From: a virus
Direction: 5' to 3' (one strand)
IMG/VR virus record: IMGVR_UViG_3300034101_004226
Span: 1 to 36,293 of that record
DNA: 36,293 nt
Position numbers and translations under genes: made by a program. This document shows, piece by piece, positions 1 through 36,293 of this stretch; the first letter of the stretch is position 1, and each line of letters begins with the position of its first letter. The notes below the pieces were generated by a model. The model was not told where the DNA came from. It saw nothing but the letters and a program-made list of their open reading frames with translations, and ran no database searches.

Positions 1-718
1 CAATTACCTTTCCTTCATGCCGGCGACCATTTTGGGCGACCCACACCTTGGTGGTGTGTCCCTCAATCTGCAACTCGCGTACCAGTTGCGCTGCCGAACC
101 GGTTTCGGCGTACCGCGCAAAAATATCCCTCACTAGCGCCGCCTCGGGCTCGTTGATGATCAACCTTCGATCCCTGACGTCATAGCCCAACGGTGGCGTG
201 CCACCCATCCACATTCCCTTTGCCTTGCTGGCGGCGATCTTGTCGCGGATCCTCTCGCCGGTCACCTCCCGCTCGAATTGAGCAAAGGACAACAGGATAT
301 TCAGTGTCAGCCGGCCCATGCTGGTCGTCGTATTGAACTGCTGGGTCACCGACACAAAGGTGACGCCGCGTTCGTCAAACAAATCCACGATCTTGGCAAA
401 GTCGGACAGTGAGCGGGACAGCCGGTCTATTTTGTAGACCACCACCACATCGACACGGCCGTCCTCGACGTCAGTCAGGAGACGCTTGAGCGACGGTCGA
501 TTCGTATTGCCGCCAGAGAACCCGCCGTCATCGTAGCCGTCATCTATGGCAATCCATCCTTCGTGACGCTGGCTGGTGATGAATGCCAGCGCCGAGTCAC
601 GTTGTGCCTCAAGACTGTTGTACTCTTGGTCAAGCCCCTCGTCGGTGGACTTGCGCGTATAGATAGCGCAGCGTTTCTTGAGCGTGATCGCGGGCGGGCG
701 TGTTGTGGGCGCTTTCAT
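1..718 (-). CDS. Large serine recombinase (phage integrase), C-terminus cut by window edge
   Basis: I translated this by hand because the frame runs open off the left edge; 239 residues are visible. The N-terminal resolvase domain carries the serine-recombinase signature: an RKST motif near residue 23 with the nucleophilic serine, a YKIDRLSRS block near residues 95-103, and a QFEREVTGERI block where the long helix leads into the recombinase domain. A GGTPPLGY stretch follows, typical of large serine recombinases. Such enzymes integrate and excise phage DNA between attP and attB through a covalent 5'-phosphoserine intermediate. The ATG overlaps the stop of the DUF2924 gene (ATGA), so the two are probably translationally coupled. 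Family assignment is firm; the attachment site must lie outside what I can see. Confidence 0.95.
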   Translation of the reverse strand, partial: MKAPTTRPPAITLKKRCAIYTRKSTDEGLDQEYNSLEAQRDSALAFITSQRHEGWIAIDDGYDDGGFSGGNTNRPSLKRLLTDVEDGRVDVVVVYKIDRLSRSLSDFAKIVDLFDERGVTFVSVTQQFNTTTSMGRLTLNILLSFAQFEREVTGERIRDKIAASKAKGMWMGGTPPLGYDVRDRRLIINEPEAALVRDIFARYAETGSAAQLVRELQIEGHTTKVWVAQNGRRHEGKVI

Positions 719-1179
719 GCTTGGGCCGCCTTTCTTTCACGGCTGGACGGCTTCAGTCCAAAAAACACCGGACCTGAATATACCGATCCGGTGATCTCAC
801 GGGCCACTTTGGAGAGGCTCTTGTATGGGCGGCCGTTGAGATCGAACCGACCGTCCTCCATCACTTTGACCCGATACGTGATGCCGTTGTATTCGCGGAC
901 CAAGGTGGTGCCTGGCGCGAGCTCGCTCTCGGCGCGGCGTTTATGATTTGGTACCTCGCCGGTTTCGCCGATCTGCTCCAGCTTGCGACGGACGTGACCT
1001 GCCAAACTGCCGAAAGCACGCTCCTGGAGCTTGTAGGCAATCCGGCTTTCCAGGTAGGTGCGATGGTGGTGACCGGGGCGGCGGTCAAATAGCTCGTCCC
1101 ATAGCGCCCATAAACTTTCCATCGACAATTGAGGCAGCTGCGCGATTTGCGCGATGCTCGTGTTTGCTTGAGTCGTCAT
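715..1179 (-). CDS. DUF2924 family protein, partner of the serine recombinase
   Basis: A 154-aa protein recognisable as DUF2924: an N-terminal helix with a LWALWDELFDRRP-type motif, a tyrosine/arginine-rich middle (residues 40-70), and a C-terminal beta-rich part (residues 85-135) with a VREYNGITYRVKV block and a KSLSKVAREITG block. The gene is sandwiched by ATGA overlaps: its start overlaps the upstream small ORF and its stop overlaps the recombinase start. DUF2924 genes commonly sit directly before serine recombinase genes in proteobacterial prophages and islands. An accessory or directionality role in recombination is inference only. No catalytic residues are evident. Confidence 0.9.
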   Translation of the reverse strand: MTTQANTSIAQIAQLPQLSMESLWALWDELFDRRPGHHHRTYLESRIAYKLQERAFGSLAGHVRRKLEQIGETGEVPNHKRRAESELAPGTTLVREYNGITYRVKVMEDGRFDLNGRPYKSLSKVAREITGSVYSGPVFFGLKPSSRERKAAQA

Positions 1180-1412
1180 TCTCGAACTCCTTCTGTGTAA
1201 GACGGGTTCGCATTCACGCTCTGCTCGGCACTAAAGCCAAGACAAACTTCGCTGGAGTGGCAAATAGGTGACACGTCTCCCGCAGATGCGCATTTCTGGC
1301 GTGCTCGCAAGATTGCGGTTGCCAGCAGTTCGGCGATTTCCCGATGCGGTTGCCGGGGTTGAATTTCGCGCGTCAAGCGACGTTCGGATGAGGGTAATTC
1401 GAGTTCTGACAT
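1176..1412 (-). CDS. Small hypothetical protein heading the recombinase operon
   Basis: A 78-aa unrecognised protein beginning MSELELPSS. I chose the ATG at 1412 because AGGAG lies about 8 nt upstream on the minus strand; the longer frame from 1445 lacks such a site. The N-terminal half is charged and helical (RLTREIQPRQPHREIAELL, residues about 12-30) and the C-terminal part holds three cysteines. Its stop overlaps the DUF2924 start by ATGA, so it belongs to the same integration operon. The position suggests a small recombination accessory or regulator, but no domain is visible. Confidence 0.7.
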   Translation of the reverse strand: MSELELPSSERRLTREIQPRQPHREIAELLATAILRARQKCASAGDVSPICHSSEVCLGFSAEQSVNANPSYTEGVRE

Positions 1413-1540
1413 GGGTGGCGCTCCTGATGGAAAACTGCCATCCATGCTATGGGCCGACCCCGTTCGAAGTAACTCGTTTTAGGGGAGTGACGAGGCCATG
1501 CGCGGTGCGGTGCCGCGACAAGAGTCAGATCAACACGTCC

Positions 1541-2050
1541 TTATTTCAGAGTGACTGGAAACGTTGCCAACACTTTATGCAGTCGACTTTCAACTCGCTG
1601 CCTCAGGTCGCTATCAGATTGGCATGCTTCCATGAAGGCGGTCAGTGCATGCAGCACATCATTGATTAGGGACGCGGTTCCGATGATCACTCGGTGATTA
1701 TCGAAGGCAGCATCAAATGCGTGCATGCCACCATCATGGTAGCCGTACCTCTTTGCGTCCGTATTCTTTTCATGAAAGTCAGTGTCAGAGCCAAACGCGT
1801 GTAGCAATGCACATCGCGCGCCGTAAACATCAAGGCCACGATATTGGTACGGTTGATCTTTGTGTCCTGTCAGATAGGTGTCTGTCCATGCGATGAATTC
1901 GGCTTTCCCTTGCACTTCTCTGCCAAATGGAAGTGAAAGGTACGCCATGGTGTCGATGCAGACATAGGCCATGGCAACTGCCGCTGTTGTCGCACCAGCT
2001 TGCTCGCATTTCTTGATCTCGGCCACTAAGGCTTTAACGCCGCTCCACAT
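1541..2050 (-). CDS. HEPN-like protein, putative RNase
   Basis: A 169-aa mainly alpha-helical protein with no family I can name for certain. At about residues 78-84 it has the motif RCALLH, which fits the R-X4-6-H signature of HEPN-fold ribonucleases, followed by charged residues and a YGYHDGG stretch. HEPN proteins with this motif act as RNases in toxin-antitoxin and abortive-infection systems. The gene lies 64 bp downstream of the ImmA-like gene on the same strand, so it is probably the third gene of the XRE-ImmA operon. The Shine-Dalgarno sequence is weak. It may be an effector kept silent by the repressor pair, but this is inference. Confidence 0.65.
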   Translation of the reverse strand: MWSGVKALVAEIKKCEQAGATTAAVAMAYVCIDTMAYLSLPFGREVQGKAEFIAWTDTYLTGHKDQPYQYRGLDVYGARCALLHAFGSDTDFHEKNTDAKRYGYHDGGMHAFDAAFDNHRVIIGTASLINDVLHALTAFMEACQSDSDLRQRVESRLHKVLATFPVTLK

Positions 2051-2114
2051 CGTCGGGTAACTTTCTCAATGAAACTTCATGTTGGAATCCGCGAATCGTT
2101 GCGCCACGTTCCCT

Positions 2115-3038
2115 TCACCGAACGGGTAACTGCCCGTTGTCGATGAACCGATCAAAGGTGTCGCGCGTTTCTTCGTCTTCCCAACCACTGCGCTGATAGT
2201 TCCGCGGTGGCGCTGACTCCAACATCAACAAGGACAGCACCCGATTTCCGTCTGTGTAGGTGTGCTTGAGTTCGCGCAAGTGAATGTCGTCCTCTTCACT
2301 TGTGCACCAGTTGCTCGCGAGCATGTCGACGCCATCCCATTCCTGCGCAATTGCGTCATCGGCGGCTAGCGTGCCGGCAATCGGCTCTTGCGGATCGCCC
2401 GTTTGGCGCAAACGCACTCGCGTCCGCCTTGCGTCGCCACTGGGCCACTGGTACTTCAGGAAACCGTTATCCCAATACACCAGGACTGCGCGTTGCTCCG
2501 TACATTTGATGAGCCGGATGCACATTGCCTCGAGCGACACGCCAAATTCCGTGGCCAATTCACCCAGCAAGTGGATGTCGATGCGTTTGCCATCGATACG
2601 ATGACGGAGCATATCGGCGGGCATGAGCAGATTGCTCGCAAAATCGTCAGCCTCACGCTCGATTTTCTTGAGCGTGTCGAGGCCGTAGTACACGCTTTCT
2701 TTGTCGCAGTTGAACGTTGTTTGCACCGCTCGGTGCAAGATGAAATGACCGAGCTCGTGGGCGATGGTGAAGCGCTTGCGCACAGGTCGGGCCTTCGGGT
2801 TAACAAAGATGCCCCACTCGGCATGGTTTTCTGAATTGCGGACCAATGCCCCCTCGCTGGCGTTCCAGGTCAGGTCTGCGGGTTCCTTGATTACAGTGCC
2901 GCGACCGAACGGAGTATCGGGCAGCATCTGTCGCACCAAATTAAGATCGATCGGCAGCGTCCGACAGCCGATGGCCTCCAGCCAAGTGAGTACCTTGGCA
3001 GACGCCTTGAAACTGTTCAGAGATGCCGCGTCGTTCAA
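2115..3038 (-). CDS. ImmA/IrrE family metallopeptidase
   Basis: A 307-aa protein with the zinc-protease motif HELGH at residues 94-98 and the third-ligand region EREADDFASNLLMP around residues 127-140, both diagnostic of the ImmA/IrrE (DUF955) family. In ICEBs1, ImmA cleaves the XRE repressor ImmR to induce the element. Here the start overlaps the stop of the XRE gene (ATGA), the usual repressor-protease pairing. The C-terminal 130 residues are longer than a minimal ImmA; they are rich in aromatic and acidic residues and could sense the inducing signal. It probably controls prophage induction or the adjacent module by cleaving the 115-aa XRE protein. Confidence 0.93.
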   Translation of the reverse strand: MNDAASLNSFKASAKVLTWLEAIGCRTLPIDLNLVRQMLPDTPFGRGTVIKEPADLTWNASEGALVRNSENHAEWGIFVNPKARPVRKRFTIAHELGHFILHRAVQTTFNCDKESVYYGLDTLKKIEREADDFASNLLMPADMLRHRIDGKRIDIHLLGELATEFGVSLEAMCIRLIKCTEQRAVLVYWDNGFLKYQWPSGDARRTRVRLRQTGDPQEPIAGTLAADDAIAQEWDGVDMLASNWCTSEEDDIHLRELKHTYTDGNRVLSLLMLESAPPRNYQRSGWEDEETRDTFDRFIDNGQLPVR

Positions 3039-3382
3039 GTGCCCTCCGCGTTGGAACCCTTTTTGCCAAACATCAGCTTCATGGCATCCCGGTAGCGTTT
3101 CTTTTCTTCCTCACTCATTCCGGCATATTCTCGGAAGAAGGCCACGTCAGTACCGCTGGCGTCGGTAACCGACCCGATGGGTTCACCAAGCAGATCCTCA
3201 ACAGTCGCGCCGAGCAGCTTGCCGATGGCGTTCAGGCGTTCGGCGGTGGGGCGCTGGCCCTCGCGCATTTCCAATTCCCATACATAGGCCTTGGTGCAGC
3301 CGACGGCGTCTGCCACTTGTTGAAGCGTGAGGCCCTTGGCTTCACGAAATTGTCGTAGCCGTATTCCGAAAGGAGTTGGCAT
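3035..3382 (-). CDS. XRE family repressor
   Basis: A 115-aa protein with an N-terminal Cro/CI-type helix-turn-helix (residues about 6-60). The fold begins GIRLRQFREAKGLTLQQVADA and the recognition helix follows VGCTKAYVWELE. The C-terminal part (residues 75-115) is charged and probably contributes to dimerisation or to cleavage by the ImmA-like protease encoded next, whose start overlaps this stop. The gene is transcribed from an extended -10 promoter at 3413-3441. That promoter lies about 16 bp from the -35 of the divergent plus-strand promoter, so one bound repressor could affect both. It is the best candidate for the lysogeny repressor of the window. Confidence 0.9.
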   Translation of the reverse strand: MPTPFGIRLRQFREAKGLTLQQVADAVGCTKAYVWELEMREGQRPTAERLNAIGKLLGATVEDLLGEPIGSVTDASGTDVAFFREYAGMSEEEKKRYRDAMKLMFGKKGSNAEGT

Positions 3383-3412
3383 TTGCGTAGTTACCCTTAG
3401 AAATAGCTGATT

Positions 3413-3441
3413 AGTATAGCAGTAAGAGCCAATTCAATGAA
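3413..3441 (-). promoter_or_regulatory. Promoter of the XRE-ImmA-HEPN operon
   Basis: On the minus strand TGCTATACT forms an extended -10 element (TATACT at 3418-3413, TG just upstream). The -35 position, 17 bp upstream at 3441-3436, reads TTCATT, a poor match, as usual for extended -10 promoters. The start codon at 3382 lies about 31 bp downstream of the -10. Read by eye. Confidence 0.55.
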
Positions 3442-3456
3442 GAAGTGCTACTTTGA

Positions 3457-3484
3457 TTGACAAGAGGGCGTAGGCGCGTAGAAT
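3457..3484 (+). promoter_or_regulatory. Strong sigma70-type promoter for the 416/324-aa operon
   Basis: A perfect -35 TTGACA (3457-3462) and a -10 TAGAAT (3479-3484) are separated by 16 bp. The predicted start near 3491 gives an untranslated leader of about 118 nt before the ATG at 3609. It is back to back with the repressor promoter, the classic layout of a repressor-controlled divergent switch. I could not find a convincing inverted-repeat operator between the two promoters. Confidence 0.7.
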
Positions 3485-3608
3485 CGGCAATGTATCGTTC
3501 TGCTTTACTTTTAACGGTACATGGCTTTTTTTAATAACCAGTCGCCGACGGCAGCACCGCAAGCTTTACGGTCTTCAGTCCAACGACGACATCCTGAAAG
3601 GATCGAGT

Positions 3609-4859
3609 ATGAAACTGACCTACGCTGACGCGCTGCTCAACCTGCCAGTCGACGCGACGCTGCGCACTTACCTCAACAACCAGGGCATGGTGTTCCCGCC
3701 AGACTTTGACTGGACGGATGACCCATCCACCTCCAACCGGCTGATCGAGGCGATCCAGACCCACCCCGACATCGGGGTGCGGGACAAAGTGGTGGCCGGA
3801 TTGCATGTGAGCACGCAACTCGCCCACCCTCGCGGCAAGCAGGCGATGTTCCAGGCCACCTCAGCGAACGGCGCTGCCCTGGTCAGTTTGATCGGTTGCC
3901 AGAGCGACATCCACCGGGCGTTTTGGCTGTTCGTCCACCACATGGACCTGTTTGAGCAGGCAGCAGCGATGGAGTATGTCGACAGCCATACCCAGCACGC
4001 GCAGCAGCATGACCTTGGAATCAAGGTCCCGGTGCGCCGCGACCCGGCATCCATGGCGGCGTTCGGTGATGCCATAAAAGGCTTCTACCAAAAGGAACTT
4101 GGCTGCGGCGAAGTCTGTGTTGCGCACCTGCTGGACCGCGCGCAGGGCACGCAGCTCGTGACGGTGCATGCCAAGGACCTGGCCATGATGCGACTGGAGT
4201 TTGACGGCACGACACTGCAGCGCCGTGTCGGCAGCCCGAACATCCACATGACCCTGGAGTACTCGGACGGCACCGGTGTGGTCCGCACCTTGATTCGTGG
4301 TGGTGCGAAATACCATGAGATGCTTGCCCAGGTCTTCGCGCTGCATCTGCTGGGTGTGGATGTGGCGGCGCAGCGGATCAAGCCGCCAACGCTGGACCTG
4401 TCGACCTTGAAGTTGGGTTTCCAGGTGCCGCAGGCGGCGGCAGATGGCTTTGTGTCGCTGCAGGTCAAGTCGATCACGTTGATGAGCCCGGACACCCACC
4501 TCAAGGCCGAGTTCACGGCAATGGCCAGCAGTGAGCATGATTGCGTCACGGAATTGATTGCCGAAAGATTCGAGCACGACAACCCGCTGGCGCGGCACTG
4601 GCTGGTGACTGCAGCCACCATCAACCTCTACTACGCGCCACCCCCAGGCAAACAGCGCAGCCCCGTCGTGACCGTTGAAGTGACACGTCGTGGTCGCCTG
4701 AATCTGCACAAGTTTGACGAAAAACTGCGCGCTCAGTTGGAGGGCTATCTGGTGCAGATCGGCATCCTGCAAGAAAAGCAGACCTTGTCGGCGCAGACGG
4801 ATATGGCCGGGGCACGCCCGGATCTGGTGGATGAGCGCGCAATTGAGCAAAGCCAATAA
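3609..4859 (+). CDS. Uncharacterised 416-aa protein of the module next to the repressor
   Basis: I do not recognise a family. The start is well supported by GAAAGGA six bases upstream of the ATG. The protein is soluble-looking with no signal peptide or membrane segment. An N-terminal helical region (residues 1-180) with many histidines and acidic residues is followed by a mixed alpha/beta region (residues 190-350). The end is charged and shows an RRGRLNLHKFDEKLRAQLEG helix. It is the first gene after the promoter at 3457-3484 and overlaps the zinc-ribbon gene by 29 bp, so the two products may form a complex. It sits where lambdoid phages keep early regulators and is divergent from XRE-ImmA. 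It could be a regulator or a prophage-encoded defence component; neither is shown. Confidence 0.8.
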   Translation: MKLTYADALLNLPVDATLRTYLNNQGMVFPPDFDWTDDPSTSNRLIEAIQTHPDIGVRDKVVAGLHVSTQLAHPRGKQAMFQATSANGAALVSLIGCQSDIHRAFWLFVHHMDLFEQAAAMEYVDSHTQHAQQHDLGIKVPVRRDPASMAAFGDAIKGFYQKELGCGEVCVAHLLDRAQGTQLVTVHAKDLAMMRLEFDGTTLQRRVGSPNIHMTLEYSDGTGVVRTLIRGGAKYHEMLAQVFALHLLGVDVAAQRIKPPTLDLSTLKLGFQVPQAAADGFVSLQVKSITLMSPDTHLKAEFTAMASSEHDCVTELIAERFEHDNPLARHWLVTAATINLYYAPPPGKQRSPVVTVEVTRRGRLNLHKFDEKLRAQLEGYLVQIGILQEKQTLSAQTDMAGARPDLVDERAIEQSQ

Positions 4860-5805
4860 CGCGACAACCTGGGCGCTTGCGTGTCGGCTCTTTGGCAACG
4901 AGGGGCCGATACTCGAGTCCGCACTATCTGATAACGAGCGCGATGCTCTGGCCGTGCTGGATGAAAACCGTGCGGTGAAACAGCACCGATTGGACCTCAG
5001 GTATGTGCTGTGCCCTTACTGCCAGTTGCAACGTGGCCTGGTCGTTCAATCCGTGACCGGTCTCGCTTGCCAGTGCCCCGACTGCGGGTCCGTGGCGGTG
5101 GATGCCGTTGATCGCCAAGCGTGGTTGTTCGATCCTGATTGGCTGATTCGCAAACTGCGCGGCGCGCTGAACATTCCCGCCCAGCAGGGCACTGTGTCGG
5201 TGGTCGCTGGCATGTGGCGATTGGGGACCCACCAGCGTCGCCCCGTGATCTTGGCGCGCAGTCTGGATCTACCGCTGCAGCACCCGTCGTTGATTGCACG
5301 AACACGCGGCACAGCGGTGCCATGGTTGATCACTCCGAAGCCGATGCGGGATATTGAGCATGATCCACTTGCTGGCGCAGCCGTCTGGCTACCGCTGGAG
5401 GAGCGATTCACCTTGTATGGCGGCAACCTAAGTTATACGGAACCAGGGGCAGAGCCGAATCCCGACGTACAGGACGATACGACAGGGGTAGTGAACGGTC
5501 CGTTTTCTGCCGATTTTCGCTGGGTGCATCTGTCCGGCGACACGATGCCGATCGCATTGTCTTCAGCTCAGGCAGCGGTGTTCAGTGCACTCTGGCATTT
5601 CGCTGGCCAGGAGCAGGGAGCCCACAACGTGATGGGACGCGCGAAGTTGAAGAGCGACAAACCTATCGACGTATTCAAGGTGAAAGCCGAGAACAAGGGC
5701 AACCCAAAATACGAAGATCCACTGCGCGCGTACCAGGAGTTGGTCATCGCCAACCAGCGTGCAGGTACCTATGTCATGCCCTGTGCCGCACCAGTGAAAT
5801 CCTGA
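4831..5805 (+). CDS. Uncharacterised zinc-ribbon protein (324 aa)
   Basis: I take the ATG at 4831, inside the end of the 416-aa gene, because an earlier in-frame start at 4714 would overlap that gene by 146 bp. The initiation site is weak, consistent with translational coupling. Near the N-terminus a CPYC knuckle (Cys61, Cys64) and a CPDC knuckle (Cys82, Cys85) form a zinc ribbon of the kind used to bind nucleic acid or protein. The rest shows beta-rich blocks (residues 110-260) and no catalytic motif I know. A terminator closes the two-gene unit 21 bp after the stop. Family unknown. Confidence 0.8.
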   Translation: MSAQLSKANNATTWALACRLFGNEGPILESALSDNERDALAVLDENRAVKQHRLDLRYVLCPYCQLQRGLVVQSVTGLACQCPDCGSVAVDAVDRQAWLFDPDWLIRKLRGALNIPAQQGTVSVVAGMWRLGTHQRRPVILARSLDLPLQHPSLIARTRGTAVPWLITPKPMRDIEHDPLAGAAVWLPLEERFTLYGGNLSYTEPGAEPNPDVQDDTTGVVNGPFSADFRWVHLSGDTMPIALSSAQAAVFSALWHFAGQEQGAHNVMGRAKLKSDKPIDVFKVKAENKGNPKYEDPLRAYQELVIANQRAGTYVMPCAAPVKS

Positions 5806-5825
5806 TTTAGCGAAACCTCCCTCAC

Positions 5826-5860
5826 AAAACGGCGGGCCATTGCGGCTCGCCGTTTTCATT
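5826..5860 (+). terminator. Rho-independent terminator after the 416/324-aa operon
   Basis: AAAACGGCGGGCC (5826-5838), a five-base loop, and GGCTCGCCGTTTT (5844-5856) form a 13-bp stem with one G-U pair, ending in a T-rich tract. The A-tract on the 5' side means it may also work on the minus strand. It isolates the two-gene module from the early operon. Confidence 0.85.
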
Positions 5861-5871
5861 TCTACGGTCAC

Positions 5872-5926
5872 TGGCGAACCCGAACTTCCAGGCCAGTTCG
5901 CCAGCCGGTTCCTTAACAGTTCGCCA
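5872..5926 (+). promoter_or_regulatory. Three repeated GTTCGCCA sites, probable operators
   Basis: CAGTTCGCCA occurs twice as a direct repeat (5894-5903 and 5917-5926), and its inverted core TGGCGAAC occurs at 5872-5879. The cores start 24 and 23 bp apart, close to two helical turns, so bound proteins would lie on one face of the DNA. The third site overlaps the -35/spacer of the early promoter. I did not find the motif at the XRE promoter. The binding protein could be the XRE repressor, the 89-aa HTH protein or another factor. Confidence 0.6.
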
Positions 5927-5941
5927 CCCAAATTTTTCAAT
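5913..5941 (+). promoter_or_regulatory. Early-operon promoter
   Basis: The -35 TTAACA (5913-5918) and -10 TTCAAT (5936-5941) are separated by 17 bp, just upstream of the first early gene (ATG at 5979). The -35 differs from consensus at one base and the -10 at two. The proximal GTTCGCCA site lies in the spacer, as expected for repression by occlusion. Confidence 0.5.
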
Positions 5942-5978
5942 AGCAGCGTTGTTCCTCACCTAACTGAAAGGGGTACCA

Positions 5979-6248
5979 ATGCTGCAATCAACATCAGCAA
6001 ATCGCGGTTTGTCATCAAGTCTGATGACCTCCGCACCGGTGGCACCGCACGAGCGGCGTGTGCTCTCTGAAACCGAACTGGCACAGCGCTGGGGCGTGAG
6101 TCCGAAGACGCTGCAACGCTGGCGCTCTGAAGGGCGTGGTCCGCACTACCTGAAGCTCTCCAAGCGGGTGACCTATCCGCTGGAAGTGGTGACCGAGTAT
6201 GAGCACAGCGCGCTGCACGTCTCGACGTCCGAACGTGCGGTCAAGTGA
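5979..6248 (+). CDS. MerR/excisionase-type helix-turn-helix protein
   Basis: An 89-aa protein whose central part (residues about 28-70) is an HTH_17/excisionase-like winged helix: an LSETELAQRWGVSPKTLQRWR helix pair, then GPHYLKLSKRVTYPLEVV, the wing. The start has a GAAAGGGG ribosome-binding site. It is the first gene of the early operon, directly behind the repeated operator sites, a position suiting a Cox/Xis-like regulator or autorepressor. It could also act as the recombination directionality factor for the serine recombinase. DNA binding is well supported; the exact role is inferred. Confidence 0.82.
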   Translation: MLQSTSANRGLSSSLMTSAPVAPHERRVLSETELAQRWGVSPKTLQRWRSEGRGPHYLKLSKRVTYPLEVVTEYEHSALHVSTSERAVK

Positions 6249-6259
6249 GGGAGATGACC

Positions 6260-6745
6260 ATGACTGATCTGACCATCTTCCCCGCCGACATCGCCGAGAT
6301 GTCTGCAGGCCAACTGGCGGCGCTGTCCCCAGCCCAAAAGCAGGAAATCAACCGCAACCTCGATGCCGCCATTGATTGGCTGAAGAAGGCGCGCATCAAG
6401 TTCGATGCTGCTCTGGAGCAGTCCTATGGCGAGCAGGCGCGCGTAGCTCGCATTGAGGCCGGTAAGGATTTCGGTGCCGTCCATTTCACCGACGGTCCGC
6501 TGCGGATCACCGTCGATGTCCCCAAACGCGTGACGTGGGATCAAGCCGCACTGGCCGACTTCGCACAACGCATCGCTGCCACCGGCGACAAGGTTGGCGA
6601 CTTCATCGACATCGATTACTCAATTTCTGAGTCCCGCTTCAACGCCTGGCCCACGCCCTTGAAGGAAACCTTCGTCAAGGCTCGCACCGTGAAACCCGGC
6701 AAAACCTCTTACCGCCTTGCACTTGTACAGGAGAACCTCGCATGA
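6260..6745 (+). CDS. Phage hypothetical protein of the early operon
   Basis: A 161-aa protein. I prefer the ATG at 6260, because AGGGAG lies six bases before it, over the in-frame GTG at 6245. The sequence has an N-terminal helical segment (residues 15-65, with a DAAIDWLKKARIKFDAAL amphipathic helix) and a C-terminal beta-rich part ending in a lysine-rich stretch near SYRLAL. It resembles a small protein found in replication modules of other proteobacterial prophages, without known function. It overlaps the next gene by ATGA. Confidence 0.75.
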   Translation: MTDLTIFPADIAEMSAGQLAALSPAQKQEINRNLDAAIDWLKKARIKFDAALEQSYGEQARVARIEAGKDFGAVHFTDGPLRITVDVPKRVTWDQAALADFAQRIAATGDKVGDFIDIDYSISESRFNAWPTPLKETFVKARTVKPGKTSYRLALVQENLA

Positions 6746-7032
6746 AACCCCCAACCCTGCATCAAACCCTTCAGGCCAAGCTCGGCGGCTACGTCGGCGA
6801 GCACCTCGGGACAAGCATCAGCTATGAGGATCGCTACGGCAACACGGTCGAGAAGCCGCTCCTGGACGCCACTCTCGACGAAATCGCGTTTGCGATCCAG
6901 TCCCTGAGCCGCGAAAGCTCGGCGATTCATCGCCGCCGCAATGCCCTCGAAGCGCTTTACGCGCTGGCGCGTGAGCACACCTACCCGGGCGCCGAAACGG
7001 TTGGCGATATCGCCGTGGGGGTGACGAAATGA
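6742..7032 (+). CDS. Small hypothetical early protein
   Basis: A 96-aa unrecognised protein coupled by ATGA overlaps to the genes on both sides. It is mostly helical. A central segment (residues 40-75) is rich in arginine and alanine and could form a helix-loop-helix. No metal-binding or catalytic motif is visible. Tight packing between the 161-aa protein and the BRO antirepressor argues that it is real. Confidence 0.72.
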   Translation: MKPPTLHQTLQAKLGGYVGEHLGTSISYEDRYGNTVEKPLLDATLDEIAFAIQSLSRESSAIHRRRNALEALYALAREHTYPGAETVGDIAVGVTK

Positions 7033-7778
7033 ATCAACTCGTTGCCTTCAACTTTGAATCCAGCAACGTCCGCGTCTGCCTGGGTGAAAACGGCGAACCG
7101 ATGTTTGTCGCAGCCGACGTGTTGTCTACCCTGAGCCTGGACCGCAAGGCGCTGGAGCGTCTTGACGATGACGAAAAGGGGGTGAATTCAACTCACACCC
7201 CTGGCGGACCGCAGGACATGACGGTCGTGAACGAGTCCGGCCTCTTCAATCTGGTGCTTGGCAGCCGCAAACCGGAGGCCAAACGCTTCAAGCGGTGGGT
7301 CACCCACGAGGTGCTGCCATCGATCCGCAAGACAGGGTCGTATGCGTCAGGCGGGTCAGTTGCCGCATTGCCCGCGCCGACGCAGGACAAGGTCAATGCC
7401 ATCCTGTCCATCGGTGAGGCCATTGCCCGTGTCCCAGGCGTGAAGCCCGGCATTGCCATGGCAGCGACGCTGACCGTGATCCATGAGAACACCGGACTTG
7501 CAGTGGATTCCCTGCGCAAGGTGCTGCCTGCGGCCAACGAGCCGATCTGCAGTTTGAATCCCACCCAGGTCGGCGAACGCGTTGGCATGTCGGCACGCGC
7601 CATCAACACGCGGCTGCAGTCCCTGGGCTTTCAGTTCAAGAACGACCGCGATGAGTGGGAACTGACCGAGGTGGGCCAGCAGTGGGCAGAAGCGCTGCCG
7701 TTTTCGCGCAACGGGCACTCCGGCTACCAGATCCTCTGGAACCCGGCCGTGACCGATCTGATCCGCGAGGTGGCGTGA
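7029..7778 (+). CDS. BRO-N domain phage antirepressor
   Basis: A 249-aa protein with an N-terminal BRO domain (residues 1-105): an FVAADV block, an LDDDEKG block, the VNESGLFNLVLGSRKPEA core, and FKRWVTHEVLPSIRKTGSY, a highly typical end. The C-terminal domain (residues 165-249) contains a second DNA-binding-like segment, with a NPTQVGERVGMSARAIN helix-turn-helix and a winged end. Such two-domain proteins act as antirepressors or DNA-binding regulators in phages. Its place among replication genes rather than beside the repressor suggests it modulates early expression. The start overlaps the previous stop (ATGA). Confidence 0.9.
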   Translation: MNQLVAFNFESSNVRVCLGENGEPMFVAADVLSTLSLDRKALERLDDDEKGVNSTHTPGGPQDMTVVNESGLFNLVLGSRKPEAKRFKRWVTHEVLPSIRKTGSYASGGSVAALPAPTQDKVNAILSIGEAIARVPGVKPGIAMAATLTVIHENTGLAVDSLRKVLPAANEPICSLNPTQVGERVGMSARAINTRLQSLGFQFKNDRDEWELTEVGQQWAEALPFSRNGHSGYQILWNPAVTDLIREVA

Positions 7779-8614
7779 TGGCACTGCCAATCATCTCCGC
7801 CGAAGAACGGCTCAAGGAGCGCCACAGCGCCAAGGTGGCACTGGTTGGCCCAGCGGGTGTGGGCAAAACCTCCCAGTTGCGCACTCTGCCGTCAGACACC
7901 ACGCTCTTTGTGGATCTCGAAGCCGGCGACCTGTCGGTGCGTGACTGGCCCGGTGACACGGTGCGCCCGCGCACCTGGCCGGAGTTCCGCGATCTGGTGG
8001 TGTTCCTGGCCGGGCCCATGCCGACAGCCAGTGCTGACCAGGCTTTCTCGCAGGCGCACTTCGAGCATGTCTGCACCAAGTTTGGTGAACCAGCGCAACT
8101 AGCCAAGTACGACACCTACTTCGTCGACAGCCTGACCGTGCTCTCGCGCTTGTGCTTTGCCTGGTGCAAGACGCAGCCGCAGGCCTTCAGTGAGAAGACT
8201 GGCAAGCCCGACAACCGGGGTGCGTATGGCCAGCTAGGTCAGGAAATGATCACCGCGCTCACGCACCTGCAGCATGTCCGGGACAAGCATGTCATCTACG
8301 TCGCCATCCTGGAAGAGAAGACCGACGACTTCAACCGGCGCTTCTACCAGTTGCAACTGGAAGGCAGCAAGACCGCACTGGAGTTGCCCGGCGTGCTCGA
8401 TGAGGTCGTGACGCTGGCCATTCTCAAAGCCGACGACGGCACCAACTACCGGGGCTTTGTCACCGGCGCCGACAACCCGTTCGGGTTCCCGTCCAAGGAC
8501 CGCAGCGGTCGACTGGACGCCATCGAGGAGCCGCACCTCGGAAAACTCATCGCCAAGTGCCTGGGCCAGAAGCCGGACCCGATCGCACCCGCACAGCAAA
8601 ACCCATCAATTTAA
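7778..8614 (+). CDS. Sak4-like RecA-fold ATPase (AAA_24)
   Basis: A 278-aa P-loop protein starting at the ATG that overlaps the BRO stop. The Walker A motif GPAGVGKT is at residues 24-31, a likely Walker B is YDTYFVDSL near residues 109-117, and an IYVAILEE strand follows around 170. This is the pattern of phage AAA_24 nucleotide-binding proteins, related to Sak4 single-strand annealing/recombination proteins, small relatives of the RecA core. The following SSB-like and exonuclease genes complete a recombination cassette. ATPase activity is well supported; annealing or strand exchange is inferred from the family. Confidence 0.88.
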   Translation: MALPIISAEERLKERHSAKVALVGPAGVGKTSQLRTLPSDTTLFVDLEAGDLSVRDWPGDTVRPRTWPEFRDLVVFLAGPMPTASADQAFSQAHFEHVCTKFGEPAQLAKYDTYFVDSLTVLSRLCFAWCKTQPQAFSEKTGKPDNRGAYGQLGQEMITALTHLQHVRDKHVIYVAILEEKTDDFNRRFYQLQLEGSKTALELPGVLDEVVTLAILKADDGTNYRGFVTGADNPFGFPSKDRSGRLDAIEEPHLGKLIAKCLGQKPDPIAPAQQNPSI

Positions 8615-8623
8615 GGATCCATC

Positions 8624-9268
8624 ATGAACGCCAACACCTCCAGCAACTGGAACGATTTCAACGACGCCGAAGCCCAGCACGGTGCCTTCGATCTGATCCC
8701 CAAGGGCACGATCGTGCCGCTGCGCATGACCATCAAACCCGGTGGCCATGACGACCACAGCCAGGGTTGGACCGGCGGTTACGCCACCGAGTCCTTTGAT
8801 ACGGGCGCGGTGTACCTTGCATGCGAATTCGTGGTCACCGGCGGCCCGTTTGCCAAACGCAAGATGTGGTCGAACGTCGGCCTGCATTCCAAGAAGGGTC
8901 CGACCTGGGGACAGATGGGTCGCAGCTTCATTCGCGCTGCGCTCAACAGCTCGCGCAATGTCCACCCTCAGGACAACACGCCGCAGGCTGCGGCCTCGCG
9001 CCGGATCAACAGCTTTGCAGACCTGGACGGCATCGAGTTCATCGCCCGGGTGGATGTCGAAAAGGATGCCAAGGGTGAAGACCGCAACGTGGTCAAGCTC
9101 GCCATCGAACCTGACCACAAGGACTATGCGGCGTTGACGGGCGGGGTGGCCAAGGGTCCGGCAGGTGGCGGCAACTCCGGCGCACCGGCACAGGCAACGC
9201 CAGCGTTCGCCGCACCTGCACGTGCAGCCCAACCGTCTGCTACCGGCAAACCGTCGTGGGCACAGTAA
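8624..9268 (+). CDS. SSB-like phage protein, partner of the Sak4-like ATPase
   Basis: A 214-aa protein with a beta-rich N-terminal part (residues 20-150: PKGTIVPLRMTIKPGG, then YLACEFVVTGGPF and a FIARVDVEKD strand) consistent with an OB-fold. Its tail is disordered, rich in alanine, glycine and proline (residues 165-214), and ends in a short aromatic tip, as in single-stranded DNA-binding proteins. The neighbour is a Sak4-like ATPase, and Sak4 genes are commonly paired with SSB genes. A GGA ribosome site lies before the ATG. The fold call is by eye. Confidence 0.68.
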   Translation: MNANTSSNWNDFNDAEAQHGAFDLIPKGTIVPLRMTIKPGGHDDHSQGWTGGYATESFDTGAVYLACEFVVTGGPFAKRKMWSNVGLHSKKGPTWGQMGRSFIRAALNSSRNVHPQDNTPQAAASRRINSFADLDGIEFIARVDVEKDAKGEDRNVVKLAIEPDHKDYAALTGGVAKGPAGGGNSGAPAQATPAFAAPARAAQPSATGKPSWAQ

Positions 9269-9280
9269 TGAGGGCCCGCC

Positions 9281-9784
9281 ATGAAATGCTGGGTCTGCTC
9301 ACGTCAGGCGCGCGGATTCGGGCACTCAGAGAACCGGCACCGGGTGGGCGACCCCCGGCGCTACCCAATCGACTGGGTGTTCTGCTCACGCCGCTGTCAG
9401 GACGCGTTTCACAAGCTGTACGGGTCCTGGACCCGGGCGCTGGACCAGGGTTTGCCACCGGAGGCCGCCATGGTTGATGCCACGCCTCTGGAAAAAGCTG
9501 CCATGCGCATGTGCCTGAAGTTCTTCGGCGAAGCGGCCAGTGCGATCGGCTTCGATAAGCCCCTTGGGGCGTACTCGGAAGCGGAAGCGCTGTCGGTGAT
9601 CGAGGCCATCGTCACCGCCTATGTCGACGAGATGGCCGCTCAGCACGAGCGCACCAAATACCCGAGCGTGCGCATGCCGGGCGCGAAGCCAGTCAATGAC
9701 CCGATCCGCGAGTCTGTACCACCGCTGTCCGAGAACCCGTTTGCCGACATGGTGGATGACCTGCCGTGGGAGACGAAGCCATGA
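9281..9784 (+). CDS. DUF6511 zinc-binding phage protein
   Basis: A 167-aa protein that opens with CWVC (Cys3, Cys6) and continues to CSRRC (about residues 35-39), forming a four-cysteine zinc site. The conserved string YPIDWVFCSRRCQDAFH marks the DUF6511 family of phage replication modules. The middle (residues 65-125) is helical and the end is a flexible acidic tail. A GAGGG site precedes the ATG, and the end overlaps the exonuclease start. The location between the SSB-like and nuclease genes suggests a DNA-processing accessory; function unknown. Confidence 0.85.
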   Translation: MKCWVCSRQARGFGHSENRHRVGDPRRYPIDWVFCSRRCQDAFHKLYGSWTRALDQGLPPEAAMVDATPLEKAAMRMCLKFFGEAASAIGFDKPLGAYSEAEALSVIEAIVTAYVDEMAAQHERTKYPSVRMPGAKPVNDPIRESVPPLSENPFADMVDDLPWETKP

Positions 9785-10518
9785 TTGATTTCAACTCATC
9801 GGCCAGTCTCTCGGGGCGCCTGCAGGAACTGGTCGACCAGGCGCTGGAAGCCGAGCGCGACGCGACACCAGCGCGCGAATACCTAGGTGCCTCGCGTCTG
9901 GGAGCCGCGTGCGAGCGACAACTTCAGTACGAGTACGCCAAAGCACCGGTGGACCATGGCAAAGGTTTCTCCGGACGACTGCTGCGCATCTTCGAGCGCG
10001 GCCACCGCACCGAGGACATGGCGATTCGCTGGTTGCGCATGGCGGGTTTCCACCTCAAGACCGAAGACGCCAACGGACATCAGTTCGGCTTCTCTGTGGC
10101 TGGCGGTCGCCTGCGTGGCCATGTGGATGGCGTGCTGATTGCCGGGCCTGATGGCTTTGCCTACCCGTCGCTGTGGGAGAACAAGTGCCTCGGTGCCAAA
10201 TCCTGGCGCGATGTCGAAAAACACAAGCTGGCGGTGTCCAAGCCTATCTATGCCGCACAGATCGCGCTGTACCAGAGCTACCTCGAATTGCACGAGCACC
10301 CGGCGCTCTTCACCGCCGTCAACGCCGACACGATGGAGATCTACGCCGAACTGATCCCGTTTGACGCGGCGCTGGCGCAGCGCATGTCGGATCGCGCCGC
10401 ACGCGTTATTACCGCCAGTGAGGCAGGTGATTTGCTGCCGCGCTCATTCACCGACTCCACCCATTTCGAATGCAAGTTCTGCACGTGGGCAGACCGTTGC
10501 TGGAGGACCAATCCATGA
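9781..10518 (+). CDS. PD-(D/E)XK exonuclease, RecB/Cas4-like
   Basis: A 245-aa nuclease. An early GASRLGAACERQL block holds a cysteine, the catalytic core is GHVDGV followed by the WENKCLG motif (PD-(D/E)XK aspartate and E-x-K), and a C-terminal cluster (ECKFCTWADRCW) supplies three more cysteines. This is the iron-sulphur/zinc arrangement of Cas4/RecB-family nucleases. It would resect DNA ends to feed the Sak4-SSB annealing pair. I use the ATG at 9781, which overlaps the previous stop; the upstream GTG at 9766 is less likely. Confidence 0.9.
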   Translation: MIDFNSSASLSGRLQELVDQALEAERDATPAREYLGASRLGAACERQLQYEYAKAPVDHGKGFSGRLLRIFERGHRTEDMAIRWLRMAGFHLKTEDANGHQFGFSVAGGRLRGHVDGVLIAGPDGFAYPSLWENKCLGAKSWRDVEKHKLAVSKPIYAAQIALYQSYLELHEHPALFTAVNADTMEIYAELIPFDAALAQRMSDRAARVITASEAGDLLPRSFTDSTHFECKFCTWADRCWRTNP

Positions 10519-10766
10519 AAACCACCTCACTCCACCCCCCTGTGGTCAGGGAACCGTTCGTCGACGCCCGCGAAGCGGCCTACACCATGAACCTGCCGAT
10601 GTACTACATGACCAATGCACGCCAGCGTACCAAGCTGCGCATTCCCCACTACCGCATCGGCCGAATGGTGCGCTTCAAGCTCTCGGAACTTGCCGAGTGG
10701 CAGCAGTTGCACGGCAGCACGACGTCCGCCGACCTTGCATCCGGAAGCGAGGTATCCGATGAGTGA
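10515..10766 (+). CDS. Small excisionase-like helix-turn-helix protein
   Basis: An 83-aa protein beginning MKTTSLHPP. The core (residues 15-60) reads as a winged helix of the excisionase/HTH_17 type: DAREAAYTMNLPMYYMTN, then arginine-rich contacts, then PHYRIGRMVRFKLSELAEW, the wing and final helix. It overlaps the exonuclease stop (ATGA) and the primase start. It may be a regulator or a replication-initiation helper that recruits the primase-helicase. The DNA-binding call is good; the role is unknown. Confidence 0.8.
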   Translation: MKTTSLHPPVVREPFVDAREAAYTMNLPMYYMTNARQRTKLRIPHYRIGRMVRFKLSELAEWQQLHGSTTSADLASGSEVSDE

Positions 10767-13068
10767 GCCAGGACATCCGGATCCGCTGGATTTCAACGAT
10801 TGCGCTGCGCCGATTGAGACGGATCGCAGTGCCGAGCGCAATGAGACCCGTTCTGCGTTGCTGGCGCGGCTCGAATCGGTGCTGTCCACCATCTTCCCTG
10901 CGGGCAAGGTTCGGCGCGGAAAATTTCATATTGGCGACATCTTGGGCAGCCCCGGCGACAGCCTGGAAATCGTGGTCGATGGCGAAAAGGCTGGTCTGTG
11001 GACGGACCGTGCGACGGGCGACGGTGGTGACATCTTCGATCTGCTGGCGCGGCACATGCCTGCCGACGTGCACGCTGATTTCGCGCGCGTGTTGCAGTAC
11101 GCCGGCGATCTGGCCGGGCGTGCCAGCCCTGTGCCAGTGCGCAAAGCCAAACGTGAAGCCCCGGTGGACGATCTTGGCCAGACTACTGCCAAGTGGGACT
11201 ACCTGGACGCCAACGGAGCCTTGATCGCCGTGGTGTACCGGTACGACCCACCCGGGCGGCGCAAGGAATTCCGGCCCTGGGATGCCAAACGCCGCAAGAT
11301 GGCACCGCCCAACCCACGACCGCTGTACCACCAGCCGGGTCTGGTTGCTGCCCACCAGATCATTCTGGTCGAGGGCGAGAAGTGCGCGCAGGCCTTGATC
11401 GACTTGGGGCTTTGCGCCACCACCGCCATGCACGGTGCCAACGCGCCGGTTGATAAAACCGACTGGTCACCGCTGGAGGGCAAGGTCGTGCTGATCTGGC
11501 CCGACCGTGATAAGCCGGGGTGGGAGTATGCCGATCGCGCTTCACAAGCGATTCTGGCCGCTGGCGCTGAGTCCGTTGCCATCCTGTATCCGCCAGCAGA
11601 GAAGCCCGACGGATGGGATGCGGCCGATGCCGTTGCCGAGGGCTTCGACGTTCAGGGATTCCTGATGGCCGGCGACCGCGTACCGGTGGCCGCCCAAAGC
11701 GATGCGCCGATCGAGGACAAGCTGGTCGAGGGTATCGACTGGACCACCGAGGACGGGTTGGCTACCGCTTTCACCCGCCGCTACGGCGAAGACTGGCGTT
11801 ACTGCGCCCAGTGGGGCAAGTGGCTCGTGTGGACCGGGATCCGCTGGAATCCGGACCAGTTGCTCTACATTCAGCACCTATCGCGCAATATCTGCCGGGC
11901 TGCTTCCTTCAAGGCAGACACGCCGCGTTTGCGTGCTCGTCTGGCCAGCTCGTCCACCATCAGCGCTGTGGAGCGTATCGCACGCAGCGATCCCAAGCAC
12001 GCGTCCATGGCCGAGCACTGGGATGCCGAAGTCTGGCTGCTGAACACGCCCGGTGGTGTCGTGGATCTGCGCAGTGGCGTCATTCGCTCGCATGACCGCG
12101 CTGACCGGATGACCAAGGTCTGCACCGCTGTGCCGCAAAGCGACTGCCCCACCTGGCGCGGCTTCCTGTCGGATGTGACTGGGGGCGACGCGGAACTGAT
12201 GGTCTATCTGCAGCGCATGGTGGGCTACTGCTTGACCGGGGTGACCAGCGAGCACGCATTGTTCTTCCTGTACGGCACGGGTGCCAATGGCAAGTCGGTC
12301 TTCGTGAATGTGATTGCCACCATCCTGGGCGACTACGCCGCCAACGCGCCCATGGACACGTTCATGGAAACACGGTCTGACCGGCATCCCACTGATCTGG
12401 CAGGCCTGCGTGGTGCGCGCTTTGTCGCATCGATCGAGACCGAGCAGGGTCGGCGCTGGAACGAATCAAAGATCAAGACCATCACCGGTGGCGACAAGGT
12501 GTCTGCGCGTTTCATGCGCCAGGACTTCTTCGACTACACGCCACACTTCAAGCTGGTCATCGCCGGCAACCACAAACCGTCCATCCGCAATGTGGACGAG
12601 GCCATGAAGCGTCGGCTGCATCTGATTCCGTTCACGGTGACCATTCCGCCCGAACGCCGTGACGGCAAGCTCACTGAGAAGCTGCTGCAAGAACGCGACG
12701 GTATTCTGGCGTGGGCCCTTGAGGGTTGCTTGCTGTGGCAGCAGTCCGGCCTGAAACAGCCGCAAAGCGTCATGGATGCCACCGAGGAGTATTTCGAGGC
12801 CGAGGACGCCATGGGGCGCTGGATCGAGGACCGCTGTGTTCTGCACGGCAACGCCAAAGCGCTGACGTTCGAGTTGTTCAACGACTGGAAGCAGTGGGCT
12901 GAGACCAACGGCGAGTTTCTGGGCTCTATGCGCCGGTTCTCGGATGCGCTCTTAACGCGCCGCTTCGAGAAATGGCGCAACAGCTCGGGCATGCGCGGCT
13001 TTGTCGGCATCGGCTTAAAGGAGCCGACCGACCTCCCACGCGCAAGCTACCCCTACAACGATAACTGA
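10759..13068 (+). CDS. Primase-helicase (TOPRIM plus D5/SF3 helicase)
   Basis: A 769-aa replication protein from the ATG at 10759, which overlaps the preceding gene. The N-terminal part (residues 35-105) resembles a CHC2-type primase region ending GDIFDLLARH but lacks the usual cysteines. A TOPRIM domain follows, with VEGEKC at residues 204-209 and a DRD pair at 249-251. A D5-N-like region leads to a superfamily 3 helicase with Walker A GTGANGKS at residues 506-513, and the protein ends in a winged-helix-like region. It synthesises primers and unwinds DNA at the phage fork, as in P4-type proteins. The origin may lie in or near this gene, but I did not find iterons. Confidence 0.93.
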   Translation: MSEPGHPDPLDFNDCAAPIETDRSAERNETRSALLARLESVLSTIFPAGKVRRGKFHIGDILGSPGDSLEIVVDGEKAGLWTDRATGDGGDIFDLLARHMPADVHADFARVLQYAGDLAGRASPVPVRKAKREAPVDDLGQTTAKWDYLDANGALIAVVYRYDPPGRRKEFRPWDAKRRKMAPPNPRPLYHQPGLVAAHQIILVEGEKCAQALIDLGLCATTAMHGANAPVDKTDWSPLEGKVVLIWPDRDKPGWEYADRASQAILAAGAESVAILYPPAEKPDGWDAADAVAEGFDVQGFLMAGDRVPVAAQSDAPIEDKLVEGIDWTTEDGLATAFTRRYGEDWRYCAQWGKWLVWTGIRWNPDQLLYIQHLSRNICRAASFKADTPRLRARLASSSTISAVERIARSDPKHASMAEHWDAEVWLLNTPGGVVDLRSGVIRSHDRADRMTKVCTAVPQSDCPTWRGFLSDVTGGDAELMVYLQRMVGYCLTGVTSEHALFFLYGTGANGKSVFVNVIATILGDYAANAPMDTFMETRSDRHPTDLAGLRGARFVASIETEQGRRWNESKIKTITGGDKVSARFMRQDFFDYTPHFKLVIAGNHKPSIRNVDEAMKRRLHLIPFTVTIPPERRDGKLTEKLLQERDGILAWALEGCLLWQQSGLKQPQSVMDATEEYFEAEDAMGRWIEDRCVLHGNAKALTFELFNDWKQWAETNGEFLGSMRRFSDALLTRRFEKWRNSSGMRGFVGIGLKEPTDLPRASYPYNDN

Positions 13069-13078
13069 GGGACTGGTC

Positions 13079-13708
13079 ATGACAAAAACACCAAGCGCCA
13101 GCCACGGTCTGACGCATCCGACAACCCAGAACATTAACTTGCTACACGTGCGCGCGGGCGCACCTAAAGAGAAGTTACGTTATCCCGAGTCCGATGTGTC
13201 AGACCCAGTCAGCACCATCGTCGGCCCGGCCATGCAAGCGGGTAGTGTGCTGACCATTCTGGCAATCGATCTCGGCACCACGACAGGGTGGGCCATGCGT
13301 GCGCGTGATCACCAGATCGCCCACGGCTTCGTCAGTCTCAAGCCGCAACGCTTTGAAGGCGGTGGCATGCGATACCTGCGTTTCAAACGGTGGTTGTCGG
13401 AAATCCACATCGTGGCAAACGACATCCATGCGGTGTACTTCGAGGAAGTGCGCCGCCATGCCGGGGTGGATGCCGCGCACGTCTACGGCGGTTTGATGGC
13501 CACGCTCACCACCTGGTGCGAGCACCGCAACGTCCCGTACCAAGGCGTTCCTGTCGGGACGATCAAAAAGCATGCAACGGGCAAAGGCAATGCCGGCAAG
13601 GACGATGTCATCGCTGCCATGCGTGCCAAGGACCATCCGGTAACCGACGACAACGAAGCCGATGCCCTTGCCTTGCTGCACTGGGCCATCGACACCCAGG
13701 AGGCATGA
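13079..13708 (+). CDS. RuvC-like Holliday-junction resolvase
   Basis: A 209-aa protein with an RNase H fold: AIDLGTTTGWA (first catalytic aspartate, Asp64), a FEEV motif (Glu122/Glu123) and a DDNEADALALLHW end carrying the last acidic residues. This matches phage RuvC-type crossover-junction endonucleases that resolve branched DNA before packaging. A GAGGGAC ribosome site supports the ATG at 13079. The first 55 residues are an unusually long extension without conservation I recognise, and an internal ATG near residue 52 could be an alternative start. Confidence 0.88.
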   Translation: MTKTPSASHGLTHPTTQNINLLHVRAGAPKEKLRYPESDVSDPVSTIVGPAMQAGSVLTILAIDLGTTTGWAMRARDHQIAHGFVSLKPQRFEGGGMRYLRFKRWLSEIHIVANDIHAVYFEEVRRHAGVDAAHVYGGLMATLTTWCEHRNVPYQGVPVGTIKKHATGKGNAGKDDVIAAMRAKDHPVTDDNEADALALLHWAIDTQEA

Positions 13709-13709
13709 C

Positions 13710-13913
13710 ATGAAAACGCCACAAGCGCATTACCCGTCGCCCCTGGGCCGCATGCAAGGCGAAAACGTTGATCTGGATGTTGTGAAACAACGTGGCTGGC
13801 AGGAGCAACACATCCTCGTCGTCTCAGAAGCGGATGAACGGCTGGGCGTGATCGAGCGCCAACTGATTCGCATCATCGGGGACCGTTTGTACGGGAGGAC
13901 TCGGCATGGCTAA
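13710..13913 (+). CDS. Small hypothetical phage protein
   Basis: A 67-aa protein with an excellent AGGAGG site before its ATG at 13710. The sequence has a charged middle (residues 22-50) that looks helical, an ILVVSEADERLG segment, and a basic end. It overlaps the DUF6362 gene by 8 bp. Nothing identifies a function; small size and position suggest an accessory of the resolvase or of the regulator that follows. Confidence 0.7.
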   Translation: MKTPQAHYPSPLGRMQGENVDLDVVKQRGWQEQHILVVSEADERLGVIERQLIRIIGDRLYGRTRHG

Positions 13914-14295
13914 ACACCCCACTGTCTGGTCCGCCGACGATGTCGCCGCACGTTTTCATGAGGCGGTCGTCACCGGTCGTCGCCTGCCACCCGTGCGCGT
14001 CCAGGGCTATTTCAATCTATGGCCACCGATTGTTCGACAGGAGTGGGAGCGCTACGCGGAGCCGGATCGCGTAATTCGGTTTCCGCCTGAACACGTAGCC
14101 ATCGATCGGATGCTGGAAGCCATGGGCTGGGTGCAGTGGCTCGAAGTGGAAAGCCGGCATCTGGTCTGGATGCGCGCGGACAATTACGACTGGAACCAGA
14201 TCGGCAGGCGATTTGGATGCTGCCGTACGACTGCCTGGCGCCGTTGGAAATTGTCGATTCAGATCGTCGTCGAGCAATTGAATGCCCAAGCGTGA
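13906..14295 (+). CDS. DUF6362 helix-turn-helix phage protein
   Basis: A 129-aa protein that I recognise as DUF6362. It opens with a WSADDVAARFHEAV helix, has a central WPPI and RFPPEH region, and ends in a clear helix-turn-helix (about residues 90-115: DWNQIGRRFGCCRTTAWRRW). GGGAGGA precedes the ATG. It is the last gene of the early operon, and the next DNA is a regulatory-looking non-coding stretch. An attractive inference is a late-gene activator or antiterminator-like role, comparable in position to lambda Q. Confidence 0.85.
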   Translation: MAKHPTVWSADDVAARFHEAVVTGRRLPPVRVQGYFNLWPPIVRQEWERYAEPDRVIRFPPEHVAIDRMLEAMGWVQWLEVESRHLVWMRADNYDWNQIGRRFGCCRTTAWRRWKLSIQIVVEQLNAQA

Positions 14296-14474
14296 ATTGG
14301 CGGGATTTGGCGCGTATCGACGGCGCAAGTACATGTCCTGCGTGATTGTGCGGCACAAGCGGGCCTTTGGCCGTGCAACACATTGGGGTGTTTTGGCGTA
14401 GTATTTCGGCTATCTTCTGGACAGACGTGTGAGCAGTGCCAAGTGGCATCGCAGTACGACTGGCCAACACCTAG
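14296..14474 (+). promoter_or_regulatory. Non-coding spacer with dyads between early and late genes
   Basis: No convincing reading frame fills this stretch. It holds TTGTGCGGCACAA (14346-14358), a perfect odd dyad, and GGCCTTTGGCC (14362-14372), a second one, followed by a T/G-rich segment. I could not identify a clean -35/-10 pair. It probably carries late-transcription control signals, because it separates the early operon from the terminator at 14475. No tRNA fold was found. Confidence 0.45.
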
Positions 14475-14512
14475 AACCCGCTTCTTGAGCCTTACGCTCT
14501 CGGCGGGTTTTT
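14475..14512 (+). terminator. Terminator-like hairpin at the end of the early region
   Basis: AACCCGC (14475-14481) pairs with GCGGGTT (14503-14509); an inner GAGC/GCTC stem lies within the loop, and a run of five T follows. It lies only about 19 bp before the methyltransferase start, so it may regulate readthrough into that gene. Confidence 0.7.
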
Positions 14513-14530
14513 GTATTTCTGGACCCATTG

Positions 14531-15783
14531 ATGCCATCTCTGCAAATCCACTATCGGCCAGTCGAGTCGCTTGTTCCGTACGCGCGCAATGCAAAGCAGC
14601 ACACGGATACGCAGGTGGCGCAGATTGCTGCCAGTATTCGCGAGTTCGGATGGGGTGCGCCAATTCTGGTTGATGGGAAAAATAATGTGATCGCGGGTCA
14701 CGGCCGATTACTCGCTGCACGTAAGCTCGGCATGAGCGAGGTCCCCGTCGTTCCGATGGATCATCTCACCGATATCCAGCGCCGCGCCCTCATCCTTGCC
14801 GACAACAAAATTGGCGAGAACGCTTCCTGGGAAGACGAACTCCTGGGACTTGAATTGGCTGAGTTGCAAAGCAGTGGATTCGATCTTGGCATCACCGGTT
14901 TCAGTCCCGATGAATGGGACGCGTTGATCACCGGTGACACCGGCAACGACGGACTGACCGATGAGGATCAGGTTCCCGAAGTTACCGAGAACCCGATCTC
15001 CCGCGCGGGCGATGTTTGGCTGCTCGGCGATCACAAGGTCTTGTGCGGCGATGCCACTAAAGCCGAGGACTACAAGGCGCTGCTGGGTGACGAGCTGGTG
15101 GACATGACGTTCACGGATCCGCCCTACAACGTCAACTACGCCAACACGGCCAAGGACAAGATGCGTGGCAAGAATCGACCAATTCTGAACGACAACATGG
15201 GAGACGGTTTGGTGCCTTTCTGCTGGCGGCCTGTCAGAACATTTTGAATGTCACCAAGGGCGCGGTCTACATCGCCATGAGTTCCTCGGAACTAGACACC
15301 TTGCAGTCGGCCTTCCGTGCTGCCGGTGGCAAGTGGTCGACATTCGTGATTTGGGCCAAGAACACCTTCACCATGGGGCGGGCGGACTACCAGCGCCAGT
15401 ACGAGCCAATTCTGTATGGATGGCGCGATGGTGCTGATCACTACTGGTGTGGTGCACGCGACCAGGGTGATGTCTGGCAAATCAAGAAGCCGCACAAGAA
15501 CGACCTGCATCCGACGATGAAGCCGGTGGAACTGGTCGAGCGCGCCGTGCGCAACAGCAGCAAGACGCGTGATCTGATTCTTGACCCGTTTGGCGGCTCC
15601 GGCTCCAGTCTAATTGCTTGCGAGAAATCAGGACGTCGCGCACGACTGATCGAACTCGATCCGAAGTACGTGGATGTGATCGTCAAGCGCTGGCAGGACT
15701 TCACCGGCGCTGAGGCTACTCGTGCCGGTGATGGCGCTCAATTCAATACGCTGGCCGATCTGGCTCAGCCGGCGATCCGATAG
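14531..15783 (+). pseudogene. ParB-like/DNA methyltransferase gene with a one-base frameshift
   Basis: Two adjacent frames encode one protein of about 417 residues. The first (14531-15247) has an N-terminal ParB-like domain (residues 5-90, with GHGRLLAARKLG) and the methyltransferase motif DPPYNV at about residue 198. It is cut by TGA at 15245. The second continues in the -1 frame with FLLAACQNI, the target-recognition region, HPTMKPVELVERA, and the DPFGGSGS AdoMet-binding motif. The motif order is that of a beta-class amino-methyltransferase. The frame must shift around 15206-15210. The second half has no good start of its own, so the gene is probably inactive as sequenced, unless the missing base is a sequencing error. 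A phage modification enzyme is the likely ancestral role. Confidence 0.85.
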
Positions 15784-16268
15784 ACCCGGTCGCCTTCGCC
15801 CTTGTCCGACACCAGATTAAGTCCGAGTTTCTTTTTGAACGCACCGGCAAATGTGCCGCGCACCGTGTGTGCCTGCCAGCCGGTTGCCTCAATGATTTGT
15901 AGGATGGTCGCTCCCTCGGGACGCTTGAGCATGCTGATGACCGTGGCCTGCTTGCTGTTGTCGCGCGTGCGCGGCGCTTTAGCTTCAGCGCGTGCTTTGG
16001 TTTCGATGGTAGTTACGGCGGCTTCTATTTCCGGATCCGCGACGTTGACCGGTTCCGGACGCGGCAGACCCAGTGCGTCGTAGCCTTCGGCGGCGACAAA
16101 CCATACTTCGCCCAGTGGCGTGATGAGTGCGCGGTTGAACAAGCTGTCGAGCACCTTCTTGCGTGCGCCGCCTTTGATGTTGTCGGGGAACCATTCGATC
16201 CTGCCGTCAGTGCTCTGTGCGGCGTGGTTGAGGATTTGCTGCTGTGATGGTGTGAGTTGGGTTGTCAT
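15765..16268 (-). CDS. DUF3489 family protein
   Basis: A 167-aa protein on the strand opposite to its neighbours. The ATG at 16268 is chosen over the longer frame because AGGAG precedes it. The C-terminal DUF3489 domain (residues about 100-165) shows SKQATVISMLKRPEGATI, then a WQAHTVRGTFAGA segment, and ends VYRIAG: a winged-helix-like DNA-binding fold. The N-terminal half is a second helix-rich segment (QQQILNHAAQ). Its last 19 bp overlap the methyltransferase end tail to tail. These genes are common in proteobacterial prophages and islands; function is unknown. Confidence 0.88.
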   Translation of the reverse strand: MTTQLTPSQQQILNHAAQSTDGRIEWFPDNIKGGARKKVLDSLFNRALITPLGEVWFVAAEGYDALGLPRPEPVNVADPEIEAAVTTIETKARAEAKAPRTRDNSKQATVISMLKRPEGATILQIIEATGWQAHTVRGTFAGAFKKKLGLNLVSDKGEGDRVYRIAG

Positions 16269-16287
16269 GGGAATGCTCCTGAGTTGA

Positions 16288-16479
16288 TTACGGGTTGGGT
16301 TGATTGGTGCTGGCGGCTTGCTTGCCCGCGTCAAAGGCAGCCTGCAGGGCGGTCTTGATGCCCCACACGCTTACTTCGTGGAAATCGAGCCGGTCGCTGT
16401 TGCGCGTCTCCAGCGTGTCGACAAAAAGATGGTCCAGCGCGATTTGCTGGAACAGTTGGTCGAGGGTCTTGGTGTCCAT
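16288..16479 (-). CDS. DUF6900 family small protein
   Basis: A 63-aa protein starting at the ATG 16479, preceded by a weak GAGG site; a TTG start at 16494 is possible. It contains the FHEVSVWGIKTALQAAFDAG segment, which I associate with DUF6900. The protein is a compact helical unit without cysteines or catalytic motifs. It lies between the DUF3489 gene and the 65-aa gene on the minus strand with short spacers, so the three are probably one transcript. Confidence 0.75.
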   Translation of the reverse strand: MDTKTLDQLFQQIALDHLFVDTLETRNSDRLDFHEVSVWGIKTALQAAFDAGKQAASTNQPNP

Positions 16480-16490
16480 CGTCTTGCGCC

Positions 16491-16688
16491 TCAAACCATG
16501 TGGATTTGCTTGGCGCGATCGAACCCGACCCAGACGCCCTTGTCATCCAGGCCGCGTGCGGCAAGTTCCTCGCGCGCCAGCTGGTTGAGGTCCAGTTCGC
16601 CGCGTGCAGCAGCGGCGAGCACCTTGGTCAATGCGATCTGGATGAATCCGATTTCGTCGACCGTGAATTCGTTGCTGGTGTAGCTCAT
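16491..16688 (-). CDS. Conserved 65-aa phage-associated protein
   Basis: A small protein beginning MSYTSNEF from the ATG at 16688, with GGAGA upstream; the longer frame to 17093 would cover the HNH gene and is rejected. The sequence LDLNQLAREELAARGLDDKG and the end VGFDRAKQIH resemble a short protein widespread in mobile elements of proteobacteria, often beside DUF6900 and DUF3489 genes. It is the first gene of the minus-strand trio. Function unknown; a regulator or anti-host factor is possible. Confidence 0.78.
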   Translation of the reverse strand: MSYTSNEFTVDEIGFIQIALTKVLAAAARGELDLNQLAREELAARGLDDKGVWVGFDRAKQIHMV

Positions 16689-16795
16689 GGGTTTTCTCCG
16701 TTGCGTTGATGGTGCCTGTATGAACGCTTCGTTTTGAGAAGAAGGCAAGCTGATTTCGGCGTGCTGCTGCGTAATTGATCGGACATAAGCGGACC

Positions 16796-17161
16796 ATGGC
16801 CAGAAGCGCACCCACACCCTGCCGGTACCCCGGATGTGCGGCAGTCGTGCCAGTACCTGGCTACTGCGACCAGCACCGTGTTGCGGTGCATCGTGATTAC
16901 GGCCGCGCCCGCCGAGGTTTTGATGCCGAGGTGAACTTCTATCAATCAAGGGAGTGGCGCCGGGTGCGCGCCGCTTTCTTGCGCGAGCACCCGCTGTGCG
17001 GGGCCTGTGAGGCCCGCGGCCGGGTTGTGCCAGCGGTGGTGGCGGACCACGTCCAACCGTTGAAGGACGGCGGCCTACGCTTCGACTGGGCAAACCTGCA
17101 GGCCCTGTGCGTGTCCTGTCACAACCGTAAAACTGCTGGCGAGACCGCCAGGCATCGCTGA
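16796..17161 (+). CDS. HNH endonuclease next to the terminase genes
   Basis: A 121-aa protein from the ATG at 16796. An N-terminal zinc-binding pair (CRYPGC, then CDQH) is followed by the HNH core: CGAC, ADHVQPLKDGG (catalytic histidine region), then NLQALCVSCHNRKTA. In HK97-type cos phages an HNH protein encoded just before the small terminase subunit is needed for cos cleavage together with terminase. The immediate neighbour here is the palindrome-rich spacer and the P27-type small subunit, which fits that role. The start site has a poor Shine-Dalgarno sequence. Confidence 0.92.
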   Translation: MARSAPTPCRYPGCAAVVPVPGYCDQHRVAVHRDYGRARRGFDAEVNFYQSREWRRVRAAFLREHPLCGACEARGRVVPAVVADHVQPLKDGGLRFDWANLQALCVSCHNRKTAGETARHR

Positions 17162-17274
17162 CCTACCCCCGGGGGGTGAATCTCTACATCGTGCATAGCA
17201 CGATGCGTGCGCGAGCACAGAATTTTGTGCGTGCAAATTGAAACAAGGGGGGATCCCCCCAGGACCGAATTGAA
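17162..17274 (+). other. Palindrome-rich spacer, candidate cos/packaging site
   Basis: This short stretch between the HNH and small-terminase genes contains four dyads: CCCCCGGGGG (17166-17175), ATCGTGC-ATA-GCACGAT (17188-17204), GCACA/TGTGC (17215-17230) and a perfect GGGGGGATCCCCCC (17247-17260). Cos-type phages carry their cohesive-end site here. The GC-rich palindromes are candidates for the nick site or for terminase binding. The last dyad lies 14 bp before the terminase ATG and could also modulate its translation. Confidence 0.55.
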
Positions 17275-17733
17275 ATGGCCGGACGCAAACCACTGCCCAC
17301 TACTGTCAAGAAGATCAAGGGAACGCTGCAGAAATGCCGAACGAACTTGCGCGAGCCGCAGCCCCAAGGGGATCTGGTTGAGCCGCCGACGTACATGACA
17401 GATGGTGCCAAGGACGCATGGCGCTACGCAATCGACAGCGCACCGCAACACTTGCTGCGCCGACTGGATATGTCTGTGCTCGAGGTGTGGGCGTGCGCCG
17501 CTGATTTATATCGCAAGGCGCAAGCGGGCCTGGCCAAGACAGGATTGCTGATCAAAGCGCCGAACACGGGTGTGCCGATGCAGTCGCCGTACCTGGCGAT
17601 CGCCAACAAGCAAGCGCAGATCATGACCAAGGCCGCGACCGAGATGGGCTTTACGCCAGCCTCGCGCTCGCGCATCACCTTGCCCATGGAAGCGGCTGAC
17701 GATCTGGATCCTTGGTCGGAGATCGCTGGCTGA
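17275..17733 (+). CDS. terS: Terminase small subunit, P27 family
   Basis: A 152-aa protein with the P27-family start MAGRKPLPT, followed by helical segments: MTDGAKDAWR, then an AADLYRKAQAGL region, then NKQAQIMTKAATEMGFTPASR and a SRITLP end. Small terminase subunits bind the packaging site and regulate the large subunit. Weak AGGA spacing precedes the ATG. The stop overlaps the start of the large subunit (TGATG), so the pair is coupled. Confidence 0.95.
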   Translation: MAGRKPLPTTVKKIKGTLQKCRTNLREPQPQGDLVEPPTYMTDGAKDAWRYAIDSAPQHLLRRLDMSVLEVWACAADLYRKAQAGLAKTGLLIKAPNTGVPMQSPYLAIANKQAQIMTKAATEMGFTPASRSRITLPMEAADDLDPWSEIAG

Positions 17734-19445
17734 TGCCCGCGCGTAGTTACGCGACCATCGCCCGGCATTACGCCGAGGCCGTGGTGGAGGGAGATATTTC
17801 CGCGTGCCGATGGGTGCGCATGGCATGCCAGCGGCAATTGAACGACCTGGTCAAGTTCAAGGGCAAGAGCAGCCTGCTGCGATTCAACCCGAAGCTGGTG
17901 GATCGGTCCGGCAAGTCATTCGCGTCGGCAGACAACTTGTGCGCGTTCATTGAGCGGCTGCCCCACGTCAAGGGTCCGCTCGCCGGAGAACCGATTCATC
18001 TGGAACCCTGGCAAGTATTCATCCTGAGCACGGTCTTCGGTTGGGTCAAAACCGATGGCAAACGACGTTTTCGCCGGGCTTACGTCGAGGTGCCACGCGG
18101 TAACGCCAAATCCACGCTGTCATCGGCGCTGGCGTTGTACATGCTCGCCGCGGATGGTGAAGCCGGCGCAGAAGTCTATTCGCTGGCGACCACCCGGGAT
18201 CAGGCCCGGATTGTGTTTGGCGATGCGCAAACCATGGCGCGCCAGTCGGCAGGCTTTCGCACACGCTTTGGTGTCGGTGTCGGCGCGCACAACATGCATG
18301 TGATGACCAGCGGTTCGAAGTTCGAGGCGCTGTCTGCGGAAGGCTCCACCCTGGATGGTCTGAACATCCACTTTGGCTGCGTCGATGAGTTACACGCCCA
18401 CAAGACACGTACTGTCTATGACGTGGTGGAAACCGGCACTGGTAAACGCGACAACTCGCTGTTGTGGGTGATTACGACTGCAGGCAGCAATCGATCTGGA
18501 ATTTGTTATGAGGTTCGGACGTTTGTGACGCGTTTGCTGGACGGGGTACTCGAGGATGACAGCCAGTTTGGCATCGTCTATGGGCTCGATGATGGGGATG
18601 ACTGGACGCTGGAAGACTCGCTGATCAAGGCCAATCCGAATTGGGGTATCTCGGTACGCCCGGAAGTGCTGGCTCCACTGCAGGCAAAGGCCATGCAGAT
18701 GCCCAGCGCTGTAAACAACTTCAAGACCAAGCACCTAAATGAGTGGGTCAATGCGGACACCGCATGGATGGATATGCGTTCGTGGGACCGGTGTGCCGAT
18801 CCGCTGTTGGACATCGATGCCTATGTTGGGCAACCCTGCTGGATCGGTTTGGACCTGGCCAGCAAGACCGACATTGCTGCCTTGCTGCTGGTGTTCGCTC
18901 ATCCGCAGGTGGGTGGTGGGTTTGTTGCCTTCGGGCGCTACTACCTGCCCGAAGACACGGTGATGGCCAATGGCAACAGTCAGTATTCGGGATGGATGGG
19001 CACCGGGAGATTAACTGTCACGCCAGGCAACGTGATCGACTTCAGTTGGATTGAAGCGGATCTGATCGAATTTGCCTCGCGCTTCGCCGTTCAAGCGGTG
19101 GCGTTCGATCCATTCCAAGCGACGCAGCTATCGACCCGGATGATGGCCGAGGGCTTGCCAATGATCGAAGTGCGTCCAACGGTACTCAACTTCAGCGAGC
19201 CCATGAAAATTCTGGAGGCCTTGGTCCTTCAAGGAAAGCTGGCGCACGATGGCGACCCGGTACTGGGATGGATGGTCAGCAACGTCGTGGCGCATCTCGA
19301 TGCCAAGGACAACATCTATCCGAGGAAGGAGCGCCCGGAGAACAAGATTGACGGCATCGTGGCGTTGATCATGGGCCTGTCACGAGCGATCACACCCGGT
19401 AATCACATCGAACTGGGTGCCGACTACGAACTGGTGATGCTCTGA
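17733..19445 (+). CDS. terL: Terminase large subunit
   Basis: A 570-aa packaging motor. The ATPase domain has a Walker A-like VPRGNAKS (residues 120-127) and a Walker B with VDE at residues 217-219. The RNase H-like nuclease domain begins IGLDLASKTD (Asp374), continues with AFDPFQA, and ends near DGIVALIMGLSRA. Order and length (about 570 aa) fit HK97-type large terminases. The protein cuts concatemeric DNA at the packaging site and pumps it through the portal, which is encoded next with a TGATG overlap. Confidence 0.97.
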   Translation: MPARSYATIARHYAEAVVEGDISACRWVRMACQRQLNDLVKFKGKSSLLRFNPKLVDRSGKSFASADNLCAFIERLPHVKGPLAGEPIHLEPWQVFILSTVFGWVKTDGKRRFRRAYVEVPRGNAKSTLSSALALYMLAADGEAGAEVYSLATTRDQARIVFGDAQTMARQSAGFRTRFGVGVGAHNMHVMTSGSKFEALSAEGSTLDGLNIHFGCVDELHAHKTRTVYDVVETGTGKRDNSLLWVITTAGSNRSGICYEVRTFVTRLLDGVLEDDSQFGIVYGLDDGDDWTLEDSLIKANPNWGISVRPEVLAPLQAKAMQMPSAVNNFKTKHLNEWVNADTAWMDMRSWDRCADPLLDIDAYVGQPCWIGLDLASKTDIAALLLVFAHPQVGGGFVAFGRYYLPEDTVMANGNSQYSGWMGTGRLTVTPGNVIDFSWIEADLIEFASRFAVQAVAFDPFQATQLSTRMMAEGLPMIEVRPTVLNFSEPMKILEALVLQGKLAHDGDPVLGWMVSNVVAHLDAKDNIYPRKERPENKIDGIVALIMGLSRAITPGNHIELGADYELVML

Positions 19446-21022
19446 TGGGAATGTTCAACTTCCTCGACCGGTTCCGCGCAGCCTCTGGTGACCGATCGCC
19501 CTGGGGGGATTTCTGGTTCGAGCCGGTCAGTGTGCGCAACTCGAGCGGCACGCGCGTGTCGGCGGATACGGCCATGCGCTTGTCAGCCGTCTATGCTTGT
19601 GTGCGCATTCTTGCCGAGACGCTCGCCATGCTGCCCATCGTGCTTTACCGACAACGCACTGACGGTGGCAAGGAACGAGTCACCGATCACTGGCTCTACC
19701 GCCTCCTGGCCAAACGCCCCAACCGCTGGCAAAACGCTTTCGAGTGGCGCGAAATGCTGCAAGGCCACCTCGCTTTGCGAGGTAACGCTTACAACCAGAT
19801 CATCGCCAACAGTCGTGGCGAGATTACCGAGTTGGTCCCGGTGCATCCGGACCGCATCAGTATGGAAATGCTCGACAACGGCGACTACCGTTACCGGGTG
19901 ACTGACCGGCAAGGAGGCAGTCGAGCGGTAGCACGTGGCGAAATCTGGCATCTGCGCGGATTGTCATCAGACGGACTCATGGGCCTGAGTCCCATCGACC
20001 TGGCGCGAGAGAATTTTGGGGTGGCGTTGGCTGCCCAGGACTATGGCGCGCGCTTTTTTGCCAACGATGCCAAGCCGACCGGTGGATGGATTGAATTTCC
20101 TGGCAACTTTAAGGACAAGGCCGCTCGCGACGTTTTTCGGGAGAGCTTTCAGGCAGCGCAGTCCGGCGCCAACCGGGGCAAGATCCTCGTGCTTGAAAAT
20201 GGCATGAAATATAACGAGGTCGGCGTCACCAACAAGGACGCCCAATTCCTCGAACTGCGCAAATTTCAGATTGCCGATGTCGCCCGCGTGTTTCGCGTAC
20301 CACCGCACATGATTGCTGATCTCGATCGCGCCACGTTCAGCAACATCGAACAGCAGTCGCTCGAATTCATCATGCATACCGTGACGCCGTGGGCAGAGCG
20401 GTGGGAAGCGTCTATCGAGGCGGATCTGCTGTTCGATGACGAAGGTTTGGAGGTCGAGTTCGATTTTTCCAATCTGATGCGCGGTGACAGCAGCGCACGC
20501 GCCGCCTTCTACCATGCCGGAATTCTCGATGGCTGGATGACCCGCAACGAAGCACGTATCGCAGAAAACATGAACCCGATCGATGGCCTGGACGAACCCC
20601 TGCGGCCACTCAACATGGTCGAAGAGTCCTGGGCCGAAGAAGAAATTGAGGAAGACCCAACTGAAACCATCACGCAGTCCCCCGATCATGAAAGCCAGGA
20701 AGAAGCGATGGTCCGGCAGCGACTGCGTGCCGTGGTGAGCGCAGTTGGCGCGCGCATCGCCCGCAAGGAAGCATTGGCCCTGACCCGGGCGCACGAACGT
20801 GGCGGCAACGTTGCCGAAGCGGTGCGCACGTTTTACGCGGGGCATGCCGGGTATGTCGCGGATTCACTGGGTGTAAGCGTAGACGTTGCCCGTGCGCATT
20901 GCGAGCACATGCTGAAAACCCTGAACGCCAAGGGTATTCACGACCCAATGGCTACGCTGGAACAGCTGGCTCTGGCAAGCCTCGTGGGTATTGGCAATGA
21001 CGACATTTACAAGAAAGAGTGA
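19445..21022 (+). CDS. Portal protein, HK97 family
   Basis: A 525-aa portal. An NSSGTRVSADTAMRLSAVYA entry block is followed by the ILAETLAMLPIVLYR segment (about 55-70), NAYNQIIANSRGEITEL, and a central helix with IADVARVFRVPPHMIADLDR near residue 280. The C-terminal third is acidic, then helical (residues 400-525). Twelve copies should form the ring at the vertex through which DNA passes. It overlaps the terminase stop and is followed three bases later by the protease. Confidence 0.96.
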   Translation: MGMFNFLDRFRAASGDRSPWGDFWFEPVSVRNSSGTRVSADTAMRLSAVYACVRILAETLAMLPIVLYRQRTDGGKERVTDHWLYRLLAKRPNRWQNAFEWREMLQGHLALRGNAYNQIIANSRGEITELVPVHPDRISMEMLDNGDYRYRVTDRQGGSRAVARGEIWHLRGLSSDGLMGLSPIDLARENFGVALAAQDYGARFFANDAKPTGGWIEFPGNFKDKAARDVFRESFQAAQSGANRGKILVLENGMKYNEVGVTNKDAQFLELRKFQIADVARVFRVPPHMIADLDRATFSNIEQQSLEFIMHTVTPWAERWEASIEADLLFDDEGLEVEFDFSNLMRGDSSARAAFYHAGILDGWMTRNEARIAENMNPIDGLDEPLRPLNMVEESWAEEEIEEDPTETITQSPDHESQEEAMVRQRLRAVVSAVGARIARKEALALTRAHERGGNVAEAVRTFYAGHAGYVADSLGVSVDVARAHCEHMLKTLNAKGIHDPMATLEQLALASLVGIGNDDIYKKE

Positions 21023-21025
21023 AAC

Positions 21026-21946
21026 ATGAACCATGCACTCCTGGTCTCCGAATTTCTATCTACCCCCTGGGCATTGATGCCCGAACGCCTTCAGGCGTTT
21101 TCCAGCATCGTCTCGCGCTGGGTGCAAGGGAGAAAACCGTCTGACGAGGTCATGGCGGGAATTGCCACTGCGCGCGAAACGCGCGCAGCTCGAGCGCAGA
21201 ACAATGTGCGCTCGGGTGCTGGCGCCATCGCCGTGCTGCCGCTCTATGGTGTGATCACCCAGCGCGGCAACATGGTGGAAGACGTATCTGGCCCCGGCAG
21301 CGTCAGCACACAATTGTTTGGCAGCTCATTGCGTGATGCATTAAACGACGACACTGTCAGCAGCATCTTGATCGATATCGACTCACCCGGTGGTTCCGTT
21401 TATGGCGTCAGCGAACTGGCCGATCTCATCTACCAGTCACGCGGTCAGAAACCGGTGGTGGCCATCGCCGACAGCCTCGCTGCCTCGGCGGCCTATTGGC
21501 TCGGCTGCGCTGCGTCGGAGTTCTACATCACGCCCGGCGGCGAGGTCGGCAGTATCGGTGTCTGGCAAGCGCACTTCGATTACTCGGAGGCCTATGCCGA
21601 GGCAGGTGTCGCACCGACGTTGATTTCCGCTGGAAAGTTCAAGGTCGAAGGCAACCCCTACCAACCCCTTGATGAGGACGCCAAGGCTTTCATGCAGAGC
21701 CGTGTGGACGACTACTACAACGCGTTTACCAAAACCGTATCGCGCGGCCGTGGCGTGTCCATCGCTCAAGTGCGCGACGGCATGGGTCAGGGCCGAGTGC
21801 TCGGCGCCAGTGCCGCCCTCGAACAAAAGATGGTCGATGGCATCACGACCTTCGAGGACCTCATCAAGAAGATGCAAAAGGATACGCGCGCGCTGCGTGG
21901 CGCATCTGCCAACCGACTCGCCGCGGCGCGGCTGTCTCTGATTTAG
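21026..21946 (+). CDS. S49/SppA-type prohead protease
   Basis: A 306-aa ClpP-fold protease of the S49 family. The core IDIDSPGGSVYG leads to SLAASAAYWLG with the nucleophile Ser154, and the general-base lysine lies in SAGKFKVEGNPY (Lys204), the serine-lysine pairing of SppA-type enzymes. In HK97-like phages the protease between portal and capsid removes the capsid's N-terminal delta region. The C-terminal end (residues 270-306) is basic and could anchor the protease in the prohead. Confidence 0.95.
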   Translation: MNHALLVSEFLSTPWALMPERLQAFSSIVSRWVQGRKPSDEVMAGIATARETRAARAQNNVRSGAGAIAVLPLYGVITQRGNMVEDVSGPGSVSTQLFGSSLRDALNDDTVSSILIDIDSPGGSVYGVSELADLIYQSRGQKPVVAIADSLAASAAYWLGCAASEFYITPGGEVGSIGVWQAHFDYSEAYAEAGVAPTLISAGKFKVEGNPYQPLDEDAKAFMQSRVDDYYNAFTKTVSRGRGVSIAQVRDGMGQGRVLGASAALEQKMVDGITTFEDLIKKMQKDTRALRGASANRLAAARLSLI

Positions 21947-22015
21947 CCCGGAACGGCTCCTTTGAGCCGGTCCTTGTAACACCGCGCGGCCCGTTGGCTG
22001 CTTCGCAGGATATCG

Positions 22016-22037
22016 AACCGCCGCCTGGCGGTTTTTT
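22016..22037 (+). terminator. Terminator-like hairpin between protease and capsid
   Basis: AACCGCC (22016-22022), loop GCCT and GGCGGTT (22027-22033) form a 7-bp stem running into six T residues (22032-22037). It looks like an intrinsic terminator inside the head operon. Confidence 0.75.
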
Positions 22038-22047
22038 ACACCCCTCA

Positions 22048-22069
22048 AACCCGCCCAAGTGCGGGTTTT
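22048..22069 (+). terminator. Second hairpin directly before the capsid ribosome site
   Basis: AACCCGC (22048-22054), a six-base loop and GCGGGTT (22061-22067) with a short T tract. It ends five bases before the GGAGA site of the capsid gene, so it could act as a terminator, an mRNA-stabilising hairpin or an attenuator. Confidence 0.65.
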
Positions 22070-22085
22070 CTATTTGGAGAACTCT

Positions 22086-23420
22086 ATGAGCAAGAAACTT
22101 CGTGAGCTACAAGCTCGCAAGTCGGCGCAGTTGTCGGCCAAGGCCGAATCCCTCAAACAAGCCGGCACCCTGCTGGACAAGGCCACCGCCGAAAGCCGTG
22201 ATTTAACCGCCGCAGAGCAGACGAATTTCGATCAGCTTCGCGCCGAGGCGAATGAGACGGCACAGGAAGTGGATCGTATCCAGGCGCAGATTGATGTGGA
22301 GCACGAACTGATTTCTGCTCAAGCGCAGATCGGTGTACAGGGTGCCATCGGCGTGCTCGTCACCGAGAACGTCGAATCTGATCCGAAGCGTGGCTTCAGG
22401 ACGGTCGGTGAATTCATGCAATCCGTCTTTCGCGCCGAGCAGCCCGGGCAAAGTCCGGACCAGCGCTTGCTGATCGGCGCTGCGGCGCCGTCGTACTATG
22501 GCAACGAAAACGCCGGCCAGGATGGCGGCTTTCTGGTTCCGCCCGAGTTCTCGAAGGAGATATTTACCCTCTCATTGGGTGAGGACTCGTTGCTGCCGCT
22601 GACCGATGAAGTCGAGATTGATAGCAACAGCATGGCCTTCCCCAAGGATGAGACGACGCCCTGGGGCACCAACGGCATTCGAGCCTACTGGCAGGGCGAG
22701 GCCGCGACCGCCAATGCGACCAAGCCGGCCATGGGATTGGCAACGCTGCGCCTCAAGAAACTGATGGCGCTGGTGCCGACCACCGATGAGTTGCTCGCTG
22801 ATGCCAATGCCCTCACCAGTTATCTGCCGGGCAAGATCGCGGATTCGATCCGCTGGAAAACCAACGAGGCCATTCTCTTCGGTGCTGGTAACGGCATCCC
22901 GGCGGGTTGTCTTGCCAGCGCTGCGGTAATCACCGTAGCGAAGGAATCCGGCCAGGCGACGCAGACGCTCGATCCGAAGAACCTGGCCAAGATGGTTGCA
23001 CGCTTACCGGCAGGGTCCTACAGCAAGGCGGTCTGGATCATCAACAACGACGTGCTTCCGGCACTATTCACCTTGACACTGGGCAACTATCCGATCTATC
23101 TGCCCGGAGGTGCCAGCGTTGGCGGTTTGCAGGTCAGTCCATATGGCCTGCTGCTCGGTCGCCCGATCCTTGTCTCACAGCACGCCGCCAGCTTTTCCAG
23201 CCAGGGCGATGTAATCCTCGTCGATTTGTCCTACTACCAAACCATCACCAAGGCGGGTGGCATGCAGACGGCGACATCAATGCACCTGTACTTCGATGCG
23301 GATCTCACGGCCTTCCGTACGACCTTCCGCATGGATGGCCAATCAAAGATCGCAGCGGCAATCAATCCGGCGAAGGGCAGCAACACCCTTTCGCCTTACG
23401 TCCAACTTGGCGCTCGCTAA
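22086..23420 (+). CDS. HK97-fold major capsid protein
   Basis: A 444-aa protein; the ATG at 22086 follows GGAGA. Residues 1-85 form a charged coiled coil (KKLRELQARKSAQLSAKAE-type), the delta-like scaffolding region cut off by the protease. The mature part starts with GFRTVGEF and GGFLVPPEF. It includes the ELLADANALTSYLPGKIADS helix region and ends in strands with YQTITKAGGM and FRTTFRMDGQ. Typical phage_capsid family. No separate scaffold gene is present, consistent with the built-in delta domain. Confidence 0.96.
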   Translation: MSKKLRELQARKSAQLSAKAESLKQAGTLLDKATAESRDLTAAEQTNFDQLRAEANETAQEVDRIQAQIDVEHELISAQAQIGVQGAIGVLVTENVESDPKRGFRTVGEFMQSVFRAEQPGQSPDQRLLIGAAAPSYYGNENAGQDGGFLVPPEFSKEIFTLSLGEDSLLPLTDEVEIDSNSMAFPKDETTPWGTNGIRAYWQGEAATANATKPAMGLATLRLKKLMALVPTTDELLADANALTSYLPGKIADSIRWKTNEAILFGAGNGIPAGCLASAAVITVAKESGQATQTLDPKNLAKMVARLPAGSYSKAVWIINNDVLPALFTLTLGNYPIYLPGGASVGGLQVSPYGLLLGRPILVSQHAASFSSQGDVILVDLSYYQTITKAGGMQTATSMHLYFDADLTAFRTTFRMDGQSKIAAAINPAKGSNTLSPYVQLGAR

Positions 23421-23430
23421 CCCGGATCAG

Positions 23431-23450
23431 GGGATGCCAGACGGCGTCCC
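23431..23450 (+). terminator. Weak hairpin after the capsid gene
   Basis: GGGATGCC, loop AGAC and GGCGTCCC form an 8-bp stem with one G-U pair. Only a pyrimidine-rich, T-poor stretch follows, so termination is doubtful; an mRNA end-protecting role is equally possible. Confidence 0.4.
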
Positions 23451-23481
23451 TTCCTTCCATCATTAATAGGAGAAGTATCCC

Positions 23482-23928
23482 ATGTTTCCAAATGCAAAAG
23501 GCAGCGAGACCGTTGCCGTTCTCGCCACCATCGATCCCGTCAGTCAAGCCGCTGGCAGCGTCACCACCGGCTGGGTCTCGGTGGTCAACTTTCACAACTT
23601 TCTCGCTACTGTCGAAACCGGTGTTCTGGGCGCATCCGCCACTGTCGACGCCAAAATCCAGCAGGCGCAGGACAGCAGTGGCACCGGCGCCAAGGACATT
23701 ACGGGCAAAGCCATCACGCAGATCGTCAAGGCTAGCGGCGACAACAAGCAAGCCCTGATCAACTTCCGCGGCGAAGACCTCGATAACGCCAACGGCTTCG
23801 GCTACGTACGGTTGTCGGTCACCGTGGGTACAGCCGCCAGTCTGGTTGCGGCGCAATTGCTCGGTTTCACGCCACGCTTTGCCAGCGCGGACGCTTTCAA
23901 CCAAGTTGCCGTCGCTCAGATCGTCTAG
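23482..23928 (+). CDS. Putative head decoration protein
   Basis: A 148-aa protein after the capsid with a good GGAGA ribosome site. It is rich in small residues (Ala, Val, Gly, Thr) and looks all-beta with strands such as GWVSVVNFHNFLATVE and GYVRLSVTVG. This fits small capsid decoration or stabilisation proteins commonly encoded here, but there is no diagnostic motif. Its separate ribosome site and flanking hairpins suggest high, independent expression. A head-tail or tail role is a less likely alternative. Confidence 0.6.
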   Translation: MFPNAKGSETVAVLATIDPVSQAAGSVTTGWVSVVNFHNFLATVETGVLGASATVDAKIQQAQDSSGTGAKDITGKAITQIVKASGDNKQALINFRGEDLDNANGFGYVRLSVTVGTAASLVAAQLLGFTPRFASADAFNQVAVAQIV

Positions 23929-23955
23929 ATCGGCTTGTTCGAAGTAACAGAGTTC

Positions 23956-23983
23956 GGGGCGCCACTGGGCGCCCCACTTTTTT
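23956..23983 (+). terminator. Strong terminator after the decoration gene
   Basis: GGGGCGCC (23956-23963), loop ACTG and GGCGCCCC (23968-23975) make a perfect 8-bp GC stem, followed by six T (23978-23983). This is one of the clearest terminators in the window and lies within the late operon. Confidence 0.85.
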
Positions 23984-23994
23984 GAGAGGCTGAT

Positions 23995-24303
23995 ATGCCC
24001 AAGGTTTTAAGATACTCACAGACATGGTTTGACTGCGACGCCGGGGGCAACAGCTATCCCAAGTATGCGGCTGGTCAGTGCTATCCGTTGCATGAGGATG
24101 CAGATCGCCATATCGCGGCTGGCATCGCCGAAGCGATTGATGTTCGCATTGATGGGGCGGATGCGGCAGACAAGGCAGAAAAAGCGCAGGCCAAAGCCGA
24201 TGCAGCTCTGGCGGCCGCCGGTCAGGCGCAAGACTTGGCAAACCTTGCCGTTGCCGCTGAAGAGATTGCTGTGCGATCTGGTTCAGAAGTTTCGACCGTC
24301 TAG
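23995..24303 (+). CDS. Small hypothetical head protein
   Basis: A 102-aa protein with a GAGG site before its ATG. The first 35 residues have an aromatic/cysteine segment (WFDCDAGGNSYP). The second half (residues 50-100) is an alanine-rich helix (KAEKAQAKADAALAAAGQAQ). It lies between the terminator and the connector gene. I do not recognise the family; it may be a small connector-associated or stabilising protein. Confidence 0.65.
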   Translation: MPKVLRYSQTWFDCDAGGNSYPKYAAGQCYPLHEDADRHIAAGIAEAIDVRIDGADAADKAEKAQAKADAALAAAGQAQDLANLAVAAEEIAVRSGSEVSTV

Positions 24304-24309
24304 TAAGTC

Positions 24310-24936
24310 ATGCCGCTCCAGCGCATAACCGCACCATCCATTGAGCCGGTCACTCTGGCCGAGGCCAAGGCCCATTTGCGTGTTGATTTTGCCGACGACG
24401 ATGCGCTGATTGCTGCATTGATCGCCGCCGCACGGCTCCACGCTGAAATGCTGACTGCGCGCAGTTTTATCACGACGCGCTGGAAGCTCATTCTCGACTG
24501 CTTTCCGGGCCCGAGCCTGATCGGCGTTCCCTATGGCGAAGCATTTACGCTGCCGGGCCACGCTATCTTGCTACCCAAGTCGCCGGCTGCGTCTGTCATC
24601 AATATTCAGTATCTCGATATGGGCAGCGCGCTGCAGACGATGCCAAGCACGGATTACGTGGCTGACCTGGCCTGCGAGCCGGCGCGCATCACACCGGTAT
24701 TTGGCAAGATTTGGCCAGTCAGTCTGCCCCAGATCGGCGCCGTATCCGTCACCTTTGACGCTGGCTACGGGGCCACAGCAGATACCGTACCAGAAGGTAT
24801 CAAAAGTTGGATCAAGCTGCGCGTTGGCAGCCTCTACGAACACCGCGAGAGCGTTGCCCTGCTGGCGCGCGGAAAGATCGAGCCGCTGCCGTTTATCGAT
24901 GGACTGCTAGATCCGTATGAGGTGGTCACGCTATGA
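24310..24936 (+). CDS. Head-tail connector, gp6-like
   Basis: A 208-aa protein. The opening TLAEAKAHLRVDFADDDALIA and the helix LIAAARLHAEMLTARSF are the hallmark of phage gp6-like (PhiE125 gp8 type) head-tail connectors. A central strand region (RWKLILDCF) and a late VTFDAGYG block are also typical, and the C-terminal helix carries LRVGSLYEHRE. It attaches below the portal. The stop overlaps the next start (ATGA). Confidence 0.93.
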   Translation: MPLQRITAPSIEPVTLAEAKAHLRVDFADDDALIAALIAAARLHAEMLTARSFITTRWKLILDCFPGPSLIGVPYGEAFTLPGHAILLPKSPAASVINIQYLDMGSALQTMPSTDYVADLACEPARITPVFGKIWPVSLPQIGAVSVTFDAGYGATADTVPEGIKSWIKLRVGSLYEHRESVALLARGKIEPLPFIDGLLDPYEVVTL

Positions 24937-25286
24937 CTATCGGGCTGCGAGCAGGCGATCTGCGCCGCCGAATAACGATCCAGCAGCGCAGTGCATCGAT
25001 TGATGCCGTTGGCGGCCAATCGATCAACTGGAATGACGTGGCCACCGTGTGGGCATCCATCGAGCCGTCGGCTGGTCGTGAATTGATGACGGCCCAGAAA
25101 ATGAATATCGATAACCCGGCGACGATCACGATCCGCTGGCAATCATCGTTTGCGGACCCGAAAGCGGTGGCAGCCATGCGGGTGATCTACGGATCCCGGA
25201 TCTTCAATATTCATTCAGCCGTGAATCAGGACGAGCGTAATCGCGTCCTCGTTTTGCTCGCATCGGAAGGACTCAATGATGGGTAA
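24933..25286 (+). CDS. Head closure (head-tail adaptor) protein
   Basis: A 117-aa all-beta protein of the phage head-tail joining family (SPP1 gp16-like). It starts with GLRAGDLRRRITIQQRS, then VATVWASIEPSAGREL, and ends with FNIHSAVNQDERNRVLVLL. It seals the portal channel after packaging and receives the tail. The gene overlaps the connector stop and the following gp10-like gene. Confidence 0.92.
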   Translation: MTIGLRAGDLRRRITIQQRSASIDAVGGQSINWNDVATVWASIEPSAGRELMTAQKMNIDNPATITIRWQSSFADPKAVAAMRVIYGSRIFNIHSAVNQDERNRVLVLLASEGLNDG

Positions 25287-25767
25287 AACGCAACATGTGG
25301 CTGGCCTCGCCGATCTCGCCGCCGCCTTGCGCGAACTTCCTCAGCGCATTGGTCGCAACGTGCTGCGTGGCGCGGTAGCCGCTGGCGCTGCTGAGATACG
25401 CAAGGACGCCAAGAACAAGGCGCCTCAATACACCGGGCGTATCGCAGACGGGCATCCGCCGCCCGGGACATTGAAGCGCGCGATCTATCAGAAGCAGATC
25501 AATGAGCTATCAGACGCTCAACGTCAGGTGTTCTTCGTCGGTGTGCGCCAAGGCAAGAAGTACCGCAAGCAGGGTAAGAAGGGTGACAAATCGCAGGACG
25601 CCTACTACTGGAAGTTCGTCGAATTTGGCACATCGAAGATGAGTGCTCGGCCCTTCCTGCGCCCGGCCTTCGAAGCTTCGAAACTTCAGGCCGTTGATCG
25701 CATACAGGAATACATGGCCGAGCGCATTCCCCGCGAAGTCGAAAAACTGCCGGGTGCCAGCAAGTGA
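25276..25767 (+). CDS. HK97 gp10-like tail completion/morphogenesis protein
   Basis: A 163-aa protein. The segment LADLAAALRELPQRIGRNVL followed by AAGAAEIRKDAKNKAP is diagnostic of the HK97 gp10 family, and the later WKFVEFGTSKMSARPFLRPAF block is its second signature. A GGA site precedes the start; ATG codons at 25276 and 25279 are equivalent candidates. It belongs to the connector-tail joining set and overlaps the DUF3168 gene by four bases. Confidence 0.92.
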   Translation: MMGKTQHVAGLADLAAALRELPQRIGRNVLRGAVAAGAAEIRKDAKNKAPQYTGRIADGHPPPGTLKRAIYQKQINELSDAQRQVFFVGVRQGKKYRKQGKKGDKSQDAYYWKFVEFGTSKMSARPFLRPAFEASKLQAVDRIQEYMAERIPREVEKLPGASK

Positions 25768-26111
25768 GTATCGACGATCGCATTCAGGTGCTATTGAATC
25801 CGCTGGCCAGTGGAGGCGCATTTCAAGATATCGCGATACAGGGCGCGGTAACGCCTTACATCGTCTGGATGATGGTTACGTCGACCACGAATAACTCCCT
25901 GGCCGGTGCGTCGGATGTGCAGAACACACGGTTGCAGATCGATTGCTATGCAGCCACGCAGGCATCCCGCAAGGCACTGGCCGATTCGGTTGTCACCGCG
26001 CTGGCGGCGGCGGATTTTCAAAACGTGCAATTGACAAGCCAGAACCTCTATGAGCAGGACGTGAAGCTATTTCGCGCTCTGCTCGAGTTTTCCGTCTGGT
26101 CGGCCGGTTAG
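25764..26111 (+). CDS. DUF3168 tail completion protein
   Basis: A 115-aa protein starting with GTG at 25764, overlapping the previous stop. It shows the DUF3168 pattern: IDDRIQVLLNPL, then VTPYIVWMMVT, and NTRLQIDCYAATQASRKALADSV, with a terminal LEFSVW strand. The family terminates the tail tube at the head-proximal end. It closes the connector cluster and is followed by a terminator. Confidence 0.9.
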   Translation: MSIDDRIQVLLNPLASGGAFQDIAIQGAVTPYIVWMMVTSTTNNSLAGASDVQNTRLQIDCYAATQASRKALADSVVTALAAADFQNVQLTSQNLYEQDVKLFRALLEFSVWSAG

Positions 26112-26130
26112 CCGAACCAACCCACCACCG

Positions 26131-26151
26131 GCCGCCTTCGGGCGGCTTTTT
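26131..26151 (+). terminator. UUCG-loop terminator before the tail-tube gene
   Basis: GCCGCC (26131-26136), loop TTCG and GGCGGC (26141-26146), followed by five T. A classic tetraloop terminator located 18 bp before the tail-tube ATG. Confidence 0.85.
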
Positions 26152-26168
26152 CATTTGGAGAAGGCGAT

Positions 26169-26813
26169 ATGACTTCGACTGCAATTTCTGCGCAGGGTTC
26201 GACCCTGCAAATTGGCACTGGCAGCGGCGGTGCCAAGACTATTTCTGGCATTGCCGTTGGCTATCCAACGATCATCACCTCGACTGCCCACGGTCTCAAC
26301 AACGGCGACGTCGTCACGCTGGCCGCATTGACCGGCGCGGATGCGGCCCTGCTCAACGGGCAAACCGTCTCGATCTCAAATAAGACGGCGAATACGTTTG
26401 CCGTCAGTATCGACACCACTGGCAAGACGATTACTGCCGGCAGCGGCACGGCGACACCAACAACCTGGACGCAGGTGAAGAACCTGAAATCGTTTAGCGG
26501 CTTCGATGGCCAGGCCTCTGAACTCGATCGGTCGAACCTTGACAGTACCGCAAAGGAGTTTGTGCTCGGCCTCGTCGATTACGGTCAATTCAGCATCGAC
26601 ATCGATTACGACTATACCGATGCTGGCCAGGCAGCGCTGGTCGCCGCGCAGGTATCTGGTGCACTCAAGACCTTCAAACTGACGTTGCCCGACGCACACA
26701 CCGCAACCTTTGCCGCTTATGTGAAGCGCCTGCCGGCAGCGGGTGGCGTCGATCAGATTGTCAAGCGCAACGGCGCGACCTTACGGATTTCCGGCACGAT
26801 CACCTGGGCTTAA
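26169..26813 (+). CDS. Major tail tube protein
   Basis: A 214-aa protein with a strong GGAGAAGG site. The N-terminus is a glycine/threonine-rich region with an inserted repeat-like domain (residues 25-95, TSTAHGLNNGDVVTLAALTG). The C-terminal part has the tube fold: LKSFSGFDGQASELDRSNLD, then DYGQFSIDIDYDY and a terminal ISGTITW strand. Position before the chaperones and the tape measure makes the assignment firm. The insert may be a surface-exposed Ig-like or decoration module. Confidence 0.9.
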   Translation: MTSTAISAQGSTLQIGTGSGGAKTISGIAVGYPTIITSTAHGLNNGDVVTLAALTGADAALLNGQTVSISNKTANTFAVSIDTTGKTITAGSGTATPTTWTQVKNLKSFSGFDGQASELDRSNLDSTAKEFVLGLVDYGQFSIDIDYDYTDAGQAALVAAQVSGALKTFKLTLPDAHTATFAAYVKRLPAAGGVDQIVKRNGATLRISGTITWA

Positions 26814-26816
26814 ACC

Positions 26817-27161
26817 ATGCTTGATAAAAACGCGATTCTTTCAGCACAAGACATTAAAACGGAAACCGTCACTGTCACCGAGTGGAATGGCTCGGTTGGA
26901 GTCCGTACGCTTTCTGCGACCGATCTACTCAGCTTCTGGGATTCGTGCCGTGATGCTGCGGGCGAACTCGTCCGTGACCGCGTGCAGCCAGCGCTACTGG
27001 CGCGCACCTTGGTCGGCGATGATGGCGCCCGGATCTTCAACGACGAAGACATCGGCGCGCTGATGACGAAGTCGGCTGGCGCGGTTGCCAAGTTGTTCGA
27101 AGCCGCACAGCGCTTGAACGGGCTTGGCGGCGCTGCGGAGGATGCAACAAAAAACGGGTAA
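26817..27161 (+). CDS. Tail assembly chaperone, short form (gpG-like)
   Basis: A 114-aa protein corresponding to lambda gpG. The N-terminus has VTEWNGSVGVRTLSATDLL, and a helical middle (SFWDSCRDAAGEL, residues 40-60) precedes FNDEDIGALMTKSAGAVAKL. Near its end lies a slippery heptamer that allows a longer product (see the fusion entry). Chaperones coat the tape-measure protein during tail assembly and are absent from the finished virion. The start directly follows the tube gene. Confidence 0.9.
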   Translation: MLDKNAILSAQDIKTETVTVTEWNGSVGVRTLSATDLLSFWDSCRDAAGELVRDRVQPALLARTLVGDDGARIFNDEDIGALMTKSAGAVAKLFEAAQRLNGLGGAAEDATKNG

Positions 27162-27514
27162 GCCGGCCGGAGCGCCGGTTCCTGTTTCGCCTTTGCATAC
27201 GGCTTGGGTATCCGCACCCAGATCATCTGCTCGCGCAAATCGATGCCCACCAGCTTGCCGAATGGCGTGCGTTCTATGACCTCGAACCCTGGGGCGAAAT
27301 GCGCGAGGACTTCCGGGCCGGGCAAGTATGCGCGACGGTTGCCAATTACGCCGGGAAGATGCGCGGCGAAGGTGTCAGCCCGGCGAATCCTGCTGAGTTT
27401 ATGCCGTCACTGAGGGAACTTAGCCACTCACAGGACGGCAGGCCAATCTTGCTGCCTGACCGCAAAGCCCACGCGGCACTGCTGCGCAAAACCATTTTCA
27501 ACAAGGACGACTGA
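26817..27514 (+). CDS. Tail assembly chaperone, frameshift fusion (gpGT-like)
   Basis: The 232-aa product arises by a -1 shift at A AAA AAC (27149-27155). After about 113 residues in the gpG frame, reading continues from CGG at 27155 in the -1 frame to TGA at 27512. The extension reads KRVSRPERRF, then RLGYPHPDHLLAQIDAHQL and EWRAFYDLEPWGE, typical of the gpT domain that binds tube and tape measure. The extension has no independent start near its beginning. It ends two bases before the tape-measure ATG. Confidence 0.9.
27149..27178 (+). promoter_or_regulatory. Programmed -1 frameshift signal
   Basis: The heptamer A AAA AAC (27149-27155) is in the correct phase at the end of the gpG frame, and the gpG stop TAA follows at 27159. 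A stem CCGGC (27163-27167) and GCCGG (27174-27178) starts seven bases after the heptamer and can act as the stimulating hairpin. Both the site and its context match tail-chaperone frameshift signals in siphoviruses. Confidence 0.85.
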
Positions 27515-27516
27515 CC

Positions 27517-29706
27517 ATGTCGCAAGACTTCGGCACACTGGGTCGGCTGGTGGTTTCGCTTGAAGCGAACCTCGTGCAGTTTGAAGCCGGGCTCAACAAG
27601 GCCGAATATCAAATGCAGCAGTTCGGCGAGCGCATGGACACCCTTACCAGCAAGGCAGGGAGTGCGTTGAAGGGGCTTGCGGCAACCGCTGTCGCAGCAT
27701 TTACCTTCGATGCCATCGTCAGCGGCGTCGAGAAGGCAATCGCAGCAGCGGCTGAGCTGGAACAGATGTCACAGAAAGCCGGCGTCTCGGTCGAGGCGCT
27801 ATCCGGCTTGAAGTCGGCAGCGAAGCTATCCGGCACGGCGCTTGAAGAAGTCGTAAGCAGCCTGCAAAAACTCGACAAGGCCATGATCGAGGCCGAATCA
27901 GGCAGCCAGAAGCAGGCCTCGACATTCAAGGCGCTCGGTATATCGATGTCTGATCTGAAAACCTTGTCTCCCGATGAGGTCATGCTCAAGGTCGCGAAGT
28001 CCCTCGACCAGGTGCAATCGGGCAGCGAGCGCGTCGCCGCAGCCCAGATCCTCTTCGGCAAAGCTGGCGCAAATTTGCTGCCGATGTTGCATGACTTGGC
28101 GACTCAGGGAGAAATCGTCGCCAAGGTGACCACCGAACAAGCCGCAATGGCTGATCAATATGAGCGGTCATTGATCGCACTCGACAGTCGTAAGAAGGCT
28201 CTTTACAACACGATCGCCATGGCATTGCTGCCGACGATGGTCGATGTCGTCGATGCGTTCTCGAAGTCGGACTCGGTCGTCGGCCGATTGAATAAGACGG
28301 CAAAGGACCTCGCTGCCGATAACACGATCCAGAGTTGGGCACGCACTGCCGCGACCGGCGTGGCGTTCGTCGTCGATGTCTTCGACGGTCTCACTCGCGT
28401 CGTCCAGATCGTTGGCAAGGCCATCGCTGCAACCGCGGCCGACGTGACCAGTTTTGTGGGGGGATTTGCGGGGCTCGGAATTACGTTCAAACAGGGCGGT
28501 CTTGATGCCGTTAAGTCGCAGATTTCGGGTGCATTCTCCGAAATCAAGTCGCATGGGGACGAGTTTTCCAAAGACCTTGATGCGATTCTCGGTAAGCAAT
28601 TTTTCAGCGACAAGCTGGCCAGCGAATTCGCCGCGCGTGATGCAGGGCAAAAGACTCCGACCGAAAAGCCGCGCAATGTCGCACTTGGCCTGGGTGAGAA
28701 GGTCGGCAATGGATCGAGCGCGTTTGAAAACTTCCTGCTCGAACTCGAACGCCAGGCAACGAAGTTGGAATCTGGACTCATCCCAGAGCTCACACTCAAA
28801 GCGCAGCAAATGGCAAGCAAAGAGGGTAAGGATGCCGTCCGCGCGGCACCCGGTATCGCTGCCGTACAGGCCGCCGAGGAAAAGAAATTTGCCGACCAGT
28901 ACGTCGATAGCCTGAAAAAGCAATCCGAGGCACAGGACTTTAGCCTGCTGCTCGTCGGCAAGACCGCGCACGAACAGGAATTGCTGAATATCCAGCACAA
29001 AGTCGATGTCGACTTGCAGGTCGCATTGCAGAACGAGACGCGCAAGCTCGGCCCTCTGACCGAGGAAACGCAGCAAAAGATGGCGACGGCGACGCAGCAG
29101 GCAGCCAACAAGATGATCGCCGCGGCAAACGCGCGATACGACGCCGAACGCAAATGGGAAACCGGCGCAAAGTCGGCGATGCAAAGCTACATCGAGATAG
29201 CTGGCAACGCCGCGGCTCAGGCTAACAAACTTTACACCGATGCCTTCAAGGGTATGGAGGACGCCCTGGTCAATTTCGTCAAGACCGGCAAGCTGGATTT
29301 CAAGTCAATGGCCGACTCGATCATTTCAGATCTGATCCGCATTCAAATCCAGAACAACATCACGAAAAATCTGTCGGCCGCGGTTGATGCCGCTGGGGGC
29401 TTTGGCGGTTTCTTTGGCTCGATTGCGTCTTCCATTGGATCGGGGATCAAGAACATGCTGCCATCGTTCGACGTTGGCACCGACTACGTCCCGAACGACA
29501 TGGTCGCGATGGTCCACAAGGGCGAAAAGATCGTTCCCGCATCGCAGAACGCAGGTAGCAATGGCAGCACACCGGTCAATATCAATTTCAACGTGCAGGC
29601 CATCGACGCGAACTCGTTTCGCTCGACCCTGGCGTCGAATCAGAACGTAATCGTCGGCATCGTCCGACAGGCGTTCACGAAACGTGCGATTACTAGCCCG
29701 ATCTGA
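27517..29706 (+). CDS. Tail tape measure protein
   Basis: A 729-aa protein, long and helical. The opening GTLGRLVVSLEANLVQFEA and LNKAEYQMQQFGERM are typical of tape measures. Long helices follow (residues 60-230), then a hydrophobic segment (residues 265-330: AATGVAFVVDVFDGL and FVGGFAGLGITF). A late coiled region and a C-terminal part (DVGTDYVPNDMVAMVHKGE) complete it. It sets tail length; at roughly 0.15 nm per residue this predicts a tail of about 110 nm. No peptidase motif is evident. Confidence 0.95.
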   Translation: MSQDFGTLGRLVVSLEANLVQFEAGLNKAEYQMQQFGERMDTLTSKAGSALKGLAATAVAAFTFDAIVSGVEKAIAAAAELEQMSQKAGVSVEALSGLKSAAKLSGTALEEVVSSLQKLDKAMIEAESGSQKQASTFKALGISMSDLKTLSPDEVMLKVAKSLDQVQSGSERVAAAQILFGKAGANLLPMLHDLATQGEIVAKVTTEQAAMADQYERSLIALDSRKKALYNTIAMALLPTMVDVVDAFSKSDSVVGRLNKTAKDLAADNTIQSWARTAATGVAFVVDVFDGLTRVVQIVGKAIAATAADVTSFVGGFAGLGITFKQGGLDAVKSQISGAFSEIKSHGDEFSKDLDAILGKQFFSDKLASEFAARDAGQKTPTEKPRNVALGLGEKVGNGSSAFENFLLELERQATKLESGLIPELTLKAQQMASKEGKDAVRAAPGIAAVQAAEEKKFADQYVDSLKKQSEAQDFSLLLVGKTAHEQELLNIQHKVDVDLQVALQNETRKLGPLTEETQQKMATATQQAANKMIAAANARYDAERKWETGAKSAMQSYIEIAGNAAAQANKLYTDAFKGMEDALVNFVKTGKLDFKSMADSIISDLIRIQIQNNITKNLSAAVDAAGGFGGFFGSIASSIGSGIKNMLPSFDVGTDYVPNDMVAMVHKGEKIVPASQNAGSNGSTPVNINFNVQAIDANSFRSTLASNQNVIVGIVRQAFTKRAITSPI

Positions 29707-29708
29707 TC

Positions 29709-30308
29709 ATGGCTCAATTCCCGACATCACCGTCGCCAACATCACTCAAGATCGGCAGCAATCAGCCGACGCTCGTTTCGACCGCGCATTCGCTACAGCG
29801 CCAGGTGCGATCCCGAGGGGGGCATCGCTGGCTCATTTCGGCCGCCTGGGCGATATTGCGCCGCGCCGAGTGGGCAGCGTTCTTTGGATTCGCTCAGGCG
29901 CAGCGCGGCCAGTACTGCACGTTTTCATACGTGTTGCCCGGTAACCTATCGAACGCCCAGGGCGTCGCATCGGGTTCTCCGCTCGTCAATGGCGGATCGC
30001 AATCCGGCCGGAGCGTCGTCACGGATGGTTGGTCCGCGAGCATCACCGGCATCATGAAAGCCGGTGATTTCGTCAAGTTCAATGGCCACAACAAGGTCTA
30101 CATGCTCACCGCCGACGTGAATAGCAATGGCAGCGGACAAGTGACACTCGCCATCGAGCCGGCTCTGTTCGTCAGTCCGTCGGATAACGAGTCGATCATC
30201 GTATCGAACGTCCCGTTTACTGTCGCATTTTCCAGTGATGGCCGGTCCTCGAATGTCGCACCAGGCGGGCTCTACGACTTCTCCGCCGACATGATCGAGG
30301 TGCCGTGA
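29709..30308 (+). CDS. Distal tail (Dit-like) protein
   Basis: A 199-aa beta-rich protein just after the tape measure: short strands (STAHSLQRQVR), an aromatic RRAEWAAFFGFAQAQRGQY block, and a C-terminal half with VKFNGHNKVYMLTADV and VPFTVAFSSDG. In GTA- and lambda-like tails this slot encodes the distal-tail protein that joins the tube to the hub. I cannot name a Pfam family with certainty. It overlaps the next start (TGATG). Confidence 0.7.
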   Translation: MAQFPTSPSPTSLKIGSNQPTLVSTAHSLQRQVRSRGGHRWLISAAWAILRRAEWAAFFGFAQAQRGQYCTFSYVLPGNLSNAQGVASGSPLVNGGSQSGRSVVTDGWSASITGIMKAGDFVKFNGHNKVYMLTADVNSNGSGQVTLAIEPALFVSPSDNESIIVSNVPFTVAFSSDGRSSNVAPGGLYDFSADMIEVP

Positions 30309-30868
30309 TGGATCGCGGCGCATCGGCTTCTGTCGTCGCGCAGCTCGGTGCCGCAGCGAATGAACCCTGTCACCTGTTCGAGTTATACCTCGACGATCAA
30401 ACGGTTCGCACGACCGACGCCTATCGCAATCTCGTATGGGGCGGCAACACCTACGTCGGTGCGGGCTCACTGCTGGGGTTCGACGGCATCGAGGAAAGTG
30501 CGACGCTGCAAGTCACGACGGCACGCGTTCAATTGACCGGCGTCTTGCAAGACTCGATTTCGCTGCTGCTGTCGCACAACTACATCGACCGCCGCGTTGT
30601 CATCTACAAGGCGTTCATCCACGGCGCCGGGGTTGTCGTCGATCCGATCCCGATATTCGACGGTCGCGCCGACTCGCCAATGATCGAGGAAAACCCGGAA
30701 GCTGGCACGTGCACAGTCACCCTGGCTGCCGCGCAGCATTGGATCGACTTTGAGCGACTGCCGGGGCGGCACACCAACAACGCCGAGCAGCAGATTTGGT
30801 TCCCCGGCGACAAGGGGTTCGAGTTTGTGTCGAGTCTTAACCAGCAGATAAAGTGGGGTGCCGCGTGA
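30308..30868 (+). CDS. Tail hub protein, DUF2163-like
   Basis: A 186-aa protein from the ATG at 30308. It shows LFELYLDDQTVRTTDAYRN, a WGGNTYVGAGSLLGF segment, an RRVVIYKAFI strand and an IPIFDGRADSPMIEE segment, the pattern of the DUF2163/phage tail hub family. In gene transfer agents a DUF2163 protein precedes an NlpC/P60 peptidase and the large tip protein; the same order is seen here. The end overlaps the peptidase start (GTGA). Confidence 0.75.
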   Translation: MDRGASASVVAQLGAAANEPCHLFELYLDDQTVRTTDAYRNLVWGGNTYVGAGSLLGFDGIEESATLQVTTARVQLTGVLQDSISLLLSHNYIDRRVVIYKAFIHGAGVVVDPIPIFDGRADSPMIEENPEAGTCTVTLAAAQHWIDFERLPGRHTNNAEQQIWFPGDKGFEFVSSLNQQIKWGAA

Positions 30869-31311
30869 AGATCGAGCATTGGGTAACCGCATTGCACGCT
30901 CGCGCGCAGGAACTACTCGGCACGCCGTTCAAGTATGGCGTCACTGACTGCCCCATGGTTTGCCTGATGATGCACGATGCCATGAGCAGCAAGGCTGAGG
31001 CAGACGTACATCGTGGCAACTGGTCGGATCGCAAGACCGGCCTCGACTACGTTCTTCGCACCGGCAACAGTCTCGAAAACGTGCTGCGCGGTCTTGGTTG
31101 CACCGATGTTGCTGTCGGGTTTCAACAGGTCGGCGACTTTATCCTGACTATTACTGCCGACGGATGGGTGCGCGGGCATGTTTGCCTGGGCGAGAAAGTC
31201 ATTAGCGCGGATCGCGACAACGGCGTCAGTCTCTACGGCACCGTCGAGATACTAAAGCTGCCGGACCACACGCATAAGATTTTTAGGTTGCCAGCATGGT
31301 CGCCGCAGTAG
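30865..31311 (+). CDS. NlpC/P60-like tail peptidase (DUF6950-like)
   Basis: A 148-aa protein with a GTG start. The motif TPFKYGVTDCPM near residue 23 has the cysteine of NlpC/P60-type hydrolases, and a histidine follows in GWVRGHVCLG (about residue 100). DUF6950 proteins are phage tail-tip relatives of these peptidoglycan-cutting enzymes. It would open the cell wall at infection or plug the tail tip. It overlaps the tail-tip gene by 16 bp. Catalytic activity is not certain from sequence alone. Confidence 0.78.
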   Translation: MKIEHWVTALHARAQELLGTPFKYGVTDCPMVCLMMHDAMSSKAEADVHRGNWSDRKTGLDYVLRTGNSLENVLRGLGCTDVAVGFQQVGDFILTITADGWVRGHVCLGEKVISADRDNGVSLYGTVEILKLPDHTHKIFRLPAWSPQ

Positions 31312-34300
31312 TCGGCGCCGTCGCGGGCGCCTTTGTTAGCGATGCCATAGCAACGGTCGCCGGCGGTGTCATCGCCGGGTCGATCCTCGAAGGCGGCATC
31401 ATTGGCGGCATCGCCGAGACTGTCGGCGCATCCGTCCTGGCGTCCGGGGTCGGCATGGTCGCTGGCGGCCTCACCAATATGGCGGTGCGATCGATGCTTG
31501 GGCCATCGGTTAATGCGCCGCAGTCTGTAGCACAGGCTGCGAATGCAGCCCGTGGCATTCTGCTCAATACGTCTGGCACTATCGATCCGATTAACGTGGT
31601 CTACGGCGCGCGCCGGATCGGCGGCACGTTGGTCTATGTGCAGTCGTCAGGCAGCAGCAACGAGTATCTACACCTGGTCCTGGCGCTCGCCGAGGGCGAA
31701 ATAAATGCGATTAACAACGTCTACCTCGACGATGTCGTCAGCATCGATACGAAATTCAGCTCGTTGGTCACGATTGAAAAGTATGTCGGTACCGACACTC
31801 AGACGGCCAGCACGGCCCTGTCGGCCGCATGCGCCAATTGGGACTCGACGCACACGCTGTCAGGTGTTGCCTACGTCTATGTCAAGCTGCAATACGACGC
31901 GAACGTCTTTCACGCGATCCCGGTTATTACCTGTGACATCGACGGCAAGAAGGTCTACGATCCGCGCGACTCAACGACCAAGTTCTCGAACAACCCGGCG
32001 CTCTGTATTCGAGACTACCTGACGAACACGCGGTATGGCCGCGGAATTCCGTCGGCCGCGATTGACGATGCAACATTCATCGCCGCAGCGAACGCCTGCG
32101 ACACGACCGTGCCGATTCCTGCCGGCACGCAGGCCGCCTATACCTGCGACGGCGTGGTCAATACTAGCGCGGCGCCACTGGCGAACCTGTCGGATCTACT
32201 CACCTCCTGCCGGGGATTTCTGGTCTATTCCGGCGGCAAATATAAGTTGCGGCTTGATATAGCCGGGACTGCGTCATTTGCTTTCACTGAAGACAATATC
32301 GTTGGGCAATGGTCAATCAAGTTGCCCGAAAAGCGTAACCGTGCCAACCGTGTATCGACCACATGGTTTGATCCGTCGAATAACTGGCAACCGAACATCG
32401 ATACGCAAGATTCGACCTCCTACCGCAGTGAGGACAACGGTGTCCTACTCGAAGCTCAGCATTCGTTGCCCTACACCGCGAATGTTTATCGGGTGCAGCA
32501 GATCGGCCAGCAAACACTGAAGCAGTCGCGAAAGCAAACGCTTTGCCAATTTACGTCGACCATCGCGGGCCTGCGCTGCGAAGTAGGTGACTTGGTCACG
32601 ATCACGCATTCGACGCCTGGATGGTCGAGCAAGGTCTTTCGTGTGATGCGGCTCGCGCTACTGTCGTCCGACGAGGTCGAAGTCACGGCCATCGAATATG
32701 ACGCGAACGTCTATAACCTTGATGCGCTGGCGACGGTGTCTCCGCTGCCGGGAACGAACCTGCCCGATCCCTTGGCGGTCGGCTCGCCTACCGGTCTTTC
32801 TGTCGCCGTCCAGAACATCACGCAGCCGGACGGCACGGTCATTCCGCGTCTCGTAGCAAGCTGGTCGGCACCGAATGACGCATTCGTTGTTGGCTACGAG
32901 GTTGCCTATCGTGAGAATTCTGGCCCATGGGATACCACTACGGTTGCTTCGACTTCGATGGTCATTCCCGCGACCGTCACCGGACGCAATTACGACGTCC
33001 GGTTGCGCGCCATCAATTCGATGGGTATCCGTGGCGCATGGGTGGTTCTCAATGGCACGACCTGCACGGCACCGACGGTAGGGCCGAGCGCACCGACTGT
33101 GACGGCCACCGGCGGTATGTTCTCGGTACATGTCGCCTGGTCATTCGGGGATTCGCGCCAGGACATTCTCGGCACTGAAATCTGGTGGTCAATGGCCAAC
33201 AATCGCAGCTCAGCCTTGATGCTGTCACTGGTACCCTTCGCGGCAAGGGAATACAACCACGTGGGTCTCTCGGCTGGCCAGGGAGGATATTACTGGTTCC
33301 GAGTAACCGATACATTCGGCAACGTGTCAGCCTGGTATCCATCTGGCTCGACTTCGGGCCTCTACGCGGTCGCCAATTCGGACCCATCCGCGCTGCTGAC
33401 TCAACTGAAAACCAGCCTTGGCCTGGGTCAATTGGCAGCGGAATTGGCCGCACCAATTGTATCGATGCCTGGGGCGCTCACCTCTAATGCCCAGGCAGCC
33501 CTGCAATCGGCGTTATCGGAATACGATCTGACGACCCGGATGCAGTGGCAGGAGTCGGTGACGAACGCAACCGTCACCGTCGATCCGGCGACCGGAAGGA
33601 TTGCGCTGCTAGCGACGGCCAACGTCACGACAGACGTTGAAGCGCGCCTAACGGCCGCTGAAGTCGTCGTTAATGCAGATCACGCAACATTGACCAGTAC
33701 AGTCTCGACACTCTCCACAGTGCAGGGGAATCTGACCGCAGCGCAGTCCGCTATTACGCTCCTGCAGAGCTCGGTCTCGGTCGGGGCAAGTGAGGTCTAT
33801 GTCGACAGTCAGATCGCCAATGCGGTGGGCGGAATAAACGTTACGTCGGCAAATGCATACACGAGCCTTGCTAATGAGGCGATCCGCGGCGCCATTGATA
33901 TGTTCGACAGCCAGGCAACAGATCGCACGCTCAACGCGAACGTCGCCGTCGCCAATGCGACATTGCAGGCGCACGCCGACGCCATCGCGGCCGAGGCGAG
34001 CAGTCGCACCGCTCTGGTGGCAGTCGTTGTCTCGAACGCCGCGGCGATCATTAGCGAAGCGATGGCCAGGGCGAACGCCGATAGCGCCGAAGCGAGCGCG
34101 CGAACGCTTATCGACGCGCGGGTGACGAACGCCGAGGCTAATATTGTGACCGAACAATCGACACGGGCATCGGCTGACTCGGCGCTGGCGTCGACCATTT
34201 CGACGTTGACCGCGACGGTCTCAGGGCATACCTCGTCGATTAGCAGTGAGATCAGTACCCGGGCATCGGCTGACTCGGCGCTGGCGTCGACCATTTCGAC

Positions 34301-35168
34301 ATTGGCCGCAACGGTCTCAGGGCATACTTCGTCGATTAGCAGTGAGATCAGTACCCGGGCGTCGGCTGACTCGGCGCTGGCTTCGTCGATTTCGACTCTG
34401 TCGGCAACCGTCGGCACGAACACCAGCGCCATAGCTTCGGTTCAGGTGACCGCAACGGCCAGCGCGTCGTCGATTACCGGCCTGATGGCGCAGTACGTCT
34501 TGAAGGTCGATACTGGTGGCAACGTTGCCGGGATGCAACTTGCCAGCGGCAGCGGCGGCACCTCGGTGGTGTTTCTGGCTGACAAGTTCGCGTTTGTCGC
34601 CCCCGACGGCAGCGGCACGCCAAAGCAGGTCATGGTCGTCGGCAATGTCAACGGCACAAGTACCTTCGGCCTTGATGGCAACATGATCGTCGATGGTTCA
34701 ATATCGGCAAATGCTGTCGCCGCCCGGTCGATTTCCGCGGGAAAGATCGCCGTCGGTGCGCTAACTGCGACCGAGATTGCGACGAACACGCTGACCGCCG
34801 ATTTGATTGTGTCCAATTCGGCGACCAGCTTCGAGCAAGTCCAGCTTTCAATTGGTAATGGGGCGTGGGCATCATATTCGTTTTACATGCACCACGCAGG
34901 CTATGTGGCCGTTGCCTCCCAAGTCAATTTCTATTACAGCTCCGGGAGTGGGACATATACCTATGAAGGCCGAGTGTCAATTGATACGACCGGATCCTGG
35001 TGGGGTCAATCAGGAAGCTATACCAACTCGTCAGGGCCGACCGGCGTGAATCTTCAGGCTTCCGCCTGGTTGTCGGCGGGCTACCACACGATTTACCTAT
35101 ATGGGTATCACTCTGCCGCTGCCGGCAATCACACCGGCTATGCACTGCTCCTAAGAAGCTACCGATGA
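31296..35168 (+). CDS. Tail tip / host-specificity protein (gpJ-like)
   Basis: A 1,290-aa protein. The N-terminus is a hydrophobic glycine/alanine segment (residues 1-65), perhaps a membrane-active or hub-anchoring region. A tail-hub domain (residues 80-480) follows, with GARRIGGTLVYV, then a CDIDGKKVYDPR segment. One or two fibronectin-type-III-like domains (about 495-680) come next. A long alanine/serine-rich coiled coil (about 790-1060) carries 32-residue tandem repeats from residue 957. A glycine/tyrosine-rich C-terminal domain (1160-1290) is the probable receptor-binding part. It is central to adsorption and DNA delivery. Confidence 0.9.
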   Translation: MVAAVVGAVAGAFVSDAIATVAGGVIAGSILEGGIIGGIAETVGASVLASGVGMVAGGLTNMAVRSMLGPSVNAPQSVAQAANAARGILLNTSGTIDPINVVYGARRIGGTLVYVQSSGSSNEYLHLVLALAEGEINAINNVYLDDVVSIDTKFSSLVTIEKYVGTDTQTASTALSAACANWDSTHTLSGVAYVYVKLQYDANVFHAIPVITCDIDGKKVYDPRDSTTKFSNNPALCIRDYLTNTRYGRGIPSAAIDDATFIAAANACDTTVPIPAGTQAAYTCDGVVNTSAAPLANLSDLLTSCRGFLVYSGGKYKLRLDIAGTASFAFTEDNIVGQWSIKLPEKRNRANRVSTTWFDPSNNWQPNIDTQDSTSYRSEDNGVLLEAQHSLPYTANVYRVQQIGQQTLKQSRKQTLCQFTSTIAGLRCEVGDLVTITHSTPGWSSKVFRVMRLALLSSDEVEVTAIEYDANVYNLDALATVSPLPGTNLPDPLAVGSPTGLSVAVQNITQPDGTVIPRLVASWSAPNDAFVVGYEVAYRENSGPWDTTTVASTSMVIPATVTGRNYDVRLRAINSMGIRGAWVVLNGTTCTAPTVGPSAPTVTATGGMFSVHVAWSFGDSRQDILGTEIWWSMANNRSSALMLSLVPFAAREYNHVGLSAGQGGYYWFRVTDTFGNVSAWYPSGSTSGLYAVANSDPSALLTQLKTSLGLGQLAAELAAPIVSMPGALTSNAQAALQSALSEYDLTTRMQWQESVTNATVTVDPATGRIALLATANVTTDVEARLTAAEVVVNADHATLTSTVSTLSTVQGNLTAAQSAITLLQSSVSVGASEVYVDSQIANAVGGINVTSANAYTSLANEAIRGAIDMFDSQATDRTLNANVAVANATLQAHADAIAAEASSRTALVAVVVSNAAAIISEAMARANADSAEASARTLIDARVTNAEANIVTEQSTRASADSALASTISTLTATVSGHTSSISSEISTRASADSALASTISTLAATVSGHTSSISSEISTRASADSALASSISTLSATVGTNTSAIASVQVTATASASSITGLMAQYVLKVDTGGNVAGMQLASGSGGTSVVFLADKFAFVAPDGSGTPKQVMVVGNVNGTSTFGLDGNMIVDGSISANAVAARSISAGKIAVGALTATEIATNTLTADLIVSNSATSFEQVQLSIGNGAWASYSFYMHHAGYVAVASQVNFYYSSGSGTYTYEGRVSIDTTGSWWGQSGSYTNSSGPTGVNLQASAWLSAGYHTIYLYGYHSAAAGNHTGYALLLRSYR
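34164..34412 (+). repeat. 96-bp tandem repeat in the tail-tip gene
   Basis: Two nearly identical 96-bp units start at 34164 and 34260, with about four differences between them, followed by a diverging third copy from 34356. Each encodes 32 residues beginning RASADSALAS in the coiled-coil stalk. The reading frame is kept. Copy number may vary by recombination. Confidence 0.9.
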
Positions 35169-35512
35169 ACTACCTCTTCCTATTTGATGCAGTTGGCAAA
35201 TGCACTGCTCGCGTGACCACAGCAGATCCCGCCGACGCGCAGGCAATTGCAGGACGCAACGGTGCGGCTAGTTATCTTGTGTCCGATCATCCTCATGACA
35301 TTAACGTCGCGACCAATGTTGATGGCCGGTTGCAAATCACACCACTCACTCTCCGTGTCATGGATTATCGAGAGCGGCGTTATCTCGCCTATCCGGCAAT
35401 TGGCGACCAACTCGATGCGCTGTATCACGCGATGGCACGCGGCGAGTTGCCGATGATCCGTGATTATTACGATCCCATCGCCGCAGTAAAAGCTACCAAC
35501 CCAAAGGAGTAA
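35165..35512 (+). CDS. Small tail-associated protein
   Basis: A 115-aa protein whose ATG overlaps the tail-tip stop (ATGA). The C-terminal half contains YRERRYLAYPAIGDQLDALYH, a motif common in small phage tail and fibre-assembly proteins, and the N-terminus has a short beta-rich part (LFLFDAVGKCTARV). It probably helps fold or attach the fibre encoded next. Family membership is by motif only. Confidence 0.75.
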   Translation: MNYLFLFDAVGKCTARVTTADPADAQAIAGRNGAASYLVSDHPHDINVATNVDGRLQITPLTLRVMDYRERRYLAYPAIGDQLDALYHAMARGELPMIRDYYDPIAAVKATNPKE

Positions 35513-35518
35513 TGCATC

Positions 35519-36293
35519 ATGGCATGGTACAAAATCGGCACCATCACTGTCACGAATGGCACTGCCAGCGTCACCGGGGCGGGGACGTCCTGGGTTGATG
35601 TTGGCACGCTCAATGCGGGGGACATTCTGGTCGCACCTGACGGCAAGCAATACGAAATTCTGTCGATAGGATCGAACACTGGCCTCACGCTCGCGTCGAA
35701 CTATCTTGGCACCAGCCTGGGCGGTCAGGCTTATGCGATTTACCCTATAGGCCTACTGCCATCTACGCTAGCGCAGCAAGTAAAGTCGACTCTTTCGACG
35801 GCAAATACTGCGCTCGCATCTGCAGTTCGATACGACACCGCAGCGATGGGGCTGACAGCAAGTCAGCAGCAAAATGCAAGAGCGAACATAGGCGCACTTG
35901 GAGCTTCGGACGTTGGCGTGGGCCGACTCAGCAAATCCGTCGCAGGGGGCGTCGACGTCACATTGACGGCAACAGAAGCAGCGAATCAGTTTATCGAACT
36001 CACTGGTACATTGACCGCATCGATCAACGTCATAGTACCCGCCGCGACTCGTCTGTTCTTCATCTTCAACAATACCAGCGGCGCATTCACGGTGACGGTA
36101 AAAACGCCGAGTGGAACAGGGGTAACCGTAACGCAGGGTTACCGAATGATGCTGGAATGCGATGCGACTAATGTGGTCAATCCGTTCACGGGGCGGATTG
36201 GAAACGACTTCGTTGTCGGGTCTCTCGGTGTGACTGGCGATATATATACGGGGACGACAGGAGGGCAAGTCAAGTTATATGGAGCTGGTACAT
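35519..36293 (+). CDS. Tail fibre protein, 5' part
   Basis: I translated this by hand; the frame is open to the right edge, 258 residues. AGGAG lies inside the end of the previous gene. The start (MAWYKIGTITVTNGTASV) and GAGTSWVD with the GDILVAPDGKQYEI block form a beta-rich N-terminal module shared by phage fibres. A helical QQVKSTLSTANTALAS stretch follows, then LTASQQQNARANIGA, which occurs in many phage tail fibres. The receptor-binding end is outside the window. Confidence 0.82.
   Translation, partial: MAWYKIGTITVTNGTASVTGAGTSWVDVGTLNAGDILVAPDGKQYEILSIGSNTGLTLASNYLGTSLGGQAYAIYPIGLLPSTLAQQVKSTLSTANTALASAVRYDTAAMGLTASQQQNARANIGALGASDVGVGRLSKSVAGGVDVTLTATEAANQFIELTGTLTASINVIVPAATRLFFIFNNTSGAFTVTVKTPSGTGVTVTQGYRMMLECDATNVVNPFTGRIGNDFVVGSLGVTGDIYTGTTGGQVKLYGAGT

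Follow-up and report, generated by a model that had tools for sequence, protein, structure and literature searches.

The questions raised by this locus are which protein reads a cluster of short repeats lying over a predicted early promoter, and whether that protein turns the genes behind the promoter on or off. The window, a 36,293-base IMG/VR virus record without an attached host genome, carries the 8-mer GTTCGCCA three times in close succession. Site 1 is inverted (5872-5879, minus strand), and sites 2 (5896-5903) and 3 (5919-5926) are direct copies on the plus strand; each was assigned by exact match and by conservation in relatives. These are the three copies that the first-pass annotation had reported, recovered at the same positions and on the same strands, and their start-to-start steps of 24 and 23 bp bear out the spacing behind its proposal of helical phasing. 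To these we add a fourth site, 2b, with the sequence GTTCCTTA (5908-5915, plus strand), which stays constant among relatives while sites 1 to 3 change their core. Sites 2, 2b, and 3 begin at +24, +36, and +47 from site 1, giving direct-repeat steps of 12 and 11 bp.

Within the window, GTTCGCCA alone among 8-mers is present as three separate copies in a span of 60 bp; in the single other hit, two copies partly overlap. CAGTTCGCCA is confined to the two direct sites. Outside the array, the 36.3 kb hold one exact copy of GTTCGCCA, at 32179 within a tail gene, and no second array-like cluster was found in the window. The expectation that the motif would stand out from random frequency across the genome was borne out for exact copies, which are clustered, and not once a mismatch was allowed: 53 such matches occur against 46 expected, which is chance level. 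The signal is therefore one of clustering and not of overall frequency.

Relatives were collected without using the array as a criterion. The 89-aa HTH protein encoded just downstream (5979-6248) served as the query that retrieved 80 IMG/VR loci, and 77 of them had readable DNA upstream of the HTH gene. The array was present in 76 of the 77 at the fixed steps of 24 and 23, with at most two mismatches over 24 positions (perfect in 61 loci, one or two mismatches in 15); the remaining locus, L055, has perfect sites with site 3 shifted one base further. None of 231 control stretches taken from these loci matched with fewer than 8 mismatches. Among 59 sequences with less than 90% similarity, the information content per base is about 0.2 bit ahead of the array and climbs to about 2 bits right where site 1 begins on the left. 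A genome scan located the array at 45 places, 36 of them with the HTH gene following it, in Burkholderiales, Rhodocyclales, Nitrosomonadales, Xanthomonadales, and related bacteria. Among annotated phages, the one closest in this operon is Acidithiobacillus phage AcaML1 (HTH protein 46% identical), and it lacks the array. Neither blastn of the array element against public annotated phages and plasmids nor a defence-gene library gave a match, tblastn with the peptide encoded by the element came back empty, and literature searches returned chance matches only for the motif and nothing relevant on phage winged-helix/zinc-ribbon regulators.

The promoter beneath the array consists of a −35 hexamer TTAACA (5913-5918, plus strand), which site 2b overlaps, and a −10 hexamer TTCAAT (5936-5941, plus strand; T..AAT conserved), separated by 17 bp. 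Site 3 forms the first 8 bases of this spacer and ends 9 bp before the −10, so that the placement of the last copy between −35 and −10, just before the early HTH gene, was correctly described earlier. A strict sigma-70 scan did not report TTAACA-17-TTCAAT; across relatives, this offset is the top-scoring of all those tested. The mean promoter score was 8.1 of 12 in 28 arrays from distant phages and from relatives sharing the window's gene order (runner-up offset 5.2), and 6.7 in 83 other arrays (runner-up 5.0). The −35 takes the forms TTATCA and TTAACA in the former group, and the −10 appears among relatives as TGAAAT, TTCAAT, TGGAAT, or TCCAAT. Just before the array, a hairpin with a 13-bp stem (5826-5856, plus strand; −22.6 kcal/mol, z −5.5) is predicted to be an intrinsic terminator closing the upstream operon, and by eye a hairpin is found in this place in most relatives. 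Downstream, the HTH protein (plus strand) is the first product of the early operon and is HTH_17/excisionase-like (Pfam HTH_17, 1.4e-7; phrog_66); a D5-type primase-helicase (10615-13068) is encoded in the same operon. The array is a conserved set of repeated 8-base sites covering the predicted promoter of lytic genes in a widespread phage family, in keeping with the initial description of an operator array over an early promoter.

The upstream control region is found in two arrangements. In the window and its close relatives (layout A), the integrase, ImmA, and XRE genes run leftward, while g3609 (3609-4859, plus strand) and g4714 (4843-5805, plus strand) form one operon running rightward into the terminator and the array. 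In the majority layout, the whole integrase-ImmA-XRE-g3609-g4714 module is inverted, with its integrase side facing the array (window 1-5805 compared with L201, L210, L223, and L236). The terminator, the array, and the HTH operon keep their place in both. The XRE-family repressor (3035-3382, minus strand) and g3609 diverge from a shared intergenic region (3383-3608), which in the window contains a strong promoter, TTGACA-N16-TAGAAT, and an inverted repeat, GTATCG-N17-CGGTAC, that is conserved in layout-A relatives and is a candidate XRE operator. The array motif is absent from this region, just as the first-pass annotation had found for the XRE promoter. The 416-aa g3609 protein belongs to phrog_37634 (unknown) and has an RdgC/CENP-N-like predicted fold (Foldseek E 4e-5 and 1.6e-4, respectively). 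In L222, L223, and L236, cargo genes lie between the integrase and the array, one L236 ORF being MerT-like (mercury transport) by eye.

The identity of the reader is best approached through phages in which the core has changed. A search with a g4714 alignment reached distant relatives (39-45% identity) with the same array architecture before the HTH gene, or before g6245 where the HTH gene is missing. The four bases after GTTC vary jointly at sites 1 to 3, as GCCA, ACCA, CTTA, CTTG, TTTA, or CTGG, while site 2b is GTTCCTTA throughout the layout-A and distant phages. Over 111 distinct arrays, the tetramers of the three sites agree far beyond shuffles in a permutation that ignores kinship; site 3 is often one or two bases off sites 1 and 2. 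Three mosaic phages separate the remaining candidate readers. L315 resembles the CTTA-type phages L327 and L336 in g3609 (96-98%) and in the N-terminal part of g4714 (92-95%); its g4714 C-terminal domain is closest to TTTA phages (79-81% vs 68-69%), and its array is TTTA. L329 has the HTH (95-98%) and g6245 (91-97%) proteins of TTTA phages together with a g4714 C-terminal domain closest to CTTA phages (83-84% vs 68-72%), and its array is CTTA; five of its 8 differences from L331 in 150 bases fall within the three 8-mers. In L358, an N-terminal part as in CTTA phages (90%) is joined to a C-terminal domain closest to that of the CTTG phage L338 (87%), and sites 1 and 2 carry the CTTG core. In what amounts to about three mosaic events, the array core goes with the C-terminal domain of g4714. 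Of the further candidates compared, XRE, the 89-aa HTH protein, BRO, and g3609, none tracks the core. Simple adjacency is a weak explanation for this pattern, since about 1.9-8 kb of variable DNA separates g4714 from the array in the mosaic phages. Within the C-terminal domain, an S-x-K/R-x-x-D stretch differs by type, with K in every GCCA variant found, KPM in CTTA and CTTG, RPI in TTTA, and RPG in CTGG; SDKLID is common to ACCA-type and some GCCA-type phages, so this short motif is no one-to-one code.

The g4714 protein (first listed as the ORF 4714-5805) most likely starts, judging by alignment, at the TTG at 4843, which gives 320 aa with four invariant cysteines (CxxC...CxxC). Pfam yielded no family above threshold and no receiver domain. 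The AlphaFold2 model (mean pLDDT 86, pTM 0.58) combines a winged helix with a zinc ribbon in the N-terminal region and places a second winged helix at residues 216-317. This C-terminal domain mostly matches OmpR/PhoB-family DNA-binding domains, with Foldseek probabilities up to 0.98 at E values of 0.07 or worse and a VIA Z of about 7, which by the tool's own scale is a common value. We describe it as predicted OmpR/PhoB-like, on weak fold matches.

This prediction suggests a comparison with the PHO boxes of E. coli PhoB and Streptomyces PhoP. Effector domains of the OmpR/PhoB family line up head to tail on direct repeats of 11 nt and also touch sigma-70, and the PHO-box core of S. coelicolor PhoP is GTTCACC (PMC4415409). 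The array likewise has a conserved core with variable bases, GTTC(A/G)CC beside GTTCACC (PMC4415409), and its direct repeats, at steps of 12 and 11 bp, are close to the head-to-tail spacing of about 11 nt in PHO boxes. Like a PHO box, it ends just upstream of the −10 and lies over the −35, which site 2b overlaps, and its candidate reader has a predicted OmpR-like winged-helix domain. The steps, the core, and the end 9 bp before the −10 together fit the OmpR/PhoB binding mode. Unlike a PHO box, the array has an extra inverted site 24 bp upstream and 12/11-bp steps, and is a single target per phage; unlike OmpR/PhoB regulators, the candidate reader has no detected receiver domain and carries a zinc ribbon and a second winged helix. 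Operators of lambda CI/Cro and P2 C/Cox also place several phased sites over an early promoter and differ in specificity among related phages. Their sites are short palindromes, whereas those of the array are single half-sites in direct repeat, and the reader proposed here is not the XRE repressor and is encoded elsewhere in the control region; the lack of the motif at the XRE promoter, the direct repeats, and an XRE protein that does not track the core all depart from a lambda-type CI/Cro operator.

On comparative sequence evidence, we consider it probable that the array is the operator of the g4714 protein, within a circuit leading from XRE to this regulator and on to the replication operon. 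In the lysogen, XRE would repress transcription of the 3609-5805 operon from its strong promoter; upon induction, XRE would release this operon and the regulator would be made. It would then bind the array cooperatively, reading GTTC plus the variable tetramer in a PHO-box-like manner, inverted at 5872 and then head to tail at 5896, 5908, and 5919 across a moderate −35. The bound regulator would turn on the HTH-BRO-AAA-D5 replication operon, which the terminator at 5826-5856 would shield from read-through. The joint change of the array core and its C-terminal domain marks the g4714 protein as the likely switch of the lytic genes. As for the sign, we lean toward activation and away from repression, based on gene order and the PHO-box-like geometry. 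Against this account, beside the weak fold matches and the small number of mosaics, stand the inversion of site 1, unlike in a plain PHO box, and the position of sites over the −35 and spacer, which is just as compatible with a repressor.

The unit of the array, about 57 bp with a GAAGTT loop and mostly with the third site, is also present in phages without the HTH gene, at one copy per record. It lies in the DUF935 (Mu gp29-like) portal gene of L097, L098, L118, L130, L189, L197, L243, L246-L248, L259, L269, L270, and L279, where it occupies a variable linker; in a primase-like gene of L168 and L244; in accessory genes of L094, L095, L104, L120, L135, and L281; and at other or intergenic positions in L103, L211, L226, L239, L172, and L188, including between genes of Mu-like phages. 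The in-gene copies are always antisense, in the frame reading LANxAETSGSP, and a search allowing for codon degeneracy brought up no copies with a different DNA spelling. No g4714 homologue was found in the eight element-in-gene records searched, most of them fragments, a further point against g4714 as the reader.

The main rival keeps both regulator and operator and reverses the sign: the g4714 protein would shut off the replication operon from the −35 and spacer, in the manner of Cro or of regulators that set copy number. In its favour, the −35 and the 17-bp spacer share bases with sites 2b and 3, and the promoter averages about 8 of 12 in layout-A and distant relatives. Should XRE repress the 3609-5805 operon, however, no known factor would be left to silence the HTH operon in the lysogen; the distance of 9 bp from the end of site 3 to the −10 is like that in PHO boxes occupied by an activator, and the −35 is poor in most relatives. 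Repression deserves real weight, though we hold it the less probable sign. We give little credence to XRE, the 89-aa HTH protein, or BRO as the reader, the candidates named by the first-pass annotation, even though nearly all relatives have the HTH gene immediately behind the array. L306, L307, L309, L310, and L311 lack both the HTH and the BRO gene and keep the array (CTGG), and HTH proteins about 98% identical pair with both TTTA and CTTA arrays. XRE has a candidate inverted repeat of its own, GTATCG-N17-CGGTAC, and its identity does not track array type: the L309 and L311 proteins are 76-77% identical to that of the window and accompany CTGG arrays, while layout-B proteins at 62-72% accompany GCCA arrays. 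These comparisons do not support the named candidates and uphold the accompanying suggestion of a second regulator distinct from XRE. Besides these cases, L174 (reverse strand, 637-1060 after the array) encodes a ParB-like protein, by eye, in place of HTH and BRO, in an operon that retains a GCCA-type array and a g4714 homologue.

Two further readings were weighed. In the first, the repeats are iterons of a replication origin that serves the D5-type primase-helicase, on the model of satellite phage P4; in favour are the D5/primase gene in the operon, the AT-rich DNA adjoining the array, and the similarity of GGCGAACTG to the P4 iteron, GGTGAACAG. The core follows the regulator's C-terminal domain, however, only 3-4 sites are present with no second cluster in the window, and the sites are in register with a conserved promoter, which makes iterons the least probable of the alternatives. 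Scarcely more probable is a mobile palindromic element that landed ahead of the early operon and plays no part in regulation there. Like Rickettsia palindromic elements, the element is short and palindromic and occurs in non-coding stretches as well as, in frame, inside unrelated genes, and the copies in portal, primase-like, and accessory genes and between genes, one per record, speak for this view. The array, however, is near-universal at a single exact early-promoter position, changes its core in concert, and tracks a DNA-binding domain; it also differs from the Rickettsia elements in having one copy per phage, three phased repeats, and a fixed promoter operator as its main form. An RNA hairpin was rejected, as the 70-nt array folds only a little more stably than shuffles (z −1.8 on the plus strand, −1.3 on the minus strand) and the base preceding GTTCGCCA correlates among all three sites, not within one stem only. 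A recombination site was also considered, given that the integrase-repressor module next to the array has opposite orientations in the two groups of relatives. It was likewise set aside, since the array remains attached to the HTH operon and the module is not flanked by a second copy.

Under the operator reading, an uncharacterised regulator family of many prophages, mainly in Betaproteobacteria with some in Xanthomonadales, gains a likely target. Recombination appears to have switched specificity several times, providing natural pairs of regulator domain and operator in which protein-DNA recognition is testable. More speculatively, and with considerable doubt, a phage family of OmpR-like regulators without a detected receiver domain might run lytic replication genes by an address code, in which a fixed GTTC is followed by a tetramer rewritten at all main sites when the C-terminal domain is exchanged, giving specificity groups; the in-gene copies in unrelated phages might then sense or titrate the regulator of a resident prophage. 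Operator copies within the genes of unrelated phages in any case raise the question of phage cross-talk. Among the accessory proteins with the element, those of L094, L095, L120, and L135 share the part before it and continue beyond it with different C-terminal parts, as though the element had been a point of module exchange.
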